Shown one piece after another: positions 1 to 64,000 of a stretch of 64,000 nt of DNA (position 1 is its first letter; each line of letters begins with the position of its first letter). Location: positions 4,322,501-4,386,500 of the forward strand of contig NZ_JQNJ01000001.1 of the NCBI RefSeq assembly GCF_000745185.1, read 5' to 3'. This stretch comes from Muricauda sp. MAR_2010_75 (GTDB lineage Bacteria; Bacteroidota; Bacteroidia; Flavobacteriales; Flavobacteriaceae). A program made the translations under genes and the position numbers. A model generated the notes under the pieces. That model was not told the origin of the DNA, did not search any database, and saw nothing but the letters and a program-made list of their open reading frames with translations.

Positions 1-679
1 CAAATACTTCCCCTAATTGAAACACCACTATGGATACAATAATAAGCGCACCAGCGGCTCCAACTTCCTGCAACATTTCTTTATAGGAAACACCTGCCTG
101 GACACGTTCATTCACAGGGAACTTGCGACGCAACATCATCACACCATAGATCAAGGTCGGTATCAATGTAAGGGCAATTTTATACTCCCAATCCATTTCT
201 GCACCCATTATTAAGGCAAAAACACCTCCTAATACCAAACCTCCCGGCCAACCGGCATGCAGCATATTTAACCACTTGGTTTTTTCTTTGGCAAACATGG
301 TTGCTACCACTGGATTTACAACAGCCTCTACAACGCCATTGCCTATGGCCCCTATAAAAGTGGCCAGATACAACGAGCTATAGCCCGTAGCGGTAACGGT
401 AAGAATTACCGAGGCAACATGGCATACAAATGCAAAACCTAAGGAAGTTTTATAGCCTATCTTATCGACCACAAGACTAAAAAGGACAATACTAATGGCA
501 AAGGGCCAGAGACCAACTCCTGAAATTTCCCCTAATTGGGTCTGGGTCAAATTAAAATCTATACCCCATTGCGGTAAAACGATAGCCCGAAGGATAAATC
601 CAAAAGCTGTGGTTACCAATGCAACAAAACACGTTAAAAACAACAGCCTATCTGGCGCGGAAGCAGTTTGATTATTCAT
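1..679 (-). CDS. MFS transporter, 3' end cut off by the window
   Basis: The reading frame opens at an ATG (679-677) and stays open to the window edge, giving about 226 residues of the N-terminal half. I translated it from the reverse strand by hand. It shows alternating hydrophobic segments, a short polar N-terminus, a DK-rich loop after the second helix (LVVDKIGYKT, like the MFS loop 2-3 motif) and a charged central loop (AKEKTKW). These features are typical of major facilitator sugar or organic-solute permeases of the inner membrane. It begins 23 bases after the stop of the ThuA/copper lipoprotein and reads the same way, so the two are probably co-transcribed and the solute may be the product of that enzyme. 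The exact substrate cannot be told. Confidence 0.85.
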   Translation of the reverse strand, partial: MNNQTASAPDRLLFLTCFVALVTTAFGFILRAIVLPQWGIDFNLTQTQLGEISGVGLWPFAISIVLFSLVVDKIGYKTSLGFAFVCHVASVILTVTATGYSSLYLATFIGAIGNGVVEAVVNPVVATMFAKEKTKWLNMLHAGWPGGLVLGGVFALIMGAEMDWEYKIALTLIPTLIYGVMMLRRKFPVNERVQAGVSYKEMLQEVGAAGALIIVSIVVFQLGEVF

Positions 680-702
680 ACTTTTAAATACTTAATGGTT
701 GA

Positions 703-3700
703 TTAATTTACACGCAATACTCCCTGCATAATTCGCCAGTGACCTGGGAATGTGCATATATAAGGATAATCTCCTGCCTTATTCGGCAATTTTATGGTCA
801 ATGTATAACTGCCTCCTGAATTAATTAAAGGCGTTGCGGCGATGACTTCTGGCATTTGGGGTATATATTCCAATTCTTGCCCATTACTGGCCATTGCCAA
901 TTTATCGGCCTCTGCCCCAACTTTATCCTTGGTTCCAGGTTGAACCAGCACCAAATTGTGCTGCATAAAATCTGGATTGTTTAGCACAATCTGAATGGTT
1001 GTGCCTGCCTTGGCGGTAATTAACTCTTTGTCATATTTCATGACGTCCTTCAAGGTGTTCAGGACAATTACCTGATCCACATCCTCAACAACTTCAGTCA
1101 CTGCAGAAGTATCTAAAATTTCCAGCTTTCCATTTCTGAATGAGGTTGTTCTGGAATAGAATAAATCAGGGTAATCGGCCACTTTATCGCCGCCGGTACT
1201 TCTTTCAAAACCAACCCTTACACCACGTTCTTTTTCTAAATCATTTTTGAAAAGACCCGCCGTCTGGGTCGAACCAACTTCCTCTCCATCAATTACCAAC
1301 TTCATTACACCGTCTTCCTGTAATCCTGCCACAAACTTGAAGTTCTTGGGAAGGCGCTCGGAATTCACCACTTTGTACGTTCTGCCATTTTGGTTGATGA
1401 CAAAATTTAATTGTCCATCCATAAAAAACAGTCCATACCCATTTCTTCGGTTTCCTTGCACCATAATAAGCCCTGAATGCTCTTCGTCTGAATTATTTTC
1501 TATGTCACCAGAAACAATCCATTCTCTATTGGCTACTTCCGGAGTTAATGGCACTGCACGTCTCCATGTTCTACGAAGTTGCACCATATTTAGTTGGGAA
1601 CCATAGGCCAATTTCTGGGCTAGGGAGGCTTCCATTAGAGAAGGATTCTGCTTGTACCCCCTTTTGGCAAACTCAGCTTTAAATCCGTTTGCATTTAATT
1701 TGCCTGAAATGGTCAAGGCATGTTTCAGCCACATATCGCTGAAGTTTTCTTCCTTCTCGGCCATATCTACAAGCACCTTTCCAATAGAATCGGATGGAGG
1801 CAATTCGGTTGTGAATAGTGCAGCTGCCAATCGTACCCGGTAATCCTCATCTGCAAATAGTCCAGCTTTCTCAATGGCTTCAAAGGTTTCCACGGTTTTA
1901 GGCAACACCTGAATGGCTGCACGTCTAACCCCCGCAGTAGGATGAGACAATGCTTTTGTAGCCACATCCAATGCCTCTTGGTTAGAACCATCAAAGGCCC
2001 CTAATCCATGGAGTGTCCACAAGGCATGAATAGCTGGAGCATTGATTCCTACTTCGTCAACGGATTCATCTTGTACCAACGTATACAATTCTGGAAATAC
2101 AGAGGTATCCCCATTTTCCACCAACAATCGTTGTGCATGCGTTCTCCAAAGCATATTGTTGTTGGACAAGGCTTTTACAAGACCTTGTTTATCGTCTTTG
2201 TCCAATTCAAGGGTATTATGCTTGTCATGCCCTTTGTAAACTACGCGATAAATTCGTCCTCGAGAACGGTCTCTCAAGGGGTTCACATACGCATTTCCGT
2301 ACCCATTCATGGCCTCTACCCCGGCAGAACTAGGAGAAGGTGTTGGATTATGCTGAATAATAAAATTGTACCAATCGGCTATCCAAACAGCTCCATCAGG
2401 TCCTACTTCAGCTTGAATGGGCCCTGCCCATTCATCACCACTTGTCAATAAGTTCCAACCATCGCCATCTTCTATAAAGCCAGCTCCTTCTTGCTTTAAA
2501 CGTACTCTGTGCACCAATCTACCTGTCGGTTCGGTAACGAATGCCACACTGTTCCAATACGATTTGGGAAAGTCCCTTGCTGTATATAAACTATGACCCG
2601 CTGCTGCGGTAAACCCTCCCATGACATCTACCTGTCGAAGGGCCTTGATAGCATAGCGCATATCGTAATGGGCGTCTAATTTGGTAACACCGTTTTCGTC
2701 GATGTCCGCTTTTTCGAAATATCTTTTTGGAATCCCAAAAAATGCGGTGTGCGTATTATTCGCTGTGGAAATGAAGACATCAAATTCTTCAGAGAAACCT
2801 AGTCCCCATGTGTTATTTGAAGCATCTCCTAAATGCTCAATGTCCCTCGTATTTGGGTCAAATTTGTACATGGCATTGTCAAACTTCAAAGAATCCGCGC
2901 TACCTTGCTGGGACACGCCTTCAAATCCGGAATAGCCTACCATACCCCAAATATCGTTGTCCAAACCATATCGTAAATTTGAAGATTGGGCATGGGTATC
3001 ATGTTTTCCCCACCCAGGTAAAATATATTCCCGTACATCAGCCACATCGTCGCCATCTGTGTCCTTAAGAAACAGAAATGATGGGGACTGGCTAACAATG
3101 ATACCGCCATTGGAGAATACAAAACTGGTAGGAATGTTCAATTTTTCGGCGAAGGTGGTCACTTTATCTGCTTTACCGTCACCATCGGTATCTTCCAATA
3201 TTTTAATACGGTCATCCCCTAGGTCATCATCCTTTACTTCGTTGGGATAATCAACCGTTTCAATGACCCAGAGTCTTCCTTTCTCATCCCAATTCATATA
3301 CATTGGGTTATAAAGCATAGGTTCTGATGCAAATAGCTTGAGCTCAAACCCAACGGGAACTTGCATCAAGGACATCGACTCTTCTGGAGTCAAAGGTTGT
3401 TGTACCCGCGGTGCAGGGTCTCTTTTTTCGTAGTTCGGCACAAGTCCATCGGTGTATTCAGGATCAGCTATAGCTACCTTTTCAAGGTTTGCTTTGGCTT
3501 CCTCCCCAACGGACCACATAATCCCATTTTTTACCAAGTCTAAAAAGCCTTGCGTATTGAATGTTACCTCATCATGGCCATAAGCGGTATAAAACACTCG
3601 ACCTTCTCCATAAGGCCTAATCCAAGTATAAGGTTCATGGTGGTCACCTTCAACACGTTCTGTCAACACCTCAATATTGGGTGAAATTTTATCGTGAACA

Positions 3701-4224
3701 TAGGTTTCATCATACGTTTTAAAGTCTGTAATTCCTTGCATCACCTCATGCTCTGGCTTTAGGACAACGTTTTGAATGGTATCGTACTCATGACTTTTGA
3801 ACTGACCACCTATCATCTCAACGACCTCATCGCTATTTCTAAAACAAAAAGAGGCGCAATGCAGTGCAATCAAACCTTTGCCACCCCTAACATAACCCAA
3901 CAAAGCTTCTGCCTGGGGATCGGTAATTGAGTCATGATTTGCATAAACCACCAACCCCGCATAGTGAGAAAGGTTTTCTTTATTTAGATCGTCTGGATCA
4001 TCGGTAAATGAGATATTGATGCCACTTCTAAAGTATTCCCTCGATAGAATACTTGCCAACTTTTCAGAGTTGTGATGGGAATTCGTCTTATGACCCAAAA
4101 AGAGAATCTCCATTCTTTTTGGAGTATTGTCCGTGGTGTTGGATTTCTTGCTGTTACATGAGCTAATCATGACGCAAAGTGAGACCACAATGGCTAACCT
4201 TAGCCAACCTTTTTTATTCTGCAT
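703..4224 (-). CDS. Lipoprotein with ThuA, dehydrogenase-like propeller, HEAT and blue-copper domains
   Basis: About 1173 residues, counted from the ATG at 4224. An upstream ATG at 4272 is possible but would put 16 polar residues before the signal. The signal ends in a lipobox (MISSC), so the protein is probably anchored in the envelope. Domains in order: ThuA-like (glutamine-amidotransferase fold) about 40-255; a six-blade propeller of the PVC-type membrane-bound dehydrogenase family about 290-665; HEAT-like helical repeats about 680-840; a LamG-like jelly roll about 915-1040; and a C-terminal plastocyanin/auracyanin domain. Copper ligands are visible as His in MQHNL, then Cys, His and Met in YICTFPGHWRIMQ at the end. 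No CxxCH haem site is present, unlike many relatives. ThuA proteins are linked to sugar (3-keto-glycoside, trehalose) metabolism. Inference: a sugar oxidoreductase passing electrons to copper. Confidence 0.85.
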   Translation of the reverse strand: MQNKKGWLRLAIVVSLCVMISSCNSKKSNTTDNTPKRMEILFLGHKTNSHHNSEKLASILSREYFRSGINISFTDDPDDLNKENLSHYAGLVVYANHDSITDPQAEALLGYVRGGKGLIALHCASFCFRNSDEVVEMIGGQFKSHEYDTIQNVVLKPEHEVMQGITDFKTYDETYVHDKISPNIEVLTERVEGDHHEPYTWIRPYGEGRVFYTAYGHDEVTFNTQGFLDLVKNGIMWSVGEEAKANLEKVAIADPEYTDGLVPNYEKRDPAPRVQQPLTPEESMSLMQVPVGFELKLFASEPMLYNPMYMNWDEKGRLWVIETVDYPNEVKDDDLGDDRIKILEDTDGDGKADKVTTFAEKLNIPTSFVFSNGGIIVSQSPSFLFLKDTDGDDVADVREYILPGWGKHDTHAQSSNLRYGLDNDIWGMVGYSGFEGVSQQGSADSLKFDNAMYKFDPNTRDIEHLGDASNNTWGLGFSEEFDVFISTANNTHTAFFGIPKRYFEKADIDENGVTKLDAHYDMRYAIKALRQVDVMGGFTAAAGHSLYTARDFPKSYWNSVAFVTEPTGRLVHRVRLKQEGAGFIEDGDGWNLLTSGDEWAGPIQAEVGPDGAVWIADWYNFIIQHNPTPSPSSAGVEAMNGYGNAYVNPLRDRSRGRIYRVVYKGHDKHNTLELDKDDKQGLVKALSNNNMLWRTHAQRLLVENGDTSVFPELYTLVQDESVDEVGINAPAIHALWTLHGLGAFDGSNQEALDVATKALSHPTAGVRRAAIQVLPKTVETFEAIEKAGLFADEDYRVRLAAALFTTELPPSDSIGKVLVDMAEKEENFSDMWLKHALTISGKLNANGFKAEFAKRGYKQNPSLMEASLAQKLAYGSQLNMVQLRRTWRRAVPLTPEVANREWIVSGDIENNSDEEHSGLIMVQGNRRNGYGLFFMDGQLNFVINQNGRTYKVVNSERLPKNFKFVAGLQEDGVMKLVIDGEEVGSTQTAGLFKNDLEKERGVRVGFERSTGGDKVADYPDLFYSRTTSFRNGKLEILDTSAVTEVVEDVDQVIVLNTLKDVMKYDKELITAKAGTTIQIVLNNPDFMQHNLVLVQPGTKDKVGAEADKLAMASNGQELEYIPQMPEVIAATPLINSGGSYTLTIKLPNKAGDYPYICTFPGHWRIMQGVLRVN

Positions 4225-4794
4225 TAGTTGATAATTGGTTATTACTTGATTTTGATTTGATTTAACTCGCAAAATGAACCGTCTAAAATAAAGTGTTCAC
4301 TTCACACTTTTTAAAAATAAGGTTTTTTTTCAAATTGTCATTTATTTCACTGGTTAGTGATCAAAAAAACATTCTTTTTAGTATAAGATTAACATATTTG
4401 AGGTTATACGTTACTTCTTCAATAACCTTAACAATTCAAATAGGCTATGGTCTCAATGTATGCTCTCGATAAGCTGTAGAGTTACTTTTTCTTGGAAACA
4501 ACATAATACAAATACTGCTTCATGACTTAAGGTTTTGATTTCTATACAAGTACTAAAATCGGTAGGCTCTCCCCTGAGGATAATTCCACAGTCAACCATA
4601 CCGCTCACAGGTTAAACCTTGGGATTATTAAGAAAAATTTGATTGATAAACGGTGGATGTAAAAAACACCCTATTAAACTTTTTGATTGGTTGCAAAAAC
4701 AAAAAAGGTAATTTCAATAAGCTTTTTCAAAACACACACGTCTTTCAATTAAATTTGAGCGTACTTTTCTAACATTGATTTATAAAAAAATAAA
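4225..4794. other. Divergent intergenic region
   Basis: About 570 bases with no convincing gene, lying between the minus-strand ThuA lipoprotein and the plus-strand Crp/Fnr gene, so it must hold both promoters. A flavobacterial -7-like element TAAATTTG lies at 4750-4757, upstream of the Crp/Fnr start. The middle (about 4380-4680) shows no feature I can name. Confidence 0.5.
4290..4360. promoter_or_regulatory. Two inverted repeats upstream of the ThuA lipoprotein
   Basis: AAAGTGT (4290-4296) pairs with ACACTTT (4304-4310) across 7 bases, and TCACT (4347-4351) pairs with AGTGA (4356-4360) across 4 bases. Both share the GTGA/TCAC core. They could be operators or mRNA structure. No regulator can be assigned. 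Confidence 0.3.
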
Positions 4795-5364
4795 ATGAAC
4801 CACCTCATCTTCAATATAGAAAGAACATTTAAGGCTTCGGAGGAAGAATTGTCCACACTTAGAAACATCATGAAGGAAGAACACCTTAATAGAAATGAAA
4901 TCTTTCTAAAATCTGGACAGGTATGCAATAGGTTGGCCTTTATATCAAAGGGATCTATGCGACTGTTTTATGATTCGCCGGACAAAGAGGTTTGCAACGA
5001 TTTTTTCTTCGAAAATTCCATGGTAGGTTCACTGGCCAGTTTTTTGTCCCAAACCCCTTCCTTGGTCAACATTGCAGCAATAGAAAATTGCACGTTTTAT
5101 GTACTCCACCGTGATGATGTGATGGAATTGATATCAAAATATGACTCCCTCAAAAAAATGGGGGACATCATTGTACAGGAACAACTACTACGGGCCGAAA
5201 AAAGGGAGGCGGCATTACTGAGTGTAAGCCCAGAGGAACGGTTTCAAAACTTGATGGAAGAACATCCCAAAATCTTTAAAAGGATTCCACTCCGATATGT
5301 TGCCAGCTATTTGGGCATAACACCGGAAACCCTGAGCCGGTACCGAACCAAGTTTTTAGTTTGA
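4795..5364 (+). CDS. Crp/Fnr-family transcription regulator
   Basis: 189 residues: a cyclic-nucleotide-binding-like beta-barrel (about 20-120), a long dimer helix, and a short C-terminal helix-turn-helix (about 150-189). The recognition helix reads PETLSRYRTK. The E-x-x-S-R pattern matches the residues with which FNR contacts TTGAT, whereas CRP has R-E-x-x-G-R. No cysteine cluster typical of an oxygen-sensing Fe-S FNR is seen, so the signal is unknown. A box of the FNR consensus (TTGATTTGAATCAA) lies 6 bases after the stop, in front of the next gene, so it may control its neighbours directly. A second gene of the same type lies at 9172-9711. Confidence 0.88.
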   Translation: MNHLIFNIERTFKASEEELSTLRNIMKEEHLNRNEIFLKSGQVCNRLAFISKGSMRLFYDSPDKEVCNDFFFENSMVGSLASFLSQTPSLVNIAAIENCTFYVLHRDDVMELISKYDSLKKMGDIIVQEQLLRAEKREAALLSVSPEERFQNLMEEHPKIFKRIPLRYVASYLGITPETLSRYRTKFLV

Positions 5365-5370
5365 CTTTTC

Positions 5371-5414
5371 TTGATTTGAATCAATTGAAAAAATAGATTG
5401 CTTTCCTTTCTTTG
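5371..5414 (+). promoter_or_regulatory. FNR-type box and -7 element, VOC-cupin operon
   Basis: TTGATTTGAATCAA at 5371-5384 is a perfect palindrome and an exact match to TTGAT-N4-ATCAA. After 22 bases comes TTTCTTTG (5407-5414), close to the flavobacterial -7 consensus TAnnTTTG. A start near 5419 would put the box at about -41.5, the classic class II activator position, with a leader of about 20 bases before the ATG at 5439. The same layout recurs at 7677 and 9725. Confidence 0.7.
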
Positions 5415-5438
5415 TTCAAGGTGATCAAATAATTACAG

Positions 5439-5837
5439 ATGAAACTTGAACATGTGGCCATTTGGACATCCAATCTTGAAAAGCTCAAGGAATACTATTC
5501 CACTTATTTTTCTGGAATACCCAATGAGAAATACACAAATCCAAAGACCCATTTTCAAAGCTACTTTTTGACGTTTGAGTCTGGAGCGCGGTTGGAATTG
5601 ATGTCCATGCCCGAGATTCCAAAAAACAGTAACGATACAGTTATCAAGCAACATTTGGGAATCATACATCTTGCCTTTGGGGTTGAATCCAAAAGTGAAG
5701 TGGACCAAATGGCCAAAAAACTGGAAAACAAAGGATTTCCAATTCTTAAGGGCCCTAGGATTACAGGTGATGGCTATTATGAATTTGAAACTTTGGACCC
5801 AGACAACAATAGAATTGAAGTTACCACATTAGCGTAA
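5439..5837 (+). CDS. VOC-family (glyoxalase/bleomycin-resistance fold) protein
   Basis: 132 residues with the paired beta-alpha-beta-beta-beta modules of the vicinal-oxygen-chelate fold, covering the whole protein. The four expected metal ligands can be read: H5, E53, H77 and E127. It is therefore probably an active metal-dependent enzyme such as a lyase, isomerase or dioxygenase; its substrate cannot be told from sequence. It is the first gene of a tight run (19, 26 and 3 bases between genes) with a cupin, a STAS-like protein and an acetyltransferase, all behind an FNR-type box. Cytoplasmic, with no signal peptide. Confidence 0.85.
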   Translation: MKLEHVAIWTSNLEKLKEYYSTYFSGIPNEKYTNPKTHFQSYFLTFESGARLELMSMPEIPKNSNDTVIKQHLGIIHLAFGVESKSEVDQMAKKLENKGFPILKGPRITGDGYYEFETLDPDNNRIEVTTLA

Positions 5838-5856
5838 ATCAAATAATCGAAATAAA

Positions 5857-6345
5857 ATGAAATCACTATCAAAAAACGAACAGTTACTGATACTGACCGA
5901 TGTTATCAAGGTCTTGGTAAACAATACCGAAACGGAAAACAAATATGCCATATTTGAGGAAAGCGTACCTCCCCTGGGCGGTCCACCACCCCACTCCCAT
6001 CCAGATGAAGAAGTTTTTTATGTGTTGGAAGGAGAGTTTGAATTTGTCAAGAACGATTTAAACAATCCATTCAAGGCACTTCCCGGAAGCGTTGTCCACG
6101 TGCCCTCCAATGAAGTACATACCTTTAAAAACGTAGGCAAGACGCCCGGTAAAATGGTCGTTATACTTACCCCCGGTAACTTACTCGATTATTTTAGGGC
6201 AATCGGGGACCCTATAACCACTAATTCTGATTATCCAGATTTGGAAAAAGCACCGGACTTCTCAAAATTAAATGTGGAGAGGGCATTTAAACATGCCGAG
6301 GAGCACAACGTTCAATTTATAGTACCGAAAATCGCCAAAAACTAA
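5857..6345 (+). CDS. Cupin-domain protein
   Basis: 162 residues with one central cupin barrel (about 30-115). The metal set is complete: H46 and H48 in HSHPDEE, E52, and H88 in motif 2. The C-terminal 45 residues are helical and charged. Cupins of this size (quercetinase-like or sensor-like) bind a divalent metal and may act as dioxygenases or binding proteins; the substrate is unknown. It has no signal peptide. It lies 19 bases after the VOC gene, and two predicted metalloenzymes side by side suggest small-molecule oxidation or detoxification. Confidence 0.85.
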   Translation: MKSLSKNEQLLILTDVIKVLVNNTETENKYAIFEESVPPLGGPPPHSHPDEEVFYVLEGEFEFVKNDLNNPFKALPGSVVHVPSNEVHTFKNVGKTPGKMVVILTPGNLLDYFRAIGDPITTNSDYPDLEKAPDFSKLNVERAFKHAEEHNVQFIVPKIAKN

Positions 6346-6371
6346 TTATCTTACTCTTTATTTTCTTTAGG

Positions 6372-6812
6372 ATGATAGTTGTTGACCTTATTAGAAATGA
6401 CGCTGGGGAAATCTATGCCAAATTAAGCTATGAGCCCATAAAAAACTATCTTTTGATGAAATGGATAGGATTTTGTTCGGAAGATGAGGTCAAGGCAGCT
6501 TCCATGAAAATGTATGAATGGCAAAAAAGAGAAGGATTCAAGAAAGGCTGTAAATTCCACGTACACGACACCAAGGAAATAGAAGGGGCCTGGGCAGGAC
6601 TTGTAGATTGGATCAGCAACTATTTTTTCCCTCTTAATTATGAGTTTGGCCTTAGATACAACATCAGTATCATTTCGCCAGACCTGTTTTCCAAACTTTC
6701 TTCAATAGAGTTACAAAAAAAGAGCAATGATATGGTTACCACCGTGTTGTGCGAGACCATTTCACAGGCCGAAGCATGGTTGACCAAACGCTATGCCGAA
6801 CTTTCCCATTAA
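6372..6812 (+). CDS. SpoIIAA/STAS-like conserved hypothetical protein
   Basis: 146 residues, no signal peptide or membrane segment. Alternating short strands and amphipathic helices (for example YLLMKWIGFCSEDEVKAA near residues 26-43, and a final helix AEAWLTKRY) resemble the SpoIIAA-like/STAS proteins common in Bacteroidota, where the function is mostly unknown. It sits 26 bases after the cupin gene and 3 bases before the acetyltransferase gene, so it is clearly part of that operon. I do not assign a function. Confidence 0.6.
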   Translation: MIVVDLIRNDAGEIYAKLSYEPIKNYLLMKWIGFCSEDEVKAASMKMYEWQKREGFKKGCKFHVHDTKEIEGAWAGLVDWISNYFFPLNYEFGLRYNISIISPDLFSKLSSIELQKKSNDMVTTVLCETISQAEAWLTKRYAELSH

Positions 6813-6815
6813 AAA

Positions 6816-7637
6816 ATGCAAATAAGAAGTTTAAGGGATACCCCCTTCAATGATATCTTGGAATGCTTTTTCCAAGCGTTCCATAAGTATTATGTTGATA
6901 TATCCAAGGACCGTGAATATTACAAAGAGCGTTGGAGGATGGCCAATGTAAATTATGGATTGTCCTTTGGTGCTTTTCACGGTAATAAATTGGTGGGCTT
7001 TGTTCTTAATGCCGTTGATTGCAGGGAAGGACTGCTCACCGCTTACAATGCCTGTACTGGGGTTCTTCCCGAGTTTAGGGGCAAGAAATTGGTGAAATCC
7101 ATTTATGACCATGCCATTCCCATACTAAAGGCAAATGAAGTAGAGCGATGCACCCTTGAAGTAATCACCAAGAATGAAAAAGCCATTAAAGCATATGGAA
7201 ACGTTGGTTTTGAAATCTCCAAACGTTATAAATGCTTTAATGGCACATTGCCCAACAAGACTTCAGGAGATCATCAAGTTTGCGAAGGTAGCTTCACAAC
7301 TGAAGTGTTGATCATGCTGTTAAACCAAAACTGGTATTCTTGGGAAAATCACGCATTGACCATTACCAAAGGAAACTACAGATATTTTGAAATTCTGTTT
7401 CAGGGCACTACGGAATCATATTTTATAATAGCACCCAGCGGTGGGTATGTTGCCCAGATGGAAGTTCTGGTGGAAAACCCAGGTGCATGGAATCGACTAT
7501 TTTCCGGACTGGTACAAATTGCAGGCCAAATCAAGATCAACAACGTTGATGAAAGGTTGACGGATAAAATCACCTACCTCCAAAATGCCGGACTCACAAA
7601 TTACCTAGATCAGTACGAAATGCAAATGGTCCTCTAA
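6816..7637 (+). CDS. GNAT-family N-acetyltransferase
   Basis: 273 residues. The N-terminal half (about 1-145) is a GNAT fold. The acetyl-CoA pyrophosphate loop is read as the R/Q-x-x-G-x-x-K pattern in PEFRGKKLVKSI (about 90-100), followed by LEVITKNEKAIKAYGNVGF, the usual 'N-x-A-x-x-x-Y-x-x-x-G-F' stretch. The C-terminal half (about 160-273) is a second, GNAT-like domain with a degenerate CoA site. It starts 3 bases after the previous stop, so translation is probably coupled. The acceptor is unknown. Confidence 0.82.
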   Translation: MQIRSLRDTPFNDILECFFQAFHKYYVDISKDREYYKERWRMANVNYGLSFGAFHGNKLVGFVLNAVDCREGLLTAYNACTGVLPEFRGKKLVKSIYDHAIPILKANEVERCTLEVITKNEKAIKAYGNVGFEISKRYKCFNGTLPNKTSGDHQVCEGSFTTEVLIMLLNQNWYSWENHALTITKGNYRYFEILFQGTTESYFIIAPSGGYVAQMEVLVENPGAWNRLFSGLVQIAGQIKINNVDERLTDKITYLQNAGLTNYLDQYEMQMVL

Positions 7638-7676
7638 ACTGATAGTGTCCAACCAAGTTTCAGCCAAGCGCATCTC

Positions 7677-7720
7677 TTGACCCAAATCAAGTGTTTTTTG
7701 AAGCATTACAGGCAATTTTG
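7677..7720 (+). promoter_or_regulatory. FNR-type box and -7 element, amidohydrolase gene
   Basis: TTGACCCAAATCAA (7677-7690) matches TTGAT-N4-ATCAA with one mismatch. CAATTTTG (7713-7720) follows after 22 bases and ends in the TTTG of the -7 consensus. The ATG is at 7740. The spacing is identical to that of the boxes at 5371 and 9725. Confidence 0.6.
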
Positions 7721-7739
7721 ACCTCATAAATCAAAAAGC

Positions 7740-9107
7740 ATGAGTACAAGAAAAATTCTAATAAAAGGGGGGACCGTTCTCACCTTTCAAAAAGGTTCCT
7801 TGGTCTGTGAGGAACTGGACATTCTAGTGGAAAACGATAAAATTTCCAATATTGAGAAGAACATTTCAATACCAGATGTTGAGGAAATTTCTGCAAACGG
7901 AATGATTGTAAGCCCCGGGTTGATCGATACCCATCGACATTTGTGGGAAACAGCCTTTAAAGGCACTGCAAGCAATTGGACATTAATGGAGTATTTGAAC
8001 GGGATGCTTGGCGACATTGCTCCTAAGATGGGTCCATTGGATGTCTATCTTGGGAACCTATTGGGTGCACTGGAGGCCATCAACTCAGGAATCACAACAA
8101 TTTTTGATTGGTCACATGTCATGAATTCCGATGAACATGCAGAAGCTGCCATTAGGGCACTACGAGATTCAGGTATACGGGCCAAATTTGGCTATGGAAC
8201 CCCGGGCACCTCCGTATGGGAATGGTTCTACGAGAGTAAAAATCCACATCCCCAAAATGCGTATGACATCAAAAAGAAATATTTCAGTTCAGAAAATGAG
8301 CTTGTTACCATGGCCTTGGCCATAAGGGGGCCCGAGTATTCCGATCTGGAGATTGCCAAACAGGATATAGAAATGGGAAGAGACCTTGGGCTTCAAATTT
8401 CCATGCACATTGGAGGCGGGGTTTTTGGCCCTAAATATAAAGGGGTGCAAAAATTGGATCAACTTGGATTGTTGGGCCCCGATCTAAATTTTGCGCATGG
8501 AAATACCTTAAGTGATGCTGATTTTTGTTTGTTGGCAGATCATGGTTGTACACTCTCCATCACGCCAGAAGTAGAGCTTCAGATGGGATTGGGACTGCCC
8601 GCCACAGGAAAAGCCTTAAAACATAACCTTACCTCCGGTTTGGGGGTAGATGTGGTCACTGCCACTTCGGGGAACCTTTTTGATCAAATGAAAACAGCAT
8701 TACAAACAGAACGCGCCATTCAAAATGAGAAAAACTATAAACGCGGGGACATGTCCCAACAAGTTGCCCTCCGCGATGTGGATATATTTAAAATGGCGAC
8801 CATTGATGGCGCAAAAACGCTCGGCATGGACCAATACATAGGATCACTGGAGGTTGGCAAGCAAGCTGATATAATTCTGATAGATATCCAAAAACTTGGT
8901 ACGGCCCCTTCCTTCAACCCCCTTTCAAGTATGGTTTTATATGCCAAAGAACATGATGTGGATACTGTGATAATTGCTGGAAACATTGTAAAACAAGGTG
9001 GTAAAATAACATATCAAACAACCCACGAACTTATATTGGAATGTCAGGTAAATGCAACTAAGATCATGGGGCAGCTAACATCAAAAACTGCCGTGAAAAA
9101 CCAATAA
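7740..9107 (+). CDS. Amidohydrolase of the TRZ/ATZ (deaminase/chlorohydrolase) group
   Basis: 455 residues: small N-terminal beta-domain, then a TIM barrel, then the beta-domain again. Metal ligands are complete for the mononuclear cytosine-deaminase/ATZ type: H65 and H67 (DTHRH), H223 (SMHIG), H253 (FAHGN) and D304 (GVDVV). The end has the usual ADIILID strand. Known members deaminate or dechlorinate N-heterocycles (S-adenosylhomocysteine, methylthioadenosine, guanine, triazines). There is no signal peptide, so it acts in the cytoplasm. It stands alone behind its own FNR-type promoter and ahead of the second Crp/Fnr gene. The substrate is not predictable here. Confidence 0.9.
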   Translation: MSTRKILIKGGTVLTFQKGSLVCEELDILVENDKISNIEKNISIPDVEEISANGMIVSPGLIDTHRHLWETAFKGTASNWTLMEYLNGMLGDIAPKMGPLDVYLGNLLGALEAINSGITTIFDWSHVMNSDEHAEAAIRALRDSGIRAKFGYGTPGTSVWEWFYESKNPHPQNAYDIKKKYFSSENELVTMALAIRGPEYSDLEIAKQDIEMGRDLGLQISMHIGGGVFGPKYKGVQKLDQLGLLGPDLNFAHGNTLSDADFCLLADHGCTLSITPEVELQMGLGLPATGKALKHNLTSGLGVDVVTATSGNLFDQMKTALQTERAIQNEKNYKRGDMSQQVALRDVDIFKMATIDGAKTLGMDQYIGSLEVGKQADIILIDIQKLGTAPSFNPLSSMVLYAKEHDVDTVIIAGNIVKQGGKITYQTTHELILECQVNATKIMGQLTSKTAVKNQ

Positions 9108-9171
9108 ATGACCTTTTATTTGACCTTGCAATGATTTTTTATCAGATCTTTAGGGGTCAAACCATACAGAA

Positions 9172-9711
9172 ATGAATGATAGGCCCAGTCTTATGGAAGC
9201 CTTAAGATCCAAGGAACACCTTAAGTCGGAAAGGCGGGAATTGTCCCGACATGAATATTTATTGACTCCCGGTGTGGTAGAGAATCACATTTACTATATT
9301 GAAGAAGGCGCTTTGCGCCTTTTTTATGTTTCCAGAAATGCAGAACACGATATTCGATTTGGGTACACGGGCAATATTATTACCTCCTTGGATTCGTTTC
9401 TTTCGGGTAAAACATCACAATATTACATTCAGGCCATCAGAAAAACCATAGTGTACCAAATTCCAAAAATGACATTCTTTGAATTTGTCCGAGGTGATAT
9501 TCAAAGTCTAAAAGAGTATAGTGGATTAATGGAACAGTTGGCATTACAACAGTTGGAACGAGAGATTGATCTATTGACCGAAGCTCCTGTGGAACGGTAC
9601 AATCGTGTGCTTGAAAGAAGCCCCCAGCTTTTTCAGGAAATCCCATTGAAATATATTGCTTCCTATCTTCGGATGACCCCTGAGACCTTGAGCAGACTTC
9701 GGAATAAATAG
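9172..9711 (+). CDS. Second Crp/Fnr-family transcription regulator
   Basis: 179 residues with the same architecture as the gene at 4795: cNMP-binding-like domain (about 15-115) and a C-terminal helix-turn-helix. The recognition helix PETLSRLRNK carries the same E-x-x-S-R residues that read TTGAT in FNR. No N-terminal cysteine cluster. The two regulators share only scattered identity outside the DNA-binding end, so they probably sense different signals but may bind the same boxes. An exact FNR-type palindrome starts 14 bases after its stop. Confidence 0.87.
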   Translation: MNDRPSLMEALRSKEHLKSERRELSRHEYLLTPGVVENHIYYIEEGALRLFYVSRNAEHDIRFGYTGNIITSLDSFLSGKTSQYYIQAIRKTIVYQIPKMTFFEFVRGDIQSLKEYSGLMEQLALQQLEREIDLLTEAPVERYNRVLERSPQLFQEIPLKYIASYLRMTPETLSRLRNK

Positions 9712-9724
9712 GCCTTTGTAATTC

Positions 9725-9768
9725 TTGATTTGAATCAATGCAAATGGACAAGATCCAATCGATATTTG
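9725..9768 (+). promoter_or_regulatory. FNR-type box and -7 element, DinB gene
   Basis: TTGATTTGAATCAA (9725-9738) is identical to the box at 5371, and the match extends to 18 bases (TTCTTGATTTGAATCAAT). After 22 bases comes GATATTTG (9761-9768), one mismatch from TAnnTTTG. The ATG at 9782 leaves a leader of only about 9 bases if the start site is at +41.5 from the box centre. Confidence 0.7.
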
Positions 9769-9781
9769 TAAAAAAAAGGAA

Positions 9782-10363
9782 ATGCACATATCTGTTGATG
9801 AATTATTCGATGAATTGACCGAGCTCACCCAGAAGGCCGTACAATTTGGCTTGGCCCTTAAAAAATTGGACCACTACCAACTTAAGTTCAAGCCAGAACA
9901 AAATGTTTGGAACATCTACGAGTGTTTGGAGCACTTAAACCTTTATGGGGACCATTATTTGGATGAGATTGAAAAAGCGCTGAACAATTCCAAACCCGGT
10001 GATGGGCTTAAAAACTTTAAAGGAAGTATTCTGGGCAATTATTTTGTTAAGATCATTCGTCCCGTTGAAGGTGATATTAAAAAAATGAAAACAACCAAGG
10101 CCATGGATCCCATTGCTTCAGACCTCACTATGGAAACAGTGGACAGATTTATCGCCCAACAAAAAAGATTGCTGGAACTCCTCAACAGAAGCAAGCATTA
10201 CAATTTGAAAAAAATCAAAATAAAAACGACACTTTCCAATTTTTTATACCTCAATCTGGGTGACACCTTACGATTTGTTGTTCATCACAACGAACGTCAT
10301 CTGGTTCAGGCAGGCGAAATGCTTCAAAAGGTTGGAAAAAGTAGGGTGCTCTCTGTCACATAA
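9782..10363 (+). CDS. DinB-family protein
   Basis: 193 residues, predicted four-helix bundle covering the whole chain. The three-histidine metal set of the DinB/YfiT superfamily can be seen: one in YECLEHLNLYGDHYL near residue 48, and a pair in the last helices (FVVHHNERHL, about 165-174). Members are thiol-dependent transferases or damage-inducible proteins. No signal peptide. It follows an FNR-type box and is 59 bases before the serine hydrolase gene, with no terminator seen between them. Confidence 0.82.
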   Translation: MHISVDELFDELTELTQKAVQFGLALKKLDHYQLKFKPEQNVWNIYECLEHLNLYGDHYLDEIEKALNNSKPGDGLKNFKGSILGNYFVKIIRPVEGDIKKMKTTKAMDPIASDLTMETVDRFIAQQKRLLELLNRSKHYNLKKIKIKTTLSNFLYLNLGDTLRFVVHHNERHLVQAGEMLQKVGKSRVLSVT

Positions 10364-10422
10364 TTGGACATCAACAGTCTCCCAATTTAAATTTATCATC
10401 AATCATTAAATAAATCAAAAAA

Positions 10423-11991
10423 ATGAACAGTCGTGTTATAGGCCAAACGTGTCTATTGGCGTTGACCATCCTACTCCACCTTTCAATGTATTCCCAAATG
10501 TCGTCCACTAAAGTTGATGAGTTGGCAAACAAAGCATTGGAAACTTTCGGCGTGGCCGGGGCTTCCGTTGGCATTGTCAAGGATGGGAAGATCGTTCACC
10601 TAAAAGGATATGGAGTAAAATCCGTGGACACCAAGCTTCCCATAACCGGGACCACACCATTTGCCATCGCTTCTTTAGGAAAAGCCTTCACTACCACAGC
10701 GTTGGCCATTTTGGTGGAAGAGGGTAAAATCTCATGGAATGACAAAGTCATAAAGTATATTCCGGAATTTAAAATGTATGATTCCTATGTAACGGAAAAC
10801 TTTACCATTAAAGATTTACTGACCCACCGAAGTGGCCTGGGCATGGGCGTAGGTGACCTGATGGGCTACCCCTCCGGTAGTAACTTTACAATTGAGGACG
10901 TATTGGAGAGCTTTCAATATTTTGAGCCCAAATCTCCTTTTAGGACCCAGTTCGACTATGACAACCTTTTGTACTGGGTGGCTGGCGAAGTAATAGCAAG
11001 AGTAACCGATTCCAGTTGGGAACGTTTTGTGGAGAAAAGTATTTTTGAGCCGCTTCAATTGGAAAACACCTATTCCAGACTTGATAATGTCAAGGATTTG
11101 AATCAAGTTGCCGTTCCCCACATAAGCGCGAGCAACGGTATAAGAACAATAGCGCATTTTAGGGAGAACGTAAATGGTGCCGCCGGGGGCATTTTTTCCA
11201 GTGCTGAGGACATGTGCAAATGGATGTTGGTTCATCTCAATAATGGCAAATACGGTAAAGACTTACAGAAACAATTGTTCTCATCGGAAAGCCAATATGA
11301 AATGTGGAAGATTCATACCGTTATGGATGCCAGCAACGACCCAAGGTACAATTCCCACTTCTTGGGGTATGGTTTGGGGTGGTTCGTATCCGACGTTCGT
11401 GGCAATCTCAGTTTGGTACACACAGGTGGTGGGCCAGGCATCATGACCAAAATATGGTTACTTCCAGAAATGAATCTGGGTATTGTTATTTTAACCAACA
11501 CTAGCGAATCCGGCGGAGCCTTCTTTTCATCGGTTTCCAAAACTATCGCTGATAGTTATCTGGGATTGGACTCAAAAGATTGGGTGAGCGTATACCAACA
11601 ACGGTTTCAACACCGGCAACAGCAAGGAGACTCTATCACCACGGCAGTTTGGAAAATTATTGATGCCAACAAAAGCCTGCCAATCAATTTTGATGATTAC
11701 ATAGGAACTTACGAAGACAGGTGGTTCGGTAAAATTGAAATCCATAAGAATAATGGGCAGTTATGGTTCAAATCGTACCGCTCACCCAAGTTGACAGGTT
11801 CTATGTATCATTACAAGGCCAACACCTTTGCCATAAAATGGGAGGACCGTGATCTTCAGGCCGATGCCTTTGCTTCTTTCGTTCTAAATGAGGAAGGATT
11901 GGCCACCGAAATTAGAATGAAAGGCATATCGCCCAACATTGATTTCAGTTACGATTTTCAAGATTTGCTACTCTATCGAGTACTAGACTAA
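10423..11991 (+). CDS. Secreted serine hydrolase (class C beta-lactamase fold)
   Basis: 522 residues. A signal peptide of about 25 residues ends before SQMSS. The beta-lactamase/penicillin-binding fold spans about 30-370, with the catalytic S84-x-x-K87 (SLGK), the YDN triad at Y179-N181, and HTGGG as third motif. A C-terminal beta-rich DUF3471-like domain follows (about 410-522). Such proteins are periplasmic esterases or D-aminopeptidases more often than true lactamases. It precedes a cytochrome c lipoprotein by 33 bases and another serine hydrolase, suggesting a joint envelope function. Confidence 0.88.
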   Translation: MNSRVIGQTCLLALTILLHLSMYSQMSSTKVDELANKALETFGVAGASVGIVKDGKIVHLKGYGVKSVDTKLPITGTTPFAIASLGKAFTTTALAILVEEGKISWNDKVIKYIPEFKMYDSYVTENFTIKDLLTHRSGLGMGVGDLMGYPSGSNFTIEDVLESFQYFEPKSPFRTQFDYDNLLYWVAGEVIARVTDSSWERFVEKSIFEPLQLENTYSRLDNVKDLNQVAVPHISASNGIRTIAHFRENVNGAAGGIFSSAEDMCKWMLVHLNNGKYGKDLQKQLFSSESQYEMWKIHTVMDASNDPRYNSHFLGYGLGWFVSDVRGNLSLVHTGGGPGIMTKIWLLPEMNLGIVILTNTSESGGAFFSSVSKTIADSYLGLDSKDWVSVYQQRFQHRQQQGDSITTAVWKIIDANKSLPINFDDYIGTYEDRWFGKIEIHKNNGQLWFKSYRSPKLTGSMYHYKANTFAIKWEDRDLQADAFASFVLNEEGLATEIRMKGISPNIDFSYDFQDLLLYRVLD

Positions 11992-12024
11992 ATTTTCAAT
12001 ATTAATTCATCATCAATCAAAAAA

Positions 12025-12603
12025 ATGAAATCACAATTAATTTTAAGCGCCACATTGGGCATTCTGCTTGCTGCTTGCCAAAACAATGCAACTAAAGAAG
12101 CATCAATTGAAGATGTACCCGTAAAAATGGAATCTTCCATTGAGCGGGGCAAATATCTAGTGGAAATCATGGACTGTACATCTTGTCATTCTCCAAAAGT
12201 TTTCACGCCAAACGGTCCGGTTCCCAATCCTTCCCGACTTTTTGGAGGTTATGATGGTTCGCAGCCATTCCCAGAACTAAGTGACAGTGAAAAGGAGATT
12301 GCCAAAAAATGGGTGCTTTTTTATCCAGATCTTACCGCAGCAGTAGGCCCTTGGGGAGTTTCCTTTGCAGGAAACATTTCTTCCAGTGATACCGGGATTG
12401 GAACTTGGTCACTCGCCCAATTTAAGAAGGCCCTTACCGAAGGAAAGTTCAAGGGAATTGAAAATAGCAGAACCCTTCTGCCTCCCATGCCATGGCAAGC
12501 GTATAAGGCATTGAGTGACGACGACATCAAGGCCATTTATGACTACTTAAAAAGTACTAAGCCTGTAGATAATATTGTGCCATCTCCTATGCTGAATTTT
12601 TAG
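12025..12603 (+). CDS. Lipoprotein c-type cytochrome
   Basis: 192 residues. The signal ends in LLAAC (C18), so it is a lipoprotein. One haem-binding site CTSCH (51-55) is present, and a Met in LLPPMPW (about 150) is the likely axial ligand. The block FTPNGPVPNP after the haem site is typical of a cytochrome family widespread in Bacteroidota. It probably carries electrons in the periplasm for an oxidoreductase not encoded next to it. It lies between two serine hydrolase genes and is followed by a strong hairpin. Confidence 0.85.
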   Translation: MKSQLILSATLGILLAACQNNATKEASIEDVPVKMESSIERGKYLVEIMDCTSCHSPKVFTPNGPVPNPSRLFGGYDGSQPFPELSDSEKEIAKKWVLFYPDLTAAVGPWGVSFAGNISSSDTGIGTWSLAQFKKALTEGKFKGIENSRTLLPPMPWQAYKALSDDDIKAIYDYLKSTKPVDNIVPSPMLNF

Positions 12604-12629
12604 CTCTCCATTTTGGACGCAAGCATCCA

Positions 12630-12653
12630 TTTTGGCTAAAACACTAGCCAAAA
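12630..12653 (+). terminator. Hairpin terminator after the cytochrome gene
   Basis: TTTTGGCTA (12630-12638) pairs perfectly with TAGCCAAAA (12645-12653) around a 6-base loop. A short T run (ACTTTTTAG) follows. It probably ends or attenuates the 10423-12603 transcript. Confidence 0.6.
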
Positions 12654-12685
12654 GGACTTTTTAGAAACCTTTTTAATAAAAAAAC

Positions 12686-13774
12686 ATGACTAGTAAAAGC
12701 ATTTTAGCGTTTGCGATGTCCTTGTGCGCCATTGTTTTGGCCAATGCTCAGGACATTTTTGAAAGAGCGGCAAAAATAGACAGTTTTTTGACGGCTCAAA
12801 TTGATGAACACCATATTCCTGCACTTTCTGTCGCCATTATTGAGAATGGTGATGTCAAATGCATCGGTTCCTATGGAATGGCCAATTTGGAATTTAAAGT
12901 GCCCAGCACAGAACAAACCTCGTTTCAGTTGGCATCCGTCACCAAATTATTGAGTGCAACAGCGATTGCCATGCTCATAGAGGAGGGAAAGCTGGACTTG
13001 GAGGAAAGAGTGAGTCATTATGTAAAAGGCCTTCCCAGCTCATGGGAGTCCATGCTCATTAAAGATTTAGTGGCCCATCAATCGGGCATAGTAGATCTTT
13101 TGGCACAGAAAGAAGAGTTCAATTCTGTGGATGAAGCTTTGCAAGCTGCCACTACTGAACCGCTGGATTTTGAACCCGGGACCAAAACCGTTTATGCCGG
13201 TGGGGATTATGCTGTAATGATGAAAATAATTGAGAATGTAAGTGGTGTTCCATTTCAGGAATTCATGTCAACCTATCTTTTTGACAAACTTGGAATGAAA
13301 AATTCTGGATACAATAACATGGAACAGGATTTTATCTATCGCACCCAAGATATGATGCCCAACGCTGCCACCACTTATGTTTGGGACAGTGAAAAGCAAA
13401 GGCAACGCATTTTCTCGATGCTCTTCCCAAAATGGACCTATCCGGCAGGTGGACTTTTTTCTTCTATTGAAGACTTGTCCAAATGGATTGTGGCCTTGGA
13501 CAAGAACACCCTACTATCGGAAAAATATCAAAACCTGCTTTGGACGCCCATAAAATTAAGGGACGAATCCAACTCCCCTTTTGGTATTGGTTGGATTGTG
13601 GACCATTTTGGCGAAGCAACAGCAACTGGTCATAGCGGGGGACCTGCCCTTGCGGATATTATGAGGCTACCTGATAAAAAAATCACGGTGATTGTATTGA
13701 CAAACCAAATTTCATTGCGCCCCTTTTTAACCTCAAGTGTCTTAAAACTCTATTTGCAAACCGAAGAAAAATAA
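12686..13774 (+). CDS. Secreted serine hydrolase (beta-lactamase fold), single domain
   Basis: 362 residues with a signal peptide (about 1-21, cleaved after ANA). The catalytic S84-V-T-K87 motif, a Tyr motif at YAGGDY (about 170) and HSGGP near the end are present, so the active site looks intact. The usual Y-x-N is replaced by Y-A-G, which some family members share. It lacks the C-terminal domain of the paralogue at 10423. The role is probably hydrolysis of an ester or D-amide in the periplasm; the substrate is unknown. Confidence 0.87.
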   Translation: MTSKSILAFAMSLCAIVLANAQDIFERAAKIDSFLTAQIDEHHIPALSVAIIENGDVKCIGSYGMANLEFKVPSTEQTSFQLASVTKLLSATAIAMLIEEGKLDLEERVSHYVKGLPSSWESMLIKDLVAHQSGIVDLLAQKEEFNSVDEALQAATTEPLDFEPGTKTVYAGGDYAVMMKIIENVSGVPFQEFMSTYLFDKLGMKNSGYNNMEQDFIYRTQDMMPNAATTYVWDSEKQRQRIFSMLFPKWTYPAGGLFSSIEDLSKWIVALDKNTLLSEKYQNLLWTPIKLRDESNSPFGIGWIVDHFGEATATGHSGGPALADIMRLPDKKITVIVLTNQISLRPFLTSSVLKLYLQTEEK

Positions 13775-13824
13775 AGGGTTTTCCTGACCAACAGCAGTTA
13801 TAAACTTTTACTAATTAATATTCT

Positions 13825-14415
13825 ATGAAAACTTTTAAAAAGGTCATTTTGTGTATGGCCATAACCGGAATTTTAAGCTCGTATGCTTGTTCCAACGATG
13901 ATGGAGAAGAACCTGTGAATGAACCCCCAACAAGTGAAGTTCCCGCTACCCTAACAGGCGATTGGATGGACTCTTGGAGTTGGTTTATGCAATATGAATT
14001 TGAACCATTGTTGTACAATTCCAACACCAAAGTGTGGTTTCGTGGAAGTCATGACGCTTGGTCCATGGACCCGAGGCCTGGTTTTGGCCTTCAAATAGAC
14101 GACAAAGCAAACTTTATTTGGACCGTAGTGGCAAGTACAAGTACAGGAGGCTGCCAGGTCTATACGGCAGAATATCTTAAAGGAACCGTGAATGTGGAGG
14201 ACAATAAAATGACCTTTCATCCAACTGTAAGACGTAAAAAATATCACAGTGTTTGCAATCCCGGTAATGATTTTGACCGAGATGAGGATAAAGGCAGCTT
14301 CTCTCTAAACTTCAAAATAACGGATGGTGAAAAGTATCACGGAAACGAAGTAAAGGTGCTCACTTTGATACATCCAGATGGCTCTGAAACCGCTTATTCA
14401 CAAACAAAAATTTAA
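13825..14415 (+). CDS. Hypothetical lipoprotein
   Basis: 196 residues. A signal peptide ends in SSYAC followed by SNDDGEEP, the acidic tail that commonly follows the lipid cysteine in surface-exposed lipoproteins of this phylum. The mature part is beta-rich and aromatic (WMDSWSW, GGCQVY), with two further cysteines that could pair (near residues 111 and 149). I recognise no family. It lies 25 bases before a second lipoprotein gene and is probably co-expressed with it. Confidence 0.7.
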   Translation: MKTFKKVILCMAITGILSSYACSNDDGEEPVNEPPTSEVPATLTGDWMDSWSWFMQYEFEPLLYNSNTKVWFRGSHDAWSMDPRPGFGLQIDDKANFIWTVVASTSTGGCQVYTAEYLKGTVNVEDNKMTFHPTVRRKKYHSVCNPGNDFDRDEDKGSFSLNFKITDGEKYHGNEVKVLTLIHPDGSETAYSQTKI

Positions 14416-14440
14416 TCTCAACCTCTAAAATAAACATATA

Positions 14441-16498
14441 ATGAAAAAGTCAATCATAAAATTGGCAGGACTACTATTGTCCGCCTTAACCATTTTTTCT
14501 TGTCAAAATGATGATGGAGAAGTCATCATGAATCCCTTAACCGCCAACGCGGGGCAGGATAAACAAACTACAGTTGATGTATCCGTTGCGCTTGATGGTA
14601 TTGCTTCCAAAGATTCTGAAGGAGATACCTTTGATTATCTCTGGAGTGTGAAGACTAAACCTTCCGGTAGTACAGCTACACTAACGGACGATGATACTGC
14701 AACACCAGATTTTGAGGCCAATACTGCTGGTGATTACATTGTGGAGTTGGAAATCAGCAAGGACAATTGGACCGACAAGGATGAGGTAAAAATAACTGTT
14801 TCCGAAGTGGCCACCCAGCAAATGGTCATCATATCTGAAGACATTACGGAAGACAGGATTCTGAATGATATTTTTCCAGAGGATTACACCAAAATTGATT
14901 ATTTAATCACTAAACCGATAAAGTCAACCGCTAAGTTGACCATCAATCCGGGTGTTAGGGTTGCTTTTGCAGAAAATGCTGCACTCACCATAACTTCCTC
15001 AGGAACCTTGATCTCTGAAGGTGAAGTTGAGGATGAGAAAAAAGTGTATCTGGTAGGTCAAAATGCAACTCCCGGGTATTGGGCAGGTATTTTACTGCAG
15101 TCAGATGATGAGCAAAACATCTTAAAATATACTGTAATTAATCATGCTGGTGCCGAAAATGACTTGTATGCCACCAAAGCTGCAGTTTGGATGGACGATT
15201 TCAGCAAATTAAGTGTTGAAAGTTCTGTATTTGATGAAAATGAAGGGCTGCAAATCTATGTTGCTCCCAGTGCAGTAATCAATTCCTTTACTACAAACTA
15301 CTTTAAGGGGTCACTTAACGTTGGGCACGTAATTGCTTTACCGGCCCATGAGGTAAAAAAGATTCAACCAGGCAATCAGTTTTGGGATGGAGATGTTGCT
15401 GTAACCACTACGTTTCTGGACAGTGGCGAAATAATAACCTGGGGCCAATACCTCTACACATTGTTGGAAGATCTAAAAATCATTGATGGAACAACCTTGG
15501 AATTGCCTCAATATGCCAGTATTACAGTCTCTCAGGACAAACAGATAGCCGCCATGAACGGAGGGGCAATAAAAGCATTGGGAACAGATGGTAAATGGGT
15601 AGAGTTTAAAGGTGTAGAAAACGTTGCTGGGTATTGGAAAGGGATTTTCATTCAACATAGTGACAATAATCCTTCTAAATTTGAACATGCCGTGATACAA
15701 AATGCGGGAAGTTCACCCTTGGCCGGAAGTCAACCAGCTTCCATTCATTTGGGGCCATACGGTGTTGCATCAATTGACCACACAAATATTAACGAAGGAG
15801 CTGGAGATGGCATTGAAGCTACTTCAGAGGGAGCACAAATTACAAGTTTTGTTGAAAATCAAATTCGAGGCCAAGCCGGGTACCCGATGGCAGTTTCGAC
15901 CAAGAATGTGGCAGTCATTGATTACTATACCCATTTCACCAACAATGGTATTCCAAAGGTTAGGGTTGATGGAAATTATCCTATAGCCAGTGATTTGGAA
16001 ACCGTTTGGGCTGGGTTTAACCATAGTAATATGAGCTACCACATTAAAGGATTAAGCAAAGACCTAGTTGTTTGGTCTGGCCTAAAATTGGCTGAAGGCG
16101 TAATTATTGAAATGGAAAACGACGCCAGGATTGTAGTGGAAGATGCCAATGGCCGTGAGGGTTACATCAATGCTTTGGGCTCAGCAAACAAGCATATTGT
16201 TTTCAAGAACACCAATGAAATGGCTGGAAGTTGGTACGGGTTTACTTTCTCCAATAGCAACGCCTCCAACCATTTTGATTATGTGGAAGTTCTACATGGG
16301 GGCAAAAAGGTAGCTAATAGCTTTTCAGCAAATATTATCATAGATAATAGTCCAGAAGGAAAACTTACCATATCAAATTCAATTATTGGTTTTAGTGGTC
16401 AACATGGCATCTCGGTCTATAATAATCAGAGATCCAATTTGATCGATACCAATATTAGCTATCTAAATATTCCAGAAAGTACTGTTTATGTGTGGTAA
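14441..16498 (+). CDS. Surface lipoprotein with PKD-like domain and parallel beta-helix
   Basis: 685 residues. Signal with lipobox (IFSC) and acidic tail QNDDGE. A PKD/Ig-like domain covers about 30-125 (ANAGQD start and GDYIVELE end are typical). The remaining 550 residues are strand-rich repeats with short turns such as GYWAGILLQ, GYWKGIFIQ and SWYGFTFSN at about 180-residue spacing, matching a right-handed beta-helix repeated three times. Such proteins bind or cleave polysaccharide, but no catalytic cluster can be named. It is followed by a strong terminator. Confidence 0.75.
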   Translation: MKKSIIKLAGLLLSALTIFSCQNDDGEVIMNPLTANAGQDKQTTVDVSVALDGIASKDSEGDTFDYLWSVKTKPSGSTATLTDDDTATPDFEANTAGDYIVELEISKDNWTDKDEVKITVSEVATQQMVIISEDITEDRILNDIFPEDYTKIDYLITKPIKSTAKLTINPGVRVAFAENAALTITSSGTLISEGEVEDEKKVYLVGQNATPGYWAGILLQSDDEQNILKYTVINHAGAENDLYATKAAVWMDDFSKLSVESSVFDENEGLQIYVAPSAVINSFTTNYFKGSLNVGHVIALPAHEVKKIQPGNQFWDGDVAVTTTFLDSGEIITWGQYLYTLLEDLKIIDGTTLELPQYASITVSQDKQIAAMNGGAIKALGTDGKWVEFKGVENVAGYWKGIFIQHSDNNPSKFEHAVIQNAGSSPLAGSQPASIHLGPYGVASIDHTNINEGAGDGIEATSEGAQITSFVENQIRGQAGYPMAVSTKNVAVIDYYTHFTNNGIPKVRVDGNYPIASDLETVWAGFNHSNMSYHIKGLSKDLVVWSGLKLAEGVIIEMENDARIVVEDANGREGYINALGSANKHIVFKNTNEMAGSWYGFTFSNSNASNHFDYVEVLHGGKKVANSFSANIIIDNSPEGKLTISNSIIGFSGQHGISVYNNQRSNLIDTNISYLNIPESTVYVW

Positions 16499-16558
16499 CT
16501 ATTTTCCAAAGGGATTAGGGGGCATTCATAAATATTTAATCAGTGTTTAGTTAAGTTG

Positions 16559-16594
16559 AAACCACCAGATAAAATATTTGGTGGTTTTTTTTTT
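16559..16594 (+). terminator. Rho-independent terminator
   Basis: AAACCACCA (16559-16567) pairs with TGGTGGTTT (16579-16587) and runs into ten Ts (16585-16594). It closes the lipoprotein transcript. Confidence 0.85.
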
Positions 16595-16612
16595 GATTAA
16601 AAAAACATTTAA

Positions 16613-17086
16613 GTGAAGAGCGAAATAACCTTTCTAAGAATGGCCATTCAAATTGCCAAGGAATCAAAGCAAAAAGGCAATCTGCCTTTTGGATGCATCT
16701 TGGTAAATCAACAAGGGGAAGTCCTTTTAACAGGACAAAACACCATAAATTCAGATAAGGATTGCCTTGCCCATGCAGAGGTCAACCTTATTAGGGAAGC
16801 CAGCAGGACATTTGATTTTTCATATTTGAACAATTGCACCATATTCACAAGTGTAGAACCCTGCCCTATGTGTACTTCTGCCATTTATTGGAGTGGTATC
16901 GGACGATTGGTTTATGCATTGGCCAAGACCACATTTTATGATATTATAGGAAGGGATGGTTCAAATTTGGTTTTTGAAATTCCAGCCATTGAATTGTTGC
17001 AAAAAGGAGGTCGAAAAGTAGAAGTTGTTGGACCCATATTGCAAATTGAAGCTTATGATGAATATTTAAAAATATTGGCGATTTAG
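16613..17086 (+). CDS. Nucleoside/cytidine deaminase family protein
   Basis: 157 residues. The zinc site of the cytidine-deaminase fold is complete: H54-A-E56 and P-C84-P-M-C87. The sequence resembles guanine or tRNA-adenosine deaminase-type proteins, but there is no clear mark for either. The start is a GTG at 16613, directly after an in-frame stop. The next ATG (16640) would cut into the first helix, so GTG is preferred. It has no signal peptide and is the last gene before a 530-base non-coding stretch. Confidence 0.82.
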   Translation: MKSEITFLRMAIQIAKESKQKGNLPFGCILVNQQGEVLLTGQNTINSDKDCLAHAEVNLIREASRTFDFSYLNNCTIFTSVEPCPMCTSAIYWSGIGRLVYALAKTTFYDIIGRDGSNLVFEIPAIELLQKGGRKVEVVGPILQIEAYDEYLKILAI

Positions 17087-17345
17087 AAAGCGCATAAATC
17101 TAAAAACCAGTTTATATTATTTTCCATAGAATTTTAAGAAGACAGGTTAATGGCTGCTGGCAAATTGTCCGGGATTGATTATTAAGAAACAATACTGTCA
17201 AAAACGCGTGAAACTCGGCTTCTTGTTGCAATATTTCCTAACCTACCTATAATTACTTAAGTATACGAGGTATATGTAAAGTCGACTTCAACCTATTCAA
17301 CTGCCAGAACTTTGTTTAAACCTGTATAGGAATGGGGTCAAACAA

Positions 17346-17371
17346 AAAAGCTGAACAATTGTTCAGCTTTT
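17346..17371. terminator. Perfect palindrome, bidirectional terminator
   Basis: AAAAGCTGAACAA and its complement TTGTTCAGCTTTT meet without a spacer at 17358/17359. T-rich tails lie on both sides (CTTTTCTTTT on the plus strand; TTTTTTGTTT reading the minus strand), so it can stop transcription from both directions. Confidence 0.65.
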
Positions 17372-17378
17372 CTTTTGC

Positions 17379-17525
17379 CGGGATGACTGGAAGAAAGTAG
17401 CATTTTCAACTACCTTACAGTCAACACTTAATACTGTGTTCCAAAACTGATTAACCAAACTCTAAACTGTCTATAAAACAGCACATTCAGAGGCAAAACT
17501 TATGGATGCTTTGCTAGGTAAAAAT
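17379..17525. repeat. Diverged intergenic repeat, copy 1
   Basis: It begins CGGGATGACTGGAAGAAAG and contains GATTAACCAAACTCTAAAC at +70 and CAGAGGCAAAAC at about +110. The same blocks in the same order and spacing recur at 22077-22224. The first 12 bases equal the 3' end of many tRNA genes read on the minus strand. Each copy directly follows a hairpin. See findings. Confidence 0.6.
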
Positions 17526-17618
17526 TAATATAATTTTTAGAATATAGCATAAGGTATGGGTAGCATGATCCTAAGTTTTTTTGTTACCATTATCAATGTA
17601 GTACGGAAATCCAAAATC

Positions 17619-19880
17619 TTATCCGACCAAAGGAGGCCTGTCCGTAGCAAATGGTTGTCTATAACGCCTTCTGCCCGTAGCCTTATAGATAGCATTTGAC
17701 AAAGCTCCAAATACTGGAGGGAACGGAGGTTCCCCCATCCCTGTGGGATCTACCTCGTTTTTCACAAAATGGACCTCAATATGTTTTGGTGCCTCGGCAT
17801 GTCGTATCATTTTATAGTTATCAAAATTCTTTTGTTGTGGGCTACCGTCCTTAAAGGTAAGCTCCCCGTACATCGCATTTCCCACACCGTCCACAATGGC
17901 ACCTTCGGCCATGTTCGCAGCGGCATCCGGATTGATCACGATACCACAGTCTATGGCACAGACCACTTTCTCAACTTTGGGTGTATCCCCGTCCATCACC
18001 ACATCGACCACATGGGCAGCATAACTGTTGTGACAGAAATAAGCGGATACGCCTCTATGGGTTCCCGATGGTACTTGGGACCAATTGGACTTTTCCCGTA
18101 CCAACTGCAATACTCCCGCCAGACGTTCGGGATCATACTCATTGTTCTCCCCTACCGGATTGTCCTTGGCGCGCTGTAAAAGCTCCAATCGAAATTCAAT
18201 GGGGTCCTTCCCTGCCAATTCTGCCACCTCGTCCAAAAAGGCCTGTTCCACACCTGCCATGAAATTGGAGCGTGGTGCCCTAAAGGCTCCTATAGTAATG
18301 TTAGAGTTGATTTCCCATTGTTGGGCCAAATAATTATCCACGGCACCTGCCGGGAACCGATTGGCAAAAAGTGGTGTTTCGGGTATACCACCTGCTTTGA
18401 CCTGAAAGGCGACCAGATTGTTATTTTCATCCAAAGCCGCCTTATAGGTAGCCTGATAGGAAGGTCGGTAAATACCACAGGTCATATCATCCTCCCGCGT
18501 ATAGACCAACTTCACCGGAGCCTGCGCCTCTTTGGATATCAGGGCCGCCTCCACGGCATAATGGCCATAGGCACGTCTCCCAAATCCACCACCCATTCGG
18601 GTAAGCTCTATCTCAATATTCTCAACGGGCATACCCAACCTAGCGGCCACGGTCGGAGCGGTCAATACAGGTGCCTGCAATGGGCCGGCCAATTTGGCCA
18701 TATCCTCGGTCACATGGGCAAAAAAGTTCATGGGCTCCATGCAATTGTGCGCCAAAAATGGACAGGTGTACGAGCGCTCCAGCGTTTTTGCCGCTGAGGC
18801 AAATACCCCCTCGGGATATCCATCCTTCCGGGTGGTCGTACCCGATCTGGTGGCCATTTCATTCATCTGGGCATAATGGTCCTCCGTACTTTCAAGTCCA
18901 CTAGGAACCTCCACGTCCACTTGGGTGCCAAAACGGTCCATTTTGTGCATGGAATCTGCTATGGTTTCCCATTGCACGTCCAATTGTTTTTTGGCATTCA
19001 TCACTTCCCAAGTGCTCTTACCTACAATGGCGACCACATCCGTAAAGGCATTGGTATCAAAATAGCCCCTGGTAAAATCCTCTTCCAAGGTCTTTATCTT
19101 AAAAACATTTGTGATGCCCGGCATGGACTCGACCCGCGACCCATCAAAAGATTTTAATTGGAGTCCAAAGGCAGGTGGATGGACCACCATGGCCACAAGG
19201 GCCCCATCAAACTGATAATCCAATCCGAACAAAGGTTTTCCAGTGACAATTTTCTGGTTTTCCACACTTTTTTGGGAAGTCCCGATAATGGTAAAATCCT
19301 TCACTTCCTTCAAGGTAACTTCTTCAGGGATCTCCAACTTTGACGCCTTTGAAGCCATCTCCCCATACCCTGCGGACCTCTCCGATCCTATATGGCTCAG
19401 CACTCCATTTGCAACGGTAATCTCAGATGCCGGAACCTGCCAGGTCTCCGCTGCTGCGGCCACCAACATTTGCTTTGCCGTTGCCCCGGCCATACGCAGG
19501 CCTTCCCAACGACGTCTAATACCCTGACTACCTCCCGTGAACTGCCATCCATATTCCTCTTGATCGAAATTGGCCTGCTCGACCAAAACATTTTTCCAAT
19601 CCACATCCAGTTCATCGGCCACGATCATGGGCATGGAGGTGATCACGCCTTGACCAAACTCTGGGTTCGGAGACATAATGGTCACTACCCCATTATCCCC
19701 TATTTTTAGGAAAGCATTCATCTCAAACCATTCCTTGGGCATTTCCAAGGCCGCCATGGTCTCTACGTCCTTTGGTTTGCAGGCATTCAATAGACTAAAG
19801 CCAAGAACCAGCCCACCACTGGCCAAACTGGTGTTCCTGATAAAAGCCCTTCTCCCTATATGCGTTTTCATTACACTCAT
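17619..19880 (-). CDS. Molybdenum hydroxylase large subunit (isoquinoline 1-oxidoreductase beta type)
   Basis: 753 residues. A Tat signal (RRAFIRN, residues 9-15) is followed by a hydrophobic stretch and GFSLLNAC, so the folded enzyme is exported with its cofactor. The body is the molybdopterin-binding aldehyde oxidase/xanthine dehydrogenase fold in its single-chain IorB layout. GGGFGRRAYGHY is a pterin-binding loop, and the C-terminal GMGEPPFPP carries the conserved catalytic Glu. It lies 19 bases after the 2Fe-2S subunit gene, its obligate partner. Known relatives hydroxylate N-heterocycles or aldehydes and pass electrons to a cytochrome. The substrate is unknown; the AraC gene nearby suggests induction by it. 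Confidence 0.9.
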   Translation of the reverse strand: MSVMKTHIGRRAFIRNTSLASGGLVLGFSLLNACKPKDVETMAALEMPKEWFEMNAFLKIGDNGVVTIMSPNPEFGQGVITSMPMIVADELDVDWKNVLVEQANFDQEEYGWQFTGGSQGIRRRWEGLRMAGATAKQMLVAAAAETWQVPASEITVANGVLSHIGSERSAGYGEMASKASKLEIPEEVTLKEVKDFTIIGTSQKSVENQKIVTGKPLFGLDYQFDGALVAMVVHPPAFGLQLKSFDGSRVESMPGITNVFKIKTLEEDFTRGYFDTNAFTDVVAIVGKSTWEVMNAKKQLDVQWETIADSMHKMDRFGTQVDVEVPSGLESTEDHYAQMNEMATRSGTTTRKDGYPEGVFASAAKTLERSYTCPFLAHNCMEPMNFFAHVTEDMAKLAGPLQAPVLTAPTVAARLGMPVENIEIELTRMGGGFGRRAYGHYAVEAALISKEAQAPVKLVYTREDDMTCGIYRPSYQATYKAALDENNNLVAFQVKAGGIPETPLFANRFPAGAVDNYLAQQWEINSNITIGAFRAPRSNFMAGVEQAFLDEVAELAGKDPIEFRLELLQRAKDNPVGENNEYDPERLAGVLQLVREKSNWSQVPSGTHRGVSAYFCHNSYAAHVVDVVMDGDTPKVEKVVCAIDCGIVINPDAAANMAEGAIVDGVGNAMYGELTFKDGSPQQKNFDNYKMIRHAEAPKHIEVHFVKNEVDPTGMGEPPFPPVFGALSNAIYKATGRRRYRQPFATDRPPLVG

Positions 19881-19899
19881 CTTATTGTCCTTTAATGGT

Positions 19900-20361
19900 C
19901 TATGTGTTACTTTCCGCAGCCAGTTTCACTGCTTTCTTGATCCTTATATAGGTCCCGCAACGACAGATGTTCCCGTTCATGGCCATTTCGATCTCCTCAT
20001 CACTGGGGTTAGGGTTCTTCTGCAATAGTGCCGAAGCCGTCATGATCTGTCCGGCCTGACAATACCCACATTGGGGCACATCCACTTCCAACCATGCCTT
20101 CTGTACAGGATGGTCCCCATTTTCCGATAAACCTTCGATGGTGCTGATTTCAGAATTGCCGACCATGGAAACCGTCAACATGCAAGATCTGGTCGCCGTA
20201 CCATCCAAATGGACCGTACAGGCACCACATTGAGCAATACCACAGCCGTATTTGGTCCCCACCAAGTTCAGATGGTCTCGCAATACCCAGAGCATTGGGG
20301 TGGATGGATCAACGTCCACCTGATGGGTTTCTCCGTTGATGCTAAGTGTGAAATTTGCCAT
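19900..20361 (-). CDS. 2Fe-2S subunit of the molybdenum hydroxylase (IorA type)
   Basis: 153 residues. The N-terminal plant-type ferredoxin cluster is bound by C40, C45, C48 and C60 (CGIAQCGAC). The C-terminal four-helix cluster is bound by C98, C101, C133 and C135 (CGYCQAGQ and CRCG). All eight ligands are present, so both electron-transfer centres should form. There is no signal peptide, as expected for a subunit that rides out with its Tat-bearing partner. First gene of the two-gene unit with the large subunit. Confidence 0.93.
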
Positions 20362-20481
20362 AATCTTAATTATTTTCTTGAAGTTAAGGAATTTATATTG
20401 GAGTCACATGTCAATACCCATCATCCTTTTAGACAGTTTTGTTAAATCTAATAAGTTATAAGCTATGGGCTCTGACAACCA

Positions 20482-20955
20482 TTATTTATTTAGCTTTTTT
20501 GCTACGCTATCATAATATTCTTGGGTAAGAACTTCGGTCCAAGTTGTTGGTGTCTCGCCTCCATACAGAGCCAGATAAGTAACATCGCTTTCCTTCGTGG
20601 AAGAGTGCCAATGTTCTACGTTTTTTTCACATTTAACAACATCGCCAGCTTTTAATATGACAGGGTCTTTTCCTCTTTCCTGATAATATCCTGCACCGTC
20701 AACATAGATCAGGACTTGTGGTGATGAATGTTTATGCCAATCCAATGTAGAATTAGCCTTGAAAGTTGCTTTTGATATGTTATAGCCCAATTCTGTATCA
20801 TCGTGAATTATGCCATTTAACCAAGCCTCTCCAATATAATGCGTGTTTGGTGCCTTTGTGCCCTCTGTTAAATAAGAGGAAACATCATAATTGGAACTTT
20901 GTGCAAATAATGATAGAGGGGCTAAAATTAATAGGGTGAAAACTGAATTTTTCAT
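20482..20955 (-). CDS. Secreted cupin-domain protein
   Basis: 157 residues. A signal peptide (about 1-18, ending LFAQ) is followed by a cupin barrel (about 60-135). Metal ligands are seen in LDWHKHSSPQ and VEHWHSS. It resembles periplasmic cupins next to oxidoreductases in Bacteroidota. It starts the leftward unit with the molybdenum hydroxylase genes, 120 bases away, and is divergent from the AraC regulator. Role unproven: it may bind or modify the same substrate. Confidence 0.83.
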   Translation of the reverse strand: MKNSVFTLLILAPLSLFAQSSNYDVSSYLTEGTKAPNTHYIGEAWLNGIIHDDTELGYNISKATFKANSTLDWHKHSSPQVLIYVDGAGYYQERGKDPVILKAGDVVKCEKNVEHWHSSTKESDVTYLALYGGETPTTWTEVLTQEYYDSVAKKLNK

Positions 20956-21051
20956 AGTGTATTTCTTTTACGTTCAAACGATTTTCACAAAGCTACAAAG
21001 CCCACAGAATAAATGACTTACCCACACTACGGAATCACCAACCCGAATTAC

Positions 21052-21091
21052 GGATTTGCATTTATTTATATTATTTATTCCGGATGCAAAT
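21052..21091. promoter_or_regulatory. Inverted repeat, likely operator of the AraC regulator
   Basis: ATTTGCAT (21054-21061) and its exact complement ATGCAAAT (21084-21091) are 30 bases apart centre to centre (about three helical turns) in the divergent region between the cupin and AraC genes. Both arms are flanked by CGG on their left (21051 and 21081). It ends 15 bases before the AraC start. Confidence 0.4.
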
Positions 21092-21106
21092 ATTAACTTT
21101 ATCAAA

Positions 21107-22024
21107 ATGAGTAATGGTATGAATGATATTGTGGATTTATTTACGGTAAACGATTATTGCTCTGGACTTAATCTTTCGGCACTGCATCCTTTGGTCAGTG
21201 CCATCAATCTTAATGAGGGCGAATGGTCTGTGGACAAAAAGGCAGGTGCAGTACGGTACCACTTTTATGCCGCATTCCTAAAACAGGGCCAAAATTGCGT
21301 ATTGAGGTATGGTCGACAGAACTATGATTATCAGGACGGCACGCTGGTATTCCTTGGTCCGGGCCAAGTGGTGGATATTTCAAATTTGGATACGAGCATA
21401 AAGCCTTCGGGCCATGCGCTGCTTTTCCATCCGGAATTGATTCGTGGTACCCATCTGGGTAATATCATGGAGCGGTATTCCTTCTTTTCCTATGAGTTAC
21501 ATGAGGCACTTCACCTATCCCTAAAAGAAAGACAAATAGTACTTGATTGCTTCGATAAAATCTCCAATGAGCTTTCACAGAACATCGACAAGCACAGCAA
21601 AACAGTTATAATCTCCAACATTGAATTGTTCCTGAACTATTGTACCCGGTTTTACGACCGACAGTTTATAACCCGTGATTCGGCCAATATTGGTGTCGTT
21701 GAGCAGTTCGAAACTTCTTTGAATGCCTACATACTTTCAGGTAAGGCCAAAAAGGAAGGGGTGCCATCCGTAAGTTATTTTGCGGAAGAACAGCATCTAT
21801 CCCCGAACTATTTTGGTGATTTGGTAAAGAAAGAGACGGGAAAGAGTGCAATGGAATTTATACGATATAAATTAATTGAGATTGCAAAGGACAAAATCTT
21901 TGACCCCCATAAATCCATTAGTGAGATTGCCTATGAATTGGGTTTCAAACATCCCCAACATTTTAGTCGCTTGTTTAAGAAAAAAGTAGGCTACACACCC
22001 AATGAATTCAGGATGTTGAATTGA
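21107..22024 (+). CDS. AraC-family transcription regulator
   Basis: 305 residues from the ATG at 21107. A longer frame from a TTG at 21056 would read through the inverted repeat, so it is rejected. The N-terminal half is a ligand-binding cupin-like domain. The C-terminal 100 residues are the double helix-turn-helix: GKSAMEFIRYKLIEIA, then SISEIAYELGFKHPQHFSR and GYTPNEFR, the diagnostic AraC end. It is transcribed away from the cupin and molybdenum hydroxylase genes and is their likely activator, responding to the hydroxylase substrate. Confidence 0.88.
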   Translation: MSNGMNDIVDLFTVNDYCSGLNLSALHPLVSAINLNEGEWSVDKKAGAVRYHFYAAFLKQGQNCVLRYGRQNYDYQDGTLVFLGPGQVVDISNLDTSIKPSGHALLFHPELIRGTHLGNIMERYSFFSYELHEALHLSLKERQIVLDCFDKISNELSQNIDKHSKTVIISNIELFLNYCTRFYDRQFITRDSANIGVVEQFETSLNAYILSGKAKKEGVPSVSYFAEEQHLSPNYFGDLVKKETGKSAMEFIRYKLIEIAKDKIFDPHKSISEIAYELGFKHPQHFSRLFKKKVGYTPNEFRMLN

Positions 22025-22042
22025 GAAGGGTTAACCTGTAAT

Positions 22043-22076
22043 AAAAAAAAGGCACTATAAAACTAGTGCTTTTTTT
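22043..22076. terminator. Hairpin terminator after the AraC gene
   Basis: Eight As and GGCACT pair with AGTGC and seven Ts (22070-22076) around an 8-base loop, with one bulged G. It has the A-tract/T-tract form of a bidirectional terminator. Confidence 0.65.
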
Positions 22077-22224
22077 CGGGATAACTGGAAGAAAGTAGTT
22101 CTCACAACTCCTAACAATCAATATTTTACACCAATATAAAGACTTGATTAACCGAACTCTAAACTGTAATTAAAACAGTACAATCAGAGGCAAAAATTAG
22201 TGATATTTTGCATACCAAATTTAT
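22077..22224. repeat. Diverged intergenic repeat, copy 2
   Basis: It begins CGGGATAACTGGAAGAAAG and has GATTAACCGAACTCTAAAC at +69 and CAGAGGCAAAAA at about +110, colinear with the copy at 17379 in the same orientation. By eye about two thirds of positions match. Confidence 0.6.
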
Positions 22225-22425
22225 ACAAAAATTCTTTAGCTGGATTATTTTATTGTGTAAAAGGCTTTCATCAAAGCTATTATCACAAAAAATCAAGTTA
22301 ACAATAATATCTCTCTCTTGGCAATGAACTATGAAGTTTTAAATGGTTTTTAATTGTCCAAAATGGTAAATCAGTATAAAGAATTATTAGAGAAATAGTC
22401 TAAGTGTATTGTTTTTCAAATTCGC

Positions 22426-22460
22426 GATAAGAAAGTAGCATCTTCAGAAGCAAAAATATA
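22426..22460. repeat. Short deleted copy 3 of the repeat
   Basis: GATAAGAAAGTAGCATCTTC joins the start of the repeat (AAGAAAGTAGCAT) directly to a block like its end (TTCAGAAGCAAAAATAT versus TTCAGAGGCAAAACTTAT). This is what an internal deletion would leave. Confidence 0.4.
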
Positions 22461-22545
22461 GTTTTAAAAAGTTTTCATTGCTAATTTTTTTGATGTTTGA
22501 AAGAATGTAATAGTAAAAATAATTCAACTTGCAACGTATATATTG

Positions 22546-23586
22546 TCATCGAGCCACCCTTCCAGATGCGTCCCCAGAAAGCAATTTCATAACTTCATCT
22601 ACAGTTACAAGATTGGCATCTCCCTGTATGGTGTGCTTAAGACATGAAGCCGCTACAGCAAATTCCAGTGCTTTTTGATTATCATTTGGCCAAGTTTTAA
22701 GACCATAGATGAGACCTCCCATAAAGCTATCACCACCACCAACACGGTCAACAATATGGGTTATTTGATAGGTAGGGGATTTATACATTGTATTGCCATC
22801 ATACATTACTCCTGCCCATGTATTGTGGGAAGCACTAATGGAGCCTCTAAGGGTAGTAATAACTTTTTTTGCATTTGGGAACTTTTTCATCATTTGCTGA
22901 CATACCGAAAGAAAGGCCTCTGCAGTCACATCATGACCTGACTTATGTACATCCAACCCCTCGGGATGAATCCCAAAATGCTTTTGGGCATCTTCTTCAT
23001 TGCCCAGAATAACATCGCAATGCGAAACCAATTGGGTCATTATCTCTTCCGGTTCCTTTCCATATTTCCAAAGTTTGGCCCTGTAATTTAAGTCTGTTGA
23101 TATGGTAAGTCCCATCTTATCTGCAACTTCAACGGCTTCCAGACAAGCATCGGCCGCTCCTTGTGAGATTGCGGGTGTGATACCCGTCCAATGGAACCAA
23201 TCGGCTCCATCAAACGCTTTCTTCCAATCCACCATTCCCGGTTTAATCTCGGACATAGCGGAATGGGCCCTGTCGTAAACTACCTTACTGCCCCGGCTCA
23301 CCGCTCCGGTTTCCAAAAAATAAATGCCCAATCGGTCTCCCCCAAAAACAATGTGATCCGTTCCCACATTTCGTTTTCGCATTTCCATTAGGGCACATTC
23401 GCCAATATCGTTTTTGGGCAATCGGGTCACAAAATCAACCGGGATTCCATAATTGGCCAAGGATACTGCAACGTTGGATTCTCCTCCACCATAAATGACC
23501 TCAAAACTGGTTGCCTGTGAGAAACGTTTAAATCCTCTCGGGGCCAACCGTAACATAATTTCACCAAAGGTGACTACTTTCTTCAT
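22546..23586 (-). CDS. kdgK: PfkB-family sugar kinase, 2-dehydro-3-deoxygluconokinase
   Basis: 346 residues, full PfkB fold. The N-terminal FGEIMLRLAP and GGGESNVAVSLA are the substrate-binding strands typical of KDG kinase. The C-terminal DRVGGGDSFMGGL holds the anion hole and catalytic Asp. It phosphorylates 2-keto-3-deoxygluconate to KDPG in the cytoplasm. The KDPG aldolase gene two positions upstream supports this assignment. It is the last gene of the minus-strand locus A, and a stable hairpin lies between it and the transporter gene, so its level may be set separately. Confidence 0.88.
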   Translation of the reverse strand: MKKVVTFGEIMLRLAPRGFKRFSQATSFEVIYGGGESNVAVSLANYGIPVDFVTRLPKNDIGECALMEMRKRNVGTDHIVFGGDRLGIYFLETGAVSRGSKVVYDRAHSAMSEIKPGMVDWKKAFDGADWFHWTGITPAISQGAADACLEAVEVADKMGLTISTDLNYRAKLWKYGKEPEEIMTQLVSHCDVILGNEEDAQKHFGIHPEGLDVHKSGHDVTAEAFLSVCQQMMKKFPNAKKVITTLRGSISASHNTWAGVMYDGNTMYKSPTYQITHIVDRVGGGDSFMGGLIYGLKTWPNDNQKALEFAVAASCLKHTIQGDANLVTVDEVMKLLSGDASGRVAR

Positions 23587-23627
23587 TTGTAAAGAGCTTT
23601 TATTTTTTTAATTCACTTTATTTAAAC

Positions 23628-23671
23628 AAAAGGGCACGCTACCTACGCTACTAATTTTTGCGTGCCCTTTT
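23628..23671. terminator. Strong hairpin between transporter and kinase genes
   Basis: AAAAGGGCACGC (23628-23639) pairs perfectly over 12 bases with GCGTGCCCTTTT (23660-23671) around a 20-base loop. On the minus strand the stem ends in TTTTGTTTAAA. It could terminate part of the transcript or protect mRNA ends. Confidence 0.55.
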
Positions 23672-23683
23672 CAAACTAATAAA

Positions 23684-24805
23684 CTATTCAATCTTACTAT
23701 TATCTGCAATCGCACCAAAATCTTCCGTAGGTATCGGCTTTTTATGCCAGTACGAAGCCAAAATGGAGCCGGTAATGTTCATCAGAGGTCCAAAAACGGC
23801 CGGGGCCAGTCCCATGGTGGCAATCTTTCCAAGAGAATTGGCAATTCCTGATGCCAATCCGCCATTTTGCATGCCCACTTCAATGGCGATTGTTCTCGCA
23901 TCCCTTTCCGGCATTTTGACCAAGCGGGCAAATCCATATCCAAGAAAATATCCAAAAAGATTATGGATCAGTACAAGGGCGATCAAAATACCGCCAATGT
24001 CCAACAGGCTATCCCTACCAGCAGCGGTAATCACAACAATTATCAGCCCAATACCAGCCATTGAAACCAAGGGCATTGCTTTATCAAGCCATTGAGTCCT
24101 TTTTCCCAAAAGTCTATTGAACAGCAGCCCCAATCCAATGGGCAGTATAATCATTTTAACAATGCTCCACATCATTGTAAGTACATCAATTTCAACAAAC
24201 TCCCCAGCTAAAAACTTCATCAACAACGGGGTAACAAAGGGAGCAATAAGTGTGGCTATGGATGTAATGGTAATGGACAAGGCCAGATTGGCATTCGCCA
24301 GATATGCCATTACGTTGGAAGCCACTCCGCTTGGGGAACAACCTATGAGTACTATCCCCGCAGCTATCTCAGGAGGCAATCCACTAACATTGGCCAGAAT
24401 AAATCCAACAATGGGCATGATTGCCAATTGTGCAATGACCCCAACTATTACTCCTCTCGGCGTTTTTACCACCGCTGCAAAATCTTTTAGACTCATTGAA
24501 GTCCCCATACCAAACATAATGATCTGAATGAGTGGTATAATAAGGCCTGTAAGTTTAAAGCCTGCTATTTCAATAAAGTAATTGGGATAGAACATGGCCA
24601 ACGAGACACCAACAAAAATCATTGCCGTGAATATGTAACCTTTAAGAACTTTATACCCACTGAAACCGAATGCCAAGGCCGCAAAGAACCCTATGAAGAG
24701 CGGTCCCATTTCTGAAGTTTTGCCCAAAAACAGCATTACAAGGCAAATCAAAAAAAGCAGGGCAGCCAAACCGAATGCTACGGTATATTTGTTTAGTTTT
24801 TTCAT
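23684..24805 (-). CDS. Bile acid:sodium symporter (BASS) family transporter
   Basis: 373 residues with about ten membrane segments. The family's crossover motifs are seen: the Gly/Pro/Ser-rich IGCSPSGVASNVMAYLA in the middle and EVGMQNGGLASGIA near the end. BASS members move organic acids (bile acids, pantoate, pyruvate) with sodium. It lies between KDPG aldolase (23 bases) and KDG kinase, so it probably imports the sugar acid or 2-keto-3-deoxy acid that these enzymes use. This substrate is inferred from context only. Confidence 0.85.
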   Translation of the reverse strand: MKKLNKYTVAFGLAALLFLICLVMLFLGKTSEMGPLFIGFFAALAFGFSGYKVLKGYIFTAMIFVGVSLAMFYPNYFIEIAGFKLTGLIIPLIQIIMFGMGTSMSLKDFAAVVKTPRGVIVGVIAQLAIMPIVGFILANVSGLPPEIAAGIVLIGCSPSGVASNVMAYLANANLALSITITSIATLIAPFVTPLLMKFLAGEFVEIDVLTMMWSIVKMIILPIGLGLLFNRLLGKRTQWLDKAMPLVSMAGIGLIIVVITAAGRDSLLDIGGILIALVLIHNLFGYFLGYGFARLVKMPERDARTIAIEVGMQNGGLASGIANSLGKIATMGLAPAVFGPLMNITGSILASYWHKKPIPTEDFGAIADNSKIE

Positions 24806-24828
24806 ACTATTAAATTCTTTGTGCTCGA

Positions 24829-25494
24829 TTATTTCAATTTTTGAATAAGGTCAAGGGTTTCTTTTACCTTCGCGGCCAAGCTGTCAAAATCGCCAGTGGC
24901 CAAGATTTCTTTGGATATCAATTTAGAACCCATACCAACACATGTTACTCCTGCTTGGAACCAGGATTTAAGATTTTCCTCTGTTGGGGACACTCCACCA
25001 GTGGGCATAATGCTGGTCCATGGACATGGCCCTTTTATGGCCTTAACAAAAGCAGGACCATAGATATCACCTGGGAAAAGTTTTACGATCTCGCAACCCA
25101 ATTCCTCTGCCCTAGCGATTTCTGTCAACGACCCACAGCCTGGCGACCAAAGAACTTTTCTCCGATTGCAAACCAACGCAATATCCTCTCTCAATACAGG
25201 GGTCACCACAAAGTTGGCTCCCAGTTGCATATACAGGGATGCAGCGGCAGCGTCGGTCACTGAGCCAACACCAAGAATCATCCCGGGAAGTTCTTTTAGG
25301 GCATATTGGTTGAGCTGCTCAAAAACATTGTGGGCAAAATCGCCTCTACTGGTAAACTCCAATAAACGTGCTCCTCCATCATAACAGGCCTTGAGAACTT
25401 TTTTTGCCAGTTCCGGGTCCTGATGAAAGAAAAGGGGCACCAATCCAGTTTCGTGCATGGCCGAAGCCACTTCCAATCTTGTATATTTTGCCAT
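24829..25494 (-). CDS. eda: KDPG/KHG aldolase
   Basis: 221 residues, a single TIM barrel of class I aldolase type. The catalytic Glu (E47 in LLEFTSRGDF) and the Schiff-base Lys (K138 in EIVKLFPGD) are present, along with the phosphate loop MPTGGVSP. It splits 2-keto-3-deoxy-6-phosphogluconate into pyruvate and glyceraldehyde 3-phosphate in the cytoplasm. With the transporter and the kinase it forms a three-gene catabolic end of locus A. A hairpin 73 bases upstream separates it from the NlpC/P60-like gene. Confidence 0.92.
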   Translation of the reverse strand: MAKYTRLEVASAMHETGLVPLFFHQDPELAKKVLKACYDGGARLLEFTSRGDFAHNVFEQLNQYALKELPGMILGVGSVTDAAAASLYMQLGANFVVTPVLREDIALVCNRRKVLWSPGCGSLTEIARAEELGCEIVKLFPGDIYGPAFVKAIKGPCPWTSIMPTGGVSPTEENLKSWFQAGVTCVGMGSKLISKEILATGDFDSLAAKVKETLDLIQKLK

Positions 25495-25566
25495 AGTATT
25501 AATTTCAATTTTTATGGATAGTTTAATAACTACCTCACTTTAGTGTCCGTTCGTTTTATGTATGAA

Positions 25567-25597
25567 AAAGGGTGCCCACTTTTTGGATACACCCTTT
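25567..25597. terminator. Hairpin upstream of the aldolase gene
   Basis: AAAGGGTG (25567-25574) pairs with CACCCTTT (25590-25597) around a 15-base loop, in the 193-base gap between the NlpC/P60-like gene and eda. It probably splits the envelope genes from the cytoplasmic genes of the locus. Confidence 0.5.
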
Positions 25598-25687
25598 CAC
25601 TAACTAACAAACTGGACTAACAAACTTGATTATCGCTATTTTTTAAAATGAACTTTTGGTATGAGTGTGGACTCGACTATGACTTTA

Positions 25688-27157
25688 TCACTTTAATTCG
25701 ATAAATGTCATCTCCTGCTTTAGCATGTAGTCAGGAATCTCTACCGTTCCAATAACACTTCTTCTTATCTCAAACTCATCTCCATTCTCTTCCGCATAAC
25801 CATATCCATGGGTATCAAACACTATGGGTATATTGTTATAGGTTCCAACGAAAAGCTGGCTGTGCCCACTATTACTGACTTGAATAGTGGTAAACGCATC
25901 ATGGGACCCAATGGCACTCATTTGTGCCTCTTTTCCCGCTTCCGGTGATATGGTATGCGGTTCTGGGGCAAACATTGAAAGCAATACCCCATTGGAAGGA
26001 AATTTGAAACCAAAACAACCAAATAGATCTGCAAGAATAGTGGTATGGTTTCGACCGTACCAACCTCCTGTCCAATCATAGACCAAATCCAAAAGTTTTG
26101 TTGCTTGCGTGATGATATTCTTTTTGGTATAGGGCAAGTAACCTACGGAGACATCTGCTTGTTCCTTCAGCCAAGCTTCTTGAATGACCAAAGTGCCATC
26201 TATTTTTCTGGTCGGCACCAAAACAATACTCGGATTCCCCTTTTTGTAAGCCATTTGAGTAGACATCCCCATCCATCCAGAAACCAAGGAACCTTCTTTA
26301 TCGGAATAAAACGGAACGCTTTCCCCAGTTACTACCAGGAAATCTTCGGACTTTACCAGACTATTGATTTCACTTTCCTCACCAAGAGCGATTTGCTCTG
26401 ACCGGACCCATCCAATCCCCTTTTCTGATACAACCAAAAGAAATCCTTTGGAAGCCGATGAATGTATGACCTGAACTTTTTCACCCAAGGACAGAACATC
26501 CAAATTCCACATATCCCAACGGGCCTTACCATTGTTTGACATACCAATATTCTCATCTCGCAACGAGGGAATTATCCTGAGAAGCGTTTTGGAGACTGTT
26601 ATGCCTGATTTTGGATTTGCTTCTTCCAGCACTTGGGACAAGGCCATCTCAGCCTTGAAAGATTCCAACTCTGCTTGACTGTATTCCACAGCAAGTCGAT
26701 TTCCAAAACTTCCCCTTTCCAAGTAAACCATCTGTTTTTCAATGGCATTCTTGGTCAATTGGGTCAGTTCTTCTGGAGACATTTTACCTAAGTTGGGAAT
26801 ATAGGGCAATAATCCAGGTCTGCTTCGCATCTGCCATCCTATCCTTCGAGCTGAAAGACTGTCCAAGTCCGTTTCCCACAGCTTCATCCGTTTCTGATAA
26901 CCATTGTTCATTTTTTGTATGGATTCCACAGAAAGAATTACTTTATCTGGCGCATCCATTTGGTTGACCCAGTACGCTGCGCTCCTCATTTCAGGGAGTG
27001 TCTCTTTAATGACATCCGGAGCGCGCCAATATAGGTTACGGGCATGTTCGGGCCTTTCTTGGGCAAATGCATTCGCAAGATGAAATAGTATCAACACTAC
27101 TAAAAAACACTTCAGCATCAATGGTTTGATCAGATCAATAGCTTTGGATATACTCAT
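25688..27157 (-). CDS. SH3 and NlpC/P60-like protein lacking the catalytic cysteine
   Basis: 489 residues. A signal peptide ends at NAFAQ (about 33). The layout matches YkfC-type C40 peptidases: a helical N-terminal region (about 40-180), two SH3b-like domains (about 185-335), then an NlpC/P60 fold (about 345-485). Where active enzymes have GRxDCSGF, this one reads YGRNHTTIL, so the nucleophilic Cys is gone; the later His is kept (SNSGHSQLF). It is therefore unlikely to cleave peptides as a cysteine enzyme and may only bind. It starts 5 bases after the GH2 stop, so the two are translationally linked. Confidence 0.75.
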   Translation of the reverse strand: MSISKAIDLIKPLMLKCFLVVLILFHLANAFAQERPEHARNLYWRAPDVIKETLPEMRSAAYWVNQMDAPDKVILSVESIQKMNNGYQKRMKLWETDLDSLSARRIGWQMRSRPGLLPYIPNLGKMSPEELTQLTKNAIEKQMVYLERGSFGNRLAVEYSQAELESFKAEMALSQVLEEANPKSGITVSKTLLRIIPSLRDENIGMSNNGKARWDMWNLDVLSLGEKVQVIHSSASKGFLLVVSEKGIGWVRSEQIALGEESEINSLVKSEDFLVVTGESVPFYSDKEGSLVSGWMGMSTQMAYKKGNPSIVLVPTRKIDGTLVIQEAWLKEQADVSVGYLPYTKKNIITQATKLLDLVYDWTGGWYGRNHTTILADLFGCFGFKFPSNGVLLSMFAPEPHTISPEAGKEAQMSAIGSHDAFTTIQVSNSGHSQLFVGTYNNIPIVFDTHGYGYAEENGDEFEIRRSVIGTVEIPDYMLKQEMTFIELK

Positions 27158-27162
27158 AGGTG

Positions 27163-30100
27163 TTAGTATTTTAAAAGATTGACCAATACTTTCTTGGCTA
27201 CCACCGCATTTGGCTCCTTACTTGAAAGGTGCGGAATTAAATGTAATGTTGAAATGGTGACATTCCCCTTCCCCAAGGGTATACGACCCAAGGCGGTCAA
27301 AATCTGTTTGGACCCTTGATTGCCCAATGCAACAATAAGATCTAAGCCTAAATAGTCGAGCATGATGCCTTGAACTTGGGCATAATCGCCCATATGTGCA
27401 CCTTTATAGAAGCATTGGTATTCCCAACTCATACTTTCACCTTGGGGAAGTCCTGTGAGTACTGGGCTCAACCCTGTAAAAAGTCGGCCAGAACCACCCC
27501 ATCTTTTGATGCCTTCACCATCATAGAATTTGGGGACTCTTTTTAGTCTAGCGTCAATTTGTTCGGCAACCTTATCCGCTTGAGTAAGTACAATAAGGGA
27601 CATTCCATTTTCCACCCTGTCCAAAATGTCTTGCAACAATTCCGGTGCAATGCCTTCTTCAGGCTGATTTCCTATAATCAAAACATCTGTTTGGGGAGCA
27701 CCTTTGACAAATGAAGTGGTTTCTTTATTCATATACTGGCTGAGAAAATCGCTCACTGTGCCATCATTTTCCAATACCGCGATGGAACCTTTCAAAGAAG
27801 TCCCACTATCAAGTTCAACTGAAAATATTTTGTCAAATCCAGTGGCTTTTGCCTGCCCATTGGAATTCAGGCTAGCATTGAGAACATAATGCCCAGGCTT
27901 GTCTATGGGTGGCAACTGAACACTTTCAACCAACATCTGGCCAAATTCTTCCCCTCCCTTTACACTTACCGAATAGTTTTTTTCAAACAAGGTATTGCCC
28001 TGTATATCCGTTAAAGTGAGTTCTAAATTATGCCGTCCCCGAAGGTTTTTCTCATTGATGAGATAAATGTCCGCAATGGGGGCCTTTCCCGTTGGGATGA
28101 CCTTGTTCCTTAACTTAACTGCTACATAAAGGGGTTGGGTGTAGTGCCTTATGATGGATGGATCAGCGGTAGGGTTTCGATACATATCCACTACATCCGT
28201 GCGGGTTGATGCGGAGGCCCATCCGTTCATATTATAGGCATCAGCAATATTGCCCATTCTTACATTCTCAATGTTTCGACCATGGAAGTAATGTAGATTC
28301 CTTCCCAAACTCATGGTAAGACTATCCACATTGGGATAGGCCGTTCTAAATCCGGTTTCGTCCAAAAAGCGATCATAATGCTCATACCAATCCAAGTGCT
28401 CTCGCTCCCTAAATCCCGTACTGCTGGTCTCTTCTATTTCTTCTTTAATCTTCTGTAGCCGTACCATGGTTCCAAAAGCGCCTTCCTCACCAAAGAAAAT
28501 TACCTTTTTCTTGTTCAACTGATATAAGGAGTCCTTGGCCAAGGGTACCCTTGCAGCATTGATTACACCCCTTAAATAGAATTTGGGGTTACGGTACATG
28601 TCATCAGTATAGCCCGAATAAGAATACCAATGGTGTTGGTCCCACCAACCCCCATAGATGAGTCCTGGTTTAAAGGGCAGTGCATGAAGTTCGAAGGGGT
28701 CGTTAGGCTTGTTCCGATAATATTCGTCTCCAGATTTGCCTATGTCGCTCCCACTGTTATAGGTAAGCACTCTGGAAGGATCCAACTCGTGGACCATCTC
28801 CATATCCTTCACATCTTCTTCATTGGGGGGATTGGTTTCTTCATTTTTCAGATTGTAAATCACCATGGAAGGAAAGGAACGGTCTCTAATGACCATTCGG
28901 CGCAATTTTTCGCTTCGCCATTTATAGGCTTGTTCGTCCGGACCTGCAATACTGTCCCAGCGATTGGCAGTTACCCGATACCCTCCGGGCTCTTCATAGG
29001 TGAAAAGTCCGGCCTCATCTGCATAATCAAAAACCAAAGGCTGTCCAATGGCTCTATGCATCAACATCGTATTAAGTCCAAAATCATATAGGGCGTCTTT
29101 ATCCCTTTCTGCCATTTCTGGGGTGGGAAAAATACCATTCTTGGGCCAAAATCCACGTGTCATCGCGGCAAGCATGAAGACCCTTTTCCCATTTAAATAA
29201 AATCGTTTATCACCATTCTTTTCCTTTACATCAAACCAGCGGAAGCCAAAGCGTTGACTTTGGTTATCCACTATCTTATTCCCATCAATAAAAGAGACGG
29301 TAGCCTCATAAAGTTGAGCATGCCGCTCAGTCTCTGGTTTGTTAATGGTGAGTTCCCAAAGTTTGGCTTGGGATACGGTTGCAGAAACCTCGAACGTATT
29401 GGATTCTGAGTTTAGTTCAGTATTGATTGTCTTACCCCATACTTCTGCATTGGGATTCCCCATTTCGTGCAGCGAAACTTTCAACTGCCCCTTTTGGGGC
29501 GTTCCAGACCAATTTTCCACAGTGGTAATCACCTTTACCTTTTTGGGGTTCGGCTGGTTTTGAACGTAGATATCGCTGATGGTTATGTTCTTATCCAAGG
29601 CTTTGAGCATCACATCGCCCGTGATTCCCCCAAAACCATGCACGGCGGGAACTAAATTGTCTCCCCAACGCATCAAGGTATTGTCATTCCAGGAAAAACT
29701 TCCTACCGGATCGGTAATCCTAATATCGAGATAGTTCTTACCTCCGAAAACAACTGCTTCAGTGGCATCAACATCAAAAGGGGTATTCCCGATGACATCA
29801 TATCCCACCAACTTTCCATTTACAAATACCTCTGCCCTGAGATTGACCGATTGGAAGGCCAAAAGAATACGTTTGCCTTTCAGCGAAGCATCCAAGTCAA
29901 AAGTTCGACTCCACCAGGAAACTCCAATAAAATCACCCCCGGTATCAGGAACTACTCCTCCAATTTCACCCCAATAGTGTTCTTCCACTGTTCCGGGAAC
30001 ATTGGTCTCAATGGCCGCTGGATTTCCATGCAGTTTATCCCAGCCACCCGTAGGAGGGTTGACCGGCAATTTAGAAATGTCCACTGGGGGAAGGTAAACC

Positions 30101-30267
30101 TCATCATTATACCATAAGGCACCGTGATCGAGCCACAATTTCCAGGGAGCGTTGGACAACTCTCTCTCCCATCTTCCATTTTGCCCAATAGCGCTGACGC
30201 CATAAAACGCCATTACCATTACAAGGACAAAAAACTTGACCTCATTCAATTTTTTTAAAAAACCCAT
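27163..30267 (-). CDS. Glycoside hydrolase family 2-type enzyme
   Basis: 1034 residues with a signal peptide (cleaved near AIGQ). Domains in order: GH2 sugar-binding jelly roll (about 70-225), Ig-like domain (about 230-340), (beta/alpha)8 catalytic barrel (about 345-640), and further beta-domains to the end. The acid/base Glu is in IYNLKNEE (about 475) and the nucleophile is probably in FFGEEGAFG (about 593). GH2 covers beta-galactosidases, -glucuronidases, -mannosidases and others; the specificity cannot be told. It is exported and is the only glycosidase of locus A, so it should free the sugar that the PQQ dehydrogenase oxidises. Confidence 0.85.
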   Translation of the reverse strand: MGFLKKLNEVKFFVLVMVMAFYGVSAIGQNGRWERELSNAPWKLWLDHGALWYNDEVYLPPVDISKLPVNPPTGGWDKLHGNPAAIETNVPGTVEEHYWGEIGGVVPDTGGDFIGVSWWSRTFDLDASLKGKRILLAFQSVNLRAEVFVNGKLVGYDVIGNTPFDVDATEAVVFGGKNYLDIRITDPVGSFSWNDNTLMRWGDNLVPAVHGFGGITGDVMLKALDKNITISDIYVQNQPNPKKVKVITTVENWSGTPQKGQLKVSLHEMGNPNAEVWGKTINTELNSESNTFEVSATVSQAKLWELTINKPETERHAQLYEATVSFIDGNKIVDNQSQRFGFRWFDVKEKNGDKRFYLNGKRVFMLAAMTRGFWPKNGIFPTPEMAERDKDALYDFGLNTMLMHRAIGQPLVFDYADEAGLFTYEEPGGYRVTANRWDSIAGPDEQAYKWRSEKLRRMVIRDRSFPSMVIYNLKNEETNPPNEEDVKDMEMVHELDPSRVLTYNSGSDIGKSGDEYYRNKPNDPFELHALPFKPGLIYGGWWDQHHWYSYSGYTDDMYRNPKFYLRGVINAARVPLAKDSLYQLNKKKVIFFGEEGAFGTMVRLQKIKEEIEETSSTGFREREHLDWYEHYDRFLDETGFRTAYPNVDSLTMSLGRNLHYFHGRNIENVRMGNIADAYNMNGWASASTRTDVVDMYRNPTADPSIIRHYTQPLYVAVKLRNKVIPTGKAPIADIYLINEKNLRGRHNLELTLTDIQGNTLFEKNYSVSVKGGEEFGQMLVESVQLPPIDKPGHYVLNASLNSNGQAKATGFDKIFSVELDSGTSLKGSIAVLENDGTVSDFLSQYMNKETTSFVKGAPQTDVLIIGNQPEEGIAPELLQDILDRVENGMSLIVLTQADKVAEQIDARLKRVPKFYDGEGIKRWGGSGRLFTGLSPVLTGLPQGESMSWEYQCFYKGAHMGDYAQVQGIMLDYLGLDLIVALGNQGSKQILTALGRIPLGKGNVTISTLHLIPHLSSKEPNAVVAKKVLVNLLKY

Positions 30268-30327
30268 AATGTCTGTTCAATTTATTATTGATACCGCGTA
30301 TACAATCGGACTTCTGTTTAGGGCACC

Positions 30328-32235
30328 TTATTTTGGTGCTCCAATTTTAGTAGGAATGCTATATATCTTACTGAGGGAAGTGATATAAAGCGTTTTCATA
30401 TCAGGTCCACCAAAAGCTAGGTTCACTGGATAATCCGGCACATAAATTATGCCCTGGAATTCCCCTTTATTATTGAAAAGTTGTACCCCTGCAAAAGTGG
30501 CCACATAAAGATTGCCTTTGGCATCCACCTTCATTCCATCGGCTCCTGATGATTTTTCAAGCTTATCCAGGACATCACCTGTTAGATAGAGCTCTGCAAA
30601 TTTTCGCCCATTGGTAATAGTACCATCTTCCTGAACATCATACGCCCAGATAAAATTCTCTTTATCACTGTTCACATTCCATGATTCACGATCATCATAC
30701 GTATTGTTGATGTACAAGGTTTTACCATCAGGACTTAACGCAATTCCATTGGGCATGGCAAAGGAGTCAGGTTCCAAAAGCCTTGTCAAATTACCATCAG
30801 GACTGAGGTAATATGCAGTTCTACCCGGTTGGTTTTTAACAGCGTCGGCCGTGAATTGTGGGTCCGTAAAGTATATGCCTCCTTTACTGTCCACTACTAA
30901 ATCATTGGGACCATCAAGTGGTTTGCCATCATATCGATTGGCTAGAACTTTTAGGATATTTCCCTTTGTATCCATTTTGAGTACACGGTGACCAAACATA
31001 TCACATACGGCCAAGGTTCCATCCTCCAAAGCGGTGATTCCATTGGTCTGCATCTTATTCTGAACGATATTTCGATAGGAACCATCTGGGTCCATTTCCA
31101 CGAGGCTACTTTTCTTGGGGTCTCCATTGAAGTTTTCATCAAAATACATGTTCGAAAAGTATAGCTTGCCGTTCTGCCAAGCAGGTCCTTCGGTAAACAC
31201 AAGCGTTGGTTCGGATTCCGAGCCGTTGATCAATAATTCTGCCTTAGCGCCCTCAGGAACTATGCTGTGATAGCCTTCCAGCCTTGCCTTATTATTGGCA
31301 TCATAATCTGTTCTAGGAGGGAAAAAGACATCCATTGCATCACATCCGTAAGGGCCAAGATTTCCACCATGTACCAAATTTGGAGGTAGGTTTACAATAT
31401 CACCATCCTTCATTTGTACAATAGTGTCCAAAATGATTTCATCTATCCATCCCCTAAAAGCCAACATGGTTTGCTCCTCTGGGTGAATATGTCGTGCAAA
31501 AACGGTATTGGGGTTCATACGCAAAAAACTCATTTGAACACCATTCCCAGATATAATCCTGGAATTGGCCCCAGGAACCAACTCAGCATATTGAAGTTCA
31601 TCAAGGTTCATAATGACACCGGGGTCCACATTGGGTTCCACTGGGAAACCATCGATGGAAATAGGTGTAGGGATGTCCCCTTTGTATCCTACTGCCTTAA
31701 GATAAAAAGAGGGTACAGGACTATACACCTCAAGAATTTTGGCCCCATCGGTCCCGGCTTTAACTGAACTTTGTGCACCATTCTGAAGATAAACGAATTC
31801 ATGTTTGGGAGCACTACCCTTCAATGGACCAGGTTCCTCTCTAGGTCGTGCTATAAGAGTATGAGGCTCCCCATCTATTATCTCTTCCACTTCACCTTCC
31901 AATACGAAAAGAAAACGTTCACCCTCTATTGTCCTAATTGGCATTCTAGTATCCGGTTCCATATCAATGAGTGCCATAAGGGCTCCCATTCCCCAATATA
32001 TCTTCGCCGTAACACCTATTTCAAGTGTAACCTTCTCCAAATTTTTCACATTAGTCACCTTGGCATCTTCTAGGTTTGATATTATGCCAGTATTTGGAAC
32101 ATCTGTTCGGGTGCGCCCTGTAACCTCATATTCAGTAATTACCTGTTCATTGACACCTGCCCAGTCCGGCTTTTTTTCGGTTTTACAGGCCGAGATTATT
32201 AAGAGGAGGCATAATGCCCAAAATGTTTTTTTCAT
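30328..32235 (-). CDS. Bicupin fused to SMP-30/gluconolactonase, lipoprotein
   Basis: 635 residues from the ATG at 32235, chosen because the lipobox (IISAC, C17) then sits at normal distance and the frame does not overlap the previous gene. Two cupin modules (about 65-170 and 215-310) come first. Only the second has metal ligands (H249, H251, E254, H289). The SMP-30 propeller follows (about 340-630) with the catalytic Glu in FTEGPAW (E349), Asn in PNDL and PNGIAL, and Asp in GADGMKV. SMP-30 enzymes hydrolyse aldonolactones. Directly after the PQQ dehydrogenase in pathway order, it should open the lactone that enzyme makes, in the periplasm. The cupin may isomerise or bind the sugar. Confidence 0.85.
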   Translation of the reverse strand: MKKTFWALCLLLIISACKTEKKPDWAGVNEQVITEYEVTGRTRTDVPNTGIISNLEDAKVTNVKNLEKVTLEIGVTAKIYWGMGALMALIDMEPDTRMPIRTIEGERFLFVLEGEVEEIIDGEPHTLIARPREEPGPLKGSAPKHEFVYLQNGAQSSVKAGTDGAKILEVYSPVPSFYLKAVGYKGDIPTPISIDGFPVEPNVDPGVIMNLDELQYAELVPGANSRIISGNGVQMSFLRMNPNTVFARHIHPEEQTMLAFRGWIDEIILDTIVQMKDGDIVNLPPNLVHGGNLGPYGCDAMDVFFPPRTDYDANNKARLEGYHSIVPEGAKAELLINGSESEPTLVFTEGPAWQNGKLYFSNMYFDENFNGDPKKSSLVEMDPDGSYRNIVQNKMQTNGITALEDGTLAVCDMFGHRVLKMDTKGNILKVLANRYDGKPLDGPNDLVVDSKGGIYFTDPQFTADAVKNQPGRTAYYLSPDGNLTRLLEPDSFAMPNGIALSPDGKTLYINNTYDDRESWNVNSDKENFIWAYDVQEDGTITNGRKFAELYLTGDVLDKLEKSSGADGMKVDAKGNLYVATFAGVQLFNNKGEFQGIIYVPDYPVNLAFGGPDMKTLYITSLSKIYSIPTKIGAPK

Positions 32236-32258
32236 AGTTTTCATCTTTTGTTTAGGTT

Positions 32259-33542
32259 TTAAAGTTTTGCAGCTTGTCTCGCCAATAATTTCCATTTTCC
32301 ATTTTCTATACGCCATACAAGAAGGATTCCAAATTTCAGTGTTCCAGTCTCCCCATTGTTAGTGTAATTTGTTGTTAAAAAATGCCTCACAATACCAACG
32401 TCATCAAGAATTTGGACTGTTTGGTCTTTAATTTCGATTGTTTCAAAATGAAAAGGTCCTTGGGTCAATCCATAGATAATCTGTTCTTTATTTTCTATGA
32501 GGCCGCCCGAATGTCCATAGCTAAGCTGATCTGAAAATAGTCCACCCAAAACATCAGCATCTGGTTCAAGCATGGCATGAATCAACAATGCCGTAGCCTC
32601 TTCAAGGTTCTTCTCTTTATCAGCCATGGTTATTTTTAGCATTTTTTCAACATAGTTCCGTAAATCTGGATTGCCCACTTCCGCTTTTATGTGTGAAGGC
32701 AATTCCCGTGCATACCACTTTACCTCATAGGTCAAGGACTCCCCACTTTCAAGATTTTCATAGGGCCCTTGATTTTCCAATTCTGCATAGGTCTTTTCTT
32801 TATTCACATAGAGTTCGATGTTTGACTCTCCAGGGGCAAATTCATCCTTGCTCACAACAGGAAAGCTCTTAGCGAACAGAATGCCATCCTTCACATAAGC
32901 CATCCATCCCGCTCCACCTTCCATAAATAATTTTTGGGGTGAACTTGTATCAGAATCATAGGGATACCAAATCATTCCGATTTTATCTTGAGTGGTGGGA
33001 AGTGGATATACGTTGTTGGGTCTTGGCAGATCAGTTTCGTTTCTTTTGGGCATAAATGCCAGCCCTCCAGTGGGAACTCGGGTAACCTCCCAAGCAGCAA
33101 CCTCCTGTGATGTTTCAGCTATGTTTTTAATGGAATACTTGATGGTTATAGAAGTATCTGGATTGCCCATGAACTTCTTTGTGAATTGAAAACCTCTCTC
33201 GGTATCCGCTTCACTGACCAAGCTCAAAACATCGGAACTTTTGGATTTCTCCATATAAACACCACGATCCAATGAGCCATGACCTTTCCATTTTCCTTCT
33301 GGAGCCAACCATAATGTTGAGCCATAGAAAAAAGGGTGAATTTCTTTTCCAGCAATGGTTTCCTGACCTCCTATCTTAAAAGAAGTAATCTTGGCCCCAC
33401 TGTTTGCGTCTATTTCCATTTCAAGGTCCGAAACCTTCAATTTAAACTGGTTGTTTTCAAGTTTGGAAATCCTGTCTTGGGCATATCCCCCGTGGAAGAG
33501 GCCTATCAGCAAACAACATAGAAAGTACCTATTGCTATTCAT
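32259..33542 (-). CDS. Secreted DUF4380 (mutarotase-like) and NTF2-like fusion
   Basis: 427 residues from the ATG at 33542; a longer frame to 33593 would overlap the PQQ dehydrogenase gene and place the signal internally. The signal peptide ends near GYAQ. Residues about 25-285 form a galactose-mutarotase-like beta-sandwich of DUF4380 type. Residues about 300-427 are an NTF2/SnoaL-like cone (DUF4440 style, with GILLVWRIENGKWKLL at the end). The pairing suggests binding or epimerising a sugar in the periplasm. It lies between the PQQ dehydrogenase and lactonase genes, 34 and 23 bases away. Confidence 0.75.
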   Translation of the reverse strand: MNSNRYFLCCLLIGLFHGGYAQDRISKLENNQFKLKVSDLEMEIDANSGAKITSFKIGGQETIAGKEIHPFFYGSTLWLAPEGKWKGHGSLDRGVYMEKSKSSDVLSLVSEADTERGFQFTKKFMGNPDTSITIKYSIKNIAETSQEVAAWEVTRVPTGGLAFMPKRNETDLPRPNNVYPLPTTQDKIGMIWYPYDSDTSSPQKLFMEGGAGWMAYVKDGILFAKSFPVVSKDEFAPGESNIELYVNKEKTYAELENQGPYENLESGESLTYEVKWYARELPSHIKAEVGNPDLRNYVEKMLKITMADKEKNLEEATALLIHAMLEPDADVLGGLFSDQLSYGHSGGLIENKEQIIYGLTQGPFHFETIEIKDQTVQILDDVGIVRHFLTTNYTNNGETGTLKFGILLVWRIENGKWKLLARQAAKL

Positions 33543-33576
33543 TTTACTCTTTGGTTTGTCATTTTTGTACATCTTA

Positions 33577-35751
33577 TTATTCAGGAAGGGCAAATGCTAT
33601 GTAATTGCCCCCTGGTTTTTTCCCAAAACGGATACCTCCTGCTGCAACAACTATATATTGTTTTCCATTTACAGAATATGATATGGGTGTTGCAAAAGCA
33701 CCTGCCGGAAGTTGGTATTCCCATACCATTTCACCCGTTTTGCTATTAAATGCCCTAAACCTTTCATCTTGGGTTGCCCCAATAAATACCAAGCCACCTG
33801 CTGTTGCCAATGGTCCTCCGGTATTTTCTGTTCCTGTTATGGGTATGCCTTTTTCGGTCAATTCCGGAAATTCTCCCAAAGGGACCCGCCATAAATAATC
33901 CCCGGTATTGAGGTCTATTGCATTTAAAGTGCCCCAAGGTGGGTCTATGGCTGGATATCCATCGATATTGACCTTACCTCCCCTTCCACGATTGTACTCT
34001 GGCTTATAGGGAAAATCCTTGCTTTTTTGTTCCACATTTCCGTCATCAGTATGTTCATCTTTTGGCTGATCTTCCTCGATGTTCGACAGATATGCAGTTA
34101 ATGCATTTATTTCCTCATAGGACAGATGCTGGTACGCGGGCATTCTACCGCGACCATTTCGAATGGTGGTGAACAGCTCTCTCCTACTTAGTTTTTCGCC
34201 AATATTGACAAGACTGGGAAATTCCGACCCATCCCCTTTTCGATCCACCCCATGGCACATGACACAATTGGTAACATATAACTTGCTACCCAATGAAGTG
34301 GTTTCCCTGAGCTGTTCGGCCACATTGACCATTTTGATTTCCCATGGCATTTCATTGACATTCTGGAAAAACACGCCTTGGGGATTTACAGCACTACCAC
34401 CCCACTCGGCTCCGCCACTTATTCCAATATACCATGCTCCTTCTATACTAGGTGGAAGGAACTTTTCTCCTCCTTTTGTATTTAGAAAGCGTTCCTTAGC
34501 CTTTGCGTGCAGCTCTGGAAAAGTGATTGAATCCGGAAGATCAGCTTCTGTAATGACTTGACGGGTCACCAAAGGATCGGGCTTAAGTGGAAATTTTTGG
34601 GTGGCATAGGGCGTCTCACCTGGAAGACCTTCAGTGGGCACATTTCGTTCCTCAACCGGAAACAAGGATTCCCCTGTATCACGATCAAGAACATATACCA
34701 AACCATCTTTGGTCACTTGAACAACCACATCTACCTCCTTTCCATCATGTTCTATTGTGGTAAGGTTTGGAGGACTGGCCAAATCAAGATCCCAAAGATC
34801 ATGGTGCACTACTTGATAGTGCCATTTTAACTTGCCTGTTTTTACCTCCAATGCAAGGATGCAATTAGCAAACAAATTGGCTCCTTCACGTTCCCCGCCA
34901 TAAAAGTCTACGGAGGGTGCTCCAGTACCCATATAGACCATACCTCTTTTTTTATCAAGTGCCATGCCCGCCCAGTTGTTGGCTCCTCCAATTTTTTTAT
35001 AGGCATCTTCCGGCCAGGTATCATAACCCAATTCTCCAGGTCTGGGAACGGTATGGAATACCCACAACAATTCTCCTGTACGGACATTGAACCCTCGGAT
35101 ATCACCGGGAAGCGCATCTCCAGATTCGGATACCGTTGAGCCCATGACCAATACATCATCATGTATGACCCCGGGGCTGGTGGCCGTGACTACCAAATCT
35201 TTAATAGCGAACCTATCGTTTTCCAATCCAATATGAAGATCAAGCCTTCCATTGTCTGCAAAGGATTCAACCAATTCACCAGTATTTGCATCCACAGCCA
35301 TCAAATAAGTTCCTGCCGTATAAAGAACACGACGGTCTTCACCATCCTGCCAGAACATGAGCCCCCGGCTAGAGCTATTATATCCATGAGTAATGGCTTG
35401 GGGGTCAAATTTCCACAGTTCTTCTCCCGTGGCTGCATCCAAAGCGAACAGCTTAAGTTTGGAGGTGGTGCCATAGAGCACCCCATCCACCATTATAGGC
35501 TGACACTGTATTTGTCTAGGAAATTGCCCTTCTTCTATGACATCAGCCGCATTGTACATCCAGGCAACCTCAAGTTCCGTTACGTTGTCCACATTGATAT
35601 TATCAAGTGGTGAATACCGGTTACCTGCATAATTGCCCCCATACGTAGGCCAATCACTTGAATCTTTCTCCTTTGAATCTATACAGGATGAGAAAAAAAC
35701 AAGGATTCCAAATGCTAATGCACTCAAAGGTTTTGGTGTTAAACCCCTCAT
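33577..35751 (-). CDS. PQQ-dependent dehydrogenase with inserted cytochrome c, lipoprotein
   Basis: 724 residues. Lipobox SSC at C23. The quinoprotein eight-blade propeller (tryptophan-docking repeats such as TGELLW, TGKLKW and TGDYLW) runs from about 33 to 470 and again from 600 to 724. Between them a cytochrome c domain is inserted with haem site CVMCH (496-500). HHDLWDLD at about 316-323 is the active-site loop of membrane glucose-dehydrogenase-type enzymes. It oxidises an aldose to its lactone in the periplasm and can pass electrons directly to its own haem. Its start codon overlaps the stop of the FG-GAP gene by four bases (ATGA), so translation is coupled. Confidence 0.9.
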   Translation of the reverse strand: MRGLTPKPLSALAFGILVFFSSCIDSKEKDSSDWPTYGGNYAGNRYSPLDNINVDNVTELEVAWMYNAADVIEEGQFPRQIQCQPIMVDGVLYGTTSKLKLFALDAATGEELWKFDPQAITHGYNSSSRGLMFWQDGEDRRVLYTAGTYLMAVDANTGELVESFADNGRLDLHIGLENDRFAIKDLVVTATSPGVIHDDVLVMGSTVSESGDALPGDIRGFNVRTGELLWVFHTVPRPGELGYDTWPEDAYKKIGGANNWAGMALDKKRGMVYMGTGAPSVDFYGGEREGANLFANCILALEVKTGKLKWHYQVVHHDLWDLDLASPPNLTTIEHDGKEVDVVVQVTKDGLVYVLDRDTGESLFPVEERNVPTEGLPGETPYATQKFPLKPDPLVTRQVITEADLPDSITFPELHAKAKERFLNTKGGEKFLPPSIEGAWYIGISGGAEWGGSAVNPQGVFFQNVNEMPWEIKMVNVAEQLRETTSLGSKLYVTNCVMCHGVDRKGDGSEFPSLVNIGEKLSRRELFTTIRNGRGRMPAYQHLSYEEINALTAYLSNIEEDQPKDEHTDDGNVEQKSKDFPYKPEYNRGRGGKVNIDGYPAIDPPWGTLNAIDLNTGDYLWRVPLGEFPELTEKGIPITGTENTGGPLATAGGLVFIGATQDERFRAFNSKTGEMVWEYQLPAGAFATPISYSVNGKQYIVVAAGGIRFGKKPGGNYIAFALPE

Positions 35752-38700
35752 ATTTTATGGTTTACTTTTTTAGTATTTATTTTTAATAGAGCAATATTGT
35801 CATTGTTCCTGGCCACAATTATTCCTAAGGAATTATCCTTTTCAGCACCAATGCGTATAAATTCTGCGTTCTTCACATCGCCCCTAACAAAGAGTCCAGA
35901 TTTGTTTGCCGGAACAACATTGAATTTTCCATTTCCATCTGCTCTCAGGAAATGTCCATAACTGGCATCATTTCGTGGGGTTTCCACTTCAGAAGAGTAC
36001 AGATTGCCCAACAGGACCATATCACTTAGATCATCTCCATCTAGATCATGAACCAAAATGGAATTGACCGATGATATTTGAACATCACTTGTCATGGGCT
36101 GAAAATCAAATTTTCCTTGTCCGTTGTTCCTAAAAATCCCTGTTGAAAAATTAGTGGCCGCATAATGAATGGATTCGTCCAGCTTGGTACCATACACCTC
36201 CTGTAGACTGGCTTTTCCATAGGCGTCATACGTCTTGAACTTCTCTTTGATGAACGGCATTTGATTGGAACTGCATTCCCTTCCCCTTAAAGGATACAAA
36301 GTGCTGTCTTGATGATAGGCAAGCACAATGTCCTTGGAGTCATTTTCATCAAAGTCGTTTAAATAGATATGGAAAGGCTCCTCAAATGTTGCCTTGTACT
36401 TATAGTTTTGGCCTAAGTTACCTGCAATGATATCTTTGTTCCCATCACCATCAACGTCCTCTACTGCCAGTCCAAACCACCAACCAATATGTTTGTCCAA
36501 CCCAAATTGTGCGGTTGCATCTTCAAACATGTTTTCTGTATTGATCAAAATCTCCACAGGCCCCCATTCATTCCCAATAATTAGATCCAAGCTCCCATCG
36601 CCATTGACATCCGTCCAAAGGGCATCAGTAACCATGGTGTGTTCCATTAACATCGGAGCAACTTTTTCGGTAACATCGGCAAACACTATTTGGCCATTTT
36701 CACTTTTGTTTTCCAGAATTGTACTTTTTGAATAACGACCATAGTTCATGGGCCTTAGCCTGCTTCCCACAAAAAGGTCCAGATCACCATCCCCGTCATA
36801 GTCCCCAGTTACAACTTTAAACCCACTGGTCACTATATCTGGAATGTTGCTTTGCAGTCTTGCAAAGATTCCATTCCCTCTATTTTCATAAAAACGGTCC
36901 CTATAATACCCGCTCAACGGGGCCTCTTCATTGCCTCCACTTGTAACATAGAGGTCTTGATCGCCATCATTGTCTGCATCAAAAAATACAGCTCCCATAT
37001 CCTCGTGTGCCTTATCCTTTTCAAAAACTATGGAATTTGAAACTTCAAAGCCTCCATTTTGCTTTTGGATGAAGAGACTTCCGGCTTGGTTTCTGGCACC
37101 ACCGATAAAGAAATCATCAAGTCCATCGTTATTCACGTCTGCCACGGCAAGTGCTGGGCCCATCATGGACATTTTATGGGGTATCAGTGATTCTTTATCA
37201 AAATCATTATAATCGTTTTCCGCATGTTTAAAATTAAGCTGTAGTGAATCGGTTATATCCGTAAACAGATATCCTGCGTTCTGAAAATCATCTGCCTTGA
37301 ACGTATCTGTAGGCTGATAGGCTATTTCCAAGGTTTGATTGACCGGAACATTATATTGATACTGCATGCTACCGTTTGGCCATCTTACTATCAAAGTATC
37401 AATTACGTTCAGGTGCCCCAATCCAAAGTGTAGATTGTCTGCCATGGCTGATTGAAAACCGCGGGAATAATATTGTTCCGCAATTTGATGTACTCCCTTT
37501 GATTTAATTTCCACACGTGCGCCAATGGCATCTACATTGCTATTTTCCCCTTTTAACTCGACCATTAGGTAGTTGTTCTTTTGATCCGTGTTGTTCCGAT
37601 ACACCAATGCGTTATCTTCCGAATTATTGACCACAATATCCATATCACCATCATTGTCAAAATCGGCATAAGCCGCACCGTTTGAGTTTGTCAAGGGTTG
37701 TCTGGCCAATTCAACTTTATCGAATTTTAAATTTCTTTGGTTCAGGAAGAAATAGTTCTCTTTCTTTCTTTTGGGCAATCGGTCTATCACCTCTTTCATA
37801 TAGGCTTCCTTGTCCAGATGCCCACTCTCCATGGCTTGTTCCCTTTCCTTACTATGATATTCTTTGTGCCATAATTTAAAGTCGTTGTTCCTAAAGTCCC
37901 GTTTTATACCATTTGAAACGAAAATATCCCTGTACCCATCATTATCCATATCAAAGAATAAGGGGCCCCAACTCCAATCGGTACTGGAAACTCCCGAAAT
38001 CTGTTCAATATTTGAAAACATGGGCAATTTGGATTTTGGGTCAACACCATTGTTCAAATGAAGGGCATTGTACATATACTGGTGATGGAGATTTAAATTG
38101 ACATGTTTAAAGAACATCTCAACATTCATTCCGCTCATACTTGTTTTTTGGGTATAGTTGTCCTCAGCGGTCATATCCACTGTCATAATATCCAACAACC
38201 CATCATTGTTGATATCGGCCATGTCATTCCCCATGGAAAAATTGGATACATGTCCAAAAGTCTTTAATGAACTTTCGGTGAAAGTGCCATTTTGATTATT
38301 AATGTACAGATGATCCTTTTCCGAATAATCATTGCTGGTAAATACATCTGGCCAACCATCATTATTGATATCCCCAATGGCCACTCCCAAAGTGAACGCC
38401 AGTTTATTTGCGATTATCCCCGATTCCATGGTAACATCGGTGAATATGCCATTGTTGTTCCTGAAAAGTCTTTCACCAGTATTATCAGGTAATGACAGCA
38501 TACGGGTTCGGATGCTATCCAAACTGTACACGTCTATATCATGATTGATCAAGAACATATCCAAGTCACCATCCAAGTCATAATCAAAAAAAGCGGCTTG
38601 TGTAGAATTCAAAGGAATATCCAATCCGTACTTCCCTGCCATTTCCTTAAAAACAGGAATGCCCTTGTCATTGATACCTTGATTGACCAACAACTCATTC

Positions 38701-39140
38701 CTAAGATGTTCTTTATTGGCAATTCTTCCAGATTTACAGATATATATGTCCAAGAGGCCATCATTGTTAATGTCCACAACTGTGACCCCAGTAGGGAAAC
38801 CAAACCCACCCTTTGTATTGGAGGAACGGGTCACGTTCCTAAATTTCATGTCTCCTTTGTTCAGGTAAAGGCTGTTGGCCCTTCTATTGCTGACAAAATA
38901 AATATCCTGTAATCCATCATTATTAAAGTCTCCGGTGGCAACTCCCGCACCATTATAATAGTATTCGTAAACAAAACCATTTAGAAAAGTGTTTTCATCG
39001 AGTTGATTGTTAAATTCGATGCCGGTATAATCTGAATCCAACACTTCAAAAAGTTGGTTACTGGAACTATTCTTTTTGGTGCATGAACCTAACAGCATCA
39101 GCAACAAAAAACCTAAAAGATTTCTCTTCATTGAATCCAT
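35748..39140 (-). CDS. FG-GAP/VCBS repeat lipoprotein with ASPIC/UnbV domain (CRTAC1 type)
   Basis: 1130 residues (the ATG at 39131 would give 1127). Signal with lipobox LGSC. The chain has many calcium-binding loops of D-x-N-x-D-G-x-x-D form (DFNNDGLQDIYF, DINNDGWPDVF, DFDNDGDMDIV and others), which build two seven-blade integrin-like propellers (about 45-500 and 640-1120). Between them lies an ASPIC/UnbV domain (about 520-600, ending VRWPNGSMQ). Such lipoproteins often accompany SusCD genes and probably sit on the cell surface, binding carbohydrate. No enzyme activity is known. It lies between SusD and the PQQ dehydrogenase. Confidence 0.88.
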   Translation of the reverse strand: MDSMKRNLLGFLLLMLLGSCTKKNSSSNQLFEVLDSDYTGIEFNNQLDENTFLNGFVYEYYYNGAGVATGDFNNDGLQDIYFVSNRRANSLYLNKGDMKFRNVTRSSNTKGGFGFPTGVTVVDINNDGLLDIYICKSGRIANKEHLRNELLVNQGINDKGIPVFKEMAGKYGLDIPLNSTQAAFFDYDLDGDLDMFLINHDIDVYSLDSIRTRMLSLPDNTGERLFRNNNGIFTDVTMESGIIANKLAFTLGVAIGDINNDGWPDVFTSNDYSEKDHLYINNQNGTFTESSLKTFGHVSNFSMGNDMADINNDGLLDIMTVDMTAEDNYTQKTSMSGMNVEMFFKHVNLNLHHQYMYNALHLNNGVDPKSKLPMFSNIEQISGVSSTDWSWGPLFFDMDNDGYRDIFVSNGIKRDFRNNDFKLWHKEYHSKEREQAMESGHLDKEAYMKEVIDRLPKRKKENYFFLNQRNLKFDKVELARQPLTNSNGAAYADFDNDGDMDIVVNNSEDNALVYRNNTDQKNNYLMVELKGENSNVDAIGARVEIKSKGVHQIAEQYYSRGFQSAMADNLHFGLGHLNVIDTLIVRWPNGSMQYQYNVPVNQTLEIAYQPTDTFKADDFQNAGYLFTDITDSLQLNFKHAENDYNDFDKESLIPHKMSMMGPALAVADVNNDGLDDFFIGGARNQAGSLFIQKQNGGFEVSNSIVFEKDKAHEDMGAVFFDADNDGDQDLYVTSGGNEEAPLSGYYRDRFYENRGNGIFARLQSNIPDIVTSGFKVVTGDYDGDGDLDLFVGSRLRPMNYGRYSKSTILENKSENGQIVFADVTEKVAPMLMEHTMVTDALWTDVNGDGSLDLIIGNEWGPVEILINTENMFEDATAQFGLDKHIGWWFGLAVEDVDGDGNKDIIAGNLGQNYKYKATFEEPFHIYLNDFDENDSKDIVLAYHQDSTLYPLRGRECSSNQMPFIKEKFKTYDAYGKASLQEVYGTKLDESIHYAATNFSTGIFRNNGQGKFDFQPMTSDVQISSVNSILVHDLDGDDLSDMVLLGNLYSSEVETPRNDASYGHFLRADGNGKFNVVPANKSGLFVRGDVKNAEFIRIGAEKDNSLGIIVARNNDNIALLKINTKKVNHKI

Positions 39141-39322
39141 GGAGTTTTAGTTTCAAAATTTTCCAAATCAATCCCAATGCCCAATACATTTGGAACCATC
39201 ACTTTTAAGATAGAGCCGCGCAATGACAGGAGAAATAATCCCGATCGGTCAACAAAAGAAGGGCATAACAGCAATGGAACATGTCCTATTGCCGTTATGA
39301 AACCACTTCTTAGTACCCACAT

Positions 39323-40810
39323 CTAATATCCAGGGTTTTGATCTAGACCATCAATGAGTTCAACTTCGGTGCCAGGCTTGGGCAGTAGCATATTGTTTGC
39401 AGAAACATTGGGATATAAATCCTCATTGGCTTCCACTACCATTTCTTTACGCACCAAATCAAACCAGCGATTGTTCTCAAAGGCTAATTCCCAATTTCTT
39501 TCTGCGATGACCGCATCATCAAATTGGCTTTGTGACAGTCCGGCTGGTAGGTCAACTGCAGGGTCAGGCGTACCAATTGCCTGGTTGTTCGCTCTTCTAC
39601 GAATCATGTTCACTGCTTCATAGGCTTCGGTCGTAGGACCACTACCAGCCATATTGGCTGCTTCAGCATATATTAAAAGAACATCGGCATATCTTATAAT
39701 AGGAGTAAACAAATCGCCTTCTGTACTACCGCAAGGCGACACATCTGGGCCACAGGGAGGTCCTGCATCCCTAAATTTACCAATATACGGTTGTCCAAAC
39801 TCTCCATCTTCCCATGCTGTACCGTCACTAAAAACAGTGTGGAAAGACACATCCTTACGATAGCCATCAGGGAAGGCATTAAAAAATCGTGCTTCAGAGA
39901 ACCAATCGGACCAACCTCCTTCGCTACCAGGTCTGGTGGCATGGTGGTGCTTACTACCTGTACCATTACCGGCAGTTGAACTACCTGCGAACAAGAAAAT
40001 CCATTCTGGACTGGTGAACTTATTGTCAGCCCTCCAGAGATTGGCGAAATCCGTTTCAAGACTAAATTCCCCACCATCCATGACTTCCTTGGCCTTATCT
40101 CTTGCCAATGCATAACTAGCTGCATCTTTTAATGGCCAACCCGCCTTGGTCAAATATACTTTTGCCAACACTGCGGAGGCAGCCCATCGGTCTGCTCTTG
40201 CCTCTTCAGGAAATGAGTTTGGCAATAGATTTTCTGCATTTTGTAAATCTGATATGATTGCTGCATAAATTTCACTAACTGGAGATTGTCCCACATTTGC
40301 AGCATCATTCTGGTTTTCAACAGTGATTATGGGCACCTCGCCCCACCATTGTGTCAGATAAAAATAGGATAGCCCTCTTAAAAAGTAAGCCTGACCCACT
40401 GACCCGTCCAAATTTGACAACTCACTTGTTTCAGCATTTGCAATGACACTGTTGGCATTGTTTATAGCACGGTACAATGCTCTCCAGACAGAAACATGCA
40501 AACCATTGTTTGGATCTGGATGAAACTCATCATATTCTTTTAAGTTGGCCGCTGGAGGTCTGGAAGTAACATCTTCACTACCTCCACTCATTAGGAATGT
40601 ATTGTTAAAGTCAAAATTTCCCCAACCCCCATAAAGGTTTCTATAAATCCCAACTGTAGCGGCATCAAAATCGGCTTCCGTTGCAAAAAAGCTTTCAGGG
40701 GATAGTAAACCTTCGGGCTGTTCTTCCAACTCTGTACAGCCCGCTAAAACCAAAGCGGCTGTAATTCCTAGCAAAAACTGCTTTATAAATAACTTCTTCA
40801 TTGATATCAA
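39323..40810 (-). CDS. SusD/RagB-family glycan-binding lipoprotein
   Basis: 495 residues (the ATG at 40801 is equally possible). Lipobox LAGC. The N-terminal TPR-like helices and C-terminal variable region of SusD are present (LRGLSYFYLTQWWGEVP near 130 and LIYAEAANM near 390 are family signatures). SusD lids the SusC transporter and captures glycan at the cell surface. It starts 13 bases after the SusC stop. A 182-base gap follows before the FG-GAP gene. Confidence 0.93.
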   Translation of the reverse strand: MISMKKLFIKQFLLGITAALVLAGCTELEEQPEGLLSPESFFATEADFDAATVGIYRNLYGGWGNFDFNNTFLMSGGSEDVTSRPPAANLKEYDEFHPDPNNGLHVSVWRALYRAINNANSVIANAETSELSNLDGSVGQAYFLRGLSYFYLTQWWGEVPIITVENQNDAANVGQSPVSEIYAAIISDLQNAENLLPNSFPEEARADRWAASAVLAKVYLTKAGWPLKDAASYALARDKAKEVMDGGEFSLETDFANLWRADNKFTSPEWIFLFAGSSTAGNGTGSKHHHATRPGSEGGWSDWFSEARFFNAFPDGYRKDVSFHTVFSDGTAWEDGEFGQPYIGKFRDAGPPCGPDVSPCGSTEGDLFTPIIRYADVLLIYAEAANMAGSGPTTEAYEAVNMIRRRANNQAIGTPDPAVDLPAGLSQSQFDDAVIAERNWELAFENNRWFDLVRKEMVVEANEDLYPNVSANNMLLPKPGTEVELIDGLDQNPGY

Positions 40811-40823
40811 TTTTTATTATTTC

Positions 40824-43800
40824 TTAAAAACCTAAATCCAAACCTACTGTTATCACTTTTTGGGATGGGTACGATGATGTATCCAAACCAGCTTGTGTAT
40901 CTACTTGGTTCGTAGATTCAGGGTCATATCCGGTGTAATCCGTAATGGTGATCAGATTTGTTCCCGATACATAGAGACGTGCCTTGGAAATATTAAGCTT
41001 GTCCAATATTTCTGATGGAAAACTATACCCAAGGGCAATGTTCTTAAATCTGATGTAAGAACCATCTTCCAACCATCTGCTCGATTGCAGTTGCTCCTGT
41101 GAATTGGTTCCTTCGAAGGATGGCACGTTGGTATCTTCATTTTGAGGCGTCCATCGGTCCAAAATCGCAGCACCAGTTGCATCTGCATCCCCAGAAGTAC
41201 GATCGGACCGTACTCTACCCAAATTGTATATGTCATTGCCTTGGACTCCTTGAATGAAAATGTTCAAATCAAGATTCCCATATCGGAAGGTATTGTTCCA
41301 CCCAAAAGTGTAATCTGGAAGAGCACTTCCAATAACCGTGATGTCATCACCATTGATTTGATTGTCATTGTTTACATCAACATATTTTGGTGCTCCAGGG
41401 AAAGAGCCATACGTGGCAGCTTCGGCTGCTTCGGAACTTTTCCAAACCCCGTCCTGTATGTATCCTCTCATTTGGCCAATGGATTCACCAACCTCTAACC
41501 AGAGTACATTTCCAAAGTTGGGAAGTGAATTTACCCCTGCAACAGGAATCTCGTCCCTATCTCCATCCAATGACAAAACTTTGTTGTTGTTGAAAGCAAT
41601 GTTGAATCCAGAATCCCATGAAAACCTCTCGGTTTTTAAAGGTGTACCTCCCAGATAAAATTCAAACCCTTTGTTCTCCACTTCGGCAATGTTTCTAAGA
41701 ACATTGTCCACCCCTGAGGTACCTGGTAGCGGTACAAACAAAAGCAAATCCTCGGTTGTTTTCTTATAGTAATCTGCTATAAAGTTTAGCCTGTTGTTAA
41801 AGAGATCAAGATCTACCCCAACGTTGAACTGTCTGGTCTGCTCCCATTTTAAATCGGGGTTGGCAGCGGTTGCAGCTTGAATTACACCAACAGATGCCCC
41901 ACCGCTTCCCAAAATGGTAGTAGTTGTTGAAAGTCTGGCCAAGGACAGGAAAGGAGCAATATTCTGGTTACCTATGATTCCGTAGCTTGCCCTTAACTTA
42001 AAGTTGTTGATGTCCTCTGAATCTTCCAAAAATCTCTCATTTGAGATGTTCCAGGCAAAACCAGCAGATGGGAAGAAACCTCTTTTATTATTGGCTCCAA
42101 ATACGGAAGAACCATCTGATCGGGCTGTAAGATTTATAGAATAACGATCGTCATATGCATAACTAAGTCTTCCGACGTAAGACAACAATGAACGTTCATC
42201 GTGGAACGAAGTGGGTACCTGAGGGTTGGCTCCAAGCGCCAAATTGTTAAAGGTTACTCCATCTGTCAAAAAACCGGTTGCTGAAGCAACGCTACCGTTA
42301 TTCCTTTCATATTGTTGTTCAAGAACCCCGGTAACGGTAAGGCGATGAGCTTCACCAAGATTGGGTGTATACGTCAGTTGGTTGGTGTTCTGTAATGTCA
42401 AACTCCTTTGATTGGTAATGGAAGCTGTCTCCAATTGGGTCTTATTTGTTGCCAATTGATTGTTGTAAGCACTGTTTTCCAAATCAACTGAACGATATGC
42501 CCCTCTAACCGTTAACTTAAGGTCATCAATAATCTCATATTCAAAATTGGCATTCACACTTACCGTATTTGAAATATTCTGGTTGATGGGTTCCTTGGCC
42601 ACACCTACAGGGTTGAACTGTGTTGGTGGTCCAAAACTTCCGGAAGGTTGACTGTAGGTCCCATCGTCTTCATAGACCGGCAAAACCGGCGCAAAAAGTT
42701 GCGCTGAAAAAATTGGACTGTTCAATCCGTTCAAGGTTGTGGGGTGGTTTTCTTCCCTTGCTAGGAAAGCATTGACCCCAACACTCAACTTATCACTTAA
42801 TTTGGTCTTGATATTGGAACGAAGTGAATATCTGGTATACCCAGTGTTCAAGACTATTCCATCTTGATCGGTCACGTTTCCAGAGACATAGTAGTCAACG
42901 TTTTCACTTGCACCACTAATGCTTAGCACATGGTTTTGGGCAAAACCATTTTTGAAAATTTCATCTTGCCAATCCGTACCTCCGGTGCTTCTGAAATTTG
43001 AGATTTCAGAATCACTGAAAACCGGTGATCCACCAAAAGCGACCCTGTGGGCATTGACAGTTTGTGCATATTCTGAGGCATTGAGCAAATCCAATTCCCT
43101 TCTTACCGTGTGTACACTAAAAAAGGTATTGTAGGTCAATACCGGCTTTCCTATTTTTCCCGTCTTGGTCGTAATCAAGATAACCCCATTTGCTCCACGA
43201 GAACCGTAAATCGCAGTAGCAGAAGCATCTTTTAAAACTTGAATGGATTCGATATCATTTGGGTTCAAATTGTTTAAGGACCCGCCTTGAAAACCATCAA
43301 TAACTATAAGTGGATCATTTCCTGCACTCAGCGAGTTGGACCCCCTTATCCGAATGTTTACCCCTCCGTTGGGTGAACCATCGGTACTTTGAATAAACAC
43401 ACCAGGAACACGACCCTGAAGGGCTTGGTCTGTTCTTGTAATCGGAAGTTCCTCAAGTTCTTCAACTTCCACAGAAACAACAGACCCAGTCAAATCCACC
43501 TTACGCTGGGTACCATACCCAACTACAACAACTTCATTAAGCCCGGCCGCGCTTTCTTCAAGAATGATAGTAAGGCTTGATTGACCGTTAGCGGGAATTT
43601 CTTTGGTTCCATAGCCAATAAATGAAACTATAAGAATGGCGTTCTCATCGGATAAGGTCATTGAAAAATTGCCATCAAAATCGGCTTGGGTTCCATTTGT
43701 CGTCCCTTTTTCTACAATATTGGCACCACCCAAGGGTACATTTTGGGAGTCAACCACAGTCCCAGACACCTGATACTGTATAGGTTGCTCAATTTCAGCC

Positions 43801-44189
43801 TTATCTTGATCGTCAATACGTGATCGTTGGCTTTCAGTAAGGATTATTTTTCTATCGAGAATTTCAAAAACCGTTCTGGTCTTATCAAATAAACGGTTTA
43901 AAACTTCCTCAATATTGGCTTTAGTAAATTTTAGGGTAACCCTTTGATTAAGGTTAACAGCAGTAGTCTTAAAAATGAAAGTGAATTCGGTGGTCGATTC
44001 AATCTCATCTATAACTTCCGCTACAGTTGCCGATTCCACATCCAGGGTGACTTTGGTTAACTGAGAGTAGGAACTTTTGGCTTGCAGCGATAAGGTTATC
44101 GTAAATAGTACAACAAGCGATAACTTCATTTTAAGGTTTAAATTTAGTGTCCGGGGTATTATATAGCCAGACTTCCAGAAGCTTTTCAT
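40824..44189 (-). CDS. SusC/RagA TonB-dependent outer-membrane transporter with STN domain
   Basis: 1121 residues. Signal peptide ending SSYSQ (about 43). Then the STN signalling domain (about 50-110), a carboxypeptidase-regulatory-like domain (about 135-215), TonB-box-like VVVVGYGTQ, plug (about 225-340) and a 22-strand barrel ending in the aromatic-terminated GLDLGF. It imports oligosaccharide through the outer membrane. The STN domain predicts that uptake is signalled to the FecR protein encoded 136 bases upstream, which in turn frees the ECF sigma factor. Confidence 0.94.
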   Translation of the reverse strand: MKSFWKSGYIIPRTLNLNLKMKLSLVVLFTITLSLQAKSSYSQLTKVTLDVESATVAEVIDEIESTTEFTFIFKTTAVNLNQRVTLKFTKANIEEVLNRLFDKTRTVFEILDRKIILTESQRSRIDDQDKAEIEQPIQYQVSGTVVDSQNVPLGGANIVEKGTTNGTQADFDGNFSMTLSDENAILIVSFIGYGTKEIPANGQSSLTIILEESAAGLNEVVVVGYGTQRKVDLTGSVVSVEVEELEELPITRTDQALQGRVPGVFIQSTDGSPNGGVNIRIRGSNSLSAGNDPLIVIDGFQGGSLNNLNPNDIESIQVLKDASATAIYGSRGANGVILITTKTGKIGKPVLTYNTFFSVHTVRRELDLLNASEYAQTVNAHRVAFGGSPVFSDSEISNFRSTGGTDWQDEIFKNGFAQNHVLSISGASENVDYYVSGNVTDQDGIVLNTGYTRYSLRSNIKTKLSDKLSVGVNAFLAREENHPTTLNGLNSPIFSAQLFAPVLPVYEDDGTYSQPSGSFGPPTQFNPVGVAKEPINQNISNTVSVNANFEYEIIDDLKLTVRGAYRSVDLENSAYNNQLATNKTQLETASITNQRSLTLQNTNQLTYTPNLGEAHRLTVTGVLEQQYERNNGSVASATGFLTDGVTFNNLALGANPQVPTSFHDERSLLSYVGRLSYAYDDRYSINLTARSDGSSVFGANNKRGFFPSAGFAWNISNERFLEDSEDINNFKLRASYGIIGNQNIAPFLSLARLSTTTTILGSGGASVGVIQAATAANPDLKWEQTRQFNVGVDLDLFNNRLNFIADYYKKTTEDLLLFVPLPGTSGVDNVLRNIAEVENKGFEFYLGGTPLKTERFSWDSGFNIAFNNNKVLSLDGDRDEIPVAGVNSLPNFGNVLWLEVGESIGQMRGYIQDGVWKSSEAAEAATYGSFPGAPKYVDVNNDNQINGDDITVIGSALPDYTFGWNNTFRYGNLDLNIFIQGVQGNDIYNLGRVRSDRTSGDADATGAAILDRWTPQNEDTNVPSFEGTNSQEQLQSSRWLEDGSYIRFKNIALGYSFPSEILDKLNISKARLYVSGTNLITITDYTGYDPESTNQVDTQAGLDTSSYPSQKVITVGLDLGF

Positions 44190-44241
44190 AACTTTGGTTG
44201 AGTTTTAGTGATTAATTAGTTTATAGGTCACTGAATTTTCG

Positions 44242-44267
44242 TCGGGGAATGTAGCAGCATTTCCCGA
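44242..44267. terminator. Hairpin between FecR and SusC genes, locus A
   Basis: TCGGGGAATG (44242-44251) pairs with CATTTCCCGA (44258-44267) with one G-T pair and a 6-base loop; a T run follows on the plus strand. It lies in the leader of SusC and may attenuate read-through from fecR. A hairpin sits at the same place in locus B (50453). Confidence 0.4.
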
Positions 44268-44325
44268 TTTTTATTTTACGGTTCAGCGGAAAGGGGATTG
44301 TGTACAGTGCATAGAATTATGATGT

Positions 44326-45489
44326 TTAGTTAATTACTACTTTGTTTTCCACTACTTCATAGTCAATCCGATAAACCTGTTTGAAATAGTTCAACACCTG
44401 CTCAATTGTTTCCTTTTCAGTTTCTATGGTGGCATTGAACCGTTCCTTTGCCAAGGATTCGTTGTTGTTTATGATAGTGACGTTATAGTAGCGTTGAAGT
44501 TTTATCAAAATATTTTCGAAAGGTTCGTTCCGAATCACAATTCTACCTTCTACCCAAGAGGTATACAATGAGGTATTGACTTTTGACTTGGAAATATTCT
44601 TGTTGGAGCGATTAAAAGAGCCCATGTAGCCTGGCTCAAGTAACACCTTGCTATTTTCATCGAAATTGTTGAGAGGTTCCAGACTCACCAGTCCATCTAC
44701 CAGTACTACCTCAGTATCACTATTCTCCCCATAGTCGGATAGATTGAACCGCGTACCCAAGACTTCAACATTCAAATCATGGGCGTTTACCACAAATGGG
44801 TGTTCCTTGTCATGGGCGACTTCCAAAAAAGCTTCGCCTTCCAAGAACACTTCGCGTTTTTGTCCAGGCAAGAAACTTACCGGGTAACGAAGGGAGCTCC
44901 CTGAATTGAGGTGTACTTTGGTCCCATCAGAAAGCACAAGATTGAAACGCTTGGCGTTGGGTACTTTTAATGTATTATAAATGATGGTCTCCTGCTTAGC
45001 GTTTTCGTATTTAATCGTGTTACCTTTCTGGATACCCACCAAATTGCCATTGGCAGACTGTATGCTCCCATTGGTATCTGTATTAAGGACCTTTACTTCA
45101 CCGTTGTCCAACTGTAGGGTTATCTGATCGGTGCGTGGAACAATGGTTGGGTTAACACTTTCTGTTTCGGGAAAAAATTGGTTTCTAAACATAAAACCCA
45201 CTCCAAATAAAATAACAATCAATGCGGCATAGCGGAAGAAAGTTCCCATCCGCTTTTGATAAAAAACATTCTTATCCTTTCTAATTTCCTTGAAAAGTTG
45301 TTGCTTAATTTCCTTCTTGTCGAGTTCGTTCATTGAAACTGTTATTGCATAGTAGGTTTTTACATATTGTTTAAAGGTGGAATCATGTTTTTGATCCTGA
45401 ATCCATTCATTCAAGCTATCCAAATCATGGCTATTTGCGGAATCGCAAAGAAACTTTACCAGAAGTGAATCCATACCTTTTGACGACAT
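44326..45489 (-). CDS. FecR-family anti-sigma factor, locus A
   Basis: 387 residues: cytoplasmic helical N-terminus that holds the sigma factor (about 1-80), one membrane segment (FFRYAALIVILFGVGFMF, about 85-105), a periplasmic FecR domain (about 160-260) and a C-terminal DUF4974/STN-like domain (about 315-387). It relays the state of the SusC transporter to the ECF sigma factor. The sigma gene lies divergently, 117 bases away, rather than upstream on the same strand. Confidence 0.9.
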   Translation of the reverse strand: MSSKGMDSLLVKFLCDSANSHDLDSLNEWIQDQKHDSTFKQYVKTYYAITVSMNELDKKEIKQQLFKEIRKDKNVFYQKRMGTFFRYAALIVILFGVGFMFRNQFFPETESVNPTIVPRTDQITLQLDNGEVKVLNTDTNGSIQSANGNLVGIQKGNTIKYENAKQETIIYNTLKVPNAKRFNLVLSDGTKVHLNSGSSLRYPVSFLPGQKREVFLEGEAFLEVAHDKEHPFVVNAHDLNVEVLGTRFNLSDYGENSDTEVVLVDGLVSLEPLNNFDENSKVLLEPGYMGSFNRSNKNISKSKVNTSLYTSWVEGRIVIRNEPFENILIKLQRYYNVTIINNNESLAKERFNATIETEKETIEQVLNYFKQVYRIDYEVVENKVVIN

Positions 45490-45606
45490 TGTTAGTTGAG
45501 CTCGTTTTAAGAATTACAAAGCACAATCACAATACCCTAATTTTTTGTCTATTTTTTTTAATATTCGCAAAATATTTACTTTTAGTTTCTTGAAAACGCA
45601 TAACCA
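45490..45606. promoter_or_regulatory. Divergent promoter region of fecR and ECF sigma, locus A
   Basis: 117 AT-rich bases between two divergent start codons must carry both promoters. An ATATTCGCAAAATATTTAC stretch (45560-45580) lies near the sigma gene. No operator can be named. Confidence 0.4.
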
Positions 45607-46185
45607 ATGGAATTTAAAGATAATGAGGAATTGATTAAGGCACTGAACAATGGCAAGGAAATTGCTTATGAATATTTGGTGGACACATACGGAAACCGTA
45701 TGTATGCTTACGCGCTTACTTTAGTAAAGAATCCACCATTGGCAAAGGATATTGTTCAAAATGTTTTCTTGAACACATGGAAATTCCGCAAAAAACTCAG
45801 TAGTAAATATGACATAAAGAACTTCCTTTTTAGATCTGTCCATAATGAATTTATTAACCAATATCAAAAGGATAAGGCCCAGATGCTCCTACAATATAAA
45901 TATGTGGAGACTTTGAATCAAATTGTGGAGGAATCGGATGAAAACACAATTGTCCAGATGATAAAGATTGTCTATCAGGAAATCGAAAAACTTCCCCCCA
46001 AATGCAAGGAGGTTTTCTGTCTCAGTAAAAAAGAAGGGCTCACAAATAATGAAATATCATTACATCTTGGCATATCATTAAAAACGGTTGAAGCTCAGAT
46101 CACCAAGGCCTTCACAATACTTCGAGCAAGGTTGGGAGAACAATTTGAGTCTATTTTCCTATTGATATTCAATCCAAATTTCTAG
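45607..46185 (+). CDS. ECF-type RNA polymerase sigma factor, locus A
   Basis: 192 residues: sigma region 2 (about 20-90, with AKDIVQNVFLNTWKFR) and region 4 (about 130-185, with LPPKCKEVFCLSKKEGLTNNEIS and SLKTVEAQI). It is of the Bacteroidota FecI-like type that activates susCD genes when FecR signals transport. It is transcribed away from fecR and susC. The gene after it on this strand is 1.5 kb away. Confidence 0.92.
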   Translation: MEFKDNEELIKALNNGKEIAYEYLVDTYGNRMYAYALTLVKNPPLAKDIVQNVFLNTWKFRKKLSSKYDIKNFLFRSVHNEFINQYQKDKAQMLLQYKYVETLNQIVEESDENTIVQMIKIVYQEIEKLPPKCKEVFCLSKKEGLTNNEISLHLGISLKTVEAQITKAFTILRARLGEQFESIFLLIFNPNF

Positions 46186-46431
46186 TTATTTAAAAGTAAA
46201 ATATTTCAATCATATTAACTTTTTTGGCAAGCCAAAATTAAACCATATTAATTTTTTAATCTTACAAATTAATTGAAGATAAGCAAGTCTATTGTAACAC
46301 TTCAAGGTTCCCAAAACTTACCAAACTAATACTATTGAGCGAGGCAACTTTATCTAATCGATTATATATAGTCTTCTCATCGAATTTGGGAATCCAAAGG
46401 TCTTTTGGCTTCAAACTTATATCGTTCAAAC

Positions 46432-46859
46432 CTAACCTTCTGTTATTTCAAGCTTCAGATAACTCTTCCCAAAACTATTCTTGACCACTTTGACCTTTTT
46501 AATGATTTCCATTAAATCTGTTTGAAGGGAGGCTGCCTTTTTCTCTAAACGATCATGCTTAATCCTAGGCCCAATACCTCACCTTCAAATACTGGGTATG
46601 GCTTTGGTGGATTCTTTTCCATCATGTCCTCTAGAAAATAATCCTCTTGCCCATCATTGTCCAATTCCAGATTGAACAAAGCTTGCTGCATGCCAATAGT
46701 GAGAAGCGTCTGGTTCTTTACAATGTCCCTGATAATGGCAATAATCGTACCTGTCTGATTCCCGTTCTTAATGATCTCACGGCCAATACTGTTTTCAAAC
46801 CTTTCCAAAGGCAAGAACCTGTTCTACTCAAAAAAACAGTGATCCATCAAACGAATTTT
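46432..46859 (-). pseudogene. Decayed BfmA/BtgA-type mobilization protein gene
   Basis: The minus strand reads like the BfmA/BtgA plasmid/transposon mobilization family but is broken twice. An in-frame TAG (46824-46826) stands where relatives have Trp in an FFEW-x-GF motif: the frame reads RLMDHCFFE-stop-NRFLPLERF. The frame then continues through TIIAIIRDIVKNQT, IGMQQALFN. Near 46548-46565 it ends at a TAG, but the neighbouring frame carries on as KHDRLEKKAASL and KVVKNSFGKSYLKLEITEG to a stop at 46432-46434, so one frameshift is needed. The N-terminus is missing. The family call rests on remembered motifs. No relaxase gene is beside it. Confidence 0.6.
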
Positions 46860-46905
46860 TTAGTAGAAAGGTAAATTCAGCTGGTTTCAAATGAATGCAA
46901 TAAAA

Positions 46906-46939
46906 AAAGCACTGTCAATCAGTCAGTTGACAGTGCTTT
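46906..46939. terminator. Strong hairpin terminator
   Basis: AAAGCACTGTCAA (46906-46918) pairs perfectly with TTGACAGTGCTTT (46927-46939) around 8 bases. An A run on its left would be a T run for minus-strand transcripts, so it would end a leftward RNA from the tRNA-like scar beside it. A second small hairpin, ACCAC/GTGGT (46943-46959), follows. Confidence 0.65.
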
Positions 46940-46963
46940 GATACCACCTATTTAGTGGTTCGT

Positions 46964-47054
46964 CGGGATGACTGACCTCTTAAAGAGGCGCTAACCCATT
47001 AATATCCAGAATATTATGTCGATTTTCCCAAAATAGGACATCCCATAGGACATC
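46964..47054 (-). other. tRNA-3'-end-like scar with direct repeat
   Basis: CGGGATGACTG (46964-46974) followed by ACCTCT and AGGCGCTAACC looks like a minus-strand tRNA gene from acceptor stem to D-arm with the T-loop and anticodon parts lost. No complete cloverleaf can be drawn. ATAGGACATC is repeated at 47033-47042 and 47045-47054. Inference: an old integration site. Confidence 0.35.
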
Positions 47055-47180
47055 TTCGTATGAAATAATGATTTTCACGAGTTAAAAGTAAACAATTAAA
47101 CTCAAATAAAATCAGTTAAATCCCCCAAATGCCATTTGCACAGAATTACACTGTGTTTTACACTACAATGAACTTATGAA

Positions 47181-47642
47181 TTACAAGTTCTTTTCAATAT
47201 CGGATAGAATCAAAAGGGTTGTTGGACTTCCATAATTGATCAGCCTGTCCACAAAGTCCTGCAAATGTTTTTGGTCCCGCAGAATTGCTCTAATATGGAT
47301 ATTATAAGGGCCTGTAATCCTATGTGCCTCCTCCACTTCAACAAAGTCATGGATTTCCTCCAAAAAATACTTTAGTTTTCCATCGAAAATCTTTAGAAGG
47401 ATAAAGACCTCCATCCCATACCCCAACAAGGCATAATTGACCTTGAGACTGTACAATTCGATTATGCCTAAATCCTCTAGCTTCTGAATCCTTTCCCTCA
47501 CAGATGAAGGCGAAAGTGAAATGATTCTGCCGATTTCGGCAAATGAATACCTAGAATTCTTTCTCAGAAGACCAATTATTCGGTTATCTATTCCATCAAC
47601 CATCCTTTCAACGTTATTTTGGTCAAAATTATACTTATTCAA
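47181..47642 (-). CDS. Lrp/AsnC-family transcription regulator
   Basis: 153 residues. N-terminal winged helix (about 15-65; IDNRIIGLLRKNSRYSFAEIG and SPSSVRERIQKLEDLGII are the family pattern) and C-terminal RAM/ligand domain (about 75-150, ITGPYNIHI). Lrp proteins usually sense amino acids. It is divergent from the TauE/SafE transporter gene with 81 bases between them, so it probably controls that exporter. The first ATG is used; one 13 codons later is also possible. Confidence 0.9.
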   Translation of the reverse strand: MNKYNFDQNNVERMVDGIDNRIIGLLRKNSRYSFAEIGRIISLSPSSVRERIQKLEDLGIIELYSLKVNYALLGYGMEVFILLKIFDGKLKYFLEEIHDFVEVEEAHRITGPYNIHIRAILRDQKHLQDFVDRLINYGSPTTLLILSDIEKNL

Positions 47643-47723
47643 TTAAAATACCCTGCATTTTCCAAATTTTCAATTTTAAAACCATTTTGCAACCCACTAG
47701 ATTAGCCGTTTAATTTTTGAAAC

Positions 47724-48443
47724 ATGGATTTATTTTCACTTATCACATTGGCCATAGGTATTTTTGCAGGGTTTTATGTGCAAAGTGCCATGGGATTCGC
47801 AGGTTCTCTCGTGGCACTTCCCATCCTATTATTGAAGTTTCAATTACCGGAGTCCATTGCCTACATTTCCCTATTTTATGTATTTTCAAGTATTTTCCTG
47901 ATTTACAGGGAATGGGTCTTCATTGATAAAAAGACAATCCTTGACCTTTCCATAACATCAATTGTAGGGGTTGTTTTAGGAATATTGGTCCTTTCATTTT
48001 CCAAGCCAATCTTTTTAAAAAGAATGCTCGGTGCCTTTATTCTTGCCTACGTGTTGTATTCCTTACTAGGTAAGCGAGAATTGAATCTGAGGAACGCAGG
48101 TATTCTAGGTATTGGAATTCTTGCAGGTTTTTTCTCAGGGGTTTTCTCCACTGGGGGACCATTGTATATCATCTGTGTGGAGAATAGGGTCAAGAAAATC
48201 AATGCTATAAGGGCCACGATGATTGGCATTTTGGGACTTGTTACCCTTACTAGAATACCAACCTTGGCCTTAAGTGGCATTCTAAATATTGAGCAATGTA
48301 AATACGCCGCAATTATTTTTCCCATTTTCCTTTTAGCCCAGTTTTTGGGTAGGAAAACTTTCAACATTTCAGGAAAATCCCATTATAAAAAGAGCATCCT
48401 GTTTTTGCTAATGCTTTCAGGATTTTCATTGTTATTAAGATGA
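47724..48443 (+). CDS. TauE/SafE-family (TSUP) membrane transporter
   Basis: 239 residues with about eight membrane segments. The two family half-repeats begin with GFxGS-type glycine motifs (SAMGFAGSLVALP near 22-34 and GFFSGVFSTGGPLYI near 138-152). TSUP proteins move sulfite, sulfoacetate or other organosulfur anions across the inner membrane. The Lrp gene divergent from it suggests amino-acid-linked control. The substrate is unproven. Confidence 0.87.
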   Translation: MDLFSLITLAIGIFAGFYVQSAMGFAGSLVALPILLLKFQLPESIAYISLFYVFSSIFLIYREWVFIDKKTILDLSITSIVGVVLGILVLSFSKPIFLKRMLGAFILAYVLYSLLGKRELNLRNAGILGIGILAGFFSGVFSTGGPLYIICVENRVKKINAIRATMIGILGLVTLTRIPTLALSGILNIEQCKYAAIIFPIFLLAQFLGRKTFNISGKSHYKKSILFLLMLSGFSLLLR

Positions 48444-48570
48444 ACCGCAAAATTCTTGTAATGTAAAAAATGATGAAAAAAAACCTTTAATACGTGACGG
48501 TAGGATTGTCAAATGTTTGAATTGGCCACAACCTTATCGCGGTTTATCAAGGTTAGGACCTATTTCCCTA

Positions 48571-49158
48571 TCATTTTGATCTGAACCCGATTACGGTGAA
48601 CAAAATTTGAAACTTCTCATACAACTTCTCCTTGAGGATTCTATAGGCATTGGAAAGATGGCCTTCCACGGTTTTGATGGAAATGTCCAGATAATCCGAA
48701 ATTTCCGCATTGGTCAATCCTTCCTTTTTGCTCATGACCAATACTTGCTTACATTTCTTGGGCAACAAGGCAATCTCCCTATCCATCAATTCAATCTTTC
48801 TGGATAGGTTTTCTTGGTGTTCCTGTTGTGAAAGGGTTTCCATAGTCTCCGAATAGGTCCTCTCGAAAAAATAGGTTTCCTTTCTGTACTTTTTTACATA
48901 ATCTAGAAATTTATTCTTCAATGAAAGATAAAGCCATCCCCTAAGGACCGTTTTTGCATTCAAAGATTCCCTTTTTTGCCATAGTCCAAAAAAAGCTTCT
49001 TGGACCAAATCCTTAGCCAACAATTCGTCCCTACATAAACTTTTGGCATAAAAAAAGAGTTCGTTATAGTAAAGTTCAACAACCTTCTCGAATTCTTTTC
49101 GACTGCCCTTTTGGATTGAGATTAAATCAATATTTCCCCCGATATCATTGGAATCCAT
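48571..49158 (-). CDS. ECF-type RNA polymerase sigma factor, locus B
   Basis: 195 residues: region 2 (about 25-95, AKDLVQEAFFGLWQKR) and region 4 (about 135-185, LPKKCKQVLVMSKKEGLTNAEIS and SIKTVEGHL). It is the FecI-like partner of the FecR protein encoded divergently 115 bases away, and likely activates the susCD genes of locus B. Its 3' end faces the TauE/SafE gene end. Confidence 0.92.
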   Translation of the reverse strand: MDSNDIGGNIDLISIQKGSRKEFEKVVELYYNELFFYAKSLCRDELLAKDLVQEAFFGLWQKRESLNAKTVLRGWLYLSLKNKFLDYVKKYRKETYFFERTYSETMETLSQQEHQENLSRKIELMDREIALLPKKCKQVLVMSKKEGLTNAEISDYLDISIKTVEGHLSNAYRILKEKLYEKFQILFTVIGFRSK

Positions 49159-49273
49159 TGCACCTATCTTCTAAGTCCGATCAATATTATCAATATTTTT
49201 TGATTAAAACCAAGGGTTTGTCAATTTCAGATCGTTTTACAAATAACATTTTGGTAATCCGCATTTAACGATA

Positions 49274-50428
49274 ATGAAAAATAAACATATCAAAAAAATT
49301 ATTTTCAATTTCTTTGAAAACCCTTCAAACCCGGATGAAATTCAGCAATTGGCCCAATGGGTCAAGGACAATCCTTCTTCCTTTAAGGAATCGGCCGAGC
49401 TTCACTATTTGATCACACGGTCCCTCGGTCAGGAAAATGCCGAACAGTACAAAAAGGAATTACTGTCAAAATTTGACCTCTTGGTACGATCCAAAAGAAA
49501 AAGAAGACAGGCTTGGTTGCGGTATGCTGCCATTTTTATCGGGCTCATCGGAATATCAACATTGCTTTTGCTACGAAACAATACCCCAAAGACCATTGGC
49601 CAACAGGAAGTCACCATTGTCCTGGACAACGGTACGACCAAGGAACTATCGAACAAGGATGCCTCAGGTATTGTCACGCGTTCAAACAATATCATTGCTG
49701 AACAGGATGGATCTAAGATTGTATACAAAAAAGTTAGCATTGAGAATGATGATTTGGGCGAACCCTTGGTATACAATACCCTCAACGTACCCTATGGGAA
49801 AAAATTCGAGATTGTGCTTTCCGATGGAACCCAGGTCTATCTCAATTCCGGTTCTTCCTTGACCTATCCCACGGCATTTTATGCTTCGGGACCAAGGGAT
49901 GTAGAATTGACAGGGGAAGCATATTTCACCGTAGAATCCGATTCCTTGCGCCCTTTCAGGGTCAAAACAAGGGAATTGGACACTAAAGTTTTGGGCACTC
50001 AATTTAACCTATCCAGCTATCCCGATGACGAAACCGTTCAAGTGGTCTTGGTGGAAGGCAGTCTCTCGGTCAAAAGGAGCAATGGTTCCGAAGCATCACA
50101 CCTCCTTTTGAAACCGAACCAAATGGCATCCTATTCCAATGGTCATAAAGAACTTCAACTGACCGATGTGGACGTCAGCAGGTACATTGCCTGGAAGGAA
50201 GGTATCCTGTATTTCAAAAACGAAGATTTCATCCACATTACCAAAAAATTGGAGAGGCACTACAATGTGACCATCGAAATAAGGGGGGACCTTCTTAAAA
50301 GTGAACGGTACACGGGTCGCTTCAAAACGGAAACTATTGAAGAGGTGCTACAAGGATTTCAAAGAATCAAGGATTTTGCCTATAAGATAACCAACGATAA
50401 AATAATACTAACTCAAAAAAGCAACTAG
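49274..50428 (+). CDS. FecR-family anti-sigma factor, locus B
   Basis: 384 residues: cytoplasmic sigma-binding N-terminus (about 1-75), one membrane segment (RYAAIFIGLIGISTLLLL, about 80-100), periplasmic FecR domain (about 165-265) and C-terminal DUF4974 domain (about 310-384). Same layout as the locus A protein. It precedes susC on the same strand by 104 bases with a hairpin between, and its sigma gene is divergent. Confidence 0.9.
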   Translation: MKNKHIKKIIFNFFENPSNPDEIQQLAQWVKDNPSSFKESAELHYLITRSLGQENAEQYKKELLSKFDLLVRSKRKRRQAWLRYAAIFIGLIGISTLLLLRNNTPKTIGQQEVTIVLDNGTTKELSNKDASGIVTRSNNIIAEQDGSKIVYKKVSIENDDLGEPLVYNTLNVPYGKKFEIVLSDGTQVYLNSGSSLTYPTAFYASGPRDVELTGEAYFTVESDSLRPFRVKTRELDTKVLGTQFNLSSYPDDETVQVVLVEGSLSVKRSNGSEASHLLLKPNQMASYSNGHKELQLTDVDVSRYIAWKEGILYFKNEDFIHITKKLERHYNVTIEIRGDLLKSERYTGRFKTETIEEVLQGFQRIKDFAYKITNDKIILTQKSN

Positions 50429-50452
50429 CCTATGACCTAAACCACAAAAAAG

Positions 50453-50482
50453 AACCAGGAATTGCGGGAACAATCCCTGGTT
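50453..50482 (+). terminator. Hairpin between FecR and SusC genes, locus B
   Basis: AACCAGG (50453-50459) pairs with CCTGGTT (50476-50482) around a 16-base loop and is followed by TTCAAA. It probably limits read-through from fecR into susC, so that susC depends on its own promoter. Confidence 0.45.
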
Positions 50483-50532
50483 TTCAAACAATTCAAAAAC
50501 TGAATGACCAATTTTTAAACCATATCAAAAGT

Positions 50533-53500
50533 ATGAAAAACACACTATGCAAAAGCTATTTTAGTGGTAAAATAGATTTGAAAATGAAAATTTCCGCCCT
50601 GTTTTTATTGGTTGCACTGTTCCAACTCAATGCCAATAATTCATATTCCCAAAGATTCGTTTCGATGAAGATGGAAAATGCATCCATAGCATCCGTTTTC
50701 GAAAAAATTGAGGAGAATACCGATTACAATATCCTTTACAAAAATTCAACCTTGGATTTGAACAAAAGGATCACAGTGGATGTGGAAAAAGTTAAGATCG
50801 ATGTCCTGATGGATATTATCCTTGCCGAAAGCAACGTTTCTTATGAAATCAGGAGAAAGTTGATCGTCCTTGTAAAAAGGAAAAATGAACCGGAAAAGAT
50901 CAGTACCCAACCAGAAAAGTCCTCGAAGCCAAATTTCATTAACATCACAGGAACAGTCACTGATGAGAACAACTCCCCCCTAGCAGGGGTCAGTATTGTC
51001 ATTAAGGGGACCATTAAAGGAGTTTCCTCCGATTTCGACGGGAACTATGCCATTGATGCCTCCGAAGGCGATATCCTGGTATTTTCCTATATCGGGTACC
51101 AGACATCTGAGATAACCATTGGGAACAATCCGATCATCAATATTGCCATGACCCCTAGTGTCAGTAATCTGGATGAAGTGATCGTCACGGCCATCGGTAC
51201 CAAGCAACTTAAGGATGAATCAGGTTCCACGAGCTCCTCCATTCAATCCGAGAATATTGCAAAATCCGGAGAAGCCGGGGTTATAAATGCCTTGGCGGGT
51301 AAAGCATCAGGTGTAAGGATCGGTAAATCGAACGGTGACCCAGGCGCTGGATCATCCATTCAGATCCGTGGTGCAAATACCATCCAAGGCGCCAGTCAGC
51401 CTTTGATCATTTTGGATGGTATTCCAGTGAGCAATGACAATATCGGAGGCGTCACCCTCAGCCAACAATCCCGATTGGACGACATCAATCCAAAGGATAT
51501 CGCCTCGGTTCAGATTTTAAAAGGTGCATCAGCTGCTGCCCTTTGGGGTTCCCGCGCTGCCAATGGGGTTATTGTGATTACGACCAAGAACGGTCAATTA
51601 GGTCAAAAGCCAACCATACAATATACTTTTTCACAATCCTATGATTATATCAATGTCAGGACCCCTCTTCAGAACTCCTTTGGACAAGGACGTAATGGAG
51701 TTTTCAGTACTTCTTTTGCGGAATCTTGGGGAGACAAAATCGCAGACCGCTCAGGTGAGCCCGATGACTTGAATACATCCGGAGCCTCTTTTTTGTCAAA
51801 CACAACCGGCAATCGATATTATTCCGTAATCTCAAAAAACTCAAGAGAAACTTTTACTGATAGTAATTATGACAAGGTTTTTCGTATTGGAACCTTTTCA
51901 CAACATAATGTATCCGTGAATGGAGGAGGGCAAAGAGCCTCTTACTTTTTCAGTTATGAGAATTTGGATCAAAAAGGAATCATCGAAAATTATGATTATA
52001 AAAGACAAAATGTTAGGTTGAACACCAAGTTCCAAATAACAAATTGGCTGAGTTGGAACAATAGAGTATCCTTTACCAATACTAAATCGAATCGTATTGA
52101 ACAGGCAGGGGAAACAACTAACGGTATTCTTTTAGGATTACTGAGAACAGCACCCGATTTTGACATCACAGACTATATCGGAACCTACACGGCATCCAAT
52201 GGAGACATCATCTCAAATCGTCAAAGGTCCTATAGACGCCAATTGGGCGAATCTGAAAATCCCATTTACAACAATCCCTTGTGGACCTTAAACGAACAAA
52301 AAGCACCCAATGATGTCAACCGTTTCATCATCAATCCCGAGTTGACCATTGATCCTGCCAATTGGCTAAAAGTCATTTTAAGGGGCGGTCTGGATTATTA
52401 TACTGATGCAAGAAGTCAATTTTATCCAATCGGTTCGGCTAGTGGTCTTCGAAGTGGCGGGTATTGGAGTCAGACAGATATTAACAGCAAGGAGTTCAAT
52501 TTAGATGGGATTATAGTTGCTACCCATGACTTTAGCAATGATTTAGGGGTATCCGCTACATTCGGTGTTAACTTCAATGATCGGAAAAGAGCTATCAATA
52601 CAAATACAATAAGTCCCTTTGCCGTTGATTCAAGGTTACCCACACCAGATCTCAATCCGGACCAAGCGGCCAGTTCTTGGAATCGTAATCTTCAACATAT
52701 TCGCTCAAACCGTGGTTATGGTATTTTGGGAATAAACCTTTACAGTCAATTGTTCCTCAATTTTTCAGGAGCCTTGGAAGCTTCGTCCACCATAAAGGGT
52801 AGCTTTTTCTATCCTTCGGTAGATCTTGCCTGGCAGTTCAGTGACCTGGTAGGTTCCTCTGATTTCCTGAGTTTCGGAAAGCTTAGGGCAGCATGGGGAA
52901 AGGTGGGCATCCAACCGGCTCCTTATAAATTCGAGACTTTGGCCACTACGGGCTTTTCCTCTTTTGGTGGAAGTTTTATGGTCGATTCGGAAAAAGGAAA
53001 TCCAAATCTGAAACCAGAGATTAAGACAGAGTGGGAAGTTGGTACCGATTTACGGTTCTTTAAAGACCGAGTGGGATTAGGGTTTACCTATTATAGAAAT
53101 GAAACCAAGGACATCCTCTTTGCCGTCAAAGCCAATCCGAGTTCCGGTTTCAACTTTAACTATAAGAACGCCGCGGTCATCGAGAACAAGGGTCTTGAAG
53201 TCGATCTTACTGGCAAGTTGATCGAAACCGAAGATTTAACCTTGTCGTTAAACACCAATTTTAACAACAATGAAAATATGGTGGTAGATATTGCTGGTGC
53301 AGAAACTGTGGATATCGGGGGGACCTCCAAAGCGGTCAAGGGATACCCGATGAGTTCTTTTTTCTTGCCAGGAACCCTACGTAATGAGGACAATAGTATA
53401 GCATTGGATGCCAATGGATTTCCACAATTGGACACCGATAGCCGTGTTCTGGGTGACCCCAATCCTGATTGGAGGGGAGGCGTCGGTATGCAACTCAACT

Positions 53501-54036
53501 ATAAAAATCTTGACTTCAGTTTCCTTTTTGAACACTCCCAAGGTGGAGATTACATCAACAGGACAAGAATCGTTCTTTATGGCTTCGGTGTCCATGAGGA
53601 CGTGTCCCAAGAAGTTACCCTATCCGAGGACCTTGTTAATGTCAATGGGGACATAATCCCTGCAGGTACCACGGTAAGGGGAAACATTGCAGACTTTGGT
53701 GCAGGCAATGTATTATTGGACGAATCGTGGTATCGCGGTATCGGTGGAGGCCTAGGTTTCAACAAGACCAATGATCTGTACATCGAGGATGCCACGTGGA
53801 CCAAGCTCCGTAACGTGACCCTAGGGTATACTTTTTCGGGCATTAAGTTGAGCAAAAAACTGGCATTGGATTCGTTCCGGATATCGGTGACGGGACGGGA
53901 TTTGATTCTATGGACCGGTATCAAGGATGTGGACCCAGAGACCAATAACTATGGTGTCAGCAATGCCTTCGGAATGAATTACTTCAACAATCCCGGAACA
54001 CGTTCGATTTTGTTTAACCTTCAAGCCAATTTCTAA
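50533..54036 (+). CDS. SusC/RagA TonB-dependent transporter with STN domain, locus B
   Basis: 1167 residues. Signal peptide ending NNSYSQ (about 40), STN domain (about 45-105), carboxypeptidase-regulatory-like domain (about 135-215), TonB-box-like region EVIVTAIGTKQL, plug (about 225-330), and an outer-membrane barrel ending FNLQANF. It takes up a ligand through the outer membrane and signals through FecR. The genes that follow encode amidohydrolases and an amino-acid symporter, so the ligand is more likely a peptide or nitrogen compound than a glycan. Confidence 0.93.
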   Translation: MKNTLCKSYFSGKIDLKMKISALFLLVALFQLNANNSYSQRFVSMKMENASIASVFEKIEENTDYNILYKNSTLDLNKRITVDVEKVKIDVLMDIILAESNVSYEIRRKLIVLVKRKNEPEKISTQPEKSSKPNFINITGTVTDENNSPLAGVSIVIKGTIKGVSSDFDGNYAIDASEGDILVFSYIGYQTSEITIGNNPIINIAMTPSVSNLDEVIVTAIGTKQLKDESGSTSSSIQSENIAKSGEAGVINALAGKASGVRIGKSNGDPGAGSSIQIRGANTIQGASQPLIILDGIPVSNDNIGGVTLSQQSRLDDINPKDIASVQILKGASAAALWGSRAANGVIVITTKNGQLGQKPTIQYTFSQSYDYINVRTPLQNSFGQGRNGVFSTSFAESWGDKIADRSGEPDDLNTSGASFLSNTTGNRYYSVISKNSRETFTDSNYDKVFRIGTFSQHNVSVNGGGQRASYFFSYENLDQKGIIENYDYKRQNVRLNTKFQITNWLSWNNRVSFTNTKSNRIEQAGETTNGILLGLLRTAPDFDITDYIGTYTASNGDIISNRQRSYRRQLGESENPIYNNPLWTLNEQKAPNDVNRFIINPELTIDPANWLKVILRGGLDYYTDARSQFYPIGSASGLRSGGYWSQTDINSKEFNLDGIIVATHDFSNDLGVSATFGVNFNDRKRAINTNTISPFAVDSRLPTPDLNPDQAASSWNRNLQHIRSNRGYGILGINLYSQLFLNFSGALEASSTIKGSFFYPSVDLAWQFSDLVGSSDFLSFGKLRAAWGKVGIQPAPYKFETLATTGFSSFGGSFMVDSEKGNPNLKPEIKTEWEVGTDLRFFKDRVGLGFTYYRNETKDILFAVKANPSSGFNFNYKNAAVIENKGLEVDLTGKLIETEDLTLSLNTNFNNNENMVVDIAGAETVDIGGTSKAVKGYPMSSFFLPGTLRNEDNSIALDANGFPQLDTDSRVLGDPNPDWRGGVGMQLNYKNLDFSFLFEHSQGGDYINRTRIVLYGFGVHEDVSQEVTLSEDLVNVNGDIIPAGTTVRGNIADFGAGNVLLDESWYRGIGGGLGFNKTNDLYIEDATWTKLRNVTLGYTFSGIKLSKKLALDSFRISVTGRDLILWTGIKDVDPETNNYGVSNAFGMNYFNNPGTRSILFNLQANF

Positions 54037-54048
54037 AACCTAATAATC

Positions 54049-55446
54049 ATGAAATCAACATATATACAAATTCTTTTGATTTTCACGGCTTTCGTTTTTT
54101 TTGGTTGTGAAAAAATGGTCGAAGATCTCAACGAAAATCCGAACCAATTAACTTTAACAGATATTGACGCAGGTCTTTTCCTAAACGGCGCGGAGCTTTC
54201 AAACATCGGCATCCAATTGGGGGCCTATAGTAGAATGGCGGGTTATTGGTCCGGACAACTGACCGGTTTTGAACAAGTGGAACTGGAAAGATATCAATAC
54301 AATGTCGCCAACAATACCTTTGATTGGGATGGCTACCAAAATGTTTTGACGCCAGTGCGGCAAATACAGGACAGAGCTGTGGACAACCCCCTATTATTGG
54401 GTATCTCCAAGGTAGTAGAAGCTCATTTGGTGGGTACTTATGCTTCCTTGTTCGGCGATATCCCATATTCACAGGCATTGGGTGATATAGAAAACCCTGA
54501 ATTCGATGACCAACTCTATGTTTTTGAACAGTTACAGATACTGTTGGACAGTGCCATCGCCGATTTAGAGGGTGCTGCCGGTTTTGGCGTTCTGGAGGAT
54601 TACATCTTCCAAGGAGACCGCGACAAATGGCTCGAATCCGCATGGACCCTTAAAGCTCGTTACTTTATGCATACCAAAGCATATGGCGAAGCTTATAGTG
54701 CAGCCTTGAACGGGATTTCCACTAGTGATAACAACATGATGTTCAATCCCCTTGACGTTACGGGGCAAAACGCCACCAAAAACAAATACTACATTGTTTT
54801 GGCCGGTAGCCCGAACACAGGGACCGGGGACAGTTATTTGATGCAGCTATTGGACGATACCAGTGGAATCTCCCGAAACAATGCCAAGACCGATGAAACG
54901 GCCAGGCGCCAGTACTATGTCATCGACCAATCGGATGCGGACGGAAATCTGGGTGTAGCACAGGAACTTGAACCACAGCCAATGATCACATTTCAGGAGA
55001 ATATGCTCATATTGGCGGAAGCGGGTGCCCGTACCCAAAGTTTCGAAATTGGTTTGGGACATTTGAACGAGTTGCGTGCCTATCTGAATACCGGAAGTTT
55101 CCTAAATGCGAATTTTTCCGCCGAACCCTATTTATATGAAGCCTATGTGGCCGGGGATTTCAATTCCGGTGGCATGGAAAATATAGACGGGACAGACCCG
55201 AATACTGCCTTGCTCAGGGAAATCATCGAAGAACGATATGTTTCTGGCTTTACCACCTATATGCCATTCGATGATGCGCGCAGACTCCGAAAGAATGATT
55301 CGGACGTAGCGGTGCCTTTTCCTTTGAACGTACCGACCAGTACACAAAACGTGGAGCGTATGTTGTATCCCCAGGACGAGGTCCTTTCCAATCCAATGGC
55401 CCCGGCAGACCCTGGTTTATATGAACCTACCAAGGTCAATCAATAA
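54049..55446 (+). CDS. SusD/RagB-family (SusD-like) lipoprotein, locus B
   Basis: 465 residues. Signal with lipobox FFGC followed by EKMVEDLNENPN, the usual start of the SusD_RagB-like (DUF-type, SusD homolog) subgroup found with non-glycan transporters. Helical TPR-like core; PYSQALGD near 143-150 and MLILAEAGAR near 325-335 are family signatures. It starts 12 bases after susC and should form the lid of that transporter. Confidence 0.92.
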   Translation: MKSTYIQILLIFTAFVFFGCEKMVEDLNENPNQLTLTDIDAGLFLNGAELSNIGIQLGAYSRMAGYWSGQLTGFEQVELERYQYNVANNTFDWDGYQNVLTPVRQIQDRAVDNPLLLGISKVVEAHLVGTYASLFGDIPYSQALGDIENPEFDDQLYVFEQLQILLDSAIADLEGAAGFGVLEDYIFQGDRDKWLESAWTLKARYFMHTKAYGEAYSAALNGISTSDNNMMFNPLDVTGQNATKNKYYIVLAGSPNTGTGDSYLMQLLDDTSGISRNNAKTDETARRQYYVIDQSDADGNLGVAQELEPQPMITFQENMLILAEAGARTQSFEIGLGHLNELRAYLNTGSFLNANFSAEPYLYEAYVAGDFNSGGMENIDGTDPNTALLREIIEERYVSGFTTYMPFDDARRLRKNDSDVAVPFPLNVPTSTQNVERMLYPQDEVLSNPMAPADPGLYEPTKVNQ

Positions 55447-55469
55447 TTGAAAAATTAAATCACCGAAAA

Positions 55470-56432
55470 ATGCATAGGGATCTATTTTTTCAAGGAAATA
55501 TTGGGAAAAACATGCTCATTTGCCTTCTAGTTGCCACTGCACTTCTTCAAGTGCAGTGCGCTGGTGGCAAAAGCACAACGGACGGTTCGGACAAAAAGGT
55601 TTTGTCCGAAGGACGGAAAACATTCAAGGATAGTTGGTTGGAAACTGTAAAGGGCAATATGCCTCTGGTCATCAGTGCCCCACATGGGGGAACCATATCA
55701 CCCGAGGAGGTCAAGGACAGGGATTGTGGCGCGAAGGTAATGGATAACAACACGGCCGAACTTGCCCTTGAAATTGAAAACGCCTTCAAGGCCCATGGTA
55801 AAAAACCATATCTGGTCATTGCCCGGTTGGCAAGGACTAAGATCGATTTTAACCGGGATCTGGAGGAGGCCACCTGTGGAAACCCCCAAATGGAGTATAT
55901 CTGGAGACAATATCACAAGCATATCGAGGAGGCCTTGGATGCGGCCATCAAAAAATACGGATATGCGATGTACATCGACCTTCACGGCCAAAGCCATAAA
56001 GTAAAACGTTTGGAGTTAGGGTACCTACTTAGGACACCTGCCCTTAAGGAACTAAGGGAAGGGGAAAGTTCCGAGTCTGAAATCGGCGGAAACACTTCGG
56101 TACGGAACCTATTAAAGGATAACGCACAATTGGGACTCAACCAACTCTTGACCGGGGAAAACGCTTTTGGAACCCTTATGGAACAAGCCGGTTTCCCTGC
56201 GGTTCCAAGCCAAGGCGACCCTTATCCCAAGGAGGGCGAGGCCTACTTCAATGGAGGGTATAATACCAGAAGGTATACTACTTCCGATCATCCCAAAGTT
56301 TTCGGGATGCAGATCGAGGCCAATTTTCAGGGTGTACGGGACAGTGAGGAAAATCGGAAAAAGTTTTCTGAGGCGTTTGCCCGATCGGTAACCGTTTATC
56401 TGGACTTTGTGACAACACATTGGAACCACTGA
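55470..56432 (+). CDS. N-formylglutamate amidohydrolase-like exported protein
   Basis: 320 residues. A hydrophobic segment (about 15-30) ends LLQVQC-AGGKS, a poor lipobox, so it is exported by signal peptide or lipid anchor. The amidohydrolase signatures are in order: SAPHGG (about 68-73), the FNRD loop (about 130) and YIDLHGQSH (about 168-176), so the zinc site looks complete. HutG-type enzymes release formate from N-formylglutamate, but exported relatives hydrolyse other N-acyl amino acids or peptides. It starts 23 bases after susD. Confidence 0.82.
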   Translation: MHRDLFFQGNIGKNMLICLLVATALLQVQCAGGKSTTDGSDKKVLSEGRKTFKDSWLETVKGNMPLVISAPHGGTISPEEVKDRDCGAKVMDNNTAELALEIENAFKAHGKKPYLVIARLARTKIDFNRDLEEATCGNPQMEYIWRQYHKHIEEALDAAIKKYGYAMYIDLHGQSHKVKRLELGYLLRTPALKELREGESSESEIGGNTSVRNLLKDNAQLGLNQLLTGENAFGTLMEQAGFPAVPSQGDPYPKEGEAYFNGGYNTRRYTTSDHPKVFGMQIEANFQGVRDSEENRKKFSEAFARSVTVYLDFVTTHWNH

Positions 56433-56468
56433 ACCAACTCCCATGACCTACGATAGCATGGGATGGTT
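56432..56468. terminator. Imperfect hairpin before the aminotransferase gene
   Basis: AACCA-CTCCCATG and CATGGGA-TGGTT pair with one small bulge around an 11-base loop, starting at the stop codon of the preceding gene. There is no T run, so it is attenuation or mRNA processing rather than a clear stop. The remaining 163 bases to the next start hold nothing I can name. Confidence 0.4.
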
Positions 56469-56631
56469 CTATCCAATAAAATAAAAATCCATAGAAAGGC
56501 TGTCCTTACTGATCGAACCAAATTTTAGGAATGTACATTCTTCCATTATGGGATTGGAAAAACATATACTAAGGTTATTTGAGTTAGTATGCGATGTTCC
56601 TTCAGTAAAGGGCAGCTTTTAAAATAGAAAC

Positions 56632-58113
56632 ATGAGATTGCAAGAAACGGTAACATTGGAATCGTACTTCGATTCCTTTCGAAGAAATATTATCGGTATC
56701 GACCAGGAGATCGAAACCCCATTTGGGACCAAAAAGATCGTTTATGCGGATTGGATCGCAAGCGGCAGGTTATATGGTCCCATTGAAGATATCATGAAAA
56801 ATAAAATCGGACCCTTTGTCGGGAACACCCATTCCGAGACCACTTTTACCGGTAAACTGATGACCAACCTGTACGAGGAGGCCAAACACCGGATCAAGGA
56901 ACATGTCAATGCCACCGAGGAAGATGTCATCATCACCACCGATACGGGTATGACCGGGGTGCTCTGCAAGTTTCAGCGCATCTTGGGGCTAAAGCTCCCT
57001 GAAAAGTTCCAGAACTCGCTCTCGATTCCAGAGGCCGAAAGACCGGTAGTTTTTTTGACCCATATGGAACACCATTCCAACCAGACGACTTGGTTGGAGA
57101 CCATTGCGGATGTGGTCCTACTGGAACCTACCGAAGACCTGTTCGTCGACTCCCGACAATTACGAAAGGAATTACGGAAATATGGGGACCGAAAACTTAA
57201 GATCGGTTCCTTTACTGCCTGTTCCAATGTCACGGGGGTGGGAACCCCCTATTATGAGCTGGCGGAAATCATGCATGAGCACGGCGGATACTGTTTTGTA
57301 GATTTTGCCGCATCAGCACCCTACGTCCAGATTGATATGCACCCGGAGAACAAGGCGCGGAAATTGGATGCCATTTTTTTCTCCCCACATAAGTTTTTGG
57401 GGGGGCCTGGCAGTTCAGGCGTTCTGGTTTTCGACAAGGCGCTTTACAAGAACCGGATTCCGGACAATCCAGGTGGTGGAACGGTAAAATGGACAAATCC
57501 TTGGGGAGGGCACAGTTTTTTTGAAAGTATTGAGGCCCGGGAAGATGGTGGAACGCCTGGATTCCTACAGACCATAAGGACAGCCCTATCGATCGCTCTG
57601 AAGGAAAAAATGGGCATTGAGCAGATCCGGCAACGGGAAAATGAACTTACAAGGAAATGTTTCGAGGAGTTGCCAAAGATCAAGGGCTTGCATGTATTCG
57701 CACCGGAAGTCAGGTACCGCTTAGGAGTCTTTTCCTTTTATGTGGAACATCTCCATTACAATCTGGTGGTCCGATTATTGAACGACCACTATGGAATCCA
57801 GGTCCGGGGCGGCTGTTCCTGTGCCGGCACCTATGGACACATACTATTGGAGGTCACCCAAGAACGATCACGGCACATTACCGACCAGATCGAGCACGGG
57901 AACCTTAAGGACAAACCTGGGTGGGTCCGTCTCTCACTCCATCCCACTATGACGGATGGGGAACTGGACCTTATACTGGATGCACTTCGCGAAATAGCGG
58001 AGCATGGTGCTGAAATGGCCAAAGCATATGATTACGATCCCATGAGCAATACCTTTTACCACAAGTCCGAATCCAACCAAAGACTGGACCTAGACCAATG
58101 GTTTGAAATCTAA
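56632..58113 (+). CDS. Class V aminotransferase (cysteine desulfurase-like)
   Basis: 493 residues, cytoplasmic. PLP fold type I: the Schiff-base lysine is K254 in SPHKFLGGPG and the ring-nitrogen Asp is D224 in FVDFAAS. A Cys-rich loop (GGCSCAGTYGH, about 393-403) sits where group II desulfurases/selenocysteine lyases have the catalytic Cys. It is about 80 residues longer than SufS and has no SufBCD neighbours, so a role in iron-sulfur assembly is unlikely. It may remove sulfur or an amino group from the compound taken up by locus B. Confidence 0.85.
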   Translation: MRLQETVTLESYFDSFRRNIIGIDQEIETPFGTKKIVYADWIASGRLYGPIEDIMKNKIGPFVGNTHSETTFTGKLMTNLYEEAKHRIKEHVNATEEDVIITTDTGMTGVLCKFQRILGLKLPEKFQNSLSIPEAERPVVFLTHMEHHSNQTTWLETIADVVLLEPTEDLFVDSRQLRKELRKYGDRKLKIGSFTACSNVTGVGTPYYELAEIMHEHGGYCFVDFAASAPYVQIDMHPENKARKLDAIFFSPHKFLGGPGSSGVLVFDKALYKNRIPDNPGGGTVKWTNPWGGHSFFESIEAREDGGTPGFLQTIRTALSIALKEKMGIEQIRQRENELTRKCFEELPKIKGLHVFAPEVRYRLGVFSFYVEHLHYNLVVRLLNDHYGIQVRGGCSCAGTYGHILLEVTQERSRHITDQIEHGNLKDKPGWVRLSLHPTMTDGELDLILDALREIAEHGAEMAKAYDYDPMSNTFYHKSESNQRLDLDQWFEI

Positions 58114-58141
58114 AACCAAATAAATCATAAAATCACCAACA

Positions 58142-61100
58142 ATGAAGATAAAAAAAACCTTTGGATACCTCTTTTTGTTAGGTATCATGCTATCCATGGG
58201 GAGTTCCTTCGCACAGGAGACCTTTCCCAAAAACGATGTCCTCGATGCGCGCCCGGACAGGGTGGCCCTCACCCATGCGACCATCGTCACAGCCCCAACG
58301 CAAGTTTTGGAGAATGCGATGTTGGTCATCCAAGACGGTAAGGTCGTTTCGGTACAAGCGGGGAACCAGGTACCCAACGGCTATCTGGAAATCGATCTCA
58401 GTGGACGTTATATCTATCCCTCTTTTATAGACATGTTTGGGGAATATGGGCAACCCGAGGTAAAACGTCCCCCCTTCAGGAACCCTGTTCTCAGCAGGGA
58501 GCAGATACAGTCCAATACCAAGGGACCCTACAATGCCAACGAGGCCATAAAATCGCAATACAACAGTTCCGAAAACTTTACCATGGACAAAAAGCTTGCC
58601 TCCAAATGGAGGGCCCAAGGATTTGGTGCCGTAGCGTCCATCAGAAGGGATGGAATTGCACGGGGAACCGCTGCCCTAATAGCCCTAGGCGAGGATACGG
58701 AAAACAATTTGGTCATCAATTCCAAGGTGGCCGACCATTACTCTTTTGACAAGGGCACCTCGACCCAGGACTATCCCATTTCCGCTATGGGGACCATTGC
58801 CCTTTTGCGTCAGACCTTTTACGATGCCAAGTGGTATGGGGCACAAACCGACAGACCTTTTTCGGACCTGTCGTTGGATGCCATGCTGGTCAATGGGAAC
58901 TTACCTAAAATCATGGAGGCCGATGGTTGGTTGACCGCCTTAAGAGCCGATAAAATAGCGGATGAATTCGGGTTCGAGTTCATTATAAAGGGAGGCGGAG
59001 ACGAATATCAACGGATTATGGAAGTGAAGGACATGAAAGCTCCGATGATCATTCCGATCGACTTTCCCAAGGCCTATGATGTGAGTGACCCCTACATCAC
59101 CAAGAAAATCACCTTGGCCGATCTTAAGCATTGGGAACTGGCCCCTACAAACCCGGCATCTTTGGAAAAGAACAGCATACCCTTTGCCATCAACTCCTTT
59201 CCACCTGAAAATCTTCCTGACTTCTTGAAAAATCTGAGAAAATCAGTGGCGTATGGCCTGAGCAAAACGGCTGCACTCTCCTCTTTGACCACCGTTCCGG
59301 CCAAATGGTTGGGCGTTGACCAGGATATGGGCACTTTGGAAGCCGGTAAAATGGCCAACTTCATCGTTACGGACGGTGATCTTTTTGAACCGGGCACTCA
59401 AATTATGGACAACTGGATCGAAGGGAAACCCTATGTGGTAAACGAACCCATTTCCGAATCGATCCTTGGGGAATACGACCTATCCGTAGGTGGCTTAAAG
59501 GCCGTATTGTCCATTATCGAAAAAGGTCCCAAGTACCAAGCCGAATTGACATTGTCCGATGGATCAAAGGAAAAAGTGGAATTTAAAATGGATGGGGACC
59601 TACCTGTCCTTAAATTCACGGTCAAGGGAAGCCAATACAATCTGAAAGGTTGGACCAAACAAGAAAAGGGAATGACCGTGCTTAACGGTACTGGCACCCT
59701 GAACTTTGGGGAGGACCAACCTTGGACCGCCCGGATGAAAGAAAAAGGAAGGGGCACCTTGGGAGCTCAAAAGGTACAGGACAAGGGTCCTATCGACTTG
59801 GGTGAGGTATTCTATCCATTTATGGCCTTTGGCAGTCCGGAAAAGATTGCATCCCGATCCATTTTAATCACCGATGTCACCGTTTGGACGAACGAAGATG
59901 AAGGAATCCTCATGAACACGGACGTGCTTCTTGAAAATGGCAAGATTGCCAAGATCGGGACCGATCTCAGTGCCAAGGATGCCTTGGTATTGGACGGTAC
60001 GGGCAAGCACCTGACCCCTGGAATCATTGATGAGCATTCCCATATTGCCTTGGGCGGTATCAATGAAATGGCACCAAATTCGGGAATGGTCCGGATGCAG
60101 GACGTGATCGACCCCGATGACCCGGGCATTTATAGGGCTTTGGCCGGGGGCGTCGTTGCGGCGCAGCTCCTACATGGATCTTCGGATCCCATTGGGGGCC
60201 AGTCCGCCCTAGTAAAATTCAAATGGGGGGAGGATGCCAAGGGATTGTTGATCCAGGGTGCTGACCCCTTCATCAAATTTGCCCTTGGAGAGAACGTTAA
60301 ACGTTCAAAAAACAACGTATCCATACGATTTCCAAGGTCCTTGATGGGCGTGGAACAATTTTATACCAATGCCTTCACCGAGGCCTTGGATTACAAAAAG
60401 GAATGGGATGCATATAGAAGCTTGGGCAAAAAGGAAAAAAGGACCGCAGTGGAACCCCGTAAAAACATTCTGCACGAGACCATGTTGGAAATCTTGGAGA
60501 AGAAACGGTTCATTACGGCCCACTCCTACCAGGATAAGGAAATGTTGATGTTGATGGAGGTGGCGGAACGGTTTGGTTTTGCCCTGAACACGTTCACCCA
60601 TGCATTGGAGGGCTATCGGATCGCGGACCGAATGAAGGAACACGGGGTCGGGGGCAGCACATTTTCCGATCGTTGGAACTATAAATGGGAGGCTAGGAAC
60701 GGGACCCCGTACAATGCCCCCATCATGGACCGTGAAGGTGTGGTCACTGCATTGAACTCGGATAGTGGTGAAACAATGCGACACTTGAACCATGAGGCCG
60801 CAAAGATGGTCAGATATGGGGGGGTCACACCAGAGGAAGCCCTTAAAATGGTCACTTTGAACCCGGCAAGGCTCTTGCATCTGGACGATACCATGGGAAG
60901 CATCAAAGTCGGTAAATCCGCGGATGTGGTCCTTTGGACAGGAGATCCACTGTCGCTTTATTCCAAACCTGAAAAGACCATCATTGAAGGGGCCATTTAT
61001 TTTGATCTGGCCAAGGATGCGCAGTTGCGCAGGGAGAATTCAAAAGAGCGTGCCAGGCTCCTCAAAAAAATGGAAGGGTTGGAAGGTACCGAGAACGTAT

Positions 61101-61162
61101 CAACCAGAATATCCTTGGAACGGGTGGAATTCCATTGTGAGTCCTTAGAGATGCAGAACTAA
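58142..61162 (+). CDS. Secreted double amidohydrolase, second module catalytic
   Basis: 1006 residues with a signal peptide (ending SSFAQ, about 25). Two amidohydrolase modules lie in tandem. In the first (about 35-440) the HxH motif is lost (FIDMFGEYG). After a beta-rich linker (about 445-555), the second (about 575-985) has the metal ligands H632-S-H634 (DEHSH), H794 (TAHSY), H820 (FTHAL) and D874 (NSDSGE). Both modules end in VGK/AGK-x-A strands. It resembles periplasmic imidazolonepropionase-like or Xaa-Pro-type dipeptidases of Bacteroidota. It is 12 bases before its shorter paralogue. Confidence 0.87.
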   Translation: MKIKKTFGYLFLLGIMLSMGSSFAQETFPKNDVLDARPDRVALTHATIVTAPTQVLENAMLVIQDGKVVSVQAGNQVPNGYLEIDLSGRYIYPSFIDMFGEYGQPEVKRPPFRNPVLSREQIQSNTKGPYNANEAIKSQYNSSENFTMDKKLASKWRAQGFGAVASIRRDGIARGTAALIALGEDTENNLVINSKVADHYSFDKGTSTQDYPISAMGTIALLRQTFYDAKWYGAQTDRPFSDLSLDAMLVNGNLPKIMEADGWLTALRADKIADEFGFEFIIKGGGDEYQRIMEVKDMKAPMIIPIDFPKAYDVSDPYITKKITLADLKHWELAPTNPASLEKNSIPFAINSFPPENLPDFLKNLRKSVAYGLSKTAALSSLTTVPAKWLGVDQDMGTLEAGKMANFIVTDGDLFEPGTQIMDNWIEGKPYVVNEPISESILGEYDLSVGGLKAVLSIIEKGPKYQAELTLSDGSKEKVEFKMDGDLPVLKFTVKGSQYNLKGWTKQEKGMTVLNGTGTLNFGEDQPWTARMKEKGRGTLGAQKVQDKGPIDLGEVFYPFMAFGSPEKIASRSILITDVTVWTNEDEGILMNTDVLLENGKIAKIGTDLSAKDALVLDGTGKHLTPGIIDEHSHIALGGINEMAPNSGMVRMQDVIDPDDPGIYRALAGGVVAAQLLHGSSDPIGGQSALVKFKWGEDAKGLLIQGADPFIKFALGENVKRSKNNVSIRFPRSLMGVEQFYTNAFTEALDYKKEWDAYRSLGKKEKRTAVEPRKNILHETMLEILEKKRFITAHSYQDKEMLMLMEVAERFGFALNTFTHALEGYRIADRMKEHGVGGSTFSDRWNYKWEARNGTPYNAPIMDREGVVTALNSDSGETMRHLNHEAAKMVRYGGVTPEEALKMVTLNPARLLHLDDTMGSIKVGKSADVVLWTGDPLSLYSKPEKTIIEGAIYFDLAKDAQLRRENSKERARLLKKMEGLEGTENVSTRISLERVEFHCESLEMQN

Positions 61163-61174
61163 ATAATCAAGAAC

Positions 61175-62497
61175 ATGAAAAACAAGACATTTTATACGAT
61201 ATTAACCATGATACTGATCCTTTCGAGCCTTTTGGAAGGATTGGATGCCCAGATTCTTCCGATGGTTGCCAAGGAGCAGGAAACTCCCATCCTTTTGGTT
61301 GGGGGAACCGTTCATACTGGGGATGGCCGGGTATTGGAGGACACCGCGGTTGGATTTGACAAGGGAACCATTACCTTTTTGGGCAAAGCCTCCGATCTGG
61401 ACGCCAATGGGATCGATTATAAGATCATAGACATAACCGGACAACAGGTATATCCGGGTTTTATCCTTTTGAATTCCATTATCGGTATCAACGAAATCAG
61501 TGGCGTCCCGCATACCAATGATACCTTGGAGGAAGGGGATTATCTTCCCAACCTACAAACAGTCTACGCCTTTGATATGACATCAACTTTTCTTCCACCT
61601 TTGCGGTTCAATGGGGTTCTTTATATTGAATCGATTCGATCAAGAGGTGTCATTCCAGGCACCTCATCGGTAATGTCCTTGGATGGCTGGAACTGGGAGG
61701 AAGCCGTATTCAAAAGGGCTGCGGCCATACACCTCGATTGGCCCTCTGCCTTATCGAGTTATTATGATGCCGAGACGAACAGCAGGATGCTCCGCCCCAA
61801 TACTTCTTACGAAAAGATTACCGGTGAATTGGAAAAATTGTTCTCCGATGCCAAGCAATACGAACAAATGCCCACTGCCCAAACCAATTTGAAGTTGGAG
61901 GCCTTAACGGATCTGTTCCAAAAAGAAAGGGTACTTGTCATCCATGCGAATGAACCCAAGGAAATCATAGAGAGCATCACCTTTGCCAAGTCCTTTGGCA
62001 TTGACCAAATCTCCTTGGTGGCCTCTGAGGGTTCCCTGGAAGTTGTCGATTTTCTCAAGGAAAACCAAATTCCGGTGATTGTGCCCCCTACCTACAACCT
62101 CCCCAGAAACGATGATATGGACTATGATGCCTTTTATGGTTTGCCAACACAATTGCAACGGATGGGCATCGAGGTATCCATGTACCATGTGGGATCGTTG
62201 TCCAACTCCATCAATCTGCCCTTTTATGCGGGGACATCGGTGGCATTTGGGATGAACAAGGAGGAAGCCCTGAAGACCATTACCTTGCATCCCGCAAAAA
62301 TTCTGGGAATTGACGATAAGCTGGGATCCATTGCCGTGGGCAAGGTGGCCAGTCTATTTGTATCCAAGGGGGATGCACTCGATATACAGACCAATGCCTT
62401 GACCTTGGCATTTATTGGCGGCAAGCAGATCGATTTGGAAGGACCACAACAATTGGACTACAAACGCTATTCCGCCAAATTCGACCAGAACGAATAA
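61175..62497 (+). CDS. Secreted amidohydrolase-like protein without metal site
   Basis: 440 residues with a signal peptide (about 1-26, ending LDAQ). The fold of a single amidohydrolase module is clear (LVGGTVHTGDG at the start, HPAKILGIDDKLGSIAVGKVA at the end). The HxH of the family is replaced by hydrophobic residues (YPGFILLNSII), and the catalytic Asp position reads YAGTSVAFG. It is therefore probably not an enzyme on its own and may form a complex with the 1006-residue protein made just upstream, whose first module it resembles. Confidence 0.83.
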   Translation: MKNKTFYTILTMILILSSLLEGLDAQILPMVAKEQETPILLVGGTVHTGDGRVLEDTAVGFDKGTITFLGKASDLDANGIDYKIIDITGQQVYPGFILLNSIIGINEISGVPHTNDTLEEGDYLPNLQTVYAFDMTSTFLPPLRFNGVLYIESIRSRGVIPGTSSVMSLDGWNWEEAVFKRAAAIHLDWPSALSSYYDAETNSRMLRPNTSYEKITGELEKLFSDAKQYEQMPTAQTNLKLEALTDLFQKERVLVIHANEPKEIIESITFAKSFGIDQISLVASEGSLEVVDFLKENQIPVIVPPTYNLPRNDDMDYDAFYGLPTQLQRMGIEVSMYHVGSLSNSINLPFYAGTSVAFGMNKEEALKTITLHPAKILGIDDKLGSIAVGKVASLFVSKGDALDIQTNALTLAFIGGKQIDLEGPQQLDYKRYSAKFDQNE

Positions 62498-62501
62498 GCA
62501 G

Positions 62502-63872
62502 ATGGGAAAAATTGAAGCAACGATAACCGGGATCAGTGACTGGATTTGGGGATTTCCCCTATTACTGCTGTTGGTGGGTGGCGGACTATATCTTTTGGTG
62601 TATTCCAGGTTATTGCCGTTCAAGCATTTCTGGCATGCCCTACAGGTCATCAGGGGAAAGTACGAGACGGCCTCGAATGTTGGACAGATCAGTGCTTTCA
62701 AGGCATTGACCACAGCCTTGTCCTCCACCTTGGGCATGGGTAATATTTCAGGAGTGGCCATTGCCATTACGATGGGTGGGCCTGGTGCCCTTTTCTGGAT
62801 GTGGATCAGTGCATTGATCGGGATGGCGACCAAATATTATACCTGTTCCCTTGCCGTCATGTACAGAGGTACCGATGATTCAGGGGAATCCCAAGGGGGC
62901 CCCATGTATGTCATCGTCAATGGACTAGGCAAACCATGGAAACCCCTGGCCATTTTCTTTTCAATGGCAGGGATCTTTGGCTCACTTCCCATTTTTACGG
63001 CAAACCAGTTGACCCAGATCGTCGTGGAGGTAATGCCCCTCTCATTTATGGGACCATCCAAGGGACTGACCCTTTCGATGGTGGCGATCGTCATCTGCAT
63101 TTTGGTGGGTCTGGTCATATTTGGGGGGATCAGGCGCATAGCAAATCTGGCCAGTCGACTGGTGCCTTTTATGGTCACCTTGTATTTTTTATCGGTCAGC
63201 TATATTTTGGTGGTCAACCATGGTAGGATCATTCCGGTCCTAATGGACGTATTTAGAGATGCCATGACCGGCGATGCGGTGTTGGGGGGAAGCCTTGGTG
63301 CAATCATCATCATGGGGGTACGAAGGGCCGCCTTTTCAAATGAGGCAGGTATCGGCACTGCCCCATTGGCACATGGTGCCTCAAAGAACACCGAACCGAT
63401 CAAGGAAGGACTGGTAGCGATGTTGGGACCCTTTATTGACACCATAGTGGTATGTACCTTGACCGCCATTGCTATCTTGGTCACGGGAAGTTGGCAGCGT
63501 TCAGACCTCAGTGGTGTATCCATTACCTTGGATGCTTTCGTTTCTGCCATGCCTGGAATAGGTGCCCCGTTGTTGATCTTTATTGTGGCCATATTCGCAT
63601 TGACCTCTTTGTTCACCTATTCCTATTATGGATCGAAATGTGTGGTATTCCTGTTTGGATCCAAATATCGGAACACCTATAACTACCTGTATATCGCGGG
63701 CATATTCCTTGGCTCGGTTTCCTCCTTGGCCGGTGTCGTGGGCATCATCGATATCAGCTTTGCCCTAATGTCCATCCCCACCATGGTTTCGGCGATTTTA
63801 TTGGCACCGCGCATCAATGCGGCCACTGCATCCTATTTCAAGAAAATTGAACTGCAAAAACAACTAGCTTAA
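62502..63872 (+). CDS. Sodium:alanine symporter (AGCS) family protein
   Basis: 456 residues from the ATG at 62502, 4 bases after the previous stop; a longer frame would overlap that gene. About ten to eleven membrane segments. Family signatures: GMGNISGVAIAITMGGPGALFWMWI (read here in two parts, about 80-105), GGPMYV near 145, and AFSNEAGIGTAPLAHG near 280. It imports alanine, glycine or a related amino acid with sodium and is the natural last step for amino acids released by the periplasmic enzymes of locus B. Confidence 0.92.
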   Translation: MGKIEATITGISDWIWGFPLLLLLVGGGLYLLVYSRLLPFKHFWHALQVIRGKYETASNVGQISAFKALTTALSSTLGMGNISGVAIAITMGGPGALFWMWISALIGMATKYYTCSLAVMYRGTDDSGESQGGPMYVIVNGLGKPWKPLAIFFSMAGIFGSLPIFTANQLTQIVVEVMPLSFMGPSKGLTLSMVAIVICILVGLVIFGGIRRIANLASRLVPFMVTLYFLSVSYILVVNHGRIIPVLMDVFRDAMTGDAVLGGSLGAIIIMGVRRAAFSNEAGIGTAPLAHGASKNTEPIKEGLVAMLGPFIDTIVVCTLTAIAILVTGSWQRSDLSGVSITLDAFVSAMPGIGAPLLIFIVAIFALTSLFTYSYYGSKCVVFLFGSKYRNTYNYLYIAGIFLGSVSSLAGVVGIIDISFALMSIPTMVSAILLAPRINAATASYFKKIELQKQLA

Positions 63873-63882
63873 AAATCCTATT

Positions 63883-64000
63883 ATGAAAAGAATCTTTGTA
63901 CTCCTAAGCCTGTTGGCCATAGCGAACCTATTTGGCCAAGAACAACGGTTCCAGGGCCAACCCCCTGTGAACGCTGTACCAACGGATTCCAAACCGGTCC
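63883..64000 (+). CDS. Start of a secreted protein, cut by the window edge
   Basis: 39 codons are visible from the ATG at 63883, 10 bases after the symporter stop. A signal peptide (MKRIFVLLSLLAIANLFGQ) is clear. The mature start (EQRFQGQPPVNAVPTDSKPV) is too short to place in a family. By operon context a third amidohydrolase or peptidase is possible. Confidence 0.75.
   Translation, partial: MKRIFVLLSLLAIANLFGQEQRFQGQPPVNAVPTDSKPV

Follow-up and report, generated by a model that had tools for sequence, protein, structure and literature searches.

A Bacteroidota locus with three putative FNR-like promoters, and operators that appear to mark the 3' ends of many short Crp/Fnr genes

The window analysed here, a stretch of 64,000 nucleotides from the genome of a Flagellimonas relative, carries on its forward strand a compact group of genes in which two short Crp/Fnr proteins are encoded close to three putative operators. 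Regulator 1 (4795..5364; 189 amino acids, C-terminus PETLSRYRTKFLV; PF00027, E 6.6e-12) is followed, 7 bases past its stop codon, by box 1, TTGATTTGAATCAA (5371..5384), which is kept in L016 and L262. The first -7 element, TTTCTTTG (5407..5414), gives a predicted start at 5419 when positioned as in PMC9723704, and leads into genes for a VOC/glyoxalase-fold protein (5439..5837; PF00903, E 2.1e-13; missing from L262), a cupin protein (5857..6345; PF07883, E 8.4e-17), a protein of unassigned family of 146 amino acids (6372..6812) and a GNAT acetyltransferase (6816..7637; PF00583, E 4.4e-10). Box 2, TTGACCCAAATCAA (7677..7690), which reads TTGATCCAAATCAA in L016 and L262, and its -7 element CAATTTTG (7713..7720; predicted start 7725) precede an amidohydrolase of the PRK08204 subfamily (7740..9107; NF006056, 504 bits against a cut-off of 391; PF01979). 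Regulator 2 (9172..9711; 179 amino acids; PF00027, E 8.4e-9) has at its 3' end box 3, again TTGATTTGAATCAA (9725..9738), followed by the -7 element GATATTTG (9761..9768; predicted start 9773) and the probable target of this box, a DinB_2 protein (9782..10363; PF12867, E 6.1e-12). An earlier sequence-only reading had named the products of these genes, and its VOC, cupin, GNAT, amidohydrolase and DinB labels are borne out by Pfam, whereas for 6372..6812, labelled STAS-like, neither Pfam nor NCBIfam gave a match at E 0.001.

The same reading had described three boxes, each separated by exactly 22 bases from an octamer ending in TTTG, and the letters show all of them in place. The consensus TTGAT-N4-ATCAA is exact in two boxes, with C replacing T in the third; the octamers end in TTTG in all three cases, carry the A of -11 in two (T in the other) and the T of -12 in none. 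In Bacteroidota sigma-A promoters the TAnnTTTG -7 element occupies -12 to -5, as described in PMC9723704, and counting from that published position places the box centres at a predicted -41.5, the class II activator position that had been proposed for them. In the window, TTGAY-N4-RTCAA-N26-TTTG matches exactly these three sites, with 0.02 expected (mean of 100 dinucleotide shuffles, largest value 1), and in the whole host genome it occurs only here; the looser TTGA-N6-TCAA-N26-TTTG occurs at six places, three of them the locus sites.

In each regulator PETLSR stands a few residues from the C-terminus, and with it the E-x-x-S-R residues earlier ascribed to both. Their proposed lack of an FNR-like Fe-S cluster also holds: regulator 2 is without cysteine, the cysteines of regulator 1 (44, 67 and 99) do not form an FNR-like N-terminal cluster, and the four cluster cysteines that define FNR are found in neither. 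The model of regulator 2 (pLDDT 93.2) has Crp/Fnr architecture, with a sensor barrel, a dimer helix at 110-135 and helix-turn-helix helices at 159-165 and 170-177, but the protein stops at residue 179, two residues beyond the last helix and without a wing; the recognition helix is not followed by the rest of a winged helix, and Pfam returned no helix-turn-helix family match for either regulator. Against the NCBIfam CRP equivalog, regulator 1 scores 22.4 bits (cut-off 266) and regulator 2 gives no match. The only solved chain matching regulator 2 at E 0.01 is 3DN7, a PDB entry for a cyclic nucleotide binding regulatory protein (E 2.2e-10, residues 22-179), a structure entry for which the search result gives no DNA site, ligand or function. 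The missing Fe-S cluster residues, together with the nature of the genes controlled, suggest that the signal may be other than oxygen.

The idea of a small local regulon with class II-type, FNR-like promoters agrees with the absence of the pattern from the rest of the genome. Of 60 genomes of the genus, 3 (the host counted) have the full set of three promoters. All three boxes are kept in G250, which lacks both regulator 2 and the VOC gene. In the 25 loci that encode a relative of regulator 2, the box lies at the gene end in 24, exactly 22 bases and TTTG follow in 22, and DinB is the next gene in 24; the sole locus without the box is also the sole one without DinB. Enrichment of the pattern across related genomes, which the sequence-only reading had made its test, was borne out in part: 123 matches at spacer 22 were counted in the 60 genus genomes, but the other spacers (24-39) already average 66.2, an excess of only 1.9-fold. 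A backward control in these genomes (6 matches, summed by eye, against 123) was dropped as misleading beside the 66.2 per other spacer, and the analysis therefore relies on regulator 3' ends, where the box-plus-22 enrichment is strong. In a further set, 88 of 149 genomes had a pattern match, the only count used from that set, in which the 37 backward-control matches were also summed by eye.

The collection of short Crp/Fnr genes kept 166 of 173 hits (distinct, with at least 100 bases downstream), reduced to 140 by removing similar proteins; 11 of these, with a C-terminus lacking the motif, belong to neither sub-group and are still counted. In 68 of the 140 the gene's 3' end carries an inverted repeat that is followed by TTTG after a spacer of 22 or 23, while 33 other spacer pairs average 9.5 of the same genes; without the DinB type the figures are 45 of 106 against 6.7. 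The 3' ends of other genes show the feature in 20 of 468 cases, and among held-out regulators (49 of 54 hits kept, from 64 loci) it appears in 21 of 49 against 3 of 94 in the comparison set. By the rule used, 72 of the 140 and 28 of the 49 have no such operator. Of the 30 places without a locus in one search, 14 were retrieved, as were 60 from another search. The layout is present in 5 of the 15 regulators examined in the host genome, or 6 of 17 counting one that the collection missed. That one is L081, which shows that the collection is incomplete. Recurrence of the arrangement across the phylum goes beyond what the earlier reading saw.

The operator overlaps the stop codon in 37 of the 68 cases, and in 34 the stop codon forms operator positions 2-4. 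A smaller bump at offset 39 (13 of 140) emerges at a looser threshold, and the 140 stretches upstream of the regulators, with 54 perfect dyads of which 1 has TTTG at the spacer-22 offset, give no sign of same-type operators. A terminator or a coding constraint behind the dyads was considered and judged unlikely by reading, as the greater part of each operator lies past the stop codon and the spacers keep their length although their letters diverge. Among the short Crp/Fnr genes of Bacteroidota that were examined, about half carry an end-of-gene site that appears to activate the gene behind it. Such regulators most likely act locally as activators, and their targets are often genes for redox reactions or detoxification. 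The Pfam scan of next genes covered 46 besides the 20 of the DinB type, with the first 25 of 61 families considered.

A weak -7 element, the absence of a -33 element and a site with a fixed centre near -41.5 are typical of promoters that need an activator, as is established for CRP and FNR. Across the 68 regulator-end cases the box centre is constant at -41.5 or -42.5 relative to predicted starts, A stands at -11 in 94-100% and T at -12 in only 31% and 25%, and no conserved -33 element was seen. A next frame was found in all but 2 of the 68, and in 59 of these 66 its start codon lies no more than 28 bases from the predicted start. The recognition-helix residues also predict the operator: helix and operator are correlated at 0.549 (standard deviation of shuffles 0.071), and operators of held-out regulators were predicted from the helix at 8.36 of 10 positions against 6.92, and 0 of 2000 shuffles scored as high as the former.

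The geometry, its conservation, its concentration at the 3' ends of regulator genes and the agreement of helix with operator are read from sequence alone. On this basis the three sites are very probably class II-type activator promoters read by the adjoining short Crp/Fnr proteins, regulator 1 and probably regulator 2, and one case of the wider layout. A Crp/Fnr dimer would bind TTGAT-N4-ATCAA centred at -41.5 and replace the missing -33 element, whereupon the main Bacteroidota sigma factor would start at the nAnnTTTG -7 element; the layout runs from the regulator gene through its own operator, placed at or across the stop codon, then 22-23 bases and the -7 element, to the target gene. We infer binding, activation rather than repression, a role in detoxification and a signal, which may be some small molecule that is reactive or toxic.

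Real FNR-type operators could instead be read in trans by another Crp/Fnr protein, for which the genome offers 17 PF00027 proteins, and relatives do have TTGAY-N4-RTCAA-N22-TTTG-like sites without an adjoining regulator, for example before another DinB-family gene (L264); this is nevertheless improbable, given that the operator tracks the helix of the gene it ends, in held-out regulators too, that no other locus of this genome has the pattern, and that the box sits at the regulator gene end in 24 of 25 loci. Repression by the neighbours, conceivable insofar as a protein bound immediately upstream of the -7 region might also stand in the way of polymerase, sits poorly with the fixed centre over 68 cases, the lack of a conserved -33 and the weak -7 element, and we hold it to be quite improbable. 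A chance meeting of AT-rich palindromes with TTTG draws on the frequent pairing of boxes with TTTG at other distances (22 pairs over 16 spacers in the host genome, besides the genus average given above), but is scarcely credible beside the expectation for the window, the conservation across Bacteroidota, the held-out replication and the counts at regulator ends versus other genes, which already contradict it.

Beyond activation by adjoining regulators at this locus, it is reasonably probable that a large class of short Bacteroidota Crp/Fnr regulators is self-labelled: the helix forms the last part of the gene, the operator begins at the stop codon and the target promoter follows. If so, specificity, operator and target would travel as one block, the sites of many uncharacterised regulators would be readable from DNA, and a helix-to-operator code could be derived from natural pairs and tested in bulk. 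To our knowledge, short Crp/Fnr regulators of Bacteroidota are mostly uncharacterised; if around half of them carry their own 3'-end operator, the binding site and first target could be read from sequence. The layout also yields candidate inducible one-gene switches for Bacteroidota hosts, and the -41.5 geometry hints at the way in which class II activation fits the unusual Bacteroidota promoter. None of the literature matches listed concerned operators placed where Crp/Fnr genes of Bacteroidota end, a search that in part probably missed papers using the slashed spelling 'Crp/Fnr'.

Among known systems, FNR of Escherichia coli has E-x-x-S-R in the recognition helix, a TTGAT-N4-ATCAA box and a class II centre at -41.5; regulators 1 and 2 and their sites share the helix residues and the box, and the predicted centre agrees as well. 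Unlike FNR, the regulators here have no Fe-S cysteine cluster and, in the model, no wing past the last helix, the Bacteroidota -7 element replaces the -10, the operator lies at the regulator gene's own end and the targets are one or a few local ones. BT4338 of Bacteroides thetaiotaomicron likewise belongs to the Crp family, comes from Bacteroidota and has a palindromic site, but it is described as a predicted global sugar regulator with many targets, and its 22-bp site of the TATGTTnTAnAACATA type lies upstream of the BT4338 gene itself (PMC3878776) instead of at a 3' end beside a single neighbour. A further comparison is SiwR of Mycobacterium smegmatis, which resembles the locus in being a local activator of adjacent DinB/YfiT-like genes, but belongs to another family, that of WYL-domain regulators, and responds to genotoxic stress and single-stranded DNA (PMC10693628).

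The coordinates that the sequence-only reading had assigned to the boxes, spacers and octamers of three FNR-type promoters all proved correct in the window sequence. After regulator 1, a short Crp/Fnr protein (4795-5364), come box 1 and a run of VOC, cupin, unknown and GNAT genes; box 2 lies past this run and precedes an amidohydrolase gene, and regulator 2 (9172-9711), the second short Crp/Fnr protein, is followed by box 3 and a DinB_2 gene. The pattern TTGAY-N4-RTCAA-N26-TTTG has three matches in the window, against a mean of 0.02 and a largest value of 1 in 100 dinucleotide-preserving shuffles, and across the whole source genome, a single contig of 4.42 Mb, it is confined to these three sites; the relaxed TTGA-N6-TCAA form has six genome matches, three of them the window sites, and the plain box TTGAT-N4-ATCAA occurs in 24 copies. 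Since box-TTTG pairs at spacers 24-39 number 22 in the genome, or about 1.4 per spacer, a single such pair is unremarkable; three within 4.4 kb, each shortly 5' of a gene, are remarkable. On the opposite strand, 5' of the regulon, the protein encoded at 703-4272 is 1189 aa long and combines ThuA, DUF7133, laminin-G-like and copper-binding (plastocyanin-like) domains.

Each regulator has a match to the cNMP-binding domain and terminates shortly past a PETLSR helix; regulator 1 has three scattered cysteines and regulator 2 none. The best named relative of regulator 2 is from F. beolgyonensis (83% identity), the source genome being close to Flagellimonas. The model of regulator 2 (pLDDT 93.2, from a 22-sequence alignment) has barrel strands, a long helix at 110-135 and a last helix at 170-177, with no wing, the protein ending two residues past that last helix.

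All 25 loci returned by a search for relatives of regulator 2, from Flavobacteriales, Cytophagales, Chitinophagaceae, Saprospiraceae, Flammeovirga and others, were compared; because the search words lay within the protein, the DNA box was not itself selected for. A box stands at the regulator gene end in 24 of them (20 exact TTGAY-N4-RTCAA, and four, in Tenacibaculum loci, with one mismatch), TTTG follows at exactly 22+4 bases in 22 (L023 and L039 have TTGC instead), and DinB is the next gene in 24, the sole locus without a box, L038, being also the sole one without DinB. The genes 5' of the regulator differ among most loci. L040 retains box and DinB despite an interrupted regulator frame; in L182, too, a stop breaks a Crp/Fnr-like frame in an otherwise ordinary locus.

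The full set of three window-like sites is present in 3 of the 60 genomes of the genus, including the source (G000, G250 and G255, the last probably the genome of locus L016, given identical site sequences). Among G250 frames of at least 90 aa (locus L262), the VOC gene and regulator 2 are both absent; all three boxes are present, each with N22 and TTTG, box 1 lying 5' of the cupin gene and box 3 overlapping the amidohydrolase stop codon, 5' of DinB. The three promoters thus persist without regulator 2; their common reader is probably regulator 1, which likewise carries a PETLSR helix. A recurrent Flagellimonas site, TTGAYNTRCATCAACATTTAT..TGAACTTTG, lies at L264:5119-5162 (G239), 5' of a different DinB-family gene (5186-5755), and many of the 60 genomes of the genus have similar sites; the frames listed for the stretch 5' of it include no regulator, and this second DinB gene with the same geometry is perhaps trans-controlled.

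Short Crp/Fnr genes of Bacteroidota (166 distinct, 140 once similar proteins were removed) were scored for a 5-4-5 dyad centred -20 to +70 of the gene end, with TTTG at a set distance. Dyads with at least 4/5 pairs had a centre-to-TTTG offset of 33 (spacer 22) in 53 genes and 34 (spacer 23) in 16; either offset was found in 68/140, whereas 33 other spacer pairs averaged 9.5, and the next highest single offset was 39 (13 of 140). Perfect dyads numbered 28 at offset 33 and between 0 and 4 at each remaining offset in the range 20-59. With the DinB type excluded, the count was 45/106 against 6.7, and at control 3' ends, taken from the other frames of these loci, it was 20/468 (perfect dyads 3/468, versus 30/140 for regulators). 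Under the unchanged rule, 21 of 49 held-out regulators, from previously unused genomes and dissimilar to the earlier ones by shared 4-mers, were positive (17 at offset 33, 5 at 34; 13 perfect dyads), against a mean of 3.8 and a maximum of 8 for other spacer pairs and 3/94 for other frames. No such operator was found by the rule in 72/140 and 28/49 held-out genes. In the source genome 5 of 15 regulators examined pass, or 6 of 17 with L081, a locus missed by the collection script. Several TTGAYNTAGGTCAA-N22-TTTG sites occur in each of G033, G143, G156 and G193 (at least 10 in G033 among the matches listed), which suggests that the FNR-like regulon of some Flavobacteriaceae is larger.

A Flavobacterium psychrophilum start-site study places TAnnTTTG at -12 to -5 (PMC9723704). 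With TTTG thus at -8 to -5, a spacer of 22 would put the dyad centre at -41.5 and one of 23 at -42.5. The class II position of CRP and FNR is -41.5. Among the 68 promoters, A stands at -11 in 94% (spacer 22, n=52) and 100% (spacer 23, n=16), T at -12 in merely 31% and 25%, and no conserved -33 element was found; these -12/-33 features would fit a promoter too weak without its activator. A start codon lies within 28 bases past the predicted start in 59 of the 66 with a next frame found. Operator and stop codon overlap in 37/68, the stop codon (TGA or TAA) forming operator positions 2-4 in 34.

Recognition helix and operator vary together. PETLSR mostly accompanies TTGAT or TTGAC with the matching right arm (23 cases), PQALSR TTAAC/GTTCA at spacer 23 (6/7), PESLSR TTAAC/GTCAA (3/4), RETLSR GTGAT with ATCAC or GTCAC (2), and RQSLSR GTCAC with GTGTC or GTGAC (2); TNFSK-type helices go with TTGGY/RCCAA and KYS-type with TTGCC and GGCAA or AGCAA, both again in the held-out set. 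The RETLSR and PETLSR cases are in line with the known contacts of CRP and FNR. Across 1984 pairs with sensor identity <30%, the correlation between shared helix residues and operator-arm identity is 0.549, against a mean of -0.004 (sd 0.071, maximum 0.253) in 1000 shuffles, which allow for relatedness solely through the 30% sensor-identity limit. When held-out operators are compared with those of the earlier regulators that match best in the helix, 8.36 of 10 arm positions are identical, against 6.92 when shuffled (0/2000 as high); the poorest cases are PEFLSR (5.4), one PETLSR (6.3) and PQSLSR (6.5). These results tie the operators to the regulators at whose gene ends they lie. Near C1:1518900 on the source contig, the regulator gene of L084 ends RETLSRLQS and is followed by TTGTGACCTACATCACA and a second TGTGA site, putative CRP-like operators after a helix beginning with R-E, like that of E. 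coli CRP.

The interpretation of the sequence-only reading, class II FNR-type promoters forming a local regulon, is supported and did not go far enough. That Crp/Fnr proteins activate class II promoters is already known; the comparisons point to a layout in which regulator genes of many Bacteroidota end in their own predicted operators, with readable specificity and with binding and activation by the short regulators as predictions. Literature searches found no account of this own-operator 3'-end layout for Bacteroidota Crp/Fnr genes. As for the targets, 20 DinB-type units were recognized by sequence motif, not Pfam, and 46 other downstream genes were scanned. The families listed include DoxX-like (4), carboxymuconolactone decarboxylase (3), glyoxalase (3, including the VOC gene of the window), two each of short-chain dehydrogenase, outer-membrane efflux and NADPH-dependent FMN reductase domains, and single cases of old yellow enzyme, YceI, small multidrug resistance, pirin, RidA and others; we read them as mainly redox and chemical detoxification functions, to which peptide deformylase, fatty acid desaturase and M20 peptidase are a poorer fit. 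In mycobacteria, SiwR, a local activator from outside the Crp/Fnr family, controls DinB/YfiT-like genes in a response to genotoxic stress (PMC10693628).
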